A stretch of 47,623 nt of DNA. Source: a virus. Under the pieces are notes generated by a model. That model was given only the letters and a program-made list of their open reading frames with translations. It did not search any database and had not been told where the DNA came from. Positions 1-47,623 of this stretch are shown piece by piece. Positions within the stretch are counted from its first letter, which is position 1. The number at the start of each line of letters is the position of its first letter. The stretch lies in the IMG/VR virus record IMGVR_UViG_3300033155_000806, positions 1-47,623 of that record; one strand, 5' to 3'. The translations under genes were made by a program, and so were the position numbers.

Positions 1-114
1 TGTGCCTGTAATTCATCCACCAGATCACATATCTCTTGCATTCTTTCCCGCCGCGCGTCGTTGCGGCTGGTCTTGTTTCGCATCTCGAGCGCGAGTTTCT
101 TGATCTGGCGGATG
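1..114. repeat. Terminal direct repeat, left copy
   Basis: These 114 bases recur without a mismatch at 47510-47623. An exact repeat at both ends is what an assembler leaves when it walks around a circular or circularly permuted genome. A minus-strand reading frame continues through the joined ends, so the real genome would be about 47,509 bp. It could instead be a genuine short terminal repeat, but the coding frame crossing it argues for a circular map. Confidence 0.93.
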
Positions 115-125
115 TGGTTGATCAT
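1..125 (-). CDS. Small charged protein spanning the circular junction (N-terminal part)
   Basis: The gene starts with ATG at 125-123 and reads off the left end. Joined to the right end it stops with TAA at 47490-47488, giving 48 residues. The protein is highly charged and probably one long helix, rich in Arg, Lys and Glu, with MINHIRQIKK at the start and HHIDDGR at the end. It sits between a 199-residue virion protein upstream and a 67-residue protein with a C-terminal hydrophobic segment downstream. I do not recognise the family; the continuous frame is the main evidence that it is real. Confidence 0.6.
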   Translation of the reverse strand, partial: MINHIRQIKKLALEMRNKTSRNDARRERMQEICDLVDELQA

Positions 126-135
126 ACTCTTATTC

Positions 136-735
136 TCATTCAGGTATGTGCTTTGCTGTATACACAATATCACACCATGCCAGTGCCGGCTCATCATCGA
201 GTGCTGTACCCACCGGAGTTACCGCTGACAATTCCATACTGATTATATCATGCGGGACAAATGATCCGTTTGGAATTGTTATATCTCCAGTCTGATATAT
301 GATCTGTGTTGCCGATACTGCGCCAACGTAGGTATCCTCTATGGAATCTGTTGCTTCTCCTGCATTACAGTTTTCATCCGTCCCATTGAGAACAAGATAT
401 TTTAATTGCCACTTTACACATTTCCCGCTTTGGTCGCTGTTTGTTGTTGATTTAGTCCAGTGGAAATGTATCGTTATATCTCCATCGGCATAATCTGTCT
501 CAATTGCCTGCTTAAAATACGCCTTGTCGGTATTGAGCGTGAATTTCAGCGCGTGGGTGATCCCGCATTCGATGACGATTGGCGGATTGGTTGCGTTCTT
601 CCCGAGTTTTGATACCGGGATCCGCACGATCTTTGTGTATGTCGATGCGCTTTGCATCTTCAGCGCAGCCCGCAGGATAGCTATTGCGCCTTCGATGCGC
701 CATGGCGATGATCGCTTGATCTGTCCTTCATCCAT
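136..735 (-). CDS. Hypothetical virion-region protein, 199 aa
   Basis: A 199-residue acidic protein with no signal peptide and no membrane segment. The N-terminal 40 residues look helical; the rest alternates hydrophobic and polar residues (ITIHFHWTKS, WQLKYLVLNG) as in beta-rich phage structural proteins. It lies ten bases after the 100-residue gene in the same operon, downstream of the capsid genes, so a decoration, fibre or head-associated role is possible. No catalytic motif is visible and I do not recognise the family. Confidence 0.75.
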   Translation of the reverse strand: MDEGQIKRSSPWRIEGAIAILRAALKMQSASTYTKIVRIPVSKLGKNATNPPIVIECGITHALKFTLNTDKAYFKQAIETDYADGDITIHFHWTKSTTNSDQSGKCVKWQLKYLVLNGTDENCNAGEATDSIEDTYVGAVSATQIIYQTGDITIPNGSFVPHDIISMELSAVTPVGTALDDEPALAWCDIVYTAKHIPE

Positions 736-744
736 GATTGCACC

Positions 745-1047
745 TCAGTGGAAGTATGACACCATCAGTTTTCCTGATGTGCTGCCGGTTCTGATTGCAG
801 TGAATCCCGCGATCTGCGCTGCGGAGTTAAGAATGATCTGGTCGCCGACCTCGACCAGATGTCCTGCGCTGGTCGTTGGATCCGTGCCGTCACACCAGTA
901 CCTGATCGATGCTGTTTCGAGCGTCATCTCTGCTCTGGTTGCATCGAGATATGTGCCGGCTGTTAGTCCAACGGCTGTGTCGGCTACGGTGAGGATTTCG
1001 TGGTCGAATGGTGTGAGCCCACTAATGGTTACTTTATTATATACCAT
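745..1047 (-). CDS. Small beta-rich virion protein, 100 aa
   Basis: The protein reads as a compact beta sandwich: a VADTAVGLTAGTYLDATRA stretch, then IRYWCDG and GDQIILNSAAQIAGFTAIRTG. This pattern (a value coerced to zero, an X-R-Y-x-x-D-G strand, a final G-S-L-V-Y-like strand) is common in small proteins encoded beside phage capsid genes, usually annotated only as structural or hypothetical. It is preceded by an AT-rich 38-base gap after the 370-residue gene. Function in the particle (decoration or fibre base) is inference from position. Confidence 0.75.
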   Translation of the reverse strand: MVYNKVTISGLTPFDHEILTVADTAVGLTAGTYLDATRAEMTLETASIRYWCDGTDPTTSAGHLVEVGDQIILNSAAQIAGFTAIRTGSTSGKLMVSYFH

Positions 1048-1085
1048 CTTTTCAACCTCGTATAATTATAAAAATGGTGATGGGC

Positions 1086-2198
1086 TCAGATACCCATCGC
1101 CAATACTCTCACTGATGTCAGTGCGCTCAAGTCCCTGCCGTTCGCAACCTCTCCGATGCGTGGCTGCATCGAAAGCGGATCGAGAACAATCCACGGAATT
1201 GCTAGCGTCACGAACGCGTTTGAGTTCAGCGTATCCAGATGGTTCTTTGCCGGATCCCATGTCGCAACTCCGGGTGCAGCCGTGCCGCTCATGTCATGCG
1301 TCCATGTTGCTGCCTCATTACCTGCACTAGTCTCTTCACCCACGACCTGAGTACCAAGCCCCGGAACTACCAGCGCCCGATAATTGCCTGTGCCGTTGAA
1401 GTCATACGCTTCGGTTGTAAGCGCAGTATCGCCGTCGCCGATTGCAGCCCCCGCAGGGAATGACGCATACTTGAGATAGGTCACCTTCAGGGTGTTGCCT
1501 TCATCGTCCGCGTGTGCGTCCAGCTCCGTGTCGCCTGAAGCATCGATGTCGATTACTGCCGTGTGTGTTGCAGATGGTGCTTCACCAACTGGTTCGAGAG
1601 CGTCGATTATGCTATCAGTATCGTCCCACACATACTGCACCGCGATCGCACGGTTTGCCAGAGCCACTTTCGCTGCTGCTGCCGTGATCTCCTCGTCCAC
1701 AACAAGGGTTGCCGCTACTAACGGACCGCTTGTCTGTTGCGGGATGTACGTCACTTTCGCGACCGTCACAAGATCACCCGCTAAGAACGCCAGTGCTCCG
1801 GTTGTGAAGTTTACCGCTACCTGCTTCGTGAGTGGTGTCTCCCCCGTCGGAATGACGTTGTAAGCTCCTGCGTGGGTTGCTGTAGTTGCCTGCACCGCTA
1901 CGATGTAGAGCGGCTTATATGCAAGCTGCCCGGCATGTGAAGCGACTGTGACCACTTCCTCCTCGACCAATATTGGAACTGTATCAAGGACTTTCAGCTT
2001 CTCATTCGTCTCGTCGTACTCGAATGAGTATCCGCCCTGTGGAGATGGGGTGACCATATCGGCACGACTGAGCCCCATATCTCCAGGACTGAAAGCCTCG
2101 CCCCCCAGTGGATAGCTACTATCGAAATCGACTGAAAGATGACGAATGCGCTGATTGCCGAATGTCGATCTTCGGTCTATTGTAGTTGTTAAGCTCAT
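1086..2198 (-). CDS. Virion structural protein, capsid-associated, 370 aa
   Basis: The N-terminus (residues 1-70) carries a pattern seen in many phage structural proteins next to the major capsid gene: GNQRIRHLSVDFDSSYPLGG, then SRADMVTPSPQGGYSFEYD and NEKLKV. The rest is low in charge, rich in Ala, Thr, Val and Gly, and probably beta-structured. Start ATG at 2198 has an upstream AGGAGG-like stretch (TTTAGGAGGCTATA). It follows the major capsid gene and a 106-residue protein, which fits a decoration or head-spike protein. No enzyme motif is seen. Confidence 0.75.
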   Translation of the reverse strand: MSLTTTIDRRSTFGNQRIRHLSVDFDSSYPLGGEAFSPGDMGLSRADMVTPSPQGGYSFEYDETNEKLKVLDTVPILVEEEVVTVASHAGQLAYKPLYIVAVQATTATHAGAYNVIPTGETPLTKQVAVNFTTGALAFLAGDLVTVAKVTYIPQQTSGPLVAATLVVDEEITAAAAKVALANRAIAVQYVWDDTDSIIDALEPVGEAPSATHTAVIDIDASGDTELDAHADDEGNTLKVTYLKYASFPAGAAIGDGDTALTTEAYDFNGTGNYRALVVPGLGTQVVGEETSAGNEAATWTHDMSGTAAPGVATWDPAKNHLDTLNSNAFVTLAIPWIVLDPLSMQPRIGEVANGRDLSALTSVRVLAMGI

Positions 2199-2207
2199 TA
2201 TAGCCTC

Positions 2208-2528
2208 CTAAATGAATATTTCGCTTTTCGGAGTGTTTGCCGGATATTTGCGAGATGGCACAGTACCAGTCTTTTTGCCTTTTCGTGGCTTTTTGACTTT
2301 AGACGTTTCAACTGGCTTGTTAGCTGGAAAGGTTTTCTCTCTCACAACCTCTTTAGCCAGCTTCGGTTCAACCCGGAAAGGTGATCCACGCGCTTCTTTC
2401 TCGCGATAGAACGCTACATCCTCATCAAGAATCTTGCACGGTTGCTTCCGAAACATGGTATATCGCCGTCCGCTTGGAGCCGGATGGGAGAGTGCCCCAT
2501 CCGATCCAATATATGTTACTGTTGCCAT
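2208..2528 (-). CDS. Small capsid-region protein, 106 aa
   Basis: I choose ATG 2528 because it follows a strong ribosome binding site (AAGGAGGGTAGCGAT) and lies beyond the capsid gene stop; the frame is open further upstream but that part overlaps the capsid gene. Residues 1-55 (VTYIGSDG, RYTMFRKQPCKIL) resemble the short proteins often encoded just after the phage capsid gene. The C-terminal half is a lysine/proline-rich tail that looks disordered. Likely a minor head protein; the role is inferred from position. Confidence 0.72.
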   Translation of the reverse strand: MATVTYIGSDGALSHPAPSGRRYTMFRKQPCKILDEDVAFYREKEARGSPFRVEPKLAKEVVREKTFPANKPVETSKVKKPRKGKKTGTVPSRKYPANTPKSEIFI

Positions 2529-2545
2529 ATCGCTACCCTCCTTAA

Positions 2546-3703
2546 TCACTTCAGATCGCGTATCTTCCCCTGTGCAAGGAAATTGAAACACACGACTTCA
2601 AGCATCGTCCGGTACATTCCCTCATCCCCGAGCTTGTTGATTCCGAATGGATCTCCCTTGGACATTCCTGTCTCGAAATACTGCGTTGGCTTTGCGACCT
2701 TGATCTTCAGATAGTCAGTATTGACAAAGTACACCCGGCTGATCGTATCGACAGGAACGTCTTGACTTGTGATGATTGGAATACCTCTGTACGATGCGAC
2801 ATTCATCCCGGTGTCGACCCCCTCAGTCTTGACGCCGTTCACGGAGATTCCGCCAGCACCGACAGTCACATCGACATATCGCTGCATGGTCATCTGTTCC
2901 TGCACAATCCGCTCAAGGGTATCCTCACCGGTGATTATCAGGTTTGGTCGTTCTCCCGAATTGGTCTTGATGGTGCGGATAGCCGTGTCGAGCATATCCA
3001 TCGTAAACGTCCGGTCCGTCCCGGAATTGTGCGAAACATACGAATCATAAGTGGTGCCCGCGTCTCTATCTACAGTTGTGCCCCAGGGATCAAACCACTG
3101 GTCGTTTGCGCCGCCGAATGCATCCTCTTCTGAGTCGTTTGATATGATCCGGTCAAGAGTTTCAGGATTTGTTGGTGCAGTGTCATATCGATCTACACCG
3201 CCTGCCGCCGCCGCCTCTGCGCTTGCGTCCGCCATGAGCATCTTATTCAGATGTTCTGGGTGCTCCTTCGCAAAGTATTCCCTGAGCGCACCCATCGTAT
3301 CGCCAAGTGTGTCGTCCTGTCCGTTCTCACCCAGGAACTGATCTACTTCGGACGCACTGAATGGGTGTGCAACGGATCGCGGCGTGGCCTTTAGCAACGT
3401 CCATGTGGGCTTGGTTGTGTCTGGAATGGTGCCGTTCTCTGCAACTCCGCCCGTGCCTTTTGTGGTGCTGCGAGCCGTGATGACTCTCCACCCACTTTGG
3501 TTCCAGGGGATCTTCTCAAGAGCAGAAAAGACATTAATCTCCTGATTGAGCTGTACCCATGCCTTTGCGCCGTAAATCGGATTGTATACTCCGGTTGTGG
3601 TCGAGAGCACCGGTGCATCGATCTTCGTCAGGACTCTTTGCATCTGTGGATCGATATAATACATGTTCTCGAGATCAGCAATCGTCTTGATATATCCGCG
3701 CAT
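2546..3703 (-). CDS. Major capsid protein, HK97 fold
   Basis: A 385-residue protein immediately after the protease/scaffold gene, the classic head-gene pair. Features fitting the HK97 fold are the N-terminal helix, a central region with FTMDMLDTAIRTIKTNSGERP and LIITGEDTLERI (spine helix and P-domain strands), and the VASYRGIPIITSQDVP strand typical of capsid A-domains. The C-terminal QTHE-like end is EVVCFNFLAQGKIRDLK. It would form the icosahedral shell. There is no long delta domain at its own N-terminus; the scaffold role is probably served by the C-terminal part of the upstream protease gene. Confidence 0.9.
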   Translation of the reverse strand: MRGYIKTIADLENMYYIDPQMQRVLTKIDAPVLSTTTGVYNPIYGAKAWVQLNQEINVFSALEKIPWNQSGWRVITARSTTKGTGGVAENGTIPDTTKPTWTLLKATPRSVAHPFSASEVDQFLGENGQDDTLGDTMGALREYFAKEHPEHLNKMLMADASAEAAAAGGVDRYDTAPTNPETLDRIISNDSEEDAFGGANDQWFDPWGTTVDRDAGTTYDSYVSHNSGTDRTFTMDMLDTAIRTIKTNSGERPNLIITGEDTLERIVQEQMTMQRYVDVTVGAGGISVNGVKTEGVDTGMNVASYRGIPIITSQDVPVDTISRVYFVNTDYLKIKVAKPTQYFETGMSKGDPFGINKLGDEGMYRTMLEVVCFNFLAQGKIRDLK

Positions 3704-4858
3704 CTACGCCACCTCCACGTTGTTTAGTTCCTCGAATGACATCTTCCCAATCTGATCAAGCGTCATCGCCTTCGGTGCGTCATCCTTGATCAACGGCTTT
3801 CCACCTGCCATCGGCGGACGTTCCGCAGCGACAAAGCCTGCCTTCTGGAGTGCCTTTTCAAGCGCTACCGGAACCGTCTTCTCAAGTGCCGCTGCAACAG
3901 TCTTCTCGATTGTAGCCGCCTCGATCTTTGGAGAGTCGGTCTTCTCGATCTCCTCTTCCGGCTCTGGTGCCGGTGCAGGCTCTTCTCCTTCTCCGACAGG
4001 AGCAACGATCTTCTCGACAGTATCCATCCTTGAGGACAGACTCTGGAGCAGGTCAATTACCGCTTCGAGCTTGGTCTCAATATCATTACCAGCAGCCTCT
4101 TCAGGAGGTGCCAGATCATCTTGTTTCTTCACGGTGTCATCCCCTTCTTCGGCAGACGGGGTTTCCTCCGTGGTTTTCTCTTCTTTATCTGTGTCTGCCA
4201 TGTTTACCTCATTTTTTGTCAAAAGCCCGTCTTCGGGCGTGACTGTAATATCTGATTTGGCGAGTTCGTTTACCGCCATGATTATCGCTTCTTTGTTCGC
4301 GGGTTTCTCGACCGCCGAACCTTCCCAAAGCTCAATGCCGCTGATCTGCACGTAACATCCTTCTTTCCCACACACTACGTTTTGTTTTCCAGGGAGTGCC
4401 ATGCCGCCTATCGACATTCCGCCATACTTCCCGTTCTGGATGTTGTCCCACATCGCATCATCGATACTGAAATCATCATAGACCTGCCAGCCAACAACAA
4501 CCTCCGCGCCCATATCACCATCCCACATCCAGTGACGTAGGGGCTTTCCCACAACCTTGTTTGTGTGTGTGTCGATCAGGACACCACGCTTCATGAAGAT
4601 TGGCATCACCTTCTCGAACGCATCCGGGCTTATCCGGTCGTTCTGATTATCCGTGACGTCAACACTCAATTTGCCGAGAAACAGCCGCTTATCCTCTCCG
4701 TACTCGGCTTTAAGTTCGTTTAAGAGATCATCAGCGGATTTTTCCAACTCTGCCTTAAGTTTGCCACATACTTTTTTTGCCGTTTCCTCATCGTATCCTT
4801 GCTTATCCATCATTCCCTTTACACAAGCATCGAAGTCTTTGTACCCGGCGAGTGGCAT
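3704..4858 (-). CDS. Prohead protease with C-terminal scaffold-like region
   Basis: 384 residues in three parts. Residues 1-40 are a small helical Cys-containing segment. Residues 55-215 form the protease domain, with candidate catalytic His98 (IDTHTNK) and Ser149 (YGGMSIGG), the His-Ser arrangement of herpes/HK97-type maturation proteases such as XkdF. Residues 220-384 are Glu/Ala/Lys-rich and helical, like an internal scaffold. The stop adjoins the capsid start. ATG 4858 lies 26 bases from a TATA box centre, so the transcript may be leaderless. Confidence 0.85.
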   Translation of the reverse strand: MPLAGYKDFDACVKGMMDKQGYDEETAKKVCGKLKAELEKSADDLLNELKAEYGEDKRLFLGKLSVDVTDNQNDRISPDAFEKVMPIFMKRGVLIDTHTNKVVGKPLRHWMWDGDMGAEVVVGWQVYDDFSIDDAMWDNIQNGKYGGMSIGGMALPGKQNVVCGKEGCYVQISGIELWEGSAVEKPANKEAIIMAVNELAKSDITVTPEDGLLTKNEVNMADTDKEEKTTEETPSAEEGDDTVKKQDDLAPPEEAAGNDIETKLEAVIDLLQSLSSRMDTVEKIVAPVGEGEEPAPAPEPEEEIEKTDSPKIEAATIEKTVAAALEKTVPVALEKALQKAGFVAAERPPMAGGKPLIKDDAPKAMTLDQIGKMSFEELNNVEVA

Positions 4859-4877
4859 GATTGTATTGTAGTTTGCC

Positions 4878-4889
4878 AGATATATAAAG
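4878..4889 (-). promoter_or_regulatory. TATA box for the protease/capsid transcription unit
   Basis: Read on the minus strand this is CTTTATATATCT, an archaeal-type TATA box. Its centre is about 26 bases before ATG 4858, the usual distance to the transcription start, so the transcript would begin at or beside the start codon. It faces away from the plus-strand regulator gene, making the interval a divergent promoter region. Confidence 0.65.
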
Positions 4890-4917
4890 AGTGGTGATTT
4901 AAAGTAATGTGGAAAGG

Positions 4918-4925
4918 TTTATAAC
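4918..4925 (+). promoter_or_regulatory. TATA box for the plus-strand accessory cassette
   Basis: The stretch AAAGGTTTATAACG contains a TATA-like core preceded by purines that could serve as a BRE. A transcript starting about 25 bases later would begin near 4945, which favours the second ATG (4949) of the regulator gene as a leaderless start. Confidence 0.5.
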
Positions 4926-4936
4926 GGTGCGCTGTA

Positions 4937-5107
4937 ATGTACTGGAATATGTCAGAACTGAAGCAACTCTCAATCAAACTACCGCCGACCACATACACCG
5001 CGCTGGAAGCGGAATCCAAAAAACGAGAAGGACTGATGCCAGCTCCGACACGAACAGCAAGGCAGTTAATTATGGAGCGGCTAAAGCAGATCGAGAACGG
5101 AGAGTAA
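4937..5107 (+). CDS. Ribbon-helix-helix (CopG-like) regulator
   Basis: A 56-residue protein from ATG 4937, or 52 residues from ATG 4949. It shows the ribbon-helix-helix layout: a short strand KQLSIKLPP, helix TTYTALEAESKKREG, and helix RTARQLIMERLKQIE. Such dimers bind DNA through the paired strands and often repress their own promoter. It is the first gene of a two-gene plus-strand cassette, with its stop one base before the lipoprotein start at 5109, which implies co-transcription and translational coupling. Too short to name beyond the fold. Confidence 0.75.
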   Translation: MYWNMSELKQLSIKLPPTTYTALEAESKKREGLMPAPTRTARQLIMERLKQIENGE

Positions 5108-5108
5108 G

Positions 5109-5453
5109 ATGAAACCAATACACCTATTCCTGATATTCGCGCTGGTCATATCATGCGGATGCGTCGGCACAAAACCATCACACGACTTCGCTGTCGACGA
5201 GACCCGGAAGTTCGAGTTCACGCATGACAAGCTGGATTACAGTGGAAACATCAGGTGGGACGGTGAACATTTCGATATTGCCGCAATTGGAACCGGATAT
5301 AAAGACGGCATATTCGTCGTAATAAACATATACGGAATCGATAATGACACCATGATCCAGATAAGTGGACCGGGATCATCATCTTATGTTGAACAGCATA
5401 TCGACTTCAGCCGCACGGAAATGATGCACAAGATGGTTAATAATCCGGTGTGA
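5109..5453 (+). CDS. Putative secreted lipoprotein, 114 aa
   Basis: The N-terminus is a clear signal peptide: MKP, then hydrophobic HLFLIFALVIS, then a cysteine pair in CGCVG that looks like a lipobox. The mature part is about 95 residues, acidic and beta-rich (GNIRWDGEHFDIAAIG, IFVVINIYG). It is transcribed opposite to the surrounding virion genes together with an RHH regulator. A surface lipoprotein in such a cassette could act in superinfection exclusion or host-surface modification, but that is inference; no family is recognised. Confidence 0.75.
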   Translation: MKPIHLFLIFALVISCGCVGTKPSHDFAVDETRKFEFTHDKLDYSGNIRWDGEHFDIAAIGTGYKDGIFVVINIYGIDNDTMIQISGPGSSSYVEQHIDFSRTEMMHKMVNNPV

Positions 5454-5476
5454 CCTTATGAATGCAATCGTGCGAA

Positions 5477-5510
5477 GTAAAATGGGGGGACTCACCCCTT
5501 CCAATTTTAC
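5477..5510. terminator. Bidirectional terminator-like inverted repeat
   Basis: The arms GTAAAAT (5477-5483) and ATTTTAC (5504-5510) are complementary, with GGGG and CCCC pairing inside. It lies between the plus-strand lipoprotein gene (ends 5453) and the convergent minus-strand gene (ends 5511), where both transcripts need to stop. A/T-rich arms give a T-run on either strand. Confidence 0.55.
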
Positions 5511-5990
5511 TTATAAAAATATAAAGTCTGGTTTATAGTTGCTTTCATCCACAGGCACAACAGCATCGTCCTGTGGCTCGATTATGAAGATATGGTCTAT
5601 AGTATCGAGCATCAGATTGAAAGCATGGTAACCACCCGGTGCATATCCTTCGCAATACATGACTGTGAGCGTTGTTTTGAGGGAGCGTGCAATATGGCGG
5701 ATCTCGCATTGAAGATCATCAGCGAAATTATCACAATCGTACCAGTCCTCGTGATACTGTCGTTCGCTGATACTGTCATTCTGAATCCAGCGATTGAACT
5801 CTTGCAGATTTAGTGTGCTGTATTCCTTGCGGTCCCTGATGTGAATGTTCGCATTCGGAAACTGCTTCCGCAACACCAGTCCCAAGTGCTTTCCTGCCCG
5901 ATGCCGCAATACCGTGAACGGGTGTGGCTCTGGCTCTGTCGGACATAGCTGCTTGCAGAGAACACGCCGGATAGTGTTAATCATCGTCAT
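5511..5990 (-). CDS. Papain-like cysteine peptidase-fold protein, candidate endolysin
   Basis: A 159-residue protein whose core matches the pattern of phage proteins often annotated lectin MOA-related (Agglutinin_C, a papain-like fold): YDCDNFADDL with candidate Cys86, GGYHAFNLML with His122, and HIFIIEPQDD with an acidic/Gln site near residue 138. Cys-His-Asp/Glu order is that of papain-like peptidases. The gene overlaps by 14 bases a two-helix membrane protein that could be its holin, so a host-envelope-degrading role is plausible. Activity is not proven; it may be a virion-borne enzyme instead. Confidence 0.65.
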   Translation of the reverse strand: MTMINTIRRVLCKQLCPTEPEPHPFTVLRHRAGKHLGLVLRKQFPNANIHIRDRKEYSTLNLQEFNRWIQNDSISERQYHEDWYDCDNFADDLQCEIRHIARSLKTTLTVMYCEGYAPGGYHAFNLMLDTIDHIFIIEPQDDAVVPVDESNYKPDFIFL

Positions 5991-6156
5991 TCACCTCTGC
6001 TTTTGGCTTCTTAAAGTAATACGCGATCACAGCACCTGCCATAAGCGTCAGGAATGCCGGAACCTCTCCGGACATGTACGTAACGTATACACCGCATCCG
6101 GTAGCCGCTCCGACAACGGAGAGGGCGATTATCTCATCTGTGATTTTTTCGATCAT
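5977..6156 (-). CDS. Small two-helix membrane protein, candidate holin
   Basis: A 59-residue protein with two hydrophobic segments, IIALSVVGAATGCGVYVTYM (about 9-28) and PAFLTLMAGAVIAYYF (about 33-48), a short turn between them, and a charged tail (KKPKAEVNDDD). This is the size and layout of small class II holins. Its end overlaps the start of the cysteine-peptidase-like gene, the usual arrangement of a lysis pair. Holin identity rests on topology and context only. Confidence 0.6.
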   Translation of the reverse strand: MIEKITDEIIALSVVGAATGCGVYVTYMSGEVPAFLTLMAGAVIAYYFKKPKAEVNDDD

Positions 6157-6192
6157 GATTATCCTTGTATTTTATGCAGTAGGCACATATAC

Positions 6193-6663
6193 TTATCGGA
6201 TCTCGCTGATGCTGACTTGAACCTCATCCTTCACGAACTCTTTGCACCTAACTAATGACTCATTGACCGCGGGTCTCAAATATGGATGGGGCTCCGTTCC
6301 GTGCTTCTGGATGTACTTCGCAATAGCCCATGCCGCCTGTCTGGATGCCTTGCCCTTGCGCTCAATACCTTTCCGCACAACCCATCTCTCGATCACATCG
6401 ACGGGTGGCATCTTCTCTGACGGATCTCTGCCATACTCAACAAACCGTGCGTGCAAAGCTCGATAAACGATCTCTTTCCGCAAATGGTCTCTTAAAATCG
6501 GCTCTGCGGACTTTTGAAGCGTTCCTTCGTCCTTACTTACTAATTGCTGACTGCGCATAAAAATGAAATCAATGAGAGCATCCAGCCCCTTATCCGTGCC
6601 CTCCTCGATCTTTTTGGCAGCTGCGAGGATGTTATTGGTCTTGCTGATGGTTGCTTTTAGCAT
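6193..6663 (-). CDS. HK97 gp10-like neck or tail-completion protein
   Basis: 156 residues. The N-terminus is helical; the C-terminal half contains VIERWVVRKGI, AWAIAKYIQKHGTEPHPYLRPAV, the hallmark of the HK97 gp10 family (a helix, then an H-G-x-x-P-x-P-F/Y-L-R-P motif). These proteins sit at the head-tail junction or complete the tail. The start overlaps the end of the nuclease-like gene by 32 bases. The rest of the neck genes are 11 kb upstream after the portal, so this one has been separated from its usual neighbours. Confidence 0.75.
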   Translation of the reverse strand: MLKATISKTNNILAAAKKIEEGTDKGLDALIDFIFMRSQQLVSKDEGTLQKSAEPILRDHLRKEIVYRALHARFVEYGRDPSEKMPPVDVIERWVVRKGIERKGKASRQAAWAIAKYIQKHGTEPHPYLRPAVNESLVRCKEFVKDEVQVSISEIR

Positions 6664-7225
6664 GGTTATCCTTCATGGTGTCGCAACAGGACATTACTTT
6701 ACCGATGTCAAGACGGTATTCATCCCATTTATGAATTGTGCTAATACTGATCGACGTTGAAGTTAAATGATTGAACTTTCCGGCTGGCAATAACCAAAGG
6801 TGCAAGGGAGTTAAGTCAGCTCGATTATCAAATGCCAGACACAAAAAATAATCAGCTATTTGATTGTGTTTAATATAAAATCTCCAACACCCCAATGACT
6901 CACCATGAGTATCCCGGCACGCCGACTTAATATCGATTAGTTTACCCTGATTGCAGATAATATCAAATCCGGGGTTCCCGACCGGCATAACTTCAACGTC
7001 CTTAAATACGTTGGATAACACCTGTTCCGCAACATAGATACCCAGAAATGCCGGACAATTTTTGTTTTTAGAAAACGGTTTACATATTTTTAACCTATAT
7101 TTGCGATCGTTTTCATAATCACATAAACACTGTTTACATTTATAATTATGCCCTCTTTTAGCAGACGGACGCCAATTTTTATCCGTTAATTCAACACCGC
7201 ATTTATTACAATATCTAATTGACAT
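6632..7225 (-). CDS. Putative homing endonuclease, zinc finger plus PD-(D/E)XK-like fold
   Basis: 197 residues from ATG 7225 (an ATG three codons upstream is possible). Residues 5-40 hold a four-cysteine finger (CNKC and CKQC) of the sort found at the start of phage HNH and homing nucleases. The middle has GFDIICNQGKLIDIKSACR, where Asp and the D-x-K pair fit a PD-(D/E)XK nuclease site, followed by ADYFLCLAFD and a late KW-x-x-Y. The gene is clearly more A+T-rich than its neighbours and interrupts the head-gene series, both signs of a mobile gene. Confidence 0.65.
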   Translation of the reverse strand: MSIRYCNKCGVELTDKNWRPSAKRGHNYKCKQCLCDYENDRKYRLKICKPFSKNKNCPAFLGIYVAEQVLSNVFKDVEVMPVGNPGFDIICNQGKLIDIKSACRDTHGESLGCWRFYIKHNQIADYFLCLAFDNRADLTPLHLWLLPAGKFNHLTSTSISISTIHKWDEYRLDIGKVMSCCDTMKDNHAKSNHQQDQ

Positions 7226-7270
7226 GATAACCAATACATTAATGTACCTATGAGTTTAAAAGGATTTCTA

Positions 7271-7309
7271 ACGGCAGATGTCTTTTCAAGACATGATAAC
7301 CACTGCCGT
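7271..7309. terminator. Nested hairpin after the MuF gene
   Basis: Outer arms ACGGCAG (7271-7277) and CTGCCGT (7303-7309) enclose a perfect inner hairpin, ATGTCTT/AAGACAT with a three-base loop (7278-7294). It lies between the end of the MuF gene and the nuclease gene on the minus strand. It could terminate transcription, shield the nuclease start, or mark the insertion border of the mobile gene. Confidence 0.5.
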
Positions 7310-7318
7310 ATCTCACTT

Positions 7319-7334
7319 TTAAGTTATAACTTAA
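7319..7334. repeat. TTAAGTTATAACTTAA palindrome, copy 1
   Basis: A perfect 16-base palindrome overlapping the last bases of the MuF gene. The same element, perfect or nearly so, recurs at 11613, 17483, 24196 and 36627, always at gene borders. It is probably a protein-binding site; the window encodes two AbrB-like proteins that could be candidates. Confidence 0.7.
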
Positions 7335-8356
7335 ATAACCCGTACCATTGAATGACGACATCCAATATGCGGCAGTAAGTTCCGATATTTCCACCCCTTC
7401 GAATTGCCTTTGAGAGATTCCGTTTTTACAATTTCGTGTAAACGTTTGCGAGATACGCCTTTACCTTTGCCTTCTTTTGCTATTTGTTGTTTGATTGCTT
7501 TACAAATGGCGGTCGTTCGTGCATCATTTGCTCCTATCCAGTCATAACGGAATTCATCATTTGGATCTCGTTCGGCATATCTCCGATCTCGAAGATTATT
7601 GGAGATTGAACTGTGCTCCGTTCGGACTATCGTTCGCGCCTGTGTAAAATCTATATCAGTTTCTTTTTCGATACGACGAGCAATACTATCTACTGTAAAC
7701 TCTCCTTTTTCTAACTCCTCTTCGATAATCTTTACAGTTTTTATTGTTTCGCCACGAGATGTACCTGAAAAGGTTGGAACATTCTTATGCAAGGTTTCAA
7801 GTTTTTTTCTTTCGTCCCTTGCTGTTTTTTCAGGAGATTTTGGTCTCCACTCCAATAAATTGTTTTTTTCAATTGCTGAATTTAATGTTGTCAGAGGTAT
7901 CTGCAATCCCGTCTGTTGGGTCATCCTAATAATTGAAGCGTTTACTGCTTTAGCGATATCAACCCGTTTCATGATGCCAGCGGCATAAATCATCCGATGT
8001 AGCGTCCAGAGAGTCTCCAGGGCGTCCTTCTTCATTGCCTTGCCCAATACCTCAAGCCGTTTCATAAAGGCAGGAGTAAGCTCATAGTCACGCTTCAGGA
8101 TGTCCATAACCTGTGCCTTTGACATCCGGGGATGGTAGATCATAGTATCTGCGTCATCGGACTTACGCAAGACTTTCCAAAGCTCGGCATCATTGTATCG
8201 CAAGTTGTTTCGCGGCATGGATCGCTTAAGTCCTTTCCGGTCGGCTTCTGGTTCATCACATCCACCGCGTCCGGCATTTGCGCCGATCCCTCTACCGCTG
8301 CCGTCGTGCTTTGGAGTGCGCAAGATGCGCCAGAGTTCTGTGTTGGATCGAGTCAT
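7331..8356 (-). CDS. MuF-like head morphogenesis protein
   Basis: 341 residues. The C-terminal third has the SPP1 gp7/Mu gpF signature: ARTIVRTEHSSISNNLRDRR, YDWIGANDARTTAICKAI and finally LPHIGCRHSMVRVI. These minor head proteins bind the portal during procapsid assembly. The N-terminal 65 residues hold two copies of an L-W-x-I/V-L-R motif (residues about 8-13 and 59-63) that also occurs in the portal and in a 218-residue neck-region protein. Its 3' half is more A+T-rich than its 5' half. It overlaps the preceding fibre gene by four bases and normally follows the portal, not the fibres. Confidence 0.82.
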   Translation of the reverse strand: MTRSNTELWRILRTPKHDGSGRGIGANAGRGGCDEPEADRKGLKRSMPRNNLRYNDAELWKVLRKSDDADTMIYHPRMSKAQVMDILKRDYELTPAFMKRLEVLGKAMKKDALETLWTLHRMIYAAGIMKRVDIAKAVNASIIRMTQQTGLQIPLTTLNSAIEKNNLLEWRPKSPEKTARDERKKLETLHKNVPTFSGTSRGETIKTVKIIEEELEKGEFTVDSIARRIEKETDIDFTQARTIVRTEHSSISNNLRDRRYAERDPNDEFRYDWIGANDARTTAICKAIKQQIAKEGKGKGVSRKRLHEIVKTESLKGNSKGWKYRNLLPHIGCRHSMVRVI

Positions 8357-10152
8357 AATGTATATTCCACGTCCTCATAGACGACTTCACTGATAGTCTC
8401 TTCGACTGTCTCCAATGCGTCTGACAAATTGTACTTGGTCTTACCGTTATTCCCGTCCTTATCGATCTTGAGTGCTTTGCCGGATGTTTTGTCGATGACG
8501 TATCCTTCTTTCATTTTGTGCTTCGTGACGGTCTTCTCTTGCATCTTCTGCACCCGCTGCACCTTCGGTTCGCCAGTCAGTTCGTCAAGGGTGTACTGGT
8601 CTTCCATGACTTTGCGCTTGATCGTGACGGTCTTCTTTGGTGCGTTTGCACAGGACTGGTGCATTGGAATGGTGAGGATGTCGCCGATTTCGTTGTGCCC
8701 TATGAGGTATAGCACAAGAATCTCGCCGTCCTCGAATGCTTTGCCACACTTCGGGCAGTGTGTATCAGAGAAGACGAGGTCTGATGAGGCAGCCCATGAT
8801 GGAGCCACGTTCGATCCGCCCGTCGTTAGTTGGTATCCATCCGTTCCCGGTGCCAGTACTTCAACATCCGTATTCCCATCGTACCATATTCCGCCCCAAG
8901 CGAACGAATATGGATTGATCTTCCACACATCTCCGAACCCAGTTCCAGGACTGCACCCATCTACATATTTCGCATCATAAGTGTCGCCCGAGACGCCTGT
9001 GCCACCACGAGCAACTGGGAGTGTGCCGGAGGTGATGGTTGCTGCGGACTGGTTATGTGCGCTCGGTGGATACGTACTCGGCTTCCCACTGATCGATGCC
9101 CATGCCCACGAACCGGATGTGCACGCGCGTGCAGATGGGTGTGAGTAGTTGTTGAAATTCGCCTCACACCATGCCTTCGTGGCTGCGTCCTGCGCTGCTG
9201 CGGGATCGGCGAGAGATTCAATCTTCTTGGAAGACATACACAATCCATGCATTATTCTTAGTCGGGGTGTATCTGTAACTCCAGCAATTTCTAATGCACA
9301 TACTTGACCAGTCTTTGCCGCGTTCGTTGCATAAAACGAGATATATCCTGGATCTGGTGTATACTGATCTTCCGGAACGAGAGCTATATATGGGCCGTGG
9401 CTTCCAGATGCTCCCCCTTGCAAGTGTAATACATGTTCATCATCGTGGCCATAAAGCGTGTGTACTCCAATAATATCCTTATAATTCAAGTTCAGATTGC
9501 CACTCATTGCCCGCGAACCACTCGCAAGCAAATACTGTGTGTGGTCATCATCAGTGAGACCGGTGAGGGCACCATGGTCGGTGACGCCGCCGCCACCTGT
9601 AGTTTCCACCCACACTGCCGCCGTTAAAGTAGCATCAAGACAGACATATTCCTTATTCGCTGTCGTGTTGAACCATCTTGATTCGACTGCATATCCATCA
9701 CCTGTGTCATCATTTACCGTTGGGGCTGTGGTGCCTATATTGGACTTGATCACCTCATACGCTCCGGCTCCGGTCTTGCGCATGGACCCGTCACCGCCAG
9801 AGAAATCAGAATCCATCACCGCCCCGGCAGCCGCAACATTGGTTGCATCCGTGACGTCAGCGCCCGTTTCAACACCATCCAACTTATCACTATCAGCGTC
9901 TGTGAACGCTTGCTCGCCAGTATCAGGATATTTAGTTGCTCTCGGCTCGATTCCATCCAACTTATCACTATCAGCGTCTGTGAACGCTTGCTCGCCAGTA
10001 TCAGGATACTTGGTCGCCTCTGTCTGTTCGACCGCTATAATTCCGTCACCATCAGGATCATATACGCTCTTTAGCATATCGGCATCGCTGCCTGCCATTG
10101 CAAGTACTTCTGCAAGCGTCTTTCCCTGTAAGCGGTTCGAGTCTTTAATCAT
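8353..10152 (-). CDS. Tail fibre protein with zinc-finger C-terminal domain (fibre A)
   Basis: 599 residues. The N-terminal region carries two identical 26-residue repeats and then GVETGADVTDATNV, a collagen-free fibre repeat typical of phage tail fibres. The middle is Gly/Ser/Thr-rich and beta-structured (DDDHTQYLLASGSRAMSGNL). The last 160 residues begin with a cysteine/histidine knuckle (THCPKCGK, then MHQSC) followed by a Lys/Thr/Val-rich segment. That end is nearly identical to the end of the next fibre gene. It would bind the host surface. Start overlaps the upstream stop as ATGA. Confidence 0.8.
   Translation of the reverse strand: MIKDSNRLQGKTLAEVLAMAGSDADMLKSVYDPDGDGIIAVEQTEATKYPDTGEQAFTDADSDKLDGIEPRATKYPDTGEQAFTDADSDKLDGVETGADVTDATNVAAAGAVMDSDFSGGDGSMRKTGAGAYEVIKSNIGTTAPTVNDDTGDGYAVESRWFNTTANKEYVCLDATLTAAVWVETTGGGGVTDHGALTGLTDDDHTQYLLASGSRAMSGNLNLNYKDIIGVHTLYGHDDEHVLHLQGGASGSHGPYIALVPEDQYTPDPGYISFYATNAAKTGQVCALEIAGVTDTPRLRIMHGLCMSSKKIESLADPAAAQDAATKAWCEANFNNYSHPSARACTSGSWAWASISGKPSTYPPSAHNQSAATITSGTLPVARGGTGVSGDTYDAKYVDGCSPGTGFGDVWKINPYSFAWGGIWYDGNTDVEVLAPGTDGYQLTTGGSNVAPSWAASSDLVFSDTHCPKCGKAFEDGEILVLYLIGHNEIGDILTIPMHQSCANAPKKTVTIKRKVMEDQYTLDELTGEPKVQRVQKMQEKTVTKHKMKEGYVIDKTSGKALKIDKDGNNGKTKYNLSDALETVEETISEVVYEDVEYTL
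8508..8796. repeat. Long direct repeat inside fibre A (copy 1)
   Basis: About 289 bases that closely match 10298-10586 in the same orientation, offset by 1,790 bases. The region codes the zinc-knuckle part of both fibre C-termini. Identity is near complete over long blocks, such as the stretch around CTATGAGGTATAGCACAAGA. Such repeats allow recombination that would delete or exchange fibre bodies. Confidence 0.85.
9875..10008. repeat. Tandem 78-base repeat in fibre A
   Basis: The block beginning CCATCCAACTTATCAC at 9875 is repeated at 9953, a period of 78 bases (26 codons), with 56 bases identical in both copies. It encodes the DKLDG-x-E repeat of the fibre shaft. Copy-number change here would alter fibre length without shifting the frame. 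Confidence 0.85.
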
Positions 10153-11243
10153 AATTCAAATTCCATGTCTTCATATACCACTTCTTTTGCGGTCTCCTTG
10201 ATCTCATTGATAGCGTCTGTCGCCGCGATCTTCCTCTTTCGTTTTCCATCGTCCATTTGCCAGAACTCACCGGTCTTATTATTGAATTCAACCCCGTCTT
10301 TCAGTTTGCGCTTCGTGACGGTCTTCTCTTGCATCTTCTGCACCCGCTGCACCTTCGGTTCGCCCGTGTCTTCATCGAAGATGAACTGGTCTTCCATTAC
10401 TTTGCGGCGGATTGTGACGGTCTTCTTTGGTGCGTTTGCACAGGACTGGTGCATCGGGATTGTGAGGATGTCGCCGATTTCGTTGTGCCCTATGAGGTAT
10501 AGCACAAGAATCTCGCCGTCCTCGAATGCTTTGCCACACTTCGGACAGTGGGTATCAGAGAAGATGAGATCCGATGAAGCAGCCCAATATGGCTTTGCAG
10601 CAGTCACGTCTTGTGTAAGCTGGTACCCACTGACTGATGTCGGAAGACAAATTTGTACACCTGCTGGATCAAAATATAATATACCACCCGAATTTGCCAT
10701 AGTATTTGGTACTTTATATACATCGTCTTTGGTAGTTCCAGGACTGCACCCATCCACCTTATCAGCATTAACATCTGCAACGCTGCCGCTGCCAGTGACG
10801 CCTGTGCCACCTTGTGCAACAGATAAAACACCCTGAACGAACACCCGCCCATCGTGTATTTGATCGTTTGTGATCGTTGTATCATTCGCGGGTACATCCA
10901 CCACTGCCAGTAGAATATCGCCAGCTGTGATGTCTGGGGGGATGGCGGTTGCGGCAGGTGTGCCGGTAACAACCGCGGGAGTGCCGCCGGATGTGTCATA
11001 GATTATCAGGTCTTTACGTGGATTCGTACCATCTGCCGCCGTGATCACAACATTCGTAACGCTGGATTCAGTGTATTCCGTACCATCAACAAAGCAAACC
11101 CCAAGTGCAACATCTACACTCATATTTGCGCCCGCTGCTTTCTCGCTCACTGCCAGCCCGCTGATGACACCCCAGTTCTTGCAACCATCGTTTAGGGCAT
11201 TACCGATAACATGATGCAACGGGTCATTATATGCATAGCTCAT
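10149..11243 (-). CDS. Tail fibre protein with zinc-finger C-terminal domain (fibre B)
   Basis: 364 residues. The N-terminal 160 residues match a common baseplate-attachment domain of phage fibres (MSYAYNDPLHHVIG, GVCFVDGTEYTESSVTNVVI, PRKDLIIYD, ITNDQIHDGRV). A short shaft follows, then the same C-terminal module as fibre A with THCPKCGK and MHQSC. The final 60 residues diverge from fibre A. The two genes overlap by four bases and so are translated together; whether both are in each particle or serve as alternatives cannot be told from sequence. Confidence 0.8.
   Translation of the reverse strand: MSYAYNDPLHHVIGNALNDGCKNWGVISGLAVSEKAAGANMSVDVALGVCFVDGTEYTESSVTNVVITAADGTNPRKDLIIYDTSGGTPAVVTGTPAATAIPPDITAGDILLAVVDVPANDTTITNDQIHDGRVFVQGVLSVAQGGTGVTGSGSVADVNADKVDGCSPGTTKDDVYKVPNTMANSGGILYFDPAGVQICLPTSVSGYQLTQDVTAAKPYWAASSDLIFSDTHCPKCGKAFEDGEILVLYLIGHNEIGDILTIPMHQSCANAPKKTVTIRRKVMEDQFIFDEDTGEPKVQRVQKMQEKTVTKRKLKDGVEFNNKTGEFWQMDDGKRKRKIAATDAINEIKETAKEVVYEDMEFEL
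10298..10586. repeat. Long direct repeat inside fibre B (copy 2)
   Basis: Partner of 8508-8796. The divergent stretch between conserved blocks is the part coding the residues after the MEDQ motif, so the two domains share a framework with a variable strip. Confidence 0.85.
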
Positions 11244-11599
11244 TGGTTACTCAGCTCCGTGTCAATTTCTATTCGTAATTCATACGCGCTTGTTTTCGAT
11301 ACTGTTGTGTGTGTCTGTCGGTTCATTAGTGTGCCTCCGGTTGATGCATTAAGTGCCCCGTTCTCGGTGTATGATACGCCATTGCCTTGATCTGCTGAAA
11401 CCACGCCCTGAAACCGCACACGCTTGTCGGCAGGTTTGCTTCGGCTGTTGATGGCAACCCGGACCGATTCTGTCTCAAGAGCCGTATCTCCCGCCACCGG
11501 TGCGGTTGTGCCTGTTCCCAGCGCGATATGGCTCGGAACGTTCACTGAATCGCCATGAAGGATATTTCTAACAGCGTTCAACCATGCGTCTGTGATCAT
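11240..11599 (-). CDS. Tail/baseplate fibre-base protein, 119 aa
   Basis: The protein has the pattern of small phage tail proteins that begin with an N-terminal helix and then HIALGTGTTAPVAGDTALETE, followed by beta strands ending in YELRIEIDTELSN. A weaker version of the same theme (YVGLTDGTPTVVAGDT) occurs in the 172-residue protein at 42380-42898, suggesting distant paralogy. ATG 11599 is preceded by GAGGAATTACA, part of the recurrent palindromic leader at 11613. It lies between the hub protein and fibre B. Confidence 0.75.
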   Translation of the reverse strand: MITDAWLNAVRNILHGDSVNVPSHIALGTGTTAPVAGDTALETESVRVAINSRSKPADKRVRFQGVVSADQGNGVSYTENGALNASTGGTLMNRQTHTTVSKTSAYELRIEIDTELSNQ

Positions 11600-11612
11600 T
11601 GTAATTCCTCTT

Positions 11613-11628
11613 TTAAGTTGTAACTAAA
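11613..11628. repeat. TTAAGTTATAACTTAA-type palindrome, copy 2 (imperfect)
   Basis: The element reads TTAAGTTGTAACTAAA here, two changes from the perfect form. On the minus strand it is followed by AAAAGAGGAATTAC and the ATG at 11599, the same leader seen before the 58-residue gene at 17466. Palindrome and ribosome binding site thus form one repeated unit. Confidence 0.65.
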
Positions 11629-11633
11629 AAACA

Positions 11634-12842
11634 TTATCCTTCCACCTTATCGGCAAACACTCTACGATCTCCCCAATTCACCATACCAAACTCACAGTGT
11701 CCGGTTACACCAAATAATGCTGAATCTGATACTGTCCACCGCTCGATCTTGAAAGAATCTGCAAGCCCCATGCCCTCATAGAACCGGACTATCTTTGTCG
11801 TTACTGCGTCCTCATCAACAAACTGCTGCTCTATTGCAAGTATCCGCTCTATCAGGTCTACAAACAGTCCTTCAAGGTGTTTCGCGTACTGTGCAACCTG
11901 TATTTTTGTGTGATGTGACGGATATTCATGCGTTTTTGAGATTACCAGATAATCAGCATTAATACTATACCGTCCAAGTGTGAGGTGGATTGTTTCACCA
12001 GCGTTTAACGACTTATATCCTATTGCGGTGAGATTGATAATATTCAGCTTCCATGCATGTTCAAGGAGATATGCCTCTGCTATTGCCATAGCGGCTTCTG
12101 TTGTGGTTATCTCCGTATCGACAATACGATGTTCTTTTATGATGCCATATTCAGTTTGCGATGGCACGTCCTCTTCCATCACTACAATCTGCGAATTGTC
12201 GGTGATCGCCCCATACACCATAACCCGGTTGACGATGTCCTCCCCATTTTCGATAATGTCAAATCCGATTAGGGGATCGGAGCCAAGCGTGATGGCTAAA
12301 CCGCTTGCAGCGTATTCATTTTCATGATAGTGAAAGTCTTTATCCACATCTACCCAAAACCGGAAATCTTTATCATTGCCAAGTGTATCCTCCCCAGCAC
12401 ATTGCAGTACCGCGTCCCACGCGGTGGTTTTAAATATCCGGTCTACCAGTTCTGTGCTGCCTGTGTCAATCTCTGTTCGCGTGCAGGATGGTGCGTATTT
12501 CTCAACCAGATCGTCAACAATATCTGCTCTGGTTTGCTGATAATACGACTCAATAATGTATCGGTCGAACAGTTCTGACAGATAATCCCGCCCGCTAATC
12601 TCGATTGTATTCGTGTCGAAATCCGGCAGCATGGACTCAATCCTGCCTCTAAAAATCACAGTGGAATCAAGGAGTATCTGCACATCGTCATACTGGTTGT
12701 ACGTTCCGAGCTTCCCGTTTGCGTCGTTGAATACAGCATCAAACCGCTTCGATCCCGCTATGGTGTCAATTACTTTGATCGAGAGGAAATCCGTAACAGA
12801 TGCAAGTGGTGTGCCGATCTTAATATCCCAACCCATCCTCAC
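11634..12842 (-). CDS. Baseplate hub protein (gp27/late-control D-like)
   Basis: 402 residues placed right after two small distal-tail proteins and before the fibres. The N-terminal half has the look of tail hub proteins: a strand-rich start, GKLGTYNQYDDVQILL and VIFRGRIESMLPDFD, then IEISGRDYLSELFDRY, which corresponds to the G-x-D-Y/L segment shared by gp27-like hubs. The middle has a conserved IVNRVMVYG element. The C-terminal 60 residues are probably an attachment arm. It would form the ring at the tail tip through which the tape measure and DNA leave. Confidence 0.75.
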   Translation of the reverse strand: MRMGWDIKIGTPLASVTDFLSIKVIDTIAGSKRFDAVFNDANGKLGTYNQYDDVQILLDSTVIFRGRIESMLPDFDTNTIEISGRDYLSELFDRYIIESYYQQTRADIVDDLVEKYAPSCTRTEIDTGSTELVDRIFKTTAWDAVLQCAGEDTLGNDKDFRFWVDVDKDFHYHENEYAASGLAITLGSDPLIGFDIIENGEDIVNRVMVYGAITDNSQIVVMEEDVPSQTEYGIIKEHRIVDTEITTTEAAMAIAEAYLLEHAWKLNIINLTAIGYKSLNAGETIHLTLGRYSINADYLVISKTHEYPSHHTKIQVAQYAKHLEGLFVDLIERILAIEQQFVDEDAVTTKIVRFYEGMGLADSFKIERWTVSDSALFGVTGHCEFGMVNWGDRRVFADKVEG

Positions 12843-13267
12843 ACCGCCCGCGTGTCGATCCCGATGCTCATAGTGTACTCAAACTCATTGCCGTCTGTTT
12901 CTGCGAGATCGGTTACGTCGAACGTTGCTATCAGCATGTAATAGCTCTTGCCACGCCATGCTATTTTAGGAAAGTTCGTCTTATCTGTAAGATCATTGTT
13001 CACAGGGTTTGCCGGATACCACCACCATTCTTTTGCCGCGACAAGCAGTGCCGCCAAATCCGCTGACGCTGATGAACCGGATATGATGCCAGTGATGTCG
13101 ATCTGAACCGTGCCGCCATCCACTTGCATCTGCTGTGCTTCTTTCATCAATGATACCGGATCAGTCTTTATAGGGTTTGAGAGCGAATACATCAGTTCCT
13201 CCGCCTTGATTGAGATTGTACCAGTGCCAATGTCTTTGGGTTCCGTGAGCACAACTTGAAGTGTCAT
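12839..13267 (-). CDS. Distal tail protein, paralogue 1
   Basis: 142 residues, paralogous to the next gene: both have a helix ending in KEWW/YEWW, an FPKIAWRG/YPKVTWRG strand, an YMLI-F-D/A-x-T-D strand and a final Y-T/D-Y-x-M-x-x-x-I-D-T strand. Located between the tape measure and the hub, the position of Dit or similar tail-tip ring proteins. The start overlaps the preceding stop by four bases. Confidence 0.68.
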   Translation of the reverse strand: MTLQVVLTEPKDIGTGTISIKAEELMYSLSNPIKTDPVSLMKEAQQMQVDGGTVQIDITGIISGSSASADLAALLVAAKEWWWYPANPVNNDLTDKTNFPKIAWRGKSYYMLIATFDVTDLAETDGNEFEYTMSIGIDTRAV

Positions 13268-13692
13268 GGTGATCGACCCGTTGGCGCGGTGTCGATCACA
13301 AGCGTCATCATGTAGTCGTATTCATCCGAGTCAAGTTCCGCCTTGTCAGTCAACGCAAATCTCTGTATCAGCATGTACTCATCTGTACCGCCGCGCCATG
13401 TTACCTTCGGATAGGTGGATTGGTTCGTTATTGAGATTGAATCCCACCATTCGTAAGCTGCTGTAATCAACGCCTCAAGGTTCTGGAGTGCAGTGTTGCC
13501 ACCCTCTTCGATGCATATTCCGGCGATCGTCAAAAGGCATACGCCGGAATGCATCTGGTTCTGTCGGCATTCCGGCGTGTTTGGTCTCTGGTCTGGTTCA
13601 ATTTCATTCCTGACGCTGTAATCCACACGCTGCGCATTCAGTTCTATTGTTGCTCCACTGTTAGGTGCTGTGATGGTTACGATGCGGGTCAC
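13264..13692 (-). CDS. Distal tail protein, paralogue 2
   Basis: 142 residues, the tandem partner of the gene at 12839. Alignable over nearly the whole length, with the YEWWDS, TYPKVTWRG and YDYMMTLVIDT motifs. It starts four bases before the end of the tape measure gene. Two adjacent, equally long paralogues suggest a hetero-oligomeric tip ring or a recent duplication followed by divergence. Confidence 0.68.
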   Translation of the reverse strand: MTRIVTITAPNSGATIELNAQRVDYSVRNEIEPDQRPNTPECRQNQMHSGVCLLTIAGICIEEGGNTALQNLEALITAAYEWWDSISITNQSTYPKVTWRGGTDEYMLIQRFALTDKAELDSDEYDYMMTLVIDTAPTGRSP

Positions 13693-15737
13693 GTCTTCAC
13701 CATCCGCCTGATTTCGGTTGACAGGATGCGTGATATTTCATCTGCAAGTGCTCGGCTGTCTTTTTGCGTGCCGTTGTTTACTGTGAGATTGATCACGGGT
13801 GCAATGGTCACGTTTCCAGATGATCCTTCCTTCACAAGTGTGCCGCCACGTGGGACGACATATTCCCCACCATGTACTAGCGCGGTACTCGTTGAAGGAA
13901 CGTAACCACCTTTCTCGAATTGTTGGGTTATCTCTTCTGTGGAATCATCTACGACTCCACCGTGTGAAGCCATGAGATTCTGCTGTTGCTTTTCGGACAT
14001 TATATCCCACACAGACTGCATCACATACATCCCATCGATCAGGAGGCGCAATTCCTCGTTTGTCTTACCCAGACTATGTTCATACATCCTTTCGCCGGGT
14101 CGCTTGTAGAACCCACCCCATCCCACGCCCTCTGCCCCATATATTGATGTGACCACTTTATCCCATGCACGGGATGGTTCTTGCGGTATTTCTTCTGCGT
14201 CACCACTCCCCACCCATTCATGAAGTGCCTGATACCATTCATCATGTGTAAGCCCCCCCGCCATGTACTGCTCATTTAATGCTCTCTTTTGAGCGTTCGA
14301 TAGATCGCGTTCCACCCAATGTCCTTCGCCACCACCGCCACCTCCGCCGTCGCCACCGTCCTCGCCTATTCCACTCAATGTGTCCGTGATACCACTAACA
14401 GCATCCGTCAGACTCGGCATTCCCGCGGAGATTCCCGACACCAGATTGTCGATCAGAGTCCCCCCATAAGTTGCAGCATCCGCAGCAAAGTCGGTTATGG
14501 TGTCGAAAACACCTGCAAACGGATCGGTGATTTCAGGCCAATTCACGACGGGCGCAACTGCCTTATCATCACAAATTCCCAGCACGCTCGCCACCCATCC
14601 AGGGATAACGCTGCACCATGTGAAATCCGCGAATGGATTCGTGATGGTTGGCCAAGAGATTGTCCAATTATAAGCCCCCAGACCCAATACGGATAAGACC
14701 CAATCGGCGATACCGGAGAGATAATCAAGATCGAACGGATTACTGATTTCAGGCCAAGTCAGATTCGACAGATACGTTACAATGTATTCAAGCCCCTTAT
14801 CCACAAAATCCTTTGCCGCCCCCATTGCTTCAAAAAGTTTATCTTTCAGCCATCCGAGTTCGTCTTTGAATGTCCATATTGCCGCTATAACAACCCCAAT
14901 TGCAATAGCAATTCCGAGCGTTCCGGTGAATATCAACACGAGAGAAACCGCTGCAAGCACCACTGCGGCAAACACGCCTATCAATATTTGCCATTTCAAA
15001 TCCAACTCTCCGATCCATGTCCATACGTCTGATATTGCCAACGAGATTGCAGCAAAAGCACCACTCAATAGCCCCAGCCCTCCATCCTTTGCGGATTCCT
15101 TTTTAAATATTTCCGCCAACTTTCTGAATTCATTGGTGAAAGCATTGAGGAGCGGGATAATCGGTCTAATAAAAGTGTTCATAACATCCTTCATAATCGC
15201 CCCCCACTGACCGAAATACAGCGAGCCATACGACGCTGCACGAAGTAGCCCATAGACGCCGCCTATTGCTGCCCCAGTGATGGCAGTCCATACTATGCCG
15301 ATCTTCTTAAGCGATTCCATCACGCTAGCGCTGTGCTTCTCATGCTTTTCTTGATTGTTTAGTAATGCGATTTCTTCTTCACTCATAGAACCGACAATTT
15401 CCTGCATATTTCTCATCATTTCTTGGGATTCAGCAGAATAAAAATTACCAAGTCCCGCGAAAGAATCTTTCGCCACTTCCGAAAAATCTTTAAATCCGTC
15501 TTCCATTTCTTGCAAATTAGCAATTATCTGTTGAGCATCCGCGGAAAAAACGCCTGCAAAAACATCTATGACGTCTTCTGTTTTTTTAGTATCTTTTATT
15601 TGTTCATCTAAACTTTCATGTGATGACTTTCCCATCACTTCAAAATGCTTAGCAACTTCAGTTAGTGCTTTAAGTACCTGCACTACTTCTGCGGATACAA
15701 CAACACTCAATCCGGCTATCTCTTCATCGGCTGGCAT
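13689..15737 (-). CDS. Tail tape measure protein
   Basis: 682 residues. It follows the frameshifted tail chaperone, as tape measures do. Residues 1-150 are helical coiled coil; a first hydrophobic segment lies near TAITGAAIGGVYGLL, and a long one near WQILIGVFAAVVLAAVSLVL. A Gly-rich stretch (DGGDGGGGGGG) follows. The C-terminus (ALVHGGEYVVPRGG, VTIAPVINLTVNNGTQ, a final helix) is typical of siphovirus tape measures. If the usual 0.15 nm per residue holds, the tail would be about 100 nm. Confidence 0.9.
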   Translation of the reverse strand: MPADEEIAGLSVVVSAEVVQVLKALTEVAKHFEVMGKSSHESLDEQIKDTKKTEDVIDVFAGVFSADAQQIIANLQEMEDGFKDFSEVAKDSFAGLGNFYSAESQEMMRNMQEIVGSMSEEEIALLNNQEKHEKHSASVMESLKKIGIVWTAITGAAIGGVYGLLRAASYGSLYFGQWGAIMKDVMNTFIRPIIPLLNAFTNEFRKLAEIFKKESAKDGGLGLLSGAFAAISLAISDVWTWIGELDLKWQILIGVFAAVVLAAVSLVLIFTGTLGIAIAIGVVIAAIWTFKDELGWLKDKLFEAMGAAKDFVDKGLEYIVTYLSNLTWPEISNPFDLDYLSGIADWVLSVLGLGAYNWTISWPTITNPFADFTWCSVIPGWVASVLGICDDKAVAPVVNWPEITDPFAGVFDTITDFAADAATYGGTLIDNLVSGISAGMPSLTDAVSGITDTLSGIGEDGGDGGGGGGGEGHWVERDLSNAQKRALNEQYMAGGLTHDEWYQALHEWVGSGDAEEIPQEPSRAWDKVVTSIYGAEGVGWGGFYKRPGERMYEHSLGKTNEELRLLIDGMYVMQSVWDIMSEKQQQNLMASHGGVVDDSTEEITQQFEKGGYVPSTSTALVHGGEYVVPRGGTLVKEGSSGNVTIAPVINLTVNNGTQKDSRALADEISRILSTEIRRMVKT

Positions 15738-15921
15738 TATCGGATTTCTCCCTTATGATCTTGGCATGTTCATCGAGTAGTGTCATCAGTCCAATTACTT
15801 TGCGTCTTGGCATTTTTTGGATCTCGGATAGCGGCTGGTGGAGTTCACGCATAATCATGAACTCAACCACATCCGCCGCGTATGTCTCGCCTACGTTTCC
15901 GCCTCTGATAGCTGACCGGAG
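15724..15921 (-). CDS. Tail assembly chaperone, -1 frameshift extension (gpT-like)
   Basis: An open frame of 65 codons in the -1 frame relative to the upstream chaperone, stopping at TGA 15726-15724 inside the tape measure start. It has an internal ATG pair (MIMRELHQPLSEIQ) but no convincing ribosome binding site, and the frame is open back to the slippery site. Read through by frameshifting, the upstream protein becomes about 190 residues. The extension is helical and charged, as expected of gpT-type domains that recruit the tape measure. Confidence 0.78.
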   Translation of the reverse strand, partial: LRSAIRGGNVGETYAADVVEFMIMRELHQPLSEIQKMPRRKVIGLMTLLDEHAKIIREKSDNASR

Positions 15922-16295
15922 TTTTTTTCCTCGTCCTCCGATGGTGTGTCGCCTTCGATTACGTACTTGACCAGCAGCCGCCCGAACTTGGGACTAACCT
16001 GCAAAAAGAACGCCCGGGTGATCGGGAACGGTGCTTTCGTGATCGCTTTCAGGAGATGTGCGATATGTCCTTCCAGCATGTTCATTGTTGCGTTTGCCGC
16101 CTCTCCCTTCGTGATCCGCATCTGTGCCATCTTTGAGGCGATTGTCTGATGTTCTGCCCATGTCAGTTCCCGGACGGATAGCTCCCAGCGTTTGCCATTG
16201 TATGGGATGGTGATCTGGCGTTCGTTCTGGTCTGTGTATAGATCGCTTGTGTCTGTTCCGATTGGGAGTTCCTCAACTGGTGTTTGTTCATTCAT
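15891..16295 (-). CDS. Tail assembly chaperone, short form (gpG-like)
   Basis: 134 residues. The domain has an ITIPYNGKRWELSVRELTWAE start and ends in an acidic tail (TPSEDEEKNSGQLSE). Size, acidic C-terminus, position between tail tube and tape measure, and the embedded slippery heptamer identify it as the gpG-like chaperone that coats the tape measure during tail assembly. The longer frameshifted form would be made in minor amount. Confidence 0.82.
   Translation of the reverse strand: MNEQTPVEELPIGTDTSDLYTDQNERQITIPYNGKRWELSVRELTWAEHQTIASKMAQMRITKGEAANATMNMLEGHIAHLLKAITKAPFPITRAFFLQVSPKFGRLLVKYVIEGDTPSEDEEKNSGQLSEAET
15921..15927 (-). promoter_or_regulatory. Programmed -1 frameshift slippery site A-AAA-AAC
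   Basis: On the minus strand the chaperone codons read GAA AAA AAC, giving the heptamer A AAA AAC in the correct phase. Slipping back one base joins the 0-frame protein to the 65-codon extension. The heptamer lies 10 codons before the 0-frame stop at 15893-15891. This is the classic arrangement of tail chaperone genes just before a tape measure gene. Confidence 0.82.
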
Positions 16296-16297
16296 GA

Positions 16298-17290
16298 TTA
16301 TGCCGCCGGATAGACTTCGATTGAATCCACCACACTGATCTCAACACCCTTCATCAGAACGGAGATCGATATTGGTGAGTCCTCTGCCTGCGTAAGTGGG
16401 TGCGGTGCAGATTTCAGATGACATTTCTTCACTGCCGGATTTGAGATCGTGATGGTGTCGTTTACTGCTCGGGTTAACAGGAGGGAGATGTCGAATCCTG
16501 CCGCTGTCGGAGATAGCAATTCCTTCATCGACTCTGTTCCGTGATTGCCGGAGCCAATGTCATCCGCTGCAACGATAGTTGCTGTCAGTTCAATGTCACG
16601 CGTGCCTTCATTAATCTCATACGGGAATGCGCCGTTTGTATCCTGAATGTATCTGCGAGGCTTTACAGCCCGCTTAACGTCAATCGACCAATTCAAGACC
16701 CGTGCGAACGTAGTCCCCCAGAAAGTGCAAGCCCCCTGATGGAATGAGTACGGCGCGGTCGTCACGGGTGCAAGTACCGATCTGGCATCTGTGCTCGCTT
16801 CGGCATACGCTGCCTCGATGTCGATTGATGCTTTAAGCTCGCCTTCTTCTTCCGCTGACAGCCTGCCGCCACTGATCTTAACGCCCCTGAAATAGCGTAA
16901 GAAGTCCGCTGTGCCATCATTCATAACCGCTTCGATGCACATACTTGGAAGTATCTGCTCTGCGGTGATGGCGTGCGTATACGGGTCTGATGATCCCGTT
17001 GTGGCACATTTCCCAAGCATCATCGCCAGAATCTTTCCATTCTGTGGGATGAACGGGATGCTGCCTGATAGCGATCTCGCTCCCGGTGCGACAATTGAAA
17101 TGTCCGCTCCCTCTCCGATATTCCGGTGTGCGAAGTAACTTATCTCCGGGTCTGGTAACCGGACATCTTCATCGATCACGCCAAACGGTACGGTCTGCGC
17201 ACCCTGTACTGCCGCCACATTAAAAGCCGATTCCTCGCTCCACGTCAGTTGAGATAAATTGGGTCTATAAATCAAACTGCCTTCTGCCAT
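16298..17290 (-). CDS. Major tail tube protein
   Basis: 330 residues, longer than the simplest tube proteins. It sits directly upstream of the tail chaperone. The sequence begins with MAEGSLIYRPNLSQLTWSEE and contains the tube-like strand series FRGVKISGGRLSAEEEGELKASIDIEAAY, the signature of the phage tail tube family in which a strand-turn-strand is followed by a helix. The C-terminal third may be an added surface domain. It would polymerise around the tape measure. The ATG shares its A with the stop of the 58-residue gene (TAATG). Confidence 0.8.
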   Translation of the reverse strand: MAEGSLIYRPNLSQLTWSEESAFNVAAVQGAQTVPFGVIDEDVRLPDPEISYFAHRNIGEGADISIVAPGARSLSGSIPFIPQNGKILAMMLGKCATTGSSDPYTHAITAEQILPSMCIEAVMNDGTADFLRYFRGVKISGGRLSAEEEGELKASIDIEAAYAEASTDARSVLAPVTTAPYSFHQGACTFWGTTFARVLNWSIDVKRAVKPRRYIQDTNGAFPYEINEGTRDIELTATIVAADDIGSGNHGTESMKELLSPTAAGFDISLLLTRAVNDTITISNPAVKKCHLKSAPHPLTQAEDSPISISVLMKGVEISVVDSIEVYPAA

Positions 17291-17466
17291 TAGTCGTTAC
17301 CTCCTTTCGTTGCTATTGCTTTCGGCTTAATTGCCGTGAATCCCTGTTGGATCAATGCTGCGCCAAGACTGTCAGAGACCTCAAACATATCGCCGTTCTC
17401 AACGAGAAAACATCGGGCGCCGTCACATATCTTGCGCCCTTCCCCTGTGCTATTTTTGAGCTTCAT
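17290..17466 (-). CDS. Small protein before the tail tube, 58 aa
   Basis: ATG at 17466-17464, stop TAA at 17292-17290. Sequence begins MKLKNSTGEGRKI and continues RCFLVENGDMFEVSDSLGAALIQQGF, ending with a lysine-rich tail. The G-x-x-F-x-V-x-D-x-x-G-x-x-L-I-x-x-G-x-A pattern is common in short proteins found among phage neck/tail genes. It is preceded by AAAAAAGGAATTACA, part of the repeated palindromic leader. Function unknown. Confidence 0.75.
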   Translation of the reverse strand: MKLKNSTGEGRKICDGARCFLVENGDMFEVSDSLGAALIQQGFTAIKPKAIATKGGND

Positions 17467-17482
17467 GATTGTAATTCCTTTT

Positions 17483-17498
17483 TTAAGTTATAACTTAC
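17483..17498. repeat. TTAAGTTATAACTTAA-type palindrome, copy 3
   Basis: One base from perfect (final A is C). It separates the tail terminator gene from the 58-residue gene and, on the minus strand, leads into AAAAAAGGAATTACA before the start at 17466. It overlaps the last codons of the terminator gene. Confidence 0.7.
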
Positions 17499-17926
17499 AG
17501 ACTAACTTTTCTCGCTACAAATCGCCAGTCCAACACGTATCGGAACAGCCCCACGCTCTTATTGATAAGCGGAGTGCGCCGCAGATGATAGAGTGAATGC
17601 CAGTCCGTGTGGGGGTCTTTGCGTTTCAGCACCCGAATACGATTGCATTCAGTCCAGAGCGCGTTGAGTCTGGTTTTCGATGCTACCGTGCGGATGTCGA
17701 TTGATACAAAAGAGTCGAAGTCTTCATGGTCGTAAAAGATGCTGCCTTTAGCGCGCATGGATGGTCCGGTGTCATAAATCAGAATTGCATCACCATCAGC
17801 CAGATCAACACGCTTGTATTGCTCAATCGGTGCTATTATCTGTGGTTTCACGCAATTACCTGCGCCCCAGTTCGTGTCGAGTAATGACACTGCGATGCTT
17901 ACAACGTCTTCTTCCACTGTGATCAC
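17495..17926 (-). CDS. Tail terminator/neck protein
   Basis: Up to 143 residues, all starts being GTG: 17926, or 17917, which has GGTGATC six bases upstream. A TATA-like CTTATATCAT at about 17948 would place a transcript start near 17926, so a leaderless start is also possible. The fold pattern (helical start, AILIYDTGP, FDSFVSIDIRT, FRYVLDWRFVARKVSL ending in strands) and its place between the adaptor and the tube gene suggest the tail terminator that caps the tube at the neck. Confidence 0.65.
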   Translation of the reverse strand: MITVEEDVVSIAVSLLDTNWGAGNCVKPQIIAPIEQYKRVDLADGDAILIYDTGPSMRAKGSIFYDHEDFDSFVSIDIRTVASKTRLNALWTECNRIRVLKRKDPHTDWHSLYHLRRTPLINKSVGLFRYVLDWRFVARKVSL

Positions 17927-17979
17927 CTGACTGACTTACTGCATCATGATATAAGCGCATGGTTTAAAAAGTGATCGCA

Positions 17980-18642
17980 TCAAACCGAGATGATCTCCGT
18001 ATAGTTCCCAAGCGTCTTATCAACCGCTGCCTGCCACGTTTCTATCTTTGAATCGAGAGAAACGTTACTCGTGCCTTCAGGAAAGAGTATCGAACGATCA
18101 TCCATATTTGCCAGTTCAATGGCTACCAGCTTCATACAAGCGAGTTTGATATCCTTTGGGATGGTGGATTCTCCGTATGCATACGTAACCCGGACTCCCT
18201 GTTCTATCTCATGTGGGTAGGTATTCACGAAATATATAATACCTTGATTATAATCAATCCAATAGTCAGCCGCCCTGCCTTCACTGTATGCTCCGGCTAT
18301 CAGGTCAGTCCACTCTGAACCATTCCAGATCTCAATCTTGTGCGTCCCTGATACGAATGTCCGGATCGCCCGGTAATTCAGGAATACCTTTCCACGGTAC
18401 GCCCACCATCTGCGCCCGCGATAATTGTCATTGCGAATGTAGTTGCGGATCTCATCTGTCACAAGTGTGCTGCGCCATGCTCTGTTCGCTCCCGCCGGAC
18501 CGTCTATGGTGTCTTCCGCCGCGTTGATCAAATCCTCTACGAATGACTTTGTGGGGTTTGTGGATGCGTTGAAGTCTGCGCCTGTCCCTGCTCTCCATAT
18601 TATATTCGCGACGTCTTTTGATGTGCAATATGTTACGGTCAT
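17980..18642 (-). CDS. Head-tail adaptor protein
   Basis: 220 residues. It begins with the helical pattern of phage connector proteins (YCTSKDVANIIWRAG, FVEDLINAAEDTIDG) that bind under the portal. A middle beta domain carries IEIWNGSEWTDLI and DYNQGIIYFVNTYP, followed by VRVTYAYGESTIPKDIKLACMKLVAIEL, the motif typical of gp6/gp15-like adaptors, in which a strand with YxxG precedes the long helix. It follows portal and portal-linked proteins. The ATG overlaps the preceding stop by four bases. Confidence 0.75.
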   Translation of the reverse strand: MTVTYCTSKDVANIIWRAGTGADFNASTNPTKSFVEDLINAAEDTIDGPAGANRAWRSTLVTDEIRNYIRNDNYRGRRWWAYRGKVFLNYRAIRTFVSGTHKIEIWNGSEWTDLIAGAYSEGRAADYWIDYNQGIIYFVNTYPHEIEQGVRVTYAYGESTIPKDIKLACMKLVAIELANMDDRSILFPEGTSNVSLDSKIETWQAAVDKTLGNYTEIISV

Positions 18643-19295
18643 GCCCCTCCGTAACTCAATAAACTGTTAAAATGGCTTCCGGGTTCGAGCCGCCCCATAA
18701 TATCCATCGTTAATACCATATCGCCAAATGCAACCCCCCTTTCACCCCGGACTTCAACCAGATCACCTTCATTCCATGCATGATTGACGGCTCGCATGAA
18801 GTCCTTACGTGATTCAAACTTCGGAGATTCACTCATAATAGATGCGAACCCAGTTGATAATTGTTTTTTGCGTGGTGCTTTGGGTTTCTTTTTAGCGGCT
18901 GGTTTTTCAGCATACTGTGGATAATCCTTTAAAACCCCTTTAGGTATCTTTTTACCGCTCGCAACCGCTTCTTTCATTGCCTTCGCGTGGATGCTGGCGG
19001 CTTCTTGTTGATAGTTCAATCGCACCCGCCTTACTTCGACATCGCTAACAATACTGCTTATTTCGTCGTGCTTTGATCTGATGTAATCCATAACAAAGTC
19101 ACCGACAGGAACTTGCCACGTTTCCTTTTTCGGTGCTTTGGTAGACGTGGATGTGGTAGAATCGTAAAAGAATCCTCCGCGTTTGCCCTGTTGTACTTTA
19201 ACGTTTTTGGGAGCTTTAGAAGGGTCAGAAATGTATCTCCTGCCTTTAATAAGTGATCTGCCTAAAATGTTCCAAAGTTCTGTGATTGGTCTCAT
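18639..19295 (-). CDS. Neck-region protein with LWNILGR/APK-KVQ-GKRGG module
   Basis: 218 residues. The first 45 residues (TELWNILGRSLIKGRRYI, then DPSKAPKNVKVQQGKRGGF) are nearly the same as residues 706-745 of the portal protein. The middle is helical and basic (KKKPKAPRKK); the end has a small beta domain (VEVRGERGVAFGDMVLTMDI). Such D-P-x-x-A-P-x-x-x-x-V-Q-x-G-x-x-G-G modules recur in archaeal virus head proteins as I recall, but their function is not known to me. It could be a scaffold or portal-associated protein. Confidence 0.65.
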   Translation of the reverse strand: MRPITELWNILGRSLIKGRRYISDPSKAPKNVKVQQGKRGGFFYDSTTSTSTKAPKKETWQVPVGDFVMDYIRSKHDEISSIVSDVEVRRVRLNYQQEAASIHAKAMKEAVASGKKIPKGVLKDYPQYAEKPAAKKKPKAPRKKQLSTGFASIMSESPKFESRKDFMRAVNHAWNEGDLVEVRGERGVAFGDMVLTMDIMGRLEPGSHFNSLLSYGGA

Positions 19296-19298
19296 GGT

Positions 19299-19613
19299 TT
19301 ACTCAAACTCCAAACACAATGTACCAAATCCCTCTTCTGGATCCATTACCCATTCTATATGAGTAATGCCACCAAGAATCGTGTTTCCAACTGATACACT
19401 GGTTCCAGATACATGGTTATCCGATTTTATGGAGACTTGTCCATTTGTTAATTCAAGATCGGTTATTTGAAAATGCTCCGTAAGCACTCTGATAATAGCG
19501 AATGCAAGCTGGTGGTTAACTGTAGATGACTTCGCTATCCCCGTTTCTAATAGCCTTTCCCTTGTAGCTAATATACGTTCAATTACTTCTATGAGGGCGG
19601 ATTGTTGTGTCAT
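19299..19613 (-). CDS. Hypothetical neck-region protein, 104 aa
   Basis: The first 50 residues are helical (SALIEVIERILATRERLLET, HQLAFAIIRVLTEHF), the last 50 beta-rich (LELTNGQVSIKSDN, ILGGITHIEWVMDPE). It overlaps the portal stop by four bases and is followed four bases later by the 218-residue gene, so it is part of the portal-neck block. No known family is recognised. Confidence 0.68.
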   Translation of the reverse strand: MTQQSALIEVIERILATRERLLETGIAKSSTVNHQLAFAIIRVLTEHFQITDLELTNGQVSIKSDNHVSGTSVSVGNTILGGITHIEWVMDPEEGFGTLCLEFE

Positions 19614-22420
19614 GGTGTTGTCGTTTCCTTCTGTGGCTCCGGCTTTGCCGCCTCACGTCCGCCTTCTGTCTCTGACCCACTCATCGGCGTTTTCAGCGCA
19701 TCGACCGCCGCCGTTAAGTTGGCGATCTGCAATTCCATCTCCGTATTCTTTTGTGTGAGATCGGCGTACTTATCTTTGTAGAATTTCACATCATCCGTGA
19801 GCGTCTCGATCTTTCCACCCATGTCCTCAATCTGCTTCGCCTGCTCGGATATGGTCTGCTCTCGCTCTGCCACATCCTTGCGGCTCACGGTCTGTCGCTG
19901 TGGCTCACGTTTCGATGCTGTTCCTTCGCCTTCGAGAAACGTCCGCACCGTCTTGGGATGAACTTTGATACCGTGTTTCTCTTCAAGTTCTTCTGCCATC
20001 ATTTTAGCATCCTCATCCCCAATTCCATGACTTCGATTGCGCTCAATTATATCTGCGACATCCCCCCCTTGCCTACGCACACGCCGTTCCGCTGATTCTT
20101 TCAAGTGTGCCTCGTACATATCTTTTACAGCCGTCCTGATCTTCTCTGGCTGTGCCTTAAGTGATGTGCGTACAGGCGCAGCATCATAGAAGTAGCCGCC
20201 CTTCTTTCCCCTCTGCACCTTCACGCCTTTCGGTGCTTTGGATGGATCAGGGATGTATTTACGGGCTTTCTCAAGTGGTCTGCCAAGAATATTCCAGAGA
20301 TTAGAGTCTGATTTGTTCATTTCAGTTTCTGACGCGTCCCTGAAACGTGTTTTGGGATTTATTAAAAATTCATCCCAATCTGTATCTGGTTCTTGCATAC
20401 CGTAATAAAGTTCATCACCGTGATATGCAACGATCTCCCCCCCCGGAACGTTTTGAGCATATTCGTAAGCTGCACTATGGTTTTCAAATGCAAGGAGTCC
20501 TGGTAGAATATAATCACCTTCCTCATTAGGAAGTAAATCAAAATCATCGATCATTTTAGCATATTTATTATCTTGTGACGCTTCCGCTCCGCACTCTGGA
20601 CATCCGGCATCGAGGTCACTTAAATCCATTTTAGCTCCACATGATGCGCATTCGGTATCAATTTGATCTGCTCCGATTACGGAACGCATTTCTCCAACTT
20701 TCGTTTCTGCTCCGCCGTATGCTTCGACTCTAAAATACATCCCGGGCTTTCCTTCTAACTCCTCAACATCGTCTACGGTCTCCCAATTTTTTACGGCTGA
20801 TGGCTTCTTCTGTTCCTGCTCACCTCCAGCAGCCTCATAGAATAATCCGCCTTTCGGACCGCGCTGAACTTTCGCCCCTTTTGGTGCGTCATCCGGACTG
20901 TCGATATACGTCTTTTCTCCTTTCTGCAATTCCTTCCCTAATAGCAGTTCATCCTGATACCCGCCCTCATCTCCAAAGTCGTCATCCTCTCCACCAAATC
21001 CGCCCATCTCTGGCTGTGCTGCCTGTGACTCGCCGCTGTAGATTAGCTCACTGGTCTCCTCATCCAGACGTACCTGAAAGCCCATAGCGTGCATCTGTGA
21101 GGCGATCTGCACTTCCTTCATGCGCTTATCAAGGTCCGCATCATCGTTCGCAGGATAAGGTGATGGGAACTCCAGCAGCCAATCGGTGATGCCGAACATA
21201 GCAAGCAACTTCGGGAATACGGAATCATGGTATCCATGATGTGCTGCTGCGACTGGCTCGGCGGTCACTGCTCGTTGTACGTCCTCGGAGTTCAGCCCGC
21301 CCACACCGTCCGTACTGCCGCGATAGAGGGGTGATATACGGTACAGTCCACTGATGCTCTCACGCATCCTCTCAGACACGTTCAGAACGTCCATATCAGC
21401 CACGCTATTCAGGAGTGCTGTGTAGGTTGCCGCTCCGCGTCCTGTGTCGCTCTCGATCCCCATCACCGGCATGTGATTTGGATTAATCTGTACTTGCTCC
21501 ATCTCCTTCTGCCAGAATTTCTGTAAACTCGGAAGATTCTTTGTCACGATTGCAAGAATGCCTTTTGGGGGTCGCTGCTCCCGGTACGTATCGTTGAGCA
21601 GGATATTGCCATTTAGCTCGATCATCGCCTCCTCGAATACCGTTGCAACAGGGGGGTATCCATGTGTTTTGGAAGGACTGTAACGCGATTGGTGAATGAC
21701 TTCATCTTTCAAATACGGCATTGGCTTGCTACCTTCATCATAGATGTACCAGACCGGGAATAGCGGTTTACCACATTCTCCACACACACCTGGCTCATCA
21801 CTAATCGTCCGATGCTCAACGCAAGTCCAATGTTCGCGACCCTGCCGCATCTTGTCATCCATGTCGAACACAAACCATTCCGGGTCCGCAGACAAGATTT
21901 CCCTGATGCGTGCATAATCCAAATTGTTATTTGCATCGAAATGATATTCTTTCAAAACAAGCAGAAACGCATCGTCCAGAACGTTTAGATTGTCCTCACA
22001 TTCATGCAAAACCGCCTTAAAAGACTGGTCATTGTCATTGCAGTCTTTGAAGAAGTCCTTGATGTGTTCGAGTTGCCCTTGATCCGGGTCACGGGTCATG
22101 CCTCCACAATCACAGGTTTCAGTCTGATTCTCAAATTCTTTGCCGCATTCCATACATTTCGACACAAATGCCGGGATGAATTCAGGATCACGTTCGAGTA
22201 TCTTATCCTGCAGGATGTGAAGGATTGTTCGTAATGAGGTATTGCGCTTCGCAAGAAAACGTAACTGATGATAATAGGGGACGGGGAGTTTTTGGGTCGC
22301 TTCAAAACGGGAGAACTCACCATATGGTCTTGTGCTCGCTGCCTGCACAGCGTTTGATTTTTCAAGGTTTGTAATCCTGCCGATGAAATTTACCTTTTTG
22401 AGCAGGTCTTTGAAAGTCAT
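19610..22420 (-). CDS. Portal protein with zinc ribbons and long C-terminal extension
   Basis: 936 residues, about twice a typical portal. The core (about 1-450) has portal features such as SPSKTHGYPPVATVFEEAM, LSVL-type stem helices and the ISPLYRGSTDGVGGLNSEDVQRAV segment. It carries unusual zinc ribbons at residues 89-105 and 200-217 and a third at 591-610. The extension holds two copies of a module APKGAKVQRGPKGG/APKGVKVQRGKKGG, an internal Met at residue 701 (ATG 20320) that resembles a gene start, and a coiled coil near 845-910. ATG 22420 is 28 bases from a TATA box, so it may be leaderless. Confidence 0.8.
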   Translation of the reverse strand: MTFKDLLKKVNFIGRITNLEKSNAVQAASTRPYGEFSRFEATQKLPVPYYHQLRFLAKRNTSLRTILHILQDKILERDPEFIPAFVSKCMECGKEFENQTETCDCGGMTRDPDQGQLEHIKDFFKDCNDNDQSFKAVLHECEDNLNVLDDAFLLVLKEYHFDANNNLDYARIREILSADPEWFVFDMDDKMRQGREHWTCVEHRTISDEPGVCGECGKPLFPVWYIYDEGSKPMPYLKDEVIHQSRYSPSKTHGYPPVATVFEEAMIELNGNILLNDTYREQRPPKGILAIVTKNLPSLQKFWQKEMEQVQINPNHMPVMGIESDTGRGAATYTALLNSVADMDVLNVSERMRESISGLYRISPLYRGSTDGVGGLNSEDVQRAVTAEPVAAAHHGYHDSVFPKLLAMFGITDWLLEFPSPYPANDDADLDKRMKEVQIASQMHAMGFQVRLDEETSELIYSGESQAAQPEMGGFGGEDDDFGDEGGYQDELLLGKELQKGEKTYIDSPDDAPKGAKVQRGPKGGLFYEAAGGEQEQKKPSAVKNWETVDDVEELEGKPGMYFRVEAYGGAETKVGEMRSVIGADQIDTECASCGAKMDLSDLDAGCPECGAEASQDNKYAKMIDDFDLLPNEEGDYILPGLLAFENHSAAYEYAQNVPGGEIVAYHGDELYYGMQEPDTDWDEFLINPKTRFRDASETEMNKSDSNLWNILGRPLEKARKYIPDPSKAPKGVKVQRGKKGGYFYDAAPVRTSLKAQPEKIRTAVKDMYEAHLKESAERRVRRQGGDVADIIERNRSHGIGDEDAKMMAEELEEKHGIKVHPKTVRTFLEGEGTASKREPQRQTVSRKDVAEREQTISEQAKQIEDMGGKIETLTDDVKFYKDKYADLTQKNTEMELQIANLTAAVDALKTPMSGSETEGGREAAKPEPQKETTTP

Positions 22421-22443
22421 CTGGATTTATTGTTGGTTGTGGA

Positions 22444-22453
22444 GGTATTTAAG
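22444..22453 (-). promoter_or_regulatory. TATA box of the virion (late) operon
   Basis: On the minus strand AACTTAAATACC contains a TATA-like core 28 bases before the portal ATG. The (ATAGAG)n element lies just upstream of it. The same pairing of element and promoter is found at 36350-36508, which suggests that the element acts on these promoters. Confidence 0.6.
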
Positions 22454-22470
22454 TTTGTCTTATATCTACT

Positions 22471-22633
22471 CGGTAATTATAAAAAGATTCCGAGAGAGAG
22501 AAGGATAGAGATAGAGATAGAGATAGAGATAGAGATAGAGATAGAGATAGAGAGAAATAAAGAAAGCTATTTATTTCTTTATCTATCTCTCTATCTCTCT
22601 ATCTCTCTATCTCTCTATCTCTCTCTCGGAATC
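22471..22633. repeat. (ATAGAG)n / (ATCTCTCT)n inverted element, copy 1
   Basis: The left arm has eight ATAGAG hexamers (22505-22552) and the right arm five ATCTCTCT octamers (22585-22624). Outer arms GATTCCGAGAGAG (22486-22498) and CTCTCTCGGAATC (22621-22633) are perfect complements, and AGAAATAAA/TTTATTTCT pair around the centre. The whole could fold into a stem of about 70 bases with bulges caused by the 6- versus 8-base periods. A related copy with shared flanks lies at 36388-36508. Possible roles are replication origin, packaging signal or enhancer. Confidence 0.85.
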
Positions 22634-22677
22634 CTTATATATTAATGATTTATATAAAAAGATAGAACGAACGGATG

Positions 22678-22705
22678 GCGCGGACATTGTGCGGGTTGTC
22701 CGCGC
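22678..22705 (-). terminator. GC-rich hairpin terminator of the small-gene operon
   Basis: GCGCGGACA (22678-22686) and TGTCCGCGC (22697-22705) pair perfectly around a 10-base loop. On the minus strand the hairpin is followed by CTATCTTTTTATATAAATC, a T-run, so it resembles an intrinsic terminator about 75 bases beyond the last gene of the operon (stop at 22780). Confidence 0.6.
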
Positions 22706-22779
22706 CTCTGTGGCAATGGAGTATAGATGTGCCCTAAAGGAGATATCAAAGTGTTCTGTTCTGGTTGTGCTGTGGGTAC

Positions 22780-22986
22780 TTATGGTTTTGTGTCGCCTCC
22801 AGACACACAGTACGCGCACGGCACGATGTCATGGATTGTCAGCGTGCCCCAATCCCATACTGGAAGCGGTCTGTATGCTGCCTGCACCAACAGCTTTGCC
22901 GCATCAACCGTTTCTGCGATTGCCACTGCAAGCCCGCCTGTGCGATCCGGACAGAAGTCCGTCCAGATATAAAGGTGTAGGGTCAT
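22780..22986 (-). CDS. Small conserved phage-type protein, 68 aa
   Basis: Sequence begins MTLHLYIWTDFCPDRTGGLA and continues with AIAETVDAAKLLVQAAY and DWGTLTIHDIVPCAYCVSGG. Proteins with this order (Y-V-W-T/x-D-x-C/F, a helix with A-I-A-x-x-x-x-E-A-x-x-L, and a final A-F-x-V-S-G-G) are widespread unknowns in phage early regions. The ATG shares its A with the preceding stop (TGATG). It is last in its operon, and its function is unknown. Confidence 0.72.
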   Translation of the reverse strand: MTLHLYIWTDFCPDRTGGLAVAIAETVDAAKLLVQAAYRPLPVWDWGTLTIHDIVPCAYCVSGGDTKP

Positions 22987-23333
22987 CAGAGCAGCTCACT
23001 ATGTACTTTCTCACGGTCACATATCGTTGCCATCCCTTCACCGTTGCGCTCCACATGCAGAATTTCCATGATACATGCAGATGGAATATCATTATCGAAC
23101 TTGTATACTTTCTTATCATCATTTTTCGACCTACAAAAAGTATACTCCGCATCGGTTGGATCAATCGAGCACGCCAAAACATATCCACTACTCAACCCAT
23201 GTTTCAATGCGTGCCACGCAGCCATTGCGAAATTGTTCGTGACGGCGGGCGCATACTTGATTGCGCTTTTAGCAATATCATGCACCATTCGATGATCGGT
23301 GGTAGGTATTCCATGATATACACGTACTTTCAT
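22986..23333 (-). CDS. Hypothetical protein, 115 aa
   Basis: I choose ATG 23333, which overlaps the AbrB-like gene stop (ATGA). Begins MKVRVYHGIPTTDHRMVHDI and includes AWHALKHGLSSGYVLACSID and IPSACIMEILHVE. The YHGI/ALKHGL spacing recalls small ART- or ribosyltransferase-like phage proteins in a vague way, but no catalytic set can be defined. It lies in an operon of very short genes with a promoter at 24025. Unknown function. Confidence 0.6.
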   Translation of the reverse strand: MKVRVYHGIPTTDHRMVHDIAKSAIKYAPAVTNNFAMAAWHALKHGLSSGYVLACSIDPTDAEYTFCRSKNDDKKVYKFDNDIPSACIMEILHVERNGEGMATICDREKVHSELL

Positions 23334-23482
23334 ATACCCTCCTCCATCTTGGCAGGTTTGATCCAGACCTCCACCCTGTCGCCTTCCTTGATGTTGAATG
23401 CCTTGCACGCCTGATAGATATTCACCCTGTACTGTTTCTGCACAACTGTCGTGCCTGCATTATGTAATTCGTGTATCTTCAT
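23330..23482 (-). CDS. AbrB/SpoVT-like DNA-binding protein
   Basis: 50 residues. The pattern MKIHELHNAGTTVVQKQYRVNIYQACK with AFNIKEGDRVEVWIK is that of the swapped-hairpin AbrB fold: a strand with T-V-V, a helix, then I-x-x-G-D-x-V-x-V. Archaeal members are small transcription regulators or antitoxin-like. ATG 23482 directly follows the TAA of the previous gene. A toxin partner is not evident unless the coupled 115-residue protein is one. Confidence 0.7.
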   Translation of the reverse strand: MKIHELHNAGTTVVQKQYRVNIYQACKAFNIKEGDRVEVWIKPAKMEEGI

Positions 23483-23641
23483 TTAGATCGCCTCCTTCGC
23501 AATATCACATTTCTCATCTGATTCGTTGAGTTCATCCATCAGCGCAGTACACTCGTTTCTATTGCCGCGCCCGACATATACACCGTCCACGAATACCCGG
23601 TAGTGGAATTCGTGTGGTACCATTGTTGCTCGTTGTGTCAT
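23483..23641 (-). CDS. Hypothetical protein, 52 aa
   Basis: ATG 23641 is preceded by GGAGGTGAATCAAAC, a strong ribosome binding site, and overlaps the upstream stop (ATGA). The product contains EFHYRVFVDGVYVGRGNRNEC and a helical acidic tail (ALMDELNESDEKCDIAKEAI). It looks like a small beta-beta-alpha unit. Function unknown. Confidence 0.6.
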   Translation of the reverse strand: MTQRATMVPHEFHYRVFVDGVYVGRGNRNECTALMDELNESDEKCDIAKEAI

Positions 23642-23808
23642 GTTTGATTCACCTCCACGGTGTCCCAATCCCACGTACCCGCGTGAGTTCCTACCCGCTT
23701 CCACGCACTGATGAGCTTTTTATCACTCATCGCCTCGATGTCGTTCTGCTCTCGATACGGCATCGGGAGGTCTACAATCAGTTCCTTCCTGGTTATTCTT
23801 AATATCAT
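23638..23808 (-). CDS. Hypothetical protein, 56 aa
   Basis: Begins MILRITRKELIVDLPMPYRE and ends with AWKRVGTHAGTWDWDTVEVN. ATG 23808 lies six bases after the zinc-ribbon gene's stop region and its TGA overlaps the next start. Short and unlike anything I recognise; retained because of its tight coupling on both sides. Confidence 0.5.
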   Translation of the reverse strand: MILRITRKELIVDLPMPYREQNDIEAMSDKKLISAWKRVGTHAGTWDWDTVEVNQT

Positions 23809-23813
23809 CGTGG

Positions 23814-23984
23814 TCACGTCCTGTCAATTTCTTCGTAGTCTGCATGGCAGCATGGCGATACAAATTCCTGCCAAGAGTCGCCGTTGCCACCCATCGTTAT
23901 GCCAAATAGCTCAACTATCTCGCTACTATCGAATTCCATTCCGCAGTCCTTACATCTGCACTGATATGTTGCTGTTGTTGTCAT
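23814..23984 (-). CDS. Zinc-ribbon protein, 56 aa
   Basis: From ATG 23984, preceded by AAGGATGTGACAGAA. Two cysteine pairs, CRCKDC near the start and PCCH near the end, bracket an acidic beta region (EIVELFGITMGG). It probably binds one zinc. It is the first gene of the operon and lies about 40 bases after a TATA box. The AAGGATGTGA leader is shared with three other operon or gene starts in the window. Confidence 0.65.
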   Translation of the reverse strand: MTTTATYQCRCKDCGMEFDSSEIVELFGITMGGNGDSWQEFVSPCCHADYEEIDRT

Positions 23985-24024
23985 TTCTGTCACATCCTTA
24001 TAATACCATAATGGTACAGTATAG

Positions 24025-24033
24025 TATATAAAG
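24025..24033 (-). promoter_or_regulatory. TATA box of the small-gene operon
   Basis: Plus-strand TATATAAAG; read on the minus strand, CTTTATATA. It lies about 40 bases before ATG 23984. The 26-base inverted repeat at 24056-24081 sits immediately upstream, where an activator or repressor could act. Confidence 0.65.
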
Positions 24034-24055
24034 GTATCTGTGTTGCGCGCATAAA

Positions 24056-24081
24056 CCATATTGCTGATGTCAGCAATATGG
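24056..24081. promoter_or_regulatory. Inverted repeat upstream of the small-gene promoter
   Basis: Arms CCATATTGCTGA and TCAGCAATATGG are perfectly complementary with two bases between them. Its location 22 bases upstream of a TATA box suggests a regulator binding site rather than a terminator. The large terminase gene ends 139 bases away. Confidence 0.65.
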
Positions 24082-24195
24082 TCGCCGATAGCGATACTCA
24101 AATCGAAAGATATTTACAAAGTGATAAAAGTAAATATTATGTATATACTAACTAACTAACTATATACTGCTATTTAGATTATACCAATGTTGTTT

Positions 24196-24211
24196 TTAAG
24201 TTATAACTTAA
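24196..24211. repeat. TTAAGTTATAACTTAA palindrome, copy 4
   Basis: Perfect copy. It is followed on the plus strand by AAAAAGGAATTAC, so here the palindrome-plus-leader unit faces the opposite way from copies 2 and 3 and runs into the terminal codons of the large terminase gene. It may therefore drive antisense RNA, or be a binding site whose orientation does not matter. Confidence 0.75.
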
Positions 24212-24219
24212 AAAAGGAA

Positions 24220-25605
24220 TTACTTGTTGAAGTATCCGCCAAACATGCTGGAGAGATCAACCACATCCGCTGCTTGTGCCAGCTGCGCGTAGCATCCTGA
24301 CGCGGAATCGACAATATCATCGTGTACACCATTCGGGAATAGTTCAAGCTCCGAGAGGAACGCATTCAACCACACGGCATTCACGACTTTAACATCGCCT
24401 CTGGATGCCGCCGCACTAAAAGGCTGCGCTCGAACCGTCTTGCTGCCGCTGCTTGGGATCCCATAGAACGCATATCCGGCGAGAAGTTTGGCGTAGGTAG
24501 CAATAACCCCTTTGCCGGACGATCCCGGCTCCTGCTCCATGTATATCAGCGTTTCAATGCCGTCCACCTGCGCCGTCTGCCGGATGAGTGCCTCCACATC
24601 CCCTGGCTTCTTCCTGACCCGGATCACGTCCTTGACATAATACGAACCAGCTGCCTCAACCATCAGCACGCCAACCGTCCAATCCGGATCGCTGCCCTTC
24701 TTCGCTTCAGTCGCCGCCAGATCCCAGAAACGCACCTGCCGCCCATGCGGTACGGTGTCAACGATCTCGAACCATGTACGCTCGAATAATCCACCGGTCT
24801 TGGTGTAGGGGGATTGCTGATACATCGCATACCAGTAATATTGCCCAACCGTTTCCCGTATGTTCTCAAGTGCCGCAAGATTATACCGATCCGCCCATAG
24901 TGGCTCGCCAACCTTACGCCCAAGTGTGTCATTCTCTTCTGCGATTGCCGGAAAGTTCAGAACGTCCCACTGTTCCCCGCCTCGTTCCATCTCACTCAAC
25001 AGCCGCCCTCCGAGGTCGTCTTGATGCCACCGGGTTTGAATAAGGATGATAGCCCCCCCTGGCTCAAGTCGCGTGTATGCCGTGCTCTGATACCATTCCC
25101 CCAGTTTTTCGCGCTTAACCTCGCTATGCGCCTCTTCCGAGTTCTTAATCGGGTCGTCAATTATGAATAGGTGCGCCCCCTTACCGGTGATCGGACCCCC
25201 TGCACCGGCGGTGTTCATGCCGCCATCATGTTTGGCAATGTCCCACCGGTTGCGTGCGGATGAATCAGAAGCCACCGAGACACCAAAAATATCCCCCCCA
25301 TACTCCTCCAAGATGTTACGCGCTTTCCATCCCCATGACGCTGCAAAGTCCGCCTCATAGCTCGACAGGATAATCCTATGATCCGGGTGATGTCCAAGAT
25401 ACCATGCTGGAAAATACTTGCTGATCATCTCCGATTTCCCGTGACGTGGCGGCATGAAGACCATGAGCCGCTTAAGTTTCCCGGCTGTAATCTGCGTGAG
25501 CTTGTCGGAAAGCATCAGAAGGTGATTGGCTGCCTGCCACCTACCCCTACTTGCAGTGATAGCGAAGAGGGCAGGGGTTACGGTTTCATGCATAATATGT
25601 AGCAT
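24220..25605 (-). CDS. terL: Terminase large subunit
   Basis: 461 residues. ATPase domain: Walker A PPRHGKSE at 52-59, Walker B LFIIDDP at 146-152. Nuclease domain: acidic residues Asp295 (RFWDLAA), Glu357 (YMEQEPG) and Asp429-430 (HDDIVDSASG), the RNase H-like triad used for genome cutting. It powers DNA packaging into the procapsid through the portal. Start ATG 25605 overlaps the end of a small membrane peptide gene; a second ATG four codons on is possible. The final codon overlaps a repeated leader element. Confidence 0.92.
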   Translation of the reverse strand: MLHIMHETVTPALFAITASRGRWQAANHLLMLSDKLTQITAGKLKRLMVFMPPRHGKSEMISKYFPAWYLGHHPDHRIILSSYEADFAASWGWKARNILEEYGGDIFGVSVASDSSARNRWDIAKHDGGMNTAGAGGPITGKGAHLFIIDDPIKNSEEAHSEVKREKLGEWYQSTAYTRLEPGGAIILIQTRWHQDDLGGRLLSEMERGGEQWDVLNFPAIAEENDTLGRKVGEPLWADRYNLAALENIRETVGQYYWYAMYQQSPYTKTGGLFERTWFEIVDTVPHGRQVRFWDLAATEAKKGSDPDWTVGVLMVEAAGSYYVKDVIRVRKKPGDVEALIRQTAQVDGIETLIYMEQEPGSSGKGVIATYAKLLAGYAFYGIPSSGSKTVRAQPFSAAASRGDVKVVNAVWLNAFLSELELFPNGVHDDIVDSASGCYAQLAQAADVVDLSSMFGGYFNK

Positions 25606-25696
25606 ACCATATAATAAACATAAAAATTAATATAGCGGTCATTAATGGTGCGGCTACAAGGATCAAAAAATAAATAGTATCGCGGTCTACCCTCAT
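25586..25696 (-). CDS. Single-span membrane peptide, 36 aa
   Basis: ATG 25696 overlaps the small terminase stop (ATGA) and has GAGGAAACA just upstream; the stop lies 18 bases inside the terL frame. The product is MRVDRDTI followed by an unbroken hydrophobic run of about 24 residues. Overlap on both sides argues for translation, but length is minimal. No function can be assigned. Confidence 0.4.
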   Translation of the reverse strand: MRVDRDTIYFLILVAAPLMTAILIFMFIIWYATYYA

Positions 25697-26247
25697 TGTT
25701 TCCTCGATAGTTTTCGTGCCAGTTCATTCGCCGCCTTCATCACGTCAGGGTCCGCGGTGACTTCATGCTTGAGAGATCCTGTGACCTCGATTTTATCCGT
25801 CTCGCCCCTGATCTTCCGCGCCGTCTCGACAATCTTAACCTGTACTGAGTCCAGCCGCGACAATGCATTATACAACGAGGTTATGTCCTGTGTGGTTTCC
25901 GGCATGATCTTTGCTACCTGCTTTGATTGCAGAGCGGAAACGATCAACGGCTTAACTGCCTCGATCTCGCTATATGCCGTGTCGAGTTGCTCAAGCTCCT
26001 TGATCTTCGCTTCGACCACAACTGCCGCGGACGACTCTTGAATCCCTTCTCTGACAGCCGCATCCCTCAATACAATCTGGTCTCTCCATTTATCTTTTTG
26101 AGACCACTTATTCAATGTCGGCTCGGATGGGATACCTTTTTGGTATCTCCGCGATAATTCCGAAAGCAGTTTTGGTATGCTACGCGCTGACCCCATGCGA
26201 TAATACATCTCGAATGCTTTATCTCGGTCGATCAGTTTCTTTGTCAT
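25693..26247 (-). CDS. terS: Terminase small subunit
   Basis: 184 residues directly upstream of terL. The N-terminal 65 residues have a helix-turn-helix look with a conserved-type tract IPSEPTLNKWSQKDKWRDQI, as in DUF1804-like small terminases. The middle is a long helix for oligomerisation; the C-terminal ADPDVMKAANELARKLSRKQ probably contacts TerL. It would recognise the viral packaging site. ATG 26247 is 28 bases from a TATA box centre. Confidence 0.8.
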   Translation of the reverse strand: MTKKLIDRDKAFEMYYRMGSARSIPKLLSELSRRYQKGIPSEPTLNKWSQKDKWRDQIVLRDAAVREGIQESSAAVVVEAKIKELEQLDTAYSEIEAVKPLIVSALQSKQVAKIMPETTQDITSLYNALSRLDSVQVKIVETARKIRGETDKIEVTGSLKHEVTADPDVMKAANELARKLSRKQ

Positions 26248-26270
26248 GTCTTATGCTATATGAGTGTTGG

Positions 26271-26280
26271 GATATAAAAG
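26271..26280 (-). promoter_or_regulatory. TATA box of the terminase operon
   Basis: On the minus strand CTTTTATATC, with a purine-rich stretch (GGAGGTAA) just upstream. Spacing to ATG 26247 (about 28 bases from the centre) suggests a leaderless or nearly leaderless transcript. It lies in the 43-base gap after the 50-residue gene. Confidence 0.6.
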
Positions 26281-26290
26281 TTACCTCCAA

Positions 26291-26443
26291 TCACAACGAT
26301 TCGATAAACGTTCTCATGGCAGGTTCTTTTAAATGAACCGTCCGATATTCCAGATTTGGCGGTGCGCTGTCGACTGTGTCGCATTTCTGCCGGATCATCT
26401 GTTCGAGTTCTTGTTTCAGTTCGTCTATCTGGTTTGGTGTCAT
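26291..26443 (-). CDS. Hypothetical protein, 50 aa
   Basis: ATG 26443 overlaps the kinase gene stop by four bases. Begins MTPNQIDELKQELEQMIRQK (an amphipathic helix), then a central NLEYRTVHLKEPA segment. Ends at TGA 26293-26291, just before the terminase promoter. Unrecognised; translational coupling is the main support. Confidence 0.5.
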   Translation of the reverse strand: MTPNQIDELKQELEQMIRQKCDTVDSAPPNLEYRTVHLKEPAMRTFIESL

Positions 26444-26961
26444 CTTTGTGGTTCCTCGGTCACGTAACTGTCAACAAATCGGTCAAATAACGCATCAATC
26501 CGGCGAGCATACTCTTCTGACTTTGGTCGTATCGGGTCGTCCGCCTTCAGGTATTCGAGATTAAGCGGGAGCCGGATAACCTTATCGTAAGTCGGCATCC
26601 ATTCAATCGCCTGTTGGTACAACTCGTGCCACCGATCCCATATTTGCCACTCGTATTCTTTCGTTAATAGTCGCCATGGCGTTTCATTAAGGAGATCGTG
26701 ATAGTACATCAGATTGTCCATCACTGTCCGGTCGCAGATAATCACGTCTACGTCAAGGATGTACATGGCGTGACGCTCCAACGACATCTGCTGATACCAT
26801 ATCCATTCCTGAGCCTTGACTGTTCTGAGCGTGTGGGGGCACGATCTGGCTACCTCATCGACCACGATCACCGTCTTGCCGAGGTCGACATAGTGATCGT
26901 GCAGTTCCTTTGCTTTCGTGGTTTTCCCGCTGCCATGGCAACCACATATCCCAATCTTCAT
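26440..26961 (-). CDS. P-loop kinase/ATPase (AAA_28/NadR-like)
   Basis: 173 residues from ATG 26961. Walker A is GICGCHGSGKTT at residues 4-15; a D-E-V-A-R segment follows the second strand (VIVVDEVARS), and VIICDRTVMDNLMYY gives the D-R-x-x-x-D motif of NadR/AAA_28-like and nucleoside-kinase-like proteins. It probably phosphorylates a small nucleotide-like substrate, perhaps supporting dNTP or NAD pools, but the substrate cannot be read from the sequence. Follows RusA with a four-base overlap. Confidence 0.75.
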   Translation of the reverse strand: MKIGICGCHGSGKTTKAKELHDHYVDLGKTVIVVDEVARSCPHTLRTVKAQEWIWYQQMSLERHAMYILDVDVIICDRTVMDNLMYYHDLLNETPWRLLTKEYEWQIWDRWHELYQQAIEWMPTYDKVIRLPLNLEYLKADDPIRPKSEEYARRIDALFDRFVDSYVTEEPQR

Positions 26962-27344
26962 ATTGATTCCTCCGTATACCCTGCCCATTTTACAATTATG
27001 CCTCGTTCCTTGCCTTTTATGAATCTATCAGCAATTATACCAACATATTTCATCGAATCATCCGGTATAATACCTTGATTCACCATCGCATCAAGTATGA
27101 ACTTCGCTCCAACTCTGACGTTATCCGGGTCTCTGCCCCTGCCCTTTTCCGTCCATACAAATGTAATATCAATTACCCGGTACGGCTTCACAGGTATGCA
27201 GCCTTGTGCTATCAGTTCCGCTTCAACCACCCGCGTATACTTCTTCTTTTGTGTCGCAGAAGCGTATTTATTACCTCTCGCAACATAAATCATCTCATTT
27301 AAGCCCGGAAGCCCAAATTTGAGTATTAGTTCATTGTTTACCAT
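26958..27344 (-). CDS. rusA: RusA-like Holliday junction resolvase
   Basis: 128 residues, the usual size. RusA hallmarks: the early strand LKFGLPGLNEMIY, the D-P-D-N motif with Asp72 and Asp74, KFILDAMVNQGIIPDDS with a further acidic pair, and a late GIIVKW strand. It cuts four-way junctions, needed to debranch replicated or recombined viral DNA before packaging by the terminase encoded just downstream. Confidence 0.88.
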   Translation of the reverse strand: MVNNELILKFGLPGLNEMIYVARGNKYASATQKKKYTRVVEAELIAQGCIPVKPYRVIDITFVWTEKGRGRDPDNVRVGAKFILDAMVNQGIIPDDSMKYVGIIADRFIKGKERGIIVKWAGYTEESI

Positions 27345-27466
27345 GCACCCATCTCCTCACGGAGTTCATCAAGCGGGATCACGTCATCAAGCGCGTGAAC
27401 CTGTCGGCTCTTATGAACTGTTTGCGTGCCGATATGCTTCTTTCGCTTACGATATTGTTTTGGCAT
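27338..27466 (-). CDS. Hypothetical basic protein, 42 aa
   Basis: ATG 27466, stop TAA at 27340-27338 overlapping the rusA start by seven bases. Begins MPKQYRKRKKHIGTQTVHKS and ends PLDELREEMGAW. A basic half and an acidic half suggest a small nucleic-acid- or protein-binding peptide. Preceded by GGCGGTGAATAAG, the recurrent leader of this cluster. Confidence 0.5.
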   Translation of the reverse strand: MPKQYRKRKKHIGTQTVHKSRQVHALDDVIPLDELREEMGAW

Positions 27467-27467
27467 C

Positions 27468-27569
27468 TTATTCACCGCCCTTCTGTAACCACGCCACGAG
27501 CTTTGAACATGCATATCCTGCCACATAACCACAGATACCCGCTGCCAAACATTCCAAAAATGGTGCCAT
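27468..27569 (-). CDS. Small hydrophobic peptide, 33 aa
   Basis: ATG 27569 follows GGTGGTGAATAAGC. Sequence MAPFLECLAAGICGYVAGYA, then CSKLVAWLQKGGE. One probable membrane helix. Ends in a GGTGAATAAG that overlaps the next gene's ribosome binding site. Short but flanked by the same stop-start signature as its neighbours. Confidence 0.42.
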   Translation of the reverse strand: MAPFLECLAAGICGYVAGYACSKLVAWLQKGGE

Positions 27570-27571
27570 GC

Positions 27572-27892
27572 TTATTCACCACCCTTGTGAGTCCAATGGC
27601 TCAGAAACATGCAAAAATTTGCAACGTCGATCGCTTCTTTTCGTAACCGATCTTTTCTGTTTACACCATCAAGCGCATTAGTTTGCAGGATATATTCTCG
27701 CTGCAACTCCTCAAATTCATCCTTAATGCGACTGAATAATTGGTGTACGGACATGCGATCCCATCCAGATTTATGATCATTCTCTCGAAGTACGGTTTCC
27801 ATTTCTATTGCAAATGCTGCTACTTCTGGACGTATTACTGTACGATTAACTCCAGAATAGTCGATAGTCTGCTCAATTATTGATTCTTTCAT
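27572..27892 (-). CDS. MazG-like NTP pyrophosphohydrolase-type protein
   Basis: 106 residues from ATG 27892. The sequence shows an all-alpha MazG/dUTPase-2-like pattern: an acidic run in IKDEFEELQREY (E-E-x-x-E) and then LRKEAIDVANFCMFL (E-x-x-D), which together would coordinate magnesium. Phage proteins of this sort hydrolyse non-canonical nucleotides or (p)ppGpp-like signals, or trim dNTP pools. Activity is inferred from these motifs alone. Confidence 0.65.
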   Translation of the reverse strand: MKESIIEQTIDYSGVNRTVIRPEVAAFAIEMETVLRENDHKSGWDRMSVHQLFSRIKDEFEELQREYILQTNALDGVNRKDRLRKEAIDVANFCMFLSHWTHKGGE

Positions 27893-27897
27893 CTTAT

Positions 27898-28167
27898 TCA
27901 CCTTCTGGGCGTGCTCAATCGCGTTGGAACTTGGTCATCCGGAGAGCAAGTCAATTCTAACACAACTCTATTTAGAGCGGTGTTGAACTCTCGATCATCT
28001 CTTTCATCCAGTGCCCTGCAGATCCGAACATGCTCAAATATCTCATTATGAGCGGTGCTTCTTGCTAGTTCCATTTCATACGAAGCGGTTCCTGCTTCTA
28101 TGCTTTTTATAATCCTGCAGTAGTTTAGGATCATCTTGTCAGGGACATCATATTTATATATCTTCAT
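27898..28167 (-). CDS. Hypothetical protein, 89 aa
   Basis: Mostly helical with MILNYCRIIKSIEAGTASYE, IFEHVRICRALDERDDREF and ALNRVVLELTCSPDD. ATG 28167 is two bases after the SNF2 stop and preceded by GACGGTGAATAAGC. No recognised family. The gene lies between a helicase and a MazG-like enzyme. Confidence 0.6.
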   Translation of the reverse strand: MKIYKYDVPDKMILNYCRIIKSIEAGTASYEMELARSTAHNEIFEHVRICRALDERDDREFNTALNRVVLELTCSPDDQVPTRLSTPRR

Positions 28168-28169
28168 GC

Positions 28170-30002
28170 TTATTCACCGTCCGTCAAAGATTTGATCCTC
28201 TCCTGTTCTGCCTTCGGAAGTTGGGCAAAGTAGGCATCGTTTGCACGATTGTCTGCTTGTATAAATTCAAACAAATCAAATCCCTGCCCTGCTTCATCCT
28301 CTGTTATCTGATCGATTACGTCCCTCTTGCGCTCTAACATTGCCGATATGCTTACATCTATCGTCTTCTCAGCAAGGAGATAATAGATATTTACAGCGTT
28401 CTCCTGCCCGATCCGGTGGCATCTGTCTTCTGCTTGCTCCAACAATGCGGGAGTCCATGATAACTCAAGGAATACCACATTAGAAGCCGCTGTCAATGTT
28501 ATGCCAACTCCTGCCGCCTGAATATTCCCGATGAACAATTTCACTTCGGGATCGTTCTGGAACTTATCAACCGCTGCCTGTCTGGCTTCGCTTGAGACGC
28601 TGGCTTCGCTTGAGACGCTGCCATCAATCTTGACTGCAATACTGCCATATTCCCTCTCGAGTGCATGGATTGTCGCTTTGTGCGTCGCAAATACAACCAG
28701 TTTCTCTCCTGATTCCATGAAGTTCTCGATCCATGCAAGGGCTTGTTTCATCTTGCCACGGATAGCTATCTGGCGCAGGTGCTCTATCCTTGCAAGCTGC
28801 TCGACATTCGATGCCCGCTCTGCCGCTTCTGCGCCCTTCTGCTCTGCAATCCACTCAAGGAACTCGTTATCAGCCTTGTCATATTCCTTGCGGTTATCGA
28901 TCGGTATCAGAACCGTTGAGCGTCGCTTCGCTGGCAGTTCTGGAAGTACCTGCTCTTTCGTCCGCCGGATCATGATGTGCTTGAGCGATGCTGCGAGTTC
29001 GTCGAGATTGCTGGCTCCCGAGAAGTCCCAGACAGTTTTCCGCCCGAAATGTAATCGCTTTGCGTCAGTATATCGCGTATGCCACTGGAAGAACCGCTTA
29101 TCCGGGTACTCATCCGGTCTGATGATCTGAAGCTGGTGCCAGAGTTCAGCAGGGCGATTCAAAACCGGAGTACCTGTCAGGAGTATCTTGTGTGGCACAG
29201 TCTCTGCCAGTTCTTTCGCTGCGACACTGCGCTGACTTTTCTTCGTCTTCAATGAATGACTTTCATCATATATAAGTACCTGTGGACTATATTCTTTTAT
29301 AGTTGGCAGCCACTTTTTCAGGATGTCATAATTGATTATTACGATGTCTGCGGTTAGTTCATGTACTTTCCCGCCATTGATGATCTCGATCTGGTCATTT
29401 GTCTCAAGCCACATCTCCGCCTCTCGCTGCCAGTTGAGTTTCAGGGATGCCGGGCATACGATTATTGCAGGTCTCATGTCAGGATGCAATGCGAGATATG
29501 AAAGTGCCTGGCACGATTTTCCAGTCCCCATCGAATCTGCTATCATGCAATTGCCGCCTGTCGCCTCTGCAAATTCCAATCCTGCCCGCTGGAATGGCAT
29601 TATCTCTTTTCCATGTCCGAAATGCTCAAGAGTGAAATCGCTCTCGACCGCGGCGGCTTTTTCGCCGATTGCGCGGACCTCATCAAGTCGCTTCTGGAAT
29701 GTCTCGCTCTGTTCTGCGTCCGGGAATGCTGCCGCCAGCTCCTCAATGATTGCCGCAGGGCAGACCCAGTATGGCTTTTCCCATCTACGGATTGTTTCAT
29801 CCTGCGGCTTCGGTGCTTCGAGTTCCGGGATTGGCATTTCGGAGAGTACCGCGTTCGCAGCAATCCACCTGCTATCATCATGCCTGAAGGTCTGCACCAT
29901 CCAGCTCAAATAGCCCCTCTCGCTATCTGCCATCTCTGCATACGTCCTGCCGCTATGCTTTCCGAACTCGATCTTATGCTCACTCCAGTTGTGAGGCGTC
30001 AT
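28170..30002 (-). CDS. SNF2-family helicase (SMARCAL1-like)
   Basis: 610 residues from ATG 30002. Residues 10-35 (IEFGKHSGRTYAEM) resemble the small domain at the end of exodeoxyribonuclease X. Helicase motifs: Walker A DSMGTGKS (156-163), motif II IYDESHS (244-250), motif III LTGTPVLN, motif VI EDRCHRIGQ. Such enzymes remodel forks or anneal DNA using ATP. An 18-base tandem duplication at 28585-28620 inserts a second SVSSEA copy between helicase lobes. The virus has no polymerase, so this may be its main replication-fork factor. Confidence 0.87.
   Translation of the reverse strand: MTPHNWSEHKIEFGKHSGRTYAEMADSERGYLSWMVQTFRHDDSRWIAANAVLSEMPIPELEAPKPQDETIRRWEKPYWVCPAAIIEELAAAFPDAEQSETFQKRLDEVRAIGEKAAAVESDFTLEHFGHGKEIMPFQRAGLEFAEATGGNCMIADSMGTGKSCQALSYLALHPDMRPAIIVCPASLKLNWQREAEMWLETNDQIEIINGGKVHELTADIVIINYDILKKWLPTIKEYSPQVLIYDESHSLKTKKSQRSVAAKELAETVPHKILLTGTPVLNRPAELWHQLQIIRPDEYPDKRFFQWHTRYTDAKRLHFGRKTVWDFSGASNLDELAASLKHIMIRRTKEQVLPELPAKRRSTVLIPIDNRKEYDKADNEFLEWIAEQKGAEAAERASNVEQLARIEHLRQIAIRGKMKQALAWIENFMESGEKLVVFATHKATIHALEREYGSIAVKIDGSVSSEASVSSEARQAAVDKFQNDPEVKLFIGNIQAAGVGITLTAASNVVFLELSWTPALLEQAEDRCHRIGQENAVNIYYLLAEKTIDVSISAMLERKRDVIDQITEDEAGQGFDLFEFIQADNRANDAYFAQLPKAEQERIKSLTDGE
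28585..28620. repeat. 18-base tandem duplication in the SNF2 gene
   Basis: GCTTCGCTTGAGACGCTG occurs twice back to back (28585-28602 and 28603-28620). It adds six residues in frame at a loop in the second helicase lobe. The lack of any difference suggests a recent event. Confidence 0.9.
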
Positions 30003-30238
30003 TGTCGCCCCCTCAACCATGCCCGCATAGAGGTTTTTGATGCAATGCGCCTGTATCGGTGAGGAGCTCGTTTTGAGGTGGAATGGATATTTTCGATCAA
30101 CCCTGCATTGATCATGACACGAGTTGCTGATGCCCGCTCAGAAGGAGAATAATGCGGCAAGAGCGCCTTACTTTTCCACGTCGCTCCCCGATATTCGCAG
30201 ATGCAACGTACGTATTCGGCTACGCACTCAGTCACCAT
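29999..30238 (-). CDS. Winged-helix-like protein, 79 aa
   Basis: From ATG 30238, chosen because the upstream GGCATGGTTGGCGGGGCGATC closely matches the sequence before the SNF2 start (GGCATGGTTGAGGGGGCGACA). The C-terminal half, RASATRVMINAGLIENIHS with RAPHRYRRI, looks like a winged helix recognition region and wing. A longer form from 30310 is open. Could be a DNA-binding regulator. Confidence 0.58.
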   Translation of the reverse strand: MVTECVAEYVRCICEYRGATWKSKALLPHYSPSERASATRVMINAGLIENIHSTSKRAPHRYRRIASKTSMRAWLRGRQ

Positions 30239-30299
30239 GATCGCCCCGCCAACCATGCCTGCATCGACGCGGAAATCGTTTTGAGGTAGAATGGAATGG

Positions 30300-30749
30300 T
30301 CATGTTTCATTCACCTGTAAATATTTGGCACGATATCCAACGTACACGACATCATCGCATCGTACCGCGTCTCTCCATCCATCCTCATCGCACAACCCAA
30401 AACCACATCCATTATTGTCAACATGTGGCGTGATGATCTTCTTTCCGATGAGGCCAGGTTCATCAAGATATTCAATCATATCACCGCCCTGCTCCAACAT
30501 AGTGATGACATCTCGACCGTTTTTTAGTGCAGCACGTTCAAGACTTTCTGCTTTTTTTGCAGACATGATTGTTTCTCTACGTATATACACCCTGCCCTGG
30601 TATTGTCTAAATACACTATATTTAGATTTAACCACTTTGTCGTGAATTATTGTAAAATCTACTCGAGCTAATGAAGTTATAGCTATCCGTCTTATATAAT
30701 AATGCACGTTTTCTTCATGTATCTTCACCCGAAATGGAGCAACGGTCAT
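30300..30749 (-). CDS. Hypothetical protein, 149 aa
   Basis: From ATG 30749 with GAGGTGAGCTT before it. Begins MTVAPFRVKIHEENVHYYIR; includes KYSVFRQYQGRVYIRRETIM and a C-terminal acidic part (DEPGLIGKKII, EDGWRDAVRCDDVVYVG). The C-terminal segment looks like a small phage beta domain. It overlaps the next upstream gene by four bases. Unrecognised. Confidence 0.62.
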   Translation of the reverse strand: MTVAPFRVKIHEENVHYYIRRIAITSLARVDFTIIHDKVVKSKYSVFRQYQGRVYIRRETIMSAKKAESLERAALKNGRDVITMLEQGGDMIEYLDEPGLIGKKIITPHVDNNGCGFGLCDEDGWRDAVRCDDVVYVGYRAKYLQVNET

Positions 30750-31168
30750 AAGCTCACCTCTACGAATCCAAGATGTCTGAAGATCATCACCTTCTTTACA
30801 CTTCCACATGGTTGCGGTTCTTCTATGCTCTCCCGTTTGGAAAAAGCGTACATGGGAGTGATCCCGCGTTTAAGGAGTGCCTTCTCAAGTGGTGCCATCA
30901 GATAGGGGGCACCGCCGATCATGGCAGCGGCACCATCCCGAAGCACATACCCCTCAAATCCATCCGGCTCGTTGTACGGGTCTTCAAAAACAAGCAGCGC
31001 CGCTCTTGCGATCTCTGCAAGTTTTTTCGCTCGATACTGGACGTTTGCTTCATCCGGTATCTCCACGAATGTCAAGAGATCGTGGATGTCATCGGTTCTG
31101 CTTAGCTCTACGACTCCTGCTGCAACCTGTTCGGATGTCGCATCGTGCTGTGTCAGGTTCACTATCAT
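30746..31168 (-). CDS. Conserved phage protein of the NLTQH type, 140 aa
   Basis: Begins MIVNLTQHDATSEQVAAGVVEL and contains AAAMIGGAPYLMAPLEKALL, YAFSKRES and FRHLGFVEV. This N-L-T-Q-H ... G-G-A-P-x-L-x-x-P-L-E ... A-F-S-x-R pattern is common in phage and plasmid proteins of unknown role. The central helix pair binds no obvious cofactor. ATG 31168 shares its A with the upstream stop. Confidence 0.72.
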   Translation of the reverse strand: MIVNLTQHDATSEQVAAGVVELSRTDDIHDLLTFVEIPDEANVQYRAKKLAEIARAALLVFEDPYNEPDGFEGYVLRDGAAAMIGGAPYLMAPLEKALLKRGITPMYAFSKRESIEEPQPCGSVKKVMIFRHLGFVEVSL

Positions 31169-31683
31169 TATAATCGCCCCGCTACGTTGTCGTCATCTAT
31201 CGCCGCGTTACACTGCTCGCAGCCATGTTGGTCGATGTCGCGGTACTCAAAGACCTGCTCGCATTTCAGGCAGTAATATTGAGTATCTGTCAGTTCTGCA
31301 ACGATCTTAACGAGTTCTGCCGCCTCTCTGGTCTCATACACTGTGCCGTCAGACACATATGTTTGCGCCAGTTCATCCAAGCGATATACGATATAGCACT
31401 GTGCCATATAGATCTCGGATTCCAGCAATGCAGAAGACTCTTCTTCGCCCCAGCATACTGATATATATGTTTTGCCGTCGTGTTCGGTGGTATTGTCGTA
31501 GTTAATTGCGAAGTCGGGATCATCGGAAGGGTTGAATGCTTCAATCCGATATTCCTCATCGCCGATCCCAGACATCCGATAGTGGCTGATGTCTGCATCT
31601 TGTACATACTCGTACATCGAATCATAATATGTCGGTTCTATGTGGTTCTGTGCTTCGGCTTCTGTGGTTGTGTGGTTTGTCAT
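31168..31683 (-). CDS. Zinc-ribbon protein, 171 aa
   Basis: ATG 31683 is preceded by AAGGATGTGAATCAA. The N-terminal 100 residues are acidic and Tyr-rich with TYISVCWGEEESSALLESEI; the C-terminus has a zinc ribbon, YCLKCEQVFEY and GCEQCNAAIDDD. The gene is downstream of a small RHH regulator. Unknown function, possibly an acidic DNA mimic-like protein, but this is speculation. Confidence 0.62.
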   Translation of the reverse strand: MTNHTTTEAEAQNHIEPTYYDSMYEYVQDADISHYRMSGIGDEEYRIEAFNPSDDPDFAINYDNTTEHDGKTYISVCWGEEESSALLESEIYMAQCYIVYRLDELAQTYVSDGTVYETREAAELVKIVAELTDTQYYCLKCEQVFEYRDIDQHGCEQCNAAIDDDNVAGRL

Positions 31684-31707
31684 TTGATTCACATCCTTGA
31701 AGGGGTC

Positions 31708-31860
31708 TCACGCCTCTTGTGGCGCTTCTCTCGCGTTCTTGTATGCATACAACAGGTCACGTATCTTCGTGCCGTTTACTGGCTTTCCTGCAGTCTCTTC
31801 GATGAAAGCATAGAGCTCTTCATCCTCATTCCGGAATGGTACTGTTATGATTCGTGTCAT
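31708..31860 (-). CDS. Small RHH-like protein, 50 aa
   Basis: Begins MTRIITVPFRNEDEELYAFI and continues with a helix, GTKIRDLLYAYKNAREA. The opening strand and two helices fit a ribbon-helix-helix fold. ATG 31860 lies about 30 bases after a TATA box and is surrounded by repeated GTTATA half-sites, as in an autorepressed gene. It precedes the zinc-ribbon gene by 24 bases. Confidence 0.6.
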   Translation of the reverse strand: MTRIITVPFRNEDEELYAFIEETAGKPVNGTKIRDLLYAYKNAREAPQEA

Positions 31861-31898
31861 GTAAGTTATATGTTATAAGTTATACCTTATAAACTTAT
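31861..31898 (-). promoter_or_regulatory. TATA box and GTTATA half-sites before the RHH-like gene
   Basis: The TATA core (TTTATAAG on the minus strand, 31887-31894) is followed by overlapping ATAACTTATAAC-type repeats up to the start codon. They resemble half-sites of the TTAAGTTATAACTTAA palindrome, so the same regulator could bind here. Confidence 0.55.
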
Positions 31899-31918
31899 CG
31901 GTTACTGCTTCACATGAT

Positions 31919-33721
31919 TTATGAAAATTCCGTTTCCGTTTTAATGTCAAATCGATTTCTACTCTCCCATTCCGCCCTTTTTCCGGAATTATACGCCGTT
32001 ACCGGACGATAAAAGCCTGTAACTCTGTCCCACACAGTAGTTTCTGCTTTACATGTCGGGCACACCCCCGATAAATCATTGATCACGCCACAATTCGGAC
32101 ATACTGCGTATGCGCGGGTGAGTGCCAAATAGGGGATAGAAGTGTTCGTGCAGACATTCTTTATGAGGTCTTTGATCCCCCCTGCACTTGGCGCAGACTC
32201 CCCACAGAATATGTGAAACAGTGTACCGCCGTTATAATGCTTTTTGAACCGTTCCTGGATGCGCAACGATTCGCCAAGCCCAAGTTCATCACCCACGTAA
32301 ATATGGGACGAGTTTGTATAGAATACGCCATCCCCGTCACCTTGTGTAATTAAGTCCGGGTAGTTTACTTTGTCTTTCAATGCAAGACTGTGTGAGCAGC
32401 CTTCTGCTGGCGACTCTTCAAGATTATACGGATGTCCGTGTTCTTTTGTCAATTTACGAACGTACGCATGCATATAACTCAGTACGCCGTCTACAAAATC
32501 AACACATTCATAAATAGGTTTGCCGAACATGTTTAAACAAGCCTCGTTCATTCCAACGAGTCCAATCGTCGAGAAGAACGAATCAAAATTCTTCATGTAG
32601 CTTTTTGTGAATGGCATCAGCCCCATCTCGAATCCTTCATTGATCTTCTCTCGCTTCCATTCGCTGTGTTGGTGTGCTGCTTCGAGTAACCCATCAAGAC
32701 AAGTATAGAACGCTGCTATCAGATCTTGATACAAGGATTCTGACATCAGATCGTTGACATCTGCACGCGCGAGATACCCAAGTTGTGGCATATTGATTGT
32801 GACAACACTCAACGATCCAGTGCCAACACCAGCGTTCCATAATCCACCTTTCGACGCTTCTACAACGTCCTCAAGCCTCAAATTCAAACGACAACACATA
32901 GAACGAGTGGAGGATGGATCAAGACCTGATCCTATATATGACATGAAGTATGGCGTACCGAACTTTGCTGTAAGCTCGAATAACTTGTTTGTCACCTTGC
33001 AGTCCCAATCAAAATCCTTTGTTATCGAGTAGGTAGGTATCGGGAAAGTGTGCGGATTACCATTCTTGTCGCCGTCCTTCATAACTTCGATAAATGCCAA
33101 ATTTATCATATCCATTTCATGTTGAAATTCGCTGTATGTGCGGTCTTGCGGCATCCCGCCAATAATAACTGGTTCATTCATCATGTGTGCAGGGCATTTG
33201 AGATCAAAACTCCAATTCGTAAACGGTGTTTGAAATGCCGCTCTCAGAGGATATGAAAGGTTAAATACTGCTCGCTGAATTGATTGTTTCACAGATTTGA
33301 AATCCAAATTATCATAATATACAAATGGAGCGAGCAACGTATCGAAATTGCTATAAGCCTGCGCGCCTTCCCATTCGTTCTGTGAAACGTACATCGAATT
33401 AACGATGTGATCAACTGCAACGTCGAAATGTTTCGCTGGCGTGGATGATGTCCCAGAAGGATTCTTTACGCCTTCCATGAGCAACTGTGTTAAGTCCATG
33501 CCCCTGCAATATGCACTCCATATTCCACCAGATAAATCATGTAGATGCATTGCACCAGATCTATGATGCTCCGCAGCGGGAGATTGCGACAATGTCGATT
33601 CTTTCAATACCGTTGCAGCGATCTGTGCTTTGAGCCCGCTGATGGAAAACGATGTGTTTGCGTTCTCGTTGCACGTTCCGTTCTTCAAATACTCTCTTAT
33701 TATATTATTTATTTCTTTCAT
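31919..33721 (-). CDS. nrdD: Anaerobic (class III) ribonucleoside-triphosphate reductase
   Basis: 600 residues. It lacks the N-terminal ATP-cone and begins at the catalytic barrel (HLHDLSGG; ANTS-like start). The glycyl radical site is RVTGFY with Gly569, preceded by a zinc ribbon CPNCG/CPTCK (541-556). Thiyl-radical cysteines are likely in KCPAHM and SMCCRLNL. It reduces ribonucleotides to deoxyribonucleotides under anoxic conditions. No activase (NrdG) gene is found, so it would depend on the host's. A GTAGGTGATAGATT leader precedes the ATG. Confidence 0.92.
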   Translation of the reverse strand: MKEINNIIREYLKNGTCNENANTSFSISGLKAQIAATVLKESTLSQSPAAEHHRSGAMHLHDLSGGIWSAYCRGMDLTQLLMEGVKNPSGTSSTPAKHFDVAVDHIVNSMYVSQNEWEGAQAYSNFDTLLAPFVYYDNLDFKSVKQSIQRAVFNLSYPLRAAFQTPFTNWSFDLKCPAHMMNEPVIIGGMPQDRTYSEFQHEMDMINLAFIEVMKDGDKNGNPHTFPIPTYSITKDFDWDCKVTNKLFELTAKFGTPYFMSYIGSGLDPSSTRSMCCRLNLRLEDVVEASKGGLWNAGVGTGSLSVVTINMPQLGYLARADVNDLMSESLYQDLIAAFYTCLDGLLEAAHQHSEWKREKINEGFEMGLMPFTKSYMKNFDSFFSTIGLVGMNEACLNMFGKPIYECVDFVDGVLSYMHAYVRKLTKEHGHPYNLEESPAEGCSHSLALKDKVNYPDLITQGDGDGVFYTNSSHIYVGDELGLGESLRIQERFKKHYNGGTLFHIFCGESAPSAGGIKDLIKNVCTNTSIPYLALTRAYAVCPNCGVINDLSGVCPTCKAETTVWDRVTGFYRPVTAYNSGKRAEWESRNRFDIKTETEFS

Positions 33722-33769
33722 AATCTATCACCTACTTAACATCTCTTGCATGCTCCTAAAACCCATCAG

Positions 33770-34084
33770 TCATCCTTCCACGAATGCCTTGACAAAGCCC
33801 AACGCCTCAAACTGGCATTCGATCACATAACACAGTTCGCTCGATACTGCGTCCTCGATACCGCTCGGTGTTGGCTCGATAGAGATCCGCCTGACGGTTG
33901 CCGGGAACGTGTCTCTGCCGCATAGGAATACTGCCTTGCCTCCGAGTCCCCATGCTGTTGTTGAGCCTATCCGCTTGCGCCAGAACTTCGTGTAAGCTCG
34001 GCGCTCGTGGAATGCGCCTGTCTTGCGCTGTTCCTCTACCTTCTGCTTGAGGTACTTTTTCCTGATCATCAAACTTAGTATCAT
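33770..34084 (-). CDS. ASCH/PUA-like protein, 104 aa
   Basis: The order KFWRKRIGSTTAWGLGGKAVF, LCGRDTFPATVRRISIEP and a C-terminal ALGFVKAF suggests an ASCH-like small RNA-binding fold (a K-x-x-x-R entry, central G-R-x-x, F at the end). ATG 34084 overlaps the upstream stop (TGATG); a start at 34069 is possible. Function would be RNA or nucleotide binding, but the assignment is tentative. Confidence 0.55.
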   Translation of the reverse strand: MILSLMIRKKYLKQKVEEQRKTGAFHERRAYTKFWRKRIGSTTAWGLGGKAVFLCGRDTFPATVRRISIEPTPSGIEDAVSSELCYVIECQFEALGFVKAFVEG

Positions 34085-34281
34085 CAGTCATCTCCGAAGT
34101 ATGATGTGAGGGGTGGGGTTTGCGCCATACTGCGTTCTCGAATCAGCGACTCATATTCAGACTTGACATTTACTGTCTGTCGGAATTCTTTGCATTCGTG
34201 TCCATCGTATGAAAGTAGGCAGTCGTCGCATGTGACAAATTTCAGCATCCCGTCTGGCGATCCGCATCCAAGTTTCATCAT
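34084..34281 (-). CDS. Cysteine-containing small protein, 65 aa
   Basis: Begins MMKLGCGSPDGMLKFVTCDD and has CLLSYDGHECKEF, so four to five cysteines could hold a zinc ion. Ends TPPLTSYFGDD. ATG overlaps the methyltransferase stop by four bases. Unrecognised. Confidence 0.58.
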   Translation of the reverse strand: MMKLGCGSPDGMLKFVTCDDCLLSYDGHECKEFRQTVNVKSEYESLIRERSMAQTPPLTSYFGDD

Positions 34282-34931
34282 AGCACCGCCCGCAAATATC
34301 GACCGATGTACTCAGTGTACGCCGGTGGTATTGCCTGTTTTATCTCTTCCCGGGTCATCCAATCGATGCCCATCGCAACCCTCCAATCAGCCACACGGCA
34401 TGACCAGCCATCTGCACCATTCCCTGCTACAGAACAATATGCCGATTTCTTGATGAAGATTCTCGGATCTCGTTTGCTCTGCTGCATGATCGGCTTCTTC
34501 CTCTGGATATACATTGGCTGCGGTAGCCACCAGTTCGTTTCAAATCCTCTCCTCCGGATGACCCCCAATCCAAACATCGTTCCCTCTATGTATGTTGGAT
34601 TGTGGAGTGGTGCGGTCGGCACGTTCTCTATCACATACGGCTTTCCTGAATCTATCAGCATCTCGCGCACTTGACCGATTAGATCCGGATACTTCTTTCC
34701 TTTTGCCCTGTGTCTTGACGTACTCCAGCAATAGTTCTGACACGGTGGCGATGCGTGAATCGCATCATACTCATCGATGAAATGAATGTTTAGCGCGTTT
34801 GTCTGCACGAACCTGTATGGGTAATTTTTTTGAGGATTAATATCGACACCGGTAACCTCGAACCCCGCCGCAGCGTAGCCCGCAGAGCAGCCTCCGGCAC
34901 CACAAAAGAGATCCAATATTGTTTTCATCAT
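34278..34931 (-). CDS. DNA (cytosine-5) methyltransferase, short form
   Basis: 217 residues from ATG 34931, which overlaps the preceding stop. Motif I DLFCGAGGCSAGYAAAGF binds SAM; motif IV is SPPCQ with catalytic Cys64; motif VI PYVIENV has Glu102; C-terminal EEIKQAIPPAYTEYIGRYL matches motifs IX-X. The target recognition domain must be very small. No restriction enzyme partner is seen, so it probably protects viral DNA from host restriction. Confidence 0.87.
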   Translation of the reverse strand: MMKTILDLFCGAGGCSAGYAAAGFEVTGVDINPQKNYPYRFVQTNALNIHFIDEYDAIHASPPCQNYCWSTSRHRAKGKKYPDLIGQVREMLIDSGKPYVIENVPTAPLHNPTYIEGTMFGLGVIRRRGFETNWWLPQPMYIQRKKPIMQQSKRDPRIFIKKSAYCSVAGNGADGWSCRVADWRVAMGIDWMTREEIKQAIPPAYTEYIGRYLRAVL

Positions 34932-35377
34932 AACCACACATCCTGTTCGTCGTCTTCGTCGCCGGTAAGCTCCAGTGCGCTGCATATCCAATCAGGAATA
35001 CATCTTTCATACGCTTTTCGTAGGTCGCCGATGGTGTATCCGACCACGCCGCCGCCCCATTCCTGGGTTGCCACATCAAGTCCTGCTTTGGTGACTGTGC
35101 ATAGTTGATTGTAGAAACTGCGCTCTTTCTGTTTGTCTTTCCAGTCCTGCCAGAACTCTCCAAAATAGCAACTATCGTTTGCGATTGATCCGATGCAATA
35201 CCTACCATGGAACTTGTATTCTATAGTCTTATCCCATCCGTGGATCTCTTCATCCTCGAAACGGCGGATAAAGCCTTGTACTGCTTTCAATATCTTATCT
35301 CTACGCGCATCTGTCACATCCATAATGCTGATGAGTCGTGTCGAGACGTCCATCCAGCGCGTGTATATTTGTGTCAT
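34928..35377 (-). CDS. Hypothetical protein, 149 aa
   Basis: ATG 35377 has TAGGATGTGAATAA before it. Contains ISIMDVTDARRDKILKAVQG, then FHGRYCIGSIANDSCYFGEF and a C-terminal acidic end (TGDEDDEQDVWL). Predominantly helical N-terminus and a mixed middle. It overlaps the methyltransferase start. No family is recognised. Confidence 0.6.
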   Translation of the reverse strand: MTQIYTRWMDVSTRLISIMDVTDARRDKILKAVQGFIRRFEDEEIHGWDKTIEYKFHGRYCIGSIANDSCYFGEFWQDWKDKQKERSFYNQLCTVTKAGLDVATQEWGGGVVGYTIGDLRKAYERCIPDWICSALELTGDEDDEQDVWL

Positions 35378-35400
35378 TTATTCACATCCTATGATTGTAA

Positions 35401-35568
35401 TTATCGCACCATCTTTTTATCCCGCAGTAGTTTGAGCCGATTTTTCACTGCACCGATAGATCGATCAACGATTGATGAATGCAGTTCATATCCAGTCAAG
35501 CCCCGCTCACGTAGTTCTATCAAGTGCGCATCCTCTGATGGAGTCCACGCAGGAGATCTTACCGTCAT
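35401..35568 (-). CDS. Myb/SANT-like DNA-binding protein, 55 aa
   Basis: From ATG 35568 (overlaps the previous stop). The sequence WTPSEDAHLIELRERGLTGYEL followed by IVDRSIGAVKNRLKLL is a three-helix Myb/SANT or GcrA-like unit: a first helix with the W-x-x-x-E-D motif and a recognition helix R-S-x-G-A-V-x-x-R. Likely a small transcriptional regulator. Confidence 0.72.
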   Translation of the reverse strand: MTVRSPAWTPSEDAHLIELRERGLTGYELHSSIVDRSIGAVKNRLKLLRDKKMVR

Positions 35569-35762
35569 AATGGCTCCCTTTTGTAATTGCTGCACAGTTG
35601 AGTCCCGAGTTGCGTGACCGTGCAGTTCTCTTTACTGTCATGGTTGAATCTATGCCCAAGCCACATGCCCGTACCTCGGCATGTATCCGGATGGATACAG
35701 GTGCCGCTAAAGTTATAATAGCAGTCGTTCACGCCGCTTTTGAGTTCTATCCCGCACATCAT
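35565..35762 (-). CDS. Cysteine-rich small protein, 65 aa
   Basis: Contains six cysteines in MMCGIELKSGVNDCYYNFSG, TCIHPDTCRG, ENCTVTQLG and QLCSNYKREPL. The layout suggests one or two metal sites or disulfides. It overlaps both neighbours by four bases. Unrecognised. Confidence 0.58.
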   Translation of the reverse strand: MMCGIELKSGVNDCYYNFSGTCIHPDTCRGTGMWLGHRFNHDSKENCTVTQLGTQLCSNYKREPL

Positions 35763-36070
35763 TCCTCTCCCGACAGTTCCTTAAGCCGCGCAACATCTTC
35801 TGTTTGTTCTTCCGTGGCTTGCTCTGTGGTCATTAGCTGCTCTCCGTTTTCGATAATTAGCCGCGCCATTTTCAACTCAGTGATGTACTGATATGTTGTC
35901 GAAAAGCTGATATGTGCGCGCATCATAAAGATCCCCATGATATGGTCTTTCGATGTTGTGCGCCCGTTTTTCGTGATCAGCCGCAGAAGATCGTCCCTGC
36001 GATGCGACCGTGAACGCATATTCGCTTTTGCTTCGGTGGAATATTCCTCAATTTCGTCTGTTCCGGTCAT
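35759..36070 (-). CDS. Winged-helix-like regulator, 103 aa
   Basis: Middle section RRDDLLRLITKNGRTTSKDHI and ISFSTTYQYITELKMARLII has the helix-turn-helix spacing of a small winged-helix protein, with a possible wing at ENGEQLMT. Acidic C-terminal tail. The ATG lies inside the preceding RHH gene (23-base overlap). Possibly a viral transcription regulator. Confidence 0.6.
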   Translation of the reverse strand: MTGTDEIEEYSTEAKANMRSRSHRRDDLLRLITKNGRTTSKDHIMGIFMMRAHISFSTTYQYITELKMARLIIENGEQLMTTEQATEEQTEDVARLKELSGEE

Positions 36071-36182
36071 AAGCCCTCGCCGCCCTCATAATCAGATCAT
36101 GATAGGATAGTCCCAAGTCCTTGCATAGCTTGTCCAGGAGCTTTGTTTCTGGCTCCGTGAAATTGATTATGATTCGGGTCAT
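36048..36182 (-). CDS. Ribbon-helix-helix regulator, 44 aa
   Basis: Sequence MTRIIINFTEPETKLLDKLC then DLGLSYHDLIMRAARAYDRN: a strand, a helix and a second helix typical of RHH proteins. Very similar in opening (MTRII) to the 50-residue protein at 31708. ATG 36182 overlaps the AbrB gene stop. Part of a run of four small DNA-binding genes at the start of the operon. Confidence 0.65.
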   Translation of the reverse strand: MTRIIINFTEPETKLLDKLCKDLGLSYHDLIMRAARAYDRNRRN

Positions 36183-36328
36183 TGTACTACCTTCGATATG
36201 ATTACTTTATCGCCCTGCAATTCTACCCATACCTCATCGCCCGCCTTAAATATCTTGAATCCGGCAGGGATGGTTACGGAGATTGAATCTCCAATTTCTC
36301 GTATCAGTCGAATGTATTTCAACTTCAT
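36179..36328 (-). CDS. AbrB/SpoVT-like transition regulator
   Basis: 49 residues from ATG 36328 (longer form to 36370 is open but this start has AATAGGAATT upstream and lies 26 bases from a TATA box). Sequence MKLKYIRLIREIGDSISVTI, then a KIFKAGDEVWVEL: the AbrB fold with I-P-x-x-x-x-x-x-x-x-G-D-x-V. It is the first gene of the operon below the second (ATAGAG)n element, so it could bind the AT-rich palindromes or control this promoter. Confidence 0.75.
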   Translation of the reverse strand: MKLKYIRLIREIGDSISVTIPAGFKIFKAGDEVWVELQGDKVIISKVVQ

Positions 36329-36349
36329 AATTCCTATTATGTATCTATC

Positions 36350-36358
36350 GTATATAAG
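36350..36358 (-). promoter_or_regulatory. TATA box of the second early operon
   Basis: Plus-strand GTATATAAG; read on the minus strand CTTATATAC. Centre is about 26 bases from ATG 36328, so transcription could be leaderless. The (ATAGAG)n element begins about 35 bases upstream. Confidence 0.62.
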
Positions 36359-36387
36359 CGTTATGGTCATAACTTTTATCTACTTTG

Positions 36388-36508
<121 letters not shown>

Positions 36509-36626
36509 TTTTCTTTTTCTTTCTGTTTCCTTTTCTATGTGTTTGTATATGTTTCCTGGAAAGAAATTATAATAATGTCCACGATAAAAACCTTCCCGAA
36601 AAGTTTGATGAGATCAAAAAGTGTTT

Positions 36627-36642
36627 TTAAGTTATAACTAAA
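36627..36642. repeat. TTAAGTTATAACTTAA-type palindrome, copy 5
   Basis: Reads TTAAGTTATAACTAAA, one change from perfect. It lies between the (ATAGAG)n element and the 26-base palindrome, far from any start codon, so its role is not limited to translation leaders. Confidence 0.65.
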
Positions 36643-36654
36643 AAAATAGATTTC

Positions 36655-36680
36655 TAAACCTCTCGAATTCGAGAGGTTTA
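36655..36680. promoter_or_regulatory. 26-base perfect palindrome
   Basis: Each half is TAAACCTCTCGAA and its complement; the centre is GAATTC. There is no loop, so it is more likely a binding site for a dimeric protein than a terminator. Lies 95 bases beyond the end of the upstream operon. Confidence 0.75.
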
Positions 36681-36717
36681 AATAACCCAGAAGACCCCCC
36701 ACAGATCAGGATGTACC

Positions 36718-36740
36718 CTCCTCGAATGACAAACGAGGAG
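36718..36740 (-). terminator. Hairpin at the end of the first early operon
   Basis: CTCCTCG (36718-36724) pairs with CGAGGAG (36734-36740) around a nine-base loop, 35 bases after the last gene of the 41745-36775 operon. No strong T-run follows, so termination is only probable. Confidence 0.45.
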
Positions 36741-36774
36741 TGCAATTTCCCCTTATCGCTGTGCCTACTTAAGA

Positions 36775-36963
36775 CTATCTAACATCAGCGTACCACCGCA
36801 GAGCTGCTGCGGGATTGCTCTCAATCAGATCCCGCCCGTACTTACTCGCCCGAGCTGTCTGCATGATCCTTGCGTGGCGCGGGCAGCAGTGTTTCTGTGC
36901 CCGATGGGAGGGTGTGAATCTCTTGCCACACCAACACACCCTCATCTTATTCTTTGGTGCCAT
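36775..36963 (-). CDS. Small zinc-finger protein, 62 aa
   Basis: The N-terminus MRVCWCGKRFTPSHRAQKHC, followed by CPRH, has the Cys/His spacing of a MYM/zinc-knuckle finger (C-x-C ... C-C-x-x-H). The remainder is a basic helical tail (RASKYGRDLIESNPAAALRW). Likely binds nucleic acid. It is the last gene in the operon. Confidence 0.65.
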   Translation of the reverse strand: MAPKNKMRVCWCGKRFTPSHRAQKHCCPRHARIMQTARASKYGRDLIESNPAAALRWYADVR

Positions 36964-36994
36964 AGCGTTCTACGCGGTCCGCCGTTCGCGTGCT

Positions 36995-37141
36995 TCATCG
37001 ATTGCTTTGAGTGCAGCCCGCCCCTTCTGCTGAAAAGTTGCAGGAGTCGCAACTCCATACGCCCTTGTTCTCTGTGATTGTTCCGCCGCATTCACATGGG
37101 TACGCTTGCAGGATGTCTTCTGGGATGTCTTCTGGAGGCAT
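36995..37141 (-). CDS. Small zinc-ribbon protein, 48 aa
   Basis: ATG 37141 overlaps the upstream stop (TGATG). Sequence MPPEDIPEDILQAYPCECGG then WSCDSCNFSAEG: two C-x-C/C-x-x-C pairs 15 residues apart form a zinc ribbon. Stop TGA at 36997-36995. Too small for a product name. Confidence 0.6.
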   Translation of the reverse strand: MPPEDIPEDILQAYPCECGGTITENKGVWSCDSCNFSAEGAGCTQSNR

Positions 37142-37626
37142 CAGACCACATCCAGCTTCACGGTCGTCTTCGAGACCAGTTCCGCTGCGCCAGGCTCCGA
37201 GATCACGGACATGAACTCTTTCACCTCCGTCTTATTGAATCCAGACACATATTTCAATACCTCTGTACCCGTTCGCATGTGGCTGATTATGTCCGCCATA
37301 AGCAACCCTGGATTCACGATCTTCAAGCTCTGTGTTGTGCGGAACTTCAACGTTCCGGCAGGATATTGCAGGGTTTTCTTCTCGCCGTCCCATGCCTCGA
37401 GGATCTGTGCTTTGATGGTCTCGATGTCTCGGATTGTTCCATCAATGGCAGGATCGTAATATGCAAGATCGTCTGCCAATGCATATTCTGCCATTTCCAA
37501 CCGTCCTTTCGCATACGCAACTGCTTCACGTAGTAAGATTACAGTGCCATCACTATCTCTTGCAGATTCTTCTTCCTTCTGGTTTGCCTGCAACTCTGCA
37601 AGCTGGCTTACAAAGTCTTCCATCAT
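37141..37626 (-). CDS. Hypothetical protein, possibly Gam-like, 161 aa
   Basis: N-terminal helix-rich half (VSQLAELQANQKEEESARDS, LEMAEYALADDLAYYD) and a beta part with TLQYPAGTLKFRTTQSLKI then a helical end. The helix-hairpin followed by LKFR...LKI strands faintly resembles Gam-like host-nuclease inhibitors, and it sits among recombination genes. Identity is uncertain. Confidence 0.55.
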   Translation of the reverse strand: MMEDFVSQLAELQANQKEEESARDSDGTVILLREAVAYAKGRLEMAEYALADDLAYYDPAIDGTIRDIETIKAQILEAWDGEKKTLQYPAGTLKFRTTQSLKIVNPGLLMADIISHMRTGTEVLKYVSGFNKTEVKEFMSVISEPGAAELVSKTTVKLDVV

Positions 37627-38111
37627 CGTCCGCTCACCTTCATCTTTCGTTTCGATTCATCTACAGTGATCCATAGCGTGCCATCCTCTGCCAGTCCGAT
37701 GCTCAATCCGGAATCCACTCCCTTGACATAGACGTGGATTGTTCCGTCATGGTGCAGCCCGGCAGCAAGGGGGCTAGCCCCCTCTTGCTCCTCGTAATGT
37801 TCTGCGCAGAACGCATCACAGAACATCTTTCCATCTTTCCGATATGTGTTTTCGGGTCTCAAATCCGCCATGCAACTCGCGCATTGCACATCAGGAGGCG
37901 ACAGTATCCCGAATCTGGAAGGAGCGTGAAGCACCTCCTTTATGTTTAGATATGTTGGCTGAGTCCCCGACCTATTCGCATACTCGGTTTGAATCATTCC
38001 GGTTGGAGTGACTGCAATCACCCGCATCAAATACAGTTCACTCTTCTCATCTGCATCATGCAATACGAGATCGCCAACCTGCCATTCAATCTCATTCGAT
38101 TCGTAATTCAT
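37623..38111 (-). CDS. TRASH/MYM-like zinc-finger protein, 162 aa
   Basis: The middle has CASCMADLRPENTYRKDGKM followed by FCDAFCAEHYEEQ, a four-cysteine metal-binding module like TRASH/MYM fingers. The N-terminal domain is a small beta barrel (WQVGDLVLHDADEKSELYLM); the C-terminal 45 residues are beta-rich (TIHVYVKGVDSGLSIGLAED). Downstream gene start overlaps by four bases. Function unknown. Confidence 0.62.
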   Translation of the reverse strand: MNYESNEIEWQVGDLVLHDADEKSELYLMRVIAVTPTGMIQTEYANRSGTQPTYLNIKEVLHAPSRFGILSPPDVQCASCMADLRPENTYRKDGKMFCDAFCAEHYEEQEGASPLAAGLHHDGTIHVYVKGVDSGLSIGLAEDGTLWITVDESKRKMKVSGR

Positions 38112-38115
38112 CCGA

Positions 38116-38328
38116 TCATCTCCTCAAGTGTGGTGGCGTGTACGTTCCCGGAATATAGTATCTTGGATATGTGCCAGAGTACCATCGCTCCAGTTTCCCA
38201 TCCCTAACCATGCCATCTGCTTCGTTTCCTGCATTGGGATGCCCTATTGCATCCACAAATGAACCACGCTCACACCCCGGATGTCGCCGGACATGCTCTA
38301 TTATCTCCTTCTCGTGATTTGTTGCCAT
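38116..38328 (-). CDS. Winged-helix-like protein, 70 aa
   Basis: From ATG 38328, with GAGGGATTGAG upstream. Sequence MATNHEKEIIEHVRRHPGCE, then SFVDAIGHPNAGNEADGMVRDGKL: the H-P-G-x-x-x-x-x ... D-G-x-x ordering is seen in small helix-turn-helix phage proteins; YYIPGTY is a wing-like end. Retained as coding because it fits tightly between two genes. Confidence 0.58.
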   Translation of the reverse strand: MATNHEKEIIEHVRRHPGCERGSFVDAIGHPNAGNEADGMVRDGKLERWYSGTYPRYYIPGTYTPPHLRR

Positions 38329-38329
38329 C

Positions 38330-40012
38330 TCAATCCCTCCGTTCTGGATGGAACTCTGCGCGTACGTCCTCCATCTCTTCTGGAGTTTCCACATCCGGGT
38401 CATACCCGCCCGCTCCTGCGAGCTGTATCAGGTCATCCTGGGCAGCTGATAGATACTTCGTTGCTTCTCTTGATCGCTCTTGTAACCTCTCGATAGTGCC
38501 CCGGAACTCTACTGTGATCACGGGAATCGTCTTCTTATACCGTTCGCCCTTTGGCGTGACTTCTTTCGTCCGGTATATAAGGGTCATCGGCATGAATGCG
38601 AGCCGTCCGCCCGCTCGCTTTGCAATCTCTGAGCACAATGCGAGACTCGCAAGTATCCCCTTAATGCTGTTCCATCCCGTCGTTCTGAACCGATACACCG
38701 TCCCAACACTGTTTTGCCCGTCCACCAGGACTGTAAGTATGCCGTGTGGCTTCACCTCCGGATCTTGTAGAAACCTGTGCTCCCCATTTGGGTCTTCAAT
38801 GTAAGTCTTTGACCCATCCGGGTTTGTAACTGCCCAGTTCATACCATCCCCACGGATCTTTATCCCGCCAGCCCCATACTTTGCGTAGAACGTCGTGAAG
38901 CATTCGGTGATATCATCTGATAACAGCCGCACCGGTAGCTCTGTGCAGTTCTCGCCATATAGGTCTGTCATCTCCTCATTTACAAGGAAATCCCCGGTTT
39001 TGGGGTCTTTTTCCGGCAGGGTAAAGACGAAATGGTCAAAGGTTTCTGCACCTTTTCCAGAACTCCTTTTTTTTCCGATCCTGATTCCACCCGCCTCCGT
39101 AAGTTGTGGCGGACCCAGATTCCGTATCATCGGTGCGATGAACGTTGCCGAATCGATTTGCTTTCTGGTTGTGCCATCTGCTATCCCATCTGTTGCCTTC
39201 TGTGTCTCTGCGTAGTCCAGCAGTGCTTCTGCTGATGCGAATTCCTTACCGTCTGGTGCTGTCCATATCTTCGTTTTAGTGTCTTCTTCCGCCATCTTCG
39301 TATCCTCCTCTGCTTGTGTTTCAGTCGTATCCGGTTCGGGTACAACTGCTCTTTCTGGTATCACTATCGGCACGTCACTGTCGTCCCATACTGGTTTCTC
39401 AACTGTTGCGGATTCCGCAACTGTTGCCTCCTTCATGTTCGCTGGGTTTCGATCACAGTCCTTGATATGATCCCGGTGCCGCATTTTCACATCATCCAAG
39501 TCCATGCCCTCAATTCGTTCATCGCAATGTGGGCATGTCCTTGAATATATCTTCTCTTCAAGTCCTGGCGGTGTGACTGGCTCCCGCTTCGGTGGCTCTG
39601 CTGGGGTTGGTGCACCATCCTCTTCGCCATCCGGATCGCTTGTCAGCAGTGGCGGGTGCATATTCCCTTTCCTGCCCGTCCATCCTGCTGCCATCAGATC
39701 CCGGGCAATCTCGTATGTGATCGGCTTCTGCGGTGGCTTACTACGCTTCAGGAATGCTGCAGTATGTTTGCATCCGTCGTTGTCATGCGCGTGTTTCCAC
39801 GCCGGGCAGCCACAAGCAATCTCCAGAACGTCATCTGTCTGCCGCAGCAGGAGTGGATATATATTCTCTCCATGCTGACAGATATGAGCGTTCTCACTTG
39901 CGCGCATCCAGATATAATCATCCGCTTCTTCCGCTGCCGTCTTGAGTGTCTTGAAATGCGTCACAACGTCCTTCACGCGAACGAATCGGGTTATCTCTGA
40001 GTCTATAGTCAT
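38330..40012 (-). CDS. SWIM zinc-finger and Gp3-like recombination protein
   Basis: 560 residues. Residues 60-90 contain a SWIM finger (CGCPAWKHAH, then GCKHTAAF; Cys67, Cys69, Cys81, His83). A C2H2-like knuckle lies near 158-186 (CPHCDERIEG, HRDHIKDC). Residues about 290-520 match the Gp3-like, recombination-directionality-factor-like domain of phages: GIRIGKKRSSGKGAETFDHF, ELPVRLLSDDITECF, GTVYRFRTTGWNSIKG. Such proteins occur beside RecT-like and clamp genes. It precedes PCNA in reverse order and probably acts on DNA at replication or recombination. Confidence 0.78.
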   Translation of the reverse strand: MTIDSEITRFVRVKDVVTHFKTLKTAAEEADDYIWMRASENAHICQHGENIYPLLLRQTDDVLEIACGCPAWKHAHDNDGCKHTAAFLKRSKPPQKPITYEIARDLMAAGWTGRKGNMHPPLLTSDPDGEEDGAPTPAEPPKREPVTPPGLEEKIYSRTCPHCDERIEGMDLDDVKMRHRDHIKDCDRNPANMKEATVAESATVEKPVWDDSDVPIVIPERAVVPEPDTTETQAEEDTKMAEEDTKTKIWTAPDGKEFASAEALLDYAETQKATDGIADGTTRKQIDSATFIAPMIRNLGPPQLTEAGGIRIGKKRSSGKGAETFDHFVFTLPEKDPKTGDFLVNEEMTDLYGENCTELPVRLLSDDITECFTTFYAKYGAGGIKIRGDGMNWAVTNPDGSKTYIEDPNGEHRFLQDPEVKPHGILTVLVDGQNSVGTVYRFRTTGWNSIKGILASLALCSEIAKRAGGRLAFMPMTLIYRTKEVTPKGERYKKTIPVITVEFRGTIERLQERSREATKYLSAAQDDLIQLAGAGGYDPDVETPEEMEDVRAEFHPERRD

Positions 40013-40021
40013 ATTATTGCC

Positions 40022-40768
40022 TCAATCACTCTCGATCCGCGGAGCAAGCATGAACTGAACCGCCACGCCATCGTGCGCATACTCAATTTCACATGGTCGA
40101 TCGGTCAGGAGCTTGAATAGCACATTATCAGATGCTTTCATATCCACCGCGATGTCCTGGAGGATATCCGTCGAATACAGACACGATGCATCACTCTCGA
40201 AATGCTCACCATACAAATCAGTAGACAATGTAGCGGTGTACGTGTCTGTCTTTTTAAAATCGGTTTCAGCACTGACCGTCATTCCCTCATACGTCGCATG
40301 AATGAGGACCTGGTCACCATAATCTGCTGCTTCTGCAACGATGTCTTTGAACGTCTTTCCTGGCATCCTGAACAATGCTGTATGATTCGGCGTGTGTGGC
40401 TCAGTCCTTTTTCGGAGTCGTTCTGGGTCGAGCAAGCTCATTGATTTCTGATGGATTCCATGGGCAAATTGCCATACTTCATCATCCCCGCCGATGCTGA
40501 TCATATCCTTCACGGTCACTCTTTTCAGGACTTTTTCAGCAAGTATGTCAAGATCGATTCCAATCCGCATATCGTCCGGATTATAGAAATCGAACGCCGC
40601 CCGTGGTAATGTTATCTGTACCATCAACGAGTTAGCTGGATTAACAAGTTTGCACGTCATCCCATCATCTTTGATCTCGAATATCGCCTCATCATCCAAC
40701 CTACGCAGTACGGATATGGCGTGCTTCAGCTTACTTGCTTTGATTTGTGCTTCGAGTGTTTGTGTCAT
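40022..40768 (-). CDS. pcn: PCNA-type DNA sliding clamp
   Basis: 248 residues, the standard length. Opens with a domain-1 strand-helix (FEIKDDGMTCKLVNPANSL) and includes the interdomain connector region around LSLDPERLRK-like sequence. It ends LAPRIESD, the classic C-terminus of archaeal and eukaryotic PCNA that binds partner PIP motifs. As a trimeric ring it would tether polymerases and nucleases. No viral DNA polymerase is present, so it presumably recruits host enzymes or competes with host PCNA. Confidence 0.92.
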   Translation of the reverse strand: MTQTLEAQIKASKLKHAISVLRRLDDEAIFEIKDDGMTCKLVNPANSLMVQITLPRAAFDFYNPDDMRIGIDLDILAEKVLKRVTVKDMISIGGDDEVWQFAHGIHQKSMSLLDPERLRKRTEPHTPNHTALFRMPGKTFKDIVAEAADYGDQVLIHATYEGMTVSAETDFKKTDTYTATLSTDLYGEHFESDASCLYSTDILQDIAVDMKASDNVLFKLLTDRPCEIEYAHDGVAVQFMLAPRIESD

Positions 40769-41106
40769 ATCTCCACCTCGCTTATCTCGATCAGTCCCTC
40801 GTACGCTGCGAGTAGCTCAACCAAGTGCCGCCGCACCTCTTCTGCATACAAAGATGGTTTCACCGTTACACTAATGAATGCAGTTTCTTTGCTCTCATCA
40901 GATAGCGCATACATTCCTGTGCTGCGGTTGTATGTCAGATAGCTGTACTCAACCATCTTGGTCTTATAATCCTGCTTCTGCCGCGTGATGCTGAATTCCC
41001 TCAAGATTGTGTTCAGTCCTTCTTCAGTTACCCGTCCGCCGCAAGCCTCAACTTTTCTTGTGATCTGCGCCATCCGGGTGCTCATGCTGTCTTGTCTTAG
41101 TGTCAT
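40765..41106 (-). CDS. Hypothetical protein with helix-turn-helix-like N-terminus
   Basis: 113 residues. The first 60 residues (RMAQITRKVEACGGRVTEEG, NTILREFSITRQ, VEYSYLTYNRSTGMYALS) look like a winged helix with a wing ending in Y-x-L. The rest is a long strand-rich segment and final helix. It overlaps the PCNA start by four bases. Role not known. Confidence 0.55.
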   Translation of the reverse strand: MTLRQDSMSTRMAQITRKVEACGGRVTEEGLNTILREFSITRQKQDYKTKMVEYSYLTYNRSTGMYALSDESKETAFISVTVKPSLYAEEVRRHLVELLAAYEGLIEISEVEI

Positions 41107-41114
41107 GTTCTCAC

Positions 41115-41420
41115 TTATCCGCCTCGATGTTGTCTTCTGCTTCTCGGATCTCCAGAGGCGTCATGCTTGGCTCCGCTTTCTGGTGTGTCCAATGAGGATA
41201 TTCCTATACTGAAATGCTCGCGCCGTCCCTGATATTCAATAGCGTGTTCGTGCGCGTGGCGGATCATCGATATGCTGATCTTAGCCTTGTTCATCGCATC
41301 GATCAAGAACTTGAGCACATTACCCTCATCAAAAAAGGACTCTTCCGAATCGGGGTCCTTCGGCACTTGATCCGCGAATGCCGCTGGATCAATCTTAATT
41401 ACTCTGTGTTGTGTTGCCAT
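41115..41420 (-). CDS. Hypothetical protein, 101 aa
   Basis: From ATG 41420, four bases after the stop of the Csx16-like gene. Begins MATQHRVIKIDPAAFADQVP and has FFDEGNVLKFLIDAMNKAKI in the middle, with a basic/His-rich end (HEHAIEYQGRREHFSIG). Second gene of the operon led by the Csx16-like protein, so it may share that function. No family is recognised. Confidence 0.6.
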   Translation of the reverse strand: MATQHRVIKIDPAAFADQVPKDPDSEESFFDEGNVLKFLIDAMNKAKISISMIRHAHEHAIEYQGRREHFSIGISSLDTPESGAKHDASGDPRSRRQHRGG

Positions 41421-41424
41421 CGTT

Positions 41425-41745
41425 CTACACCACCTCTGTTTCGATGTGTGTGATCTGAATGAGGCTCGCGCCATATTCATCCATCATCGCTGGCGTCAAT
41501 TCTTTCCCGCGTGCGTCCGCTGGAAGATTTGGCAGGACGAGGAGGATAAATTCCGCTCCACTGTCGAGTATATCTGCGATCATCGGTACTGGTAGCGTGC
41601 CGATATACTTGTCGCCGGGAACTACAGTTCCGTCGAATTGATCCACGATCTGTCCATCAAATCCTTTCGATTTGATCCATTCCACTGCTCCAAGATGTCT
41701 GGAAATAATCCAGGTCAGTGATTCATTCTCTTTTCTGTCATACAT
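41425..41745 (-). CDS. csx16: Csx16-family CRISPR-associated-type protein
   Basis: 106 residues, the usual Csx16 length. Conserved features: an S-R-H-x-G-A-x-E-W start (residues 15-23), PGDKYIGTLPV (43-53), ILDSGAEFILLVLPNLPADARGKEL (59-83) and a final GASLIQITH. Csx16 proteins are found with type III CRISPR systems, where I recall related Csx families being linked to handling of cyclic oligoadenylate. No cas genes or arrays are near, and it is the first gene of the early operon, which is what a viral anti-defence protein would look like. The functional inference is unproven. Confidence 0.82.
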   Translation of the reverse strand: MYDRKENESLTWIISRHLGAVEWIKSKGFDGQIVDQFDGTVVPGDKYIGTLPVPMIADILDSGAEFILLVLPNLPADARGKELTPAMMDEYGASLIQITHIETEVV

Positions 41746-41790
41746 GTTTTTTCACATCCTGTAAGTTTGCGCCATCTGCGCATCTTACAG

Positions 41791-41820
41791 TATATATGTT
41801 ATACGTGATCGTATATAAAG
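41791..41820 (-). promoter_or_regulatory. Promoter region of the first early operon
   Basis: Two TATA-like cores on the minus strand, CATATATAC (41791-41798) and CTTTATATA (41812-41820). They would give leaders of about 24 and 45 bases to ATG 41745. The ATG is preceded by AGGATGTGAAAAAAC, the leader shared with three other genes. Confidence 0.6.
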
Positions 41821-41947
41821 GGTGCGGTGTGTTGTGTGCGATAACCGCATATAAGCCACGAATCACGAAAAGAAGCTATAAGAAAAGAGTAAAACAATTG
41901 GAGCTGCACAGAGCCCCTCTGTGAGACGCTACACGACCCCTGCACAA

Positions 41948-42097
41948 TCACTCGCTGGACTCAACGATCTCCTCAGGAGCGGCTTCTTTGGAGTGCCGCC
42001 ATACCTCGCAGGAACTGCCGCCACATTCATCCTTGCAATCCTTACACAGGTGGCATACGTCTATGTAGGTTAATCGGACCTTGGATTCATCGCTCAT
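41948..42097 (-). CDS. Cysteine-rich small protein, 49 aa
   Basis: From ATG 42097. Contains VCHLCKDCKDECGGSSC, six cysteines in a row of 17 residues, and an acidic tail (EEIVESSE). The layout suggests a compact metal-binding or disulfide knot. It overlaps the upstream structural gene by 11 bases. Unrecognised; it is the last gene before the 200-base gap in front of the early operon. Confidence 0.55.
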   Translation of the reverse strand: MSDESKVRLTYIDVCHLCKDCKDECGGSSCEVWRHSKEAAPEEIVESSE

Positions 42098-42368
42098 AAC
42101 AATTAATCTCAATGCTGCGTTCGTCCGTCCGTCCCAGATCGGTCGTGATCTTGCAACTGACAATATAATGCGTTCCGACCGTCCCGCCGGAGAGCCACAC
42201 GGTCACAACGCCATCGTGTTCATTATCCCGATCCTTCACAAGACCCGTTTCAACTGTGACCTCATAAGAGGCGATTAACTCCTCCGATTGCAACCAGAGC
42301 TTTGAGAACCAGTCGAACGCGTACTCAAGCACCGCGTTCGGGTCTTTTGTGAAGGATTTCTCGACCAT
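42087..42368 (-). CDS. Virion-associated beta protein, 93 aa
   Basis: Begins MVEKSFTKDPNAVLEYAFDW and ends with VVTVWLSGGTVGTHYIVSCK and GRTDERSIEINCYER. This F-x-K-D-P-x-A-V-L-D-Y-x-F-D-W ... V-T-V-W-L-x-G-G-T-x-G-T-x-Y-x-V-x-C ... G-R-x-x-x-R-S-I pattern is common in small proteins next to phage fibre genes. Likely a fibre or spike base protein. Confidence 0.75.
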   Translation of the reverse strand: MVEKSFTKDPNAVLEYAFDWFSKLWLQSEELIASYEVTVETGLVKDRDNEHDGVVTVWLSGGTVGTHYIVSCKITTDLGRTDERSIEINCYER

Positions 42369-42379
42369 CGTTATGGGGG

Positions 42380-42898
42380 TTAGGACGCCGCCGCCGATGC
42401 CGTCACAGTGACGTTCAGGGTGTCGTTGTCGTCGAGGGTCTTGTCACCTGCGGTAAATGCTCCGCCCCCATACAGGGTTCCGCCGGCACCACCGCGCTCG
42501 TTGTCTGTCGATATGAAGCATCCGCCGATTACGGTATTATTAGCGCTGATCGTGAATACCGCTTTGCTCGCTGTATTACTCACACTTTTGCCACTCACGG
42601 TTCCGGGAGTGAATGCCTGCCGTGTAGCCTCATCGTACGCGACTACCTCTACCCATCCTGTGTGGGATGCCATTGTATCGCCTGCCACAACTGTTGGAGT
42701 GCCGTCTGTAAGCCCCACATAATGAGCTGCGGTGTATGCGCTGCCCTTGAAATACTCTTCAAGGAGGTCGTCCAGTCCCTCGTCTACAACGAGATTCTTG
42801 ATGGTGTCTCTCCATTTGAGCTTACCATGCTGGTCTCTGCACTCGACCTCGAATAGGTCTCCGAGTGCAATTTGTTCATGTATACTTGATTTAGTCAT
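42380..42898 (-). CDS. Tail fibre-like protein, 172 aa
   Basis: From ATG 42898. The helical start (HEQIALGDLFEVECRDQHGK) precedes the conserved HYVGLTDGTPTVVAGDT segment and a glycine-rich C-terminus (NERGGAGGTLYGGGAF). The same theme, in shorter form, is seen at 11240-11599. Sits at the divergent promoter shared with the plus-strand cassette. Probably a receptor-binding or fibre-adaptor protein. Confidence 0.7.
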   Translation of the reverse strand: MTKSSIHEQIALGDLFEVECRDQHGKLKWRDTIKNLVVDEGLDDLLEEYFKGSAYTAAHYVGLTDGTPTVVAGDTMASHTGWVEVVAYDEATRQAFTPGTVSGKSVSNTASKAVFTISANNTVIGGCFISTDNERGGAGGTLYGGGAFTAGDKTLDDNDTLNVTVTASAAAS

Positions 42899-42917
42899 GT
42901 GATCACGCTCACTATTT

Positions 42918-42938
42918 TTTAAATGCAAAACATTTAAA
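42918..42938. promoter_or_regulatory. Divergent TATA pair in an inverted repeat
   Basis: TTTAAATG (42918-42925) and CATTTAAA (42931-42938) are mirror images around CAAAA. Each half can serve as a TATA box: one about 25 bases before ATG 42898 on the minus strand, the other about 35 bases before ATG 42972 on the plus strand. Confidence 0.58.
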
Positions 42939-42945
42939 TGGGAGC

Positions 42946-42970
42946 GTAACCATGTAAGTTACAAGGTTAC
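42946..42970. promoter_or_regulatory. Near-perfect palindrome, likely operator of the RHH regulator
   Basis: Arms GTAACCATGTAA and TTACAAGGTTAC flank a central G; 11 of 12 pairs match. It lies one base before the start codon of the RHH gene and covers the predicted transcription start, the place where an RHH repressor would block its own promoter. Confidence 0.68.
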
Positions 42971-42971
42971 C

Positions 42972-43112
42972 ATGAAAACTATAACATTTCACCTTGATGA
43001 TGTAGATGTTGTCCGATTTAAGCGGATGAAAAAGGCAGCGGATATGACCTGGGATGACGTTCTCTTTGCGCAGTTGAAACAATGGGAGGAAAAGAATGGG
43101 ATTCGCAGTTAA
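42972..43112 (+). CDS. Ribbon-helix-helix regulator of the second plus-strand cassette
   Basis: 46 residues, MKTITFHLDDVDVVRFKRMK then AADMTWDDVLFAQLKQWEEK. The strand T-I-T-F-H-L and the two helices fit RHH proteins. It begins just after a near-perfect palindrome and its last 17 bases overlap the next gene. Like the gene at 4937, it heads a plus-strand cassette that runs against the structural genes. Confidence 0.72.
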   Translation: MKTITFHLDDVDVVRFKRMKKAADMTWDDVLFAQLKQWEEKNGIRS

Positions 43113-43338
43113 AACGCGTAATCTGTACGCGCTGGAGGGACTGCTTCATTTCAATGATGCGGGTGAATTCACGGAAATGACCGCCTCACTGACGCAAATT
43201 GAAGACGTGGACAAAGCAACATTCAAAAACGTTCTCGACCTCCCGGATACGCTTAAAACTGTGTTGCTTGATGGGGTTGCTGTAGGGGCTGGCGATGCGA
43301 TCCAACTTACAAAGCTGGCGCCAAAGGTTGGCATATAG
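43096..43338 (+). CDS. Hypothetical protein of the plus-strand cassette, 80 aa
   Basis: ATG 43096 has GGGAGGAAAAGA upstream. Begins MGFAVKTRNLYALEGLLHFN and includes a conserved-looking LDLPDTLKTVLLDGVAVGAG. Slightly acidic, no membrane segment. Follows the RHH gene with overlap and would be co-regulated. Unrecognised. Confidence 0.58.
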   Translation: MGFAVKTRNLYALEGLLHFNDAGEFTEMTASLTQIEDVDKATFKNVLDLPDTLKTVLLDGVAVGAGDAIQLTKLAPKVGI

Positions 43339-43393
43339 ATAGCCATAAACAGGGAGGAAAACATACAGGTGCCCACAAACATGGAGGAAAAGA

Positions 43394-43630
43394 ATGAAGA
43401 ACGAGAACCAGATAATTATAGTTAGAAACGTTCTTGTAGAAGAGCATTATCATAATCCCGAAGAAGAAATCCGGAAAGTGAAATGCACGGTCGTTCGGCA
43501 CATACCTGATGCTGTTATAGACGCAATGTTAGAGTTGTATGAAGACTGCGTAAGCAAGTCAGTTTATACACGTTTTTTGGCGAAGGATGATGAGATACGA
43601 TTGAACCTTTCGGGTTTTGGTCACGATTAG
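43394..43630 (+). CDS. Hypothetical protein of the plus-strand cassette, 78 aa
   Basis: ATG 43394 has TGGAGGAAAAGA upstream. The 55-base gap before it contains two near-copies of an ACAAACATGGAGGAAAA unit, so the binding site has been duplicated. Begins MKNENQIIIVRNVLVEEHYH and ends LAKDDEIRLNLSGFGHD. Its stop overlaps the convergent repeat-fibre gene by four bases. Unknown; may act against host or competing virus. Confidence 0.55.
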   Translation: MKNENQIIIVRNVLVEEHYHNPEEEIRKVKCTVVRHIPDAVIDAMLELYEDCVSKSVYTRFLAKDDEIRLNLSGFGHD

Positions 43631-44829
43631 CCGCTCGGAATTACAACCGTCCTGTCTTCGAAGCTGATCACAACCGTCCTGCCGTCTGGCGTGATGATCG
43701 TGATCCCCTTTGCGCTAATTGACTGAATCGCTGACAGATTGAGTCCGGCTTCTACCAGTAAACTTGCGACAGACGAGATTGCAAGCAGATGCGAGAATGA
43801 TATTTCAGCTGCGTACCCTGCCGTCCTGCTTTGCGTAATGTCTTGAGATGCCGCTACTGCTGCGGCTGCCTCTGCATCTGCCTGTGAGGCTTCGCTGATA
43901 ATGAGATTATGCAGCAGGGTAAGCTGTGTGAACACATTGGCACAAAAACTCTGCGATATTGCCTGTGACTGCGATAATATGATGCTTGCTGCTGCGACCG
44001 TAATTGCGCTCGTTGCAAGTCCCGTATGCGCTGATATTTCAGCCGATGCATCCTTTTCCGCTGCGCCCGATGGTGTGATTCCAAGCGTTTGGGATAGTGC
44101 TGTTGATTCTGATAATGTCTTGTATGCTGTCTGAACAAGTGATAATGCGGTTGCGATGGATAGGGTTGCATCCGCCGCTGATGTTGCGGATTGAGCAATT
44201 CCTTGGTGTGATGTGATTGGTATCGCTGCCTCTGCGGATGCCTGTGAGGCTTCAATTAGCGACAAGGATGATGCAATAGGGCAGGAGACTCCAAGCGATT
44301 TATACCTGGCGCAGATTGTCGCAAACGTAGCGCTAACTGCGGTTGATGCCTCGACATACGAGCTGGCTTCCGCTGCAATTCCCTGATATACCGCGAGTGC
44401 TGCTGCCGCCTGAGCGTCTGATACTCCCAATTGAGCGAGTATAAGCGACTTTGTGAGCGCTATATTTGCCTCTGCCGATGCCGCCGCTCCTTCACTGATG
44501 CCTTGAGACACCGCCACTGCTTGCGTATCTGCGATGCCGCTTTCAACAATCTTCTGATGCGCTGCTAATGCCGCGGCTGCTTCCGCGGATACAATTCCGC
44601 TTTCGAGAATCTCCTGATAGGCTGCAATAAGCGTGCTCGATTCAGCTGATGCTGCCCCGCCGTCTGCGATTCCTGATGCGTGCGTCAATGTGGATGCGGC
44701 TTCGTATGCTGCTGTCCGGCTTTGGGCGATTCCATGATACGCGGAGAGTGTCAACGAAACGCTGTAAGCAGTGTACTCTACTGCCACCGAATTGAACTTC
44801 GCCGCATTGAACTTCGCCGCATTAAACAT
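43627..44829 (-). CDS. Ala/Ser-rich repeat fibre protein, 400 aa
   Basis: After MFNAAKFNAAKFNSVAVEYT, a run of about 15 degenerate repeats of roughly 20 residues extends to residue 370: a hydrophobic position, then I/L-x-x-S-x-x-A-x-A-E-A-x-x. Examples are LESGIVSAEAAAALAAHQKI and TQSRTAGYAAEISFSHLLAI. The C-terminus has ITIITPDGRTVVISFEDRTV. It is low in charge and lacks aromatic residues. Likely a helical or coiled shaft of a tail fibre. Confidence 0.7.
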   Translation of the reverse strand: MFNAAKFNAAKFNSVAVEYTAYSVSLTLSAYHGIAQSRTAAYEAASTLTHASGIADGGAASAESSTLIAAYQEILESGIVSAEAAAALAAHQKIVESGIADTQAVAVSQGISEGAAASAEANIALTKSLILAQLGVSDAQAAAALAVYQGIAAEASSYVEASTAVSATFATICARYKSLGVSCPIASSLSLIEASQASAEAAIPITSHQGIAQSATSAADATLSIATALSLVQTAYKTLSESTALSQTLGITPSGAAEKDASAEISAHTGLATSAITVAAASIILSQSQAISQSFCANVFTQLTLLHNLIISEASQADAEAAAAVAASQDITQSRTAGYAAEISFSHLLAISSVASLLVEAGLNLSAIQSISAKGITIITPDGRTVVISFEDRTVVIPSG

Positions 44830-44862
44830 CTGTCGGTCCTCACATCACTTTCGCTTTGCCGA

Positions 44863-45393
44863 TCATCGTAGCCTCGACAGCACAAACTCCTGCGCCGATC
44901 CATGCCCGTCAATGATTGCGTTCTCCAGATCAATGCCTTTCGGATACTTGCCGGATTTGCGTGTCTCACCATCCCAGAACGTCTTCGACTTGCCCTTTTT
45001 CGTGCTGATCATTGCAAGCAGGTAGTTCTCCTGATCTTGCAGGAGTTGTTTGCCTCGTGACTGTATTTGGATGTCAGCCCGTAATTTCGGGTCGAGTCCG
45101 AGTGTTATGGCAATATCGTCAATTTCGGGATCGGCGATGTCAATGTTTTCGAGATTGCTGTCAGGATGCTTCGACTGAATTGTAGTTTTGGCTTGTTCAT
45201 CTGTCTGCTCGATAATCGTTGTATCTGCGAGGATCGTGGCGATTTGTGCTGGTGTGCCCGATACTCTGCATAAGCATTTACCGTTTGGCAGTTCCATCAT
45301 TGATGCAGGGGCATATTGGTTTGCAAGGTATATGCGTATTGGATCTTCAAATGATCCCTTTCCAATAATTTCAGTTCGTATAAATACTTTCAT
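44863..45393 (-). CDS. Hypothetical virion-region protein, 176 aa
   Basis: N-terminal VFIRTEIIGKGSFEDPIRIY, a beta-rich 80-residue domain with GTPAQIATILADTTIIEQTD, then a charged helical middle and YLLAMISTKKGKSKTFWDG near the end. Lies between two fibre genes. The pattern is seen in small phage proteins next to fibres, but no function is known to me. Confidence 0.65.
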   Translation of the reverse strand: MKVFIRTEIIGKGSFEDPIRIYLANQYAPASMMELPNGKCLCRVSGTPAQIATILADTTIIEQTDEQAKTTIQSKHPDSNLENIDIADPEIDDIAITLGLDPKLRADIQIQSRGKQLLQDQENYLLAMISTKKGKSKTFWDGETRKSGKYPKGIDLENAIIDGHGSAQEFVLSRLR

Positions 45394-45394
45394 T

Positions 45395-46294
45395 TTAATA
45401 CACCTTCAAATTATCAAAATCCATTCGTCCTGCATTGTATGTTCCAACAAAGCCCAAAACGGTACTCGATGTGTATGTTGTATCCGGACCCCCCGTTCCT
45501 TTTGATGCACCATCTACAAACAGTTCAAAATTCCCACTGCCATCCCGAGTTACTTTTGCCGTATGGGGATTTGCATCATTTGACCATGTAGAATTGATGA
45601 GTGTAGATGCTTCCCCACCACCATCCTTTCTGCATAAGGCTATAACATTTGAATTATGACTAATCCGAACGTAATACCCATTTTGATAATCAGTACCGAA
45701 AATAAAAATTGGCGTTGTGACACCCACAGTGTCAATACGTGTAAATCCTATTTCCCATGTCCCAGTAACGAATGACGATGATGCAAGCAAGCGATTTGCT
45801 ACTGCTGTACGTACCATGTGAAGAAGTCCACCAGAAACCGTAAAGTCCGATCCAGTTTGTGTCCATTCTGGTCGGAACAAATCCTTCTGTGCAAACGAGT
45901 TCGTGAATCCAGTCGATGTCGTTCCTGCACCATCTCTGCCTGTCAGTTTGTCATCATTCCAGTCATCGAGCATTTCATAGATGTTCGCAGCAGATGTCAG
46001 GTCTCGGTTCGCTTTCGTGATCTCTGATAGGATTTGCTGTGCATTGTCGTCTGTGATGTTTGCATGGATGATGATCGCATTGATATTTGCGATTGAAAGC
46101 CCCGCCTCACGAAAGACCAATGCTTTATTTGCAGGAGTAAAACCAGCTTCATTACAAACCAATGCTACATATGCGGATTTGATCGCATCGTTGAACATAC
46201 TCGCCTTTTCGCCTGCTGTAGCGAATGATCCATTTGAATCCGCCGCTGCCAGTGCTGCACCTCTATCCATCCTGATTCCTCGTAAGTAGGTCAT
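45395..46294 (-). CDS. Receptor-binding protein with LamG/lectin-like domain
   Basis: 299 residues from ATG 46294, which overlaps the upstream stop (TGATG). The N-terminal 120 residues are helical. The C-terminal 180 are a jelly-roll: NGYYVRISHNSNVIALCRKD, HTAKVTRDGSGNFELFVDG and a final GRMDFDNLKVY, typical of LamG/concanavalin-like domains. Probably a surface-glycan-binding tail protein. Confidence 0.75.
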   Translation of the reverse strand: MTYLRGIRMDRGAALAAADSNGSFATAGEKASMFNDAIKSAYVALVCNEAGFTPANKALVFREAGLSIANINAIIIHANITDDNAQQILSEITKANRDLTSAANIYEMLDDWNDDKLTGRDGAGTTSTGFTNSFAQKDLFRPEWTQTGSDFTVSGGLLHMVRTAVANRLLASSSFVTGTWEIGFTRIDTVGVTTPIFIFGTDYQNGYYVRISHNSNVIALCRKDGGGEASTLINSTWSNDANPHTAKVTRDGSGNFELFVDGASKGTGGPDTTYTSSTVLGFVGTYNAGRMDFDNLKVY

Positions 46295-47277
46295 CAGATG
46301 ATCCTCCAATTTGCATTATCTGACTGCACTGTATATGAATCATGTTGACCGGATATGACAACGGTCGCCGCTAAATCGATTGTTTCTGCACCATTCGGAT
46401 CGATTGTCGCAGCATTTGCCGATGAATCTGTTTTTTTAATGTTGTATTTCTTGCCGGAAATTCCCACTGCAGTTGGTAGATTAATCGTAATCGCTCCGGC
46501 GGTGGCATTACATAATACGGTATCATCGCTTGATGTTGCAGTGTAAGGAGAATCCCCCGCCACTTTTGTTACGACTGTATCATCTTCGGCTCCTCCGATC
46601 ACTGCCGTCCCGTCTGCTTTCGTATACGAAACGCATTGAACCGTGTTCGCTCCTGTGCTGAAGAACTCTGCCACATCCCCCACACTCGTTGTGATGTTCG
46701 CCTCTCCAGGGAGATCGAGGTTCGTGGCATGGTGGGTCATCGTCAGAATCGCTTTGAATTCCAGGATGAAATGGCGATTTGCAGCAACAGTCATCGCAGC
46801 GAAATTGTTTGTTCCAGTGACGCCGAAATAATCCCCATCTGTGTCGATGACCAGCGGGCTTGCGGATGCTATGTCGCCGCCTTTTGCCATTCCGATGAAA
46901 TGTGCGTTTGGATCGAGATCGCCACCGAGTTGTGGGGTTGTGTCCTCAACGACCTCAGCGATCAGTTCATCAATGATGCCTGCTGTGATCAGCATCGCCA
47001 CCCGTGTGCCGAGTGCGTGCGCCACATCTGCCGTGCCTTCCTCTCCCCTGATGATTGTAAGAGCATCAGTGGTTCTGGCAGTGCAGGTTGTGACTTCCAT
47101 GTCCGGATCATCCCCGGGATCAGGGTAAGTCGCTTCATCGCTCAATGTGAGGCGGAATGGGAATGTCGAGGGGAAATTTACGCCCTCACCTGCTGGTACA
47201 TTGAGAGTGGTTGCTGCCTGTGCAAGCGGATTATCCGCGACGGTGCTTTCTGCGTTGTTTTTTACTACGAAACTCAT
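46294..47277 (-). CDS. Tail fibre protein, 327 aa
   Basis: From ATG 47277 (upstream ATG 47292 would overlap the preceding stop). The start FVVKNNAESTVADNPLAQAA with PFRLTLSDEATYPDPG and ALTIIRGEEGTADVAHALGT is a common phage fibre N-terminal module. The C-terminus TVLCNATAGAITINLPTAVG with KKYNIKKTDSSANAATIDPN is a trimerising tip motif found in many fibres. First fibre after the membrane-anchored protein. Confidence 0.8.
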   Translation of the reverse strand: MSFVVKNNAESTVADNPLAQAATTLNVPAGEGVNFPSTFPFRLTLSDEATYPDPGDDPDMEVTTCTARTTDALTIIRGEEGTADVAHALGTRVAMLITAGIIDELIAEVVEDTTPQLGGDLDPNAHFIGMAKGGDIASASPLVIDTDGDYFGVTGTNNFAAMTVAANRHFILEFKAILTMTHHATNLDLPGEANITTSVGDVAEFFSTGANTVQCVSYTKADGTAVIGGAEDDTVVTKVAGDSPYTATSSDDTVLCNATAGAITINLPTAVGISGKKYNIKKTDSSANAATIDPNGAETIDLAATVVISGQHDSYTVQSDNANWRII

Positions 47278-47281
47278 ATTA

Positions 47282-47485
47282 TCATCTTCCAAGTAATTTC
47301 AGTATCTCATGAGCAGCCAGCGACATCGCTGCAAGGATGGGGACAAACCACTGCTCGATGTGCTTGATGCGCTTGTCATGTTGTTTGAATGTCGCATCTC
47401 CCTTCTCAAGAGTCTCCCGGACCCATTTCATGTCCGTGTGCGTCTCAACGATCTTGTCCCTGAGTTCTGGGTCGATCTCTGCCAT
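47282..47485 (-). CDS. XhlA-like membrane-associated protein, 67 aa
   Basis: Soluble N-terminal helix with a coiled coil (HTDMKWVRETLEKGDATFKQ, DKRIKHIEQW) and a C-terminal hydrophobic stretch (FVPILAAMSLAAHEILKLL). This is the layout of haemolysin XhlA-type cell-surface-associated phage proteins. It sits between the small junction gene and a fibre gene, away from the candidate holin, so a lysis role is not certain. Confidence 0.6.
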   Translation of the reverse strand: MAEIDPELRDKIVETHTDMKWVRETLEKGDATFKQHDKRIKHIEQWFVPILAAMSLAAHEILKLLGR

Positions 47486-47487
47486 GC

Positions 47488-47623
47488 TTATCTCCCGTCG
47501 TCGATATGATGTGCCTGTAATTCATCCACCAGATCACATATCTCTTGCATTCTTTCCCGCCGCGCGTCGTTGCGGCTGGTCTTGTTTCGCATCTCGAGCG
47601 CGAGTTTCTTGATCTGGCGGATG
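47488..47623 (-). CDS. Small charged protein spanning the circular junction (C-terminal part)
   Basis: Continuation of the gene that starts at 125; positions 47510-47623 duplicate 1-114. Stop TAA is at 47490-47488, two bases before the start region of the XhlA-like gene, and AGATAAGC is its ribosome binding context. Reads in frame through the repeat, giving one 48-residue protein. Confidence 0.6.
   Translation of the reverse strand, partial: IRQIKKLALEMRNKTSRNDARRERMQEICDLVDELQAHHIDDGR
47510..47623. repeat. Terminal direct repeat, right copy
   Basis: Identical to 1-114. Removing one copy gives a circular molecule of about 47,509 bp. Confidence 0.93.

Follow-up and report, generated by a model that had tools for sequence, protein, structure and literature searches.

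Csx16 is already known as a ring nuclease. The cellular enzyme has been shown biochemically to be specific for cyclic tetra-adenylate (cA4), degrading cA4 but not cA6 (PMC12409355). The initial annotation of the gene described here had mentioned a link of related proteins to the binding or cleavage of cyclic oligoadenylates, and this link is not only correct but stronger than was stated. Viral ring nucleases that serve as anti-CRISPRs are known as well. AcrIII-1 (viral Crn2) is, like the protein proposed here, a virus-borne ring nuclease that destroys cA4; it is found in archaeal viruses, and no other ring nuclease is reported nearly as often in phage genomes (PMC12409355), but it belongs to a different protein family from Csx16. 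Viral Csx20, viral Crn4b and AcrIII-2 (the viral SAVED ring nuclease), again of other families, are phage or viral ring nucleases with a proposed or demonstrated anti-type III function. Overall, archaeal viruses have so far yielded few known anti-CRISPR proteins. Those archaeal anti-CRISPR genes that have been characterised often have strong early promoters, and the AcrIII-1 of SIRV2, which has no early promoter, failed as an anti-CRISPR when expressed from its native promoter (PMC11065993). As for Csx16 itself in viruses, Hoikkala et al. reported it in two phage genomes (PMC12409355), which are probably those of Methanobacterium virus Drs3 and of PhiF3. What we add to this knowledge is the leader position of csx16 in the genome of a complete archaeal tailed virus, and a much wider viral distribution of the family that includes virus-only clades.

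The DNA that we analysed is a viral record of 47,623 nucleotides (IMGVR_UViG_3300033155_000806), referred to in full as the window. The gene under study is the following:

41425 to 41745, minus strand: csx16 open reading frame, ATG start, 106 amino acids; Csx16 (Cas_VVA1548) family, proposed cA4 ring nuclease and anti-type III CRISPR protein

The Csx16 pattern claimed for this protein is present in all three of its motifs: SRHLGAVEW (residues 15-23), GDKYIGTLPV (44-53) and GAEFILLVLPNLPADARGKEL (63-83). Three profile libraries agree on the assignment, with scores above the curated cutoffs where such cutoffs exist: Pfam PF09652 (3.8e-20, 72.3 bits, cutoff 25), NCBIfam TIGR02620 (1.3e-14, 54.2 bits, cutoff 46.35) and PADLOC Csx16 (1.3e-21). 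The annotation had let its proposal depend on a match to the Csx16 profiles, that of TIGR02620 in particular, and a significant match is clearly what was obtained. A profile built only from the cellular copies that we collected scored the window protein at 78.5 bits (E 4e-23), and reached at most 4.8 bits among 2,000 shuffles of the protein together with the other open reading frames of the window. The identity of this gene as a genuine csx16 is thus confirmed, far from what chance would produce.

The best explanation for the gene, to which we assign a probability of roughly 0.7, is that it encodes a virus-borne ring nuclease acting as an early anti-type III CRISPR protein. In the window we found neither a Cas1 or Cas10 match nor a CRISPR-like array, in line with the claim that cas genes and arrays are missing, and among the 25 of 51 PADLOC families listed for it only models of SNF2-kind helicases appeared besides Csx16. 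Since no CRISPR genes were found in the virus, the enzyme most likely switches off the immune alarm of the host. According to this reading, csx16 would be transcribed from a TATA-box promoter (41819-41812) as the first gene of an early/replication operon, and its product would form a small dimer with a derived CARF-like Rossmann fold, the dimer being taken from published models of the family. Upon sensing viral RNA, the host Cas10 would make cA4; Csx16 would bind this molecule and cut it into linear pieces, and the effectors that cA4 activates (Csx1, Can2, Cam1 and similar) would stay off. The removal of cA4 would take place at the start of infection. Both the activity of the window protein and a host with cA4 signalling are presumed here.

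Compared with the Csx16 of cellular type III loci, the window protein has the same family (PF09652 / TIGR02620), the same size, the same predicted order of structural elements and the same invariant residues. Five positions, R16, H17, G49, P52 and R79 (window numbering), are invariant in 74 of 74 viral and cellular rows, and the window protein keeps all of them. It differs from the cellular proteins in being viral, in standing in a genome where no cas genes were found, in heading what appears to be an early operon, and in carrying Q at the near-invariant position 36, where 70 of the 74 homologues have H; its identity to the cellular copies collected is at most 48%. A sequence search of the PDB with the window protein returned no relative. 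An AlphaFold2 model based on 74 sequences is confident (pLDDT 94.3, pTM 0.84) and predicts the element order E-H-E-E-H-E-H-E, identical to that predicted for a cellular Csx16 from Thiothrix. The initial annotation had proposed such a prediction together with a comparison to ring nucleases. The confident model was obtained but the significant ring nuclease match was not: Foldseek against the PDB gave nothing significant, the weak matches including the ring nucleases and CARF proteins 7z55, 8htw, 2wte and 8jbc. The cellular Csx16 used as a control likewise gave nothing significant, with 7z55, Cam1, the viral SAVED ring nuclease, Csm6 and 8htw among its weak matches. Because the control behaves like the window protein, Foldseek has little power for this family, and we dropped the structure comparison as a proof of a ring nuclease fold.

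The substitution at position 36 bears on an alternative in which viral Csx16 would function as a cyclic-nucleotide sponge, binding cA4 or another cyclic oligonucleotide tightly and blocking the signalling without cutting. The related Csx15 family has cA4-binding members that are not, or are barely, enzymatic (PMC13148439), the cited papers do not establish which residues of Csx16 are catalytic, and a Q in place of the usually conserved H36 would fit a protein of this kind. However, cellular Csx16 is a clear cA4 nuclease (PMC12409355), the invariant residues are all intact in the window protein, and type III systems make cyclic oligoadenylate in large amounts, for which a sponge is regarded as a poor countermeasure (PMC13148439). 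A sponge is, in our view, unlikely, and a cA4-cutting ring nuclease remains the preferred reading.

The distribution of the family further supports the anti-type III reading. Among 50,697 phage records searched by tblastn, the window Csx16 matched those of Drs3 (two records; 48%) and PhiF3 (31%) and no others. Like the window, these are tailed viruses of methanogens that have csx16 (AXN53384 in Drs3, QGZ14607 in PhiF3) and are without Cas1 or Cas10. In both, the gene lies near a genome end; in Drs3 it likewise leads a short co-directional gene run and has about 700 nt in front of it, whereas in PhiF3 no annotated gene comes after it in the record. When the genes of the window were compared with the stretches of Drs3 and PhiF3 that we collected, csx16 was the only match found, and the three are otherwise different viruses. 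The annotation of the two copies goes no further than 'putative CRISPR-associated protein' or 'Csx16 family'. Alignment scans of IMG/VR revealed 27 further viral records encoding Csx16, several of which show portal, terminase or tail genes, and ten viral proteins (eight from IMG/VR plus those of Drs3 and PhiF3) all exceeded the Pfam cutoff by a wide margin. Two further pattern matches in phage contigs (L002, L003) were rejected as chance or degenerate stretches that are not genes. None of the 30 viral records (the window, Drs3, PhiF3 and the 27 from IMG/VR) has Cas1 or Cas10, whereas in 67 of 80 cellular csx16 loci type III genes or ancillary ones lie no more than about 10 kb away. A scan of genome contigs with a Csx16 alignment of three viruses found nothing; in a second contig scan the cellular copies were bacterial only, mainly proteobacterial, and these two scans yielded no archaeal cellular source for the gene.

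It could also be argued that the target is not type III CRISPR but another cyclic-nucleotide defence, such as CBASS or a lone Cas10-like or CARF/SAVED system, given that a ring nuclease attacks the signal rather than the CRISPR complex and would thus affect every system that relies on that signal. Two observations make this quite improbable: cellular csx16 overwhelmingly adjoins type III genes, in the proportion just given, and the enzyme that was tested acts specifically on cA4, which is the principal signal of type III systems (PMC12409355).

In both of the trees that we built, the viral rows clustered (0 of 500 shuffles gave a value as low). The window, Drs3 and PhiF3 form a clade with support of 97/84 in one tree and 97/70 in the other. 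In the former, a separate virus-only clade (support 100/95) holds 22 of the 26 viral rows, and its members in the alignment have in common a deletion of about four residues around G63 (window numbering). The copy of the N4-like phage L017 falls apart from both viral clades; it is located just upstream of an RNA polymerase gene, a position that is likely to be early. Since the branches are long and the columns few, the number of viral origins is not settled by these trees. In three viral pairs, dN/dS was 0.05-0.15, indicating purifying selection on these viral genes; the window gene, which has no close relative, is not among them. We consider it reasonably probable that, besides being an off-switch of cells that viruses carry now and then, Csx16 forms an anti-type III family dedicated to viruses, with two or more viral lineages, one in methanogen viruses (window, Drs3, PhiF3) and a larger one of a shorter form in other viruses, and that it is far commoner in viruses than the two reported genomes would indicate. 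The contigs of the short-form clade (L006, L011-L016, L102-L124) are without Cas1 and Cas10. The neighbours of the short-form genes include a gene for a RecT-like annealing protein (L104) and one for an RNA ligase (L122).

Two sister viruses, G010 and G011 (IMGVR_UViG_3300022552_000012 and 3300021513_000015), have terminases 88% identical to that of the window and are syntenic with it over the structural half. They have no csx16, and in place of the early/replication half of the window (25.7-42.1 kb) they carry genes that show no relation to it at the DNA level, the exchange points lying near the small terminase gene and near the fiber-tail adaptor. This replacement, which takes in csx16, places the gene in an exchangeable early module. 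With the 560-aa protein (38330-40012) and PCNA as queries, no viruses with the same early module were found, and the 560-aa protein has no close relative in IMG/VR.

The absence of csx16 from the sister viruses, together with the fact that the family is best known from cellular loci, could be taken to mean that the gene is passenger cargo, acquired from a cellular type III locus and without a present function in the virus. We hold this to be very improbable, as the window Csx16 falls together with those of two methanogen viruses rather than within a cellular clade, has kept all the invariant residues and is encoded by the leader gene of its operon, and as purifying selection acts on viral copies elsewhere.

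The window is a complete archaeal tailed-virus genome. It carries a 114-base direct terminal repeat, from which we deduce that the genome is complete, with a size of about 47.5 kb. Almost all of its genes are on the minus strand, among them genes for the portal, terminase, major head protein, tail, baseplate, PCNA, SNF2 helicase, anaerobic ribonucleotide reductase and methyltransferase; no tRNA and no Rfam family were found in it. Its identity marker is:

24220 to 25605, minus strand: terminase large subunit (phrog_38, 6.2e-95)

The nearest named terminase, at 46%, is that of Caudoviricetes sp. vir524, the host of which belongs to Methanomicrobiales. All 17 phage records matching the window PCNA are archaeal viruses, and the portal matches nine records, which are haloarchaeal viruses and one virus of Methanofastidiosa. 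These relatives of the terminase, PCNA and portal point to an archaeon as the host, plausibly a methanogen of Methanomicrobia. One characterised Methanomicrobiales host, Methanoculleus bourgensis, is reported with a type I-U system, type III going unmentioned in the passages cited (PMC8540584). This, the Q at H36 and the absence of csx16 from G010 and G011 are among the points that speak against the anti-type III reading. The anaerobic ribonucleotide reductase (31919-33721; PF13597, 2.8e-144) is a full-length NrdD-type enzyme in an archaeal virus, and it has plasmid-borne bacterial homologues at about 40% identity.

The features around csx16, in the direction of transcription, are as follows:

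42087 to 42368, minus strand: gp77-like fiber-tail adaptor (PF23148, 3.5e-23), the last tail-module gene recognised ahead of csx16, with a conserved counterpart in sister virus G010
41907 to 41923, minus strand: perfect 7-bp hairpin, CACAGAG-GGG-CTCTGTG, with a T-rich stretch behind it, as read from the sequence
41812 to 41819, minus strand: archaeal TATA box, exact match, TTTATATA, putative promoter for early transcription of csx16 and the genes that follow
41752 to 41759, minus strand: Shine-Dalgarno-like site, GGATGTGA, 6 nt before the csx16 start, with one mismatch to GGAGGTGA
41115 to 41420, minus strand: open reading frame of 101 amino acids, 4 nt downstream of csx16 and in the same operon, no family match
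40765 to 41106, minus strand: open reading frame of 113 amino acids in the same operon, no significant family match
40022 to 40768, minus strand: PCNA-type sliding clamp (PF00705, 3.6e-08; PF02747, 2.4e-05), with relatives in archaeal viruses
38330 to 40012, minus strand: 560-aa protein with a Gp3-like recombination directionality factor domain (PF18897, 4.5e-25)

The tail genes end at 42087, perhaps followed after the adaptor by a small open reading frame (41948-42163), and the hairpin may possibly be the terminator of their transcript. Exact TATA boxes number 7 in the window, with 1.2 expected. From 24,032 to the right end, the coding strand has no exact copy other than the one in front of csx16, which suggests that the whole replication half of the genome has this box at its head. 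Shine-Dalgarno-like matches are common by chance, so that it is the position of GGATGTGA which is the evidence. The claim that csx16 is the leader gene is thereby borne out: with the hairpin, the exact TATA box and the Shine-Dalgarno-like site upstream of it, csx16 is the first gene after the putative early promoter, between the tail module and the replication module, the archaeal character of which is marked by PCNA. From the TATA box and the anatomy of the modules we infer that csx16 is expressed early. Such a leader position is what an anti-CRISPR protein of this kind would need, and it sets the gene apart from the AcrIII-1 of SIRV2 mentioned above. The 560-aa protein also has a weak N-terminal match to a SWIM-type zinc finger, joined to its Gp3-like domain.

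The initial annotation had also suggested the next gene (41115-41420) as a partner of csx16, and here we do not follow it, as this gene has no relative in any other csx16 virus examined. A conserved partnership was rejected more generally: most of the later genes likewise have no relatives in those viruses, and the two genes downstream of csx16 in Drs3 have none outside Drs3. Finally, a Csx16 that would act for the benefit of the infected cell or against competitors, for example by limiting toxic over-activation of type III effectors in a persistent infection, is the least probable reading, for although cellular ring nucleases serve to limit cyclic oligoadenylate levels (PMC12409355) and the Gp3-like domain may hint at integration, the families listed for the window include no recognised integrase, and the place of csx16 as leader of the replication operon points to early expression in a lytic cycle.

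With an early anti-type III ring nuclease as the preferred reading, the window Csx16 and the 29 further viral records are directly testable candidates for another class of viral ring nucleases; in one case, that of Drs3 and Methanobacterium formicicum, both the virus and its host have been isolated. The numbers found here suggest that surveys restricted to curated phage genomes undercount viral Csx16. Elsewhere in the window, a GAGATA simple-repeat tract occurs in two dispersed copies about 14 kb apart (22485-22574 and 36399-36502), with the left flank AGATTCCGAGAGAGAGA common to both and a right flank like AGAAATAAAG, and the tail gene at 8353-10152 contains a 78-nt tandem duplication (9860-10015).
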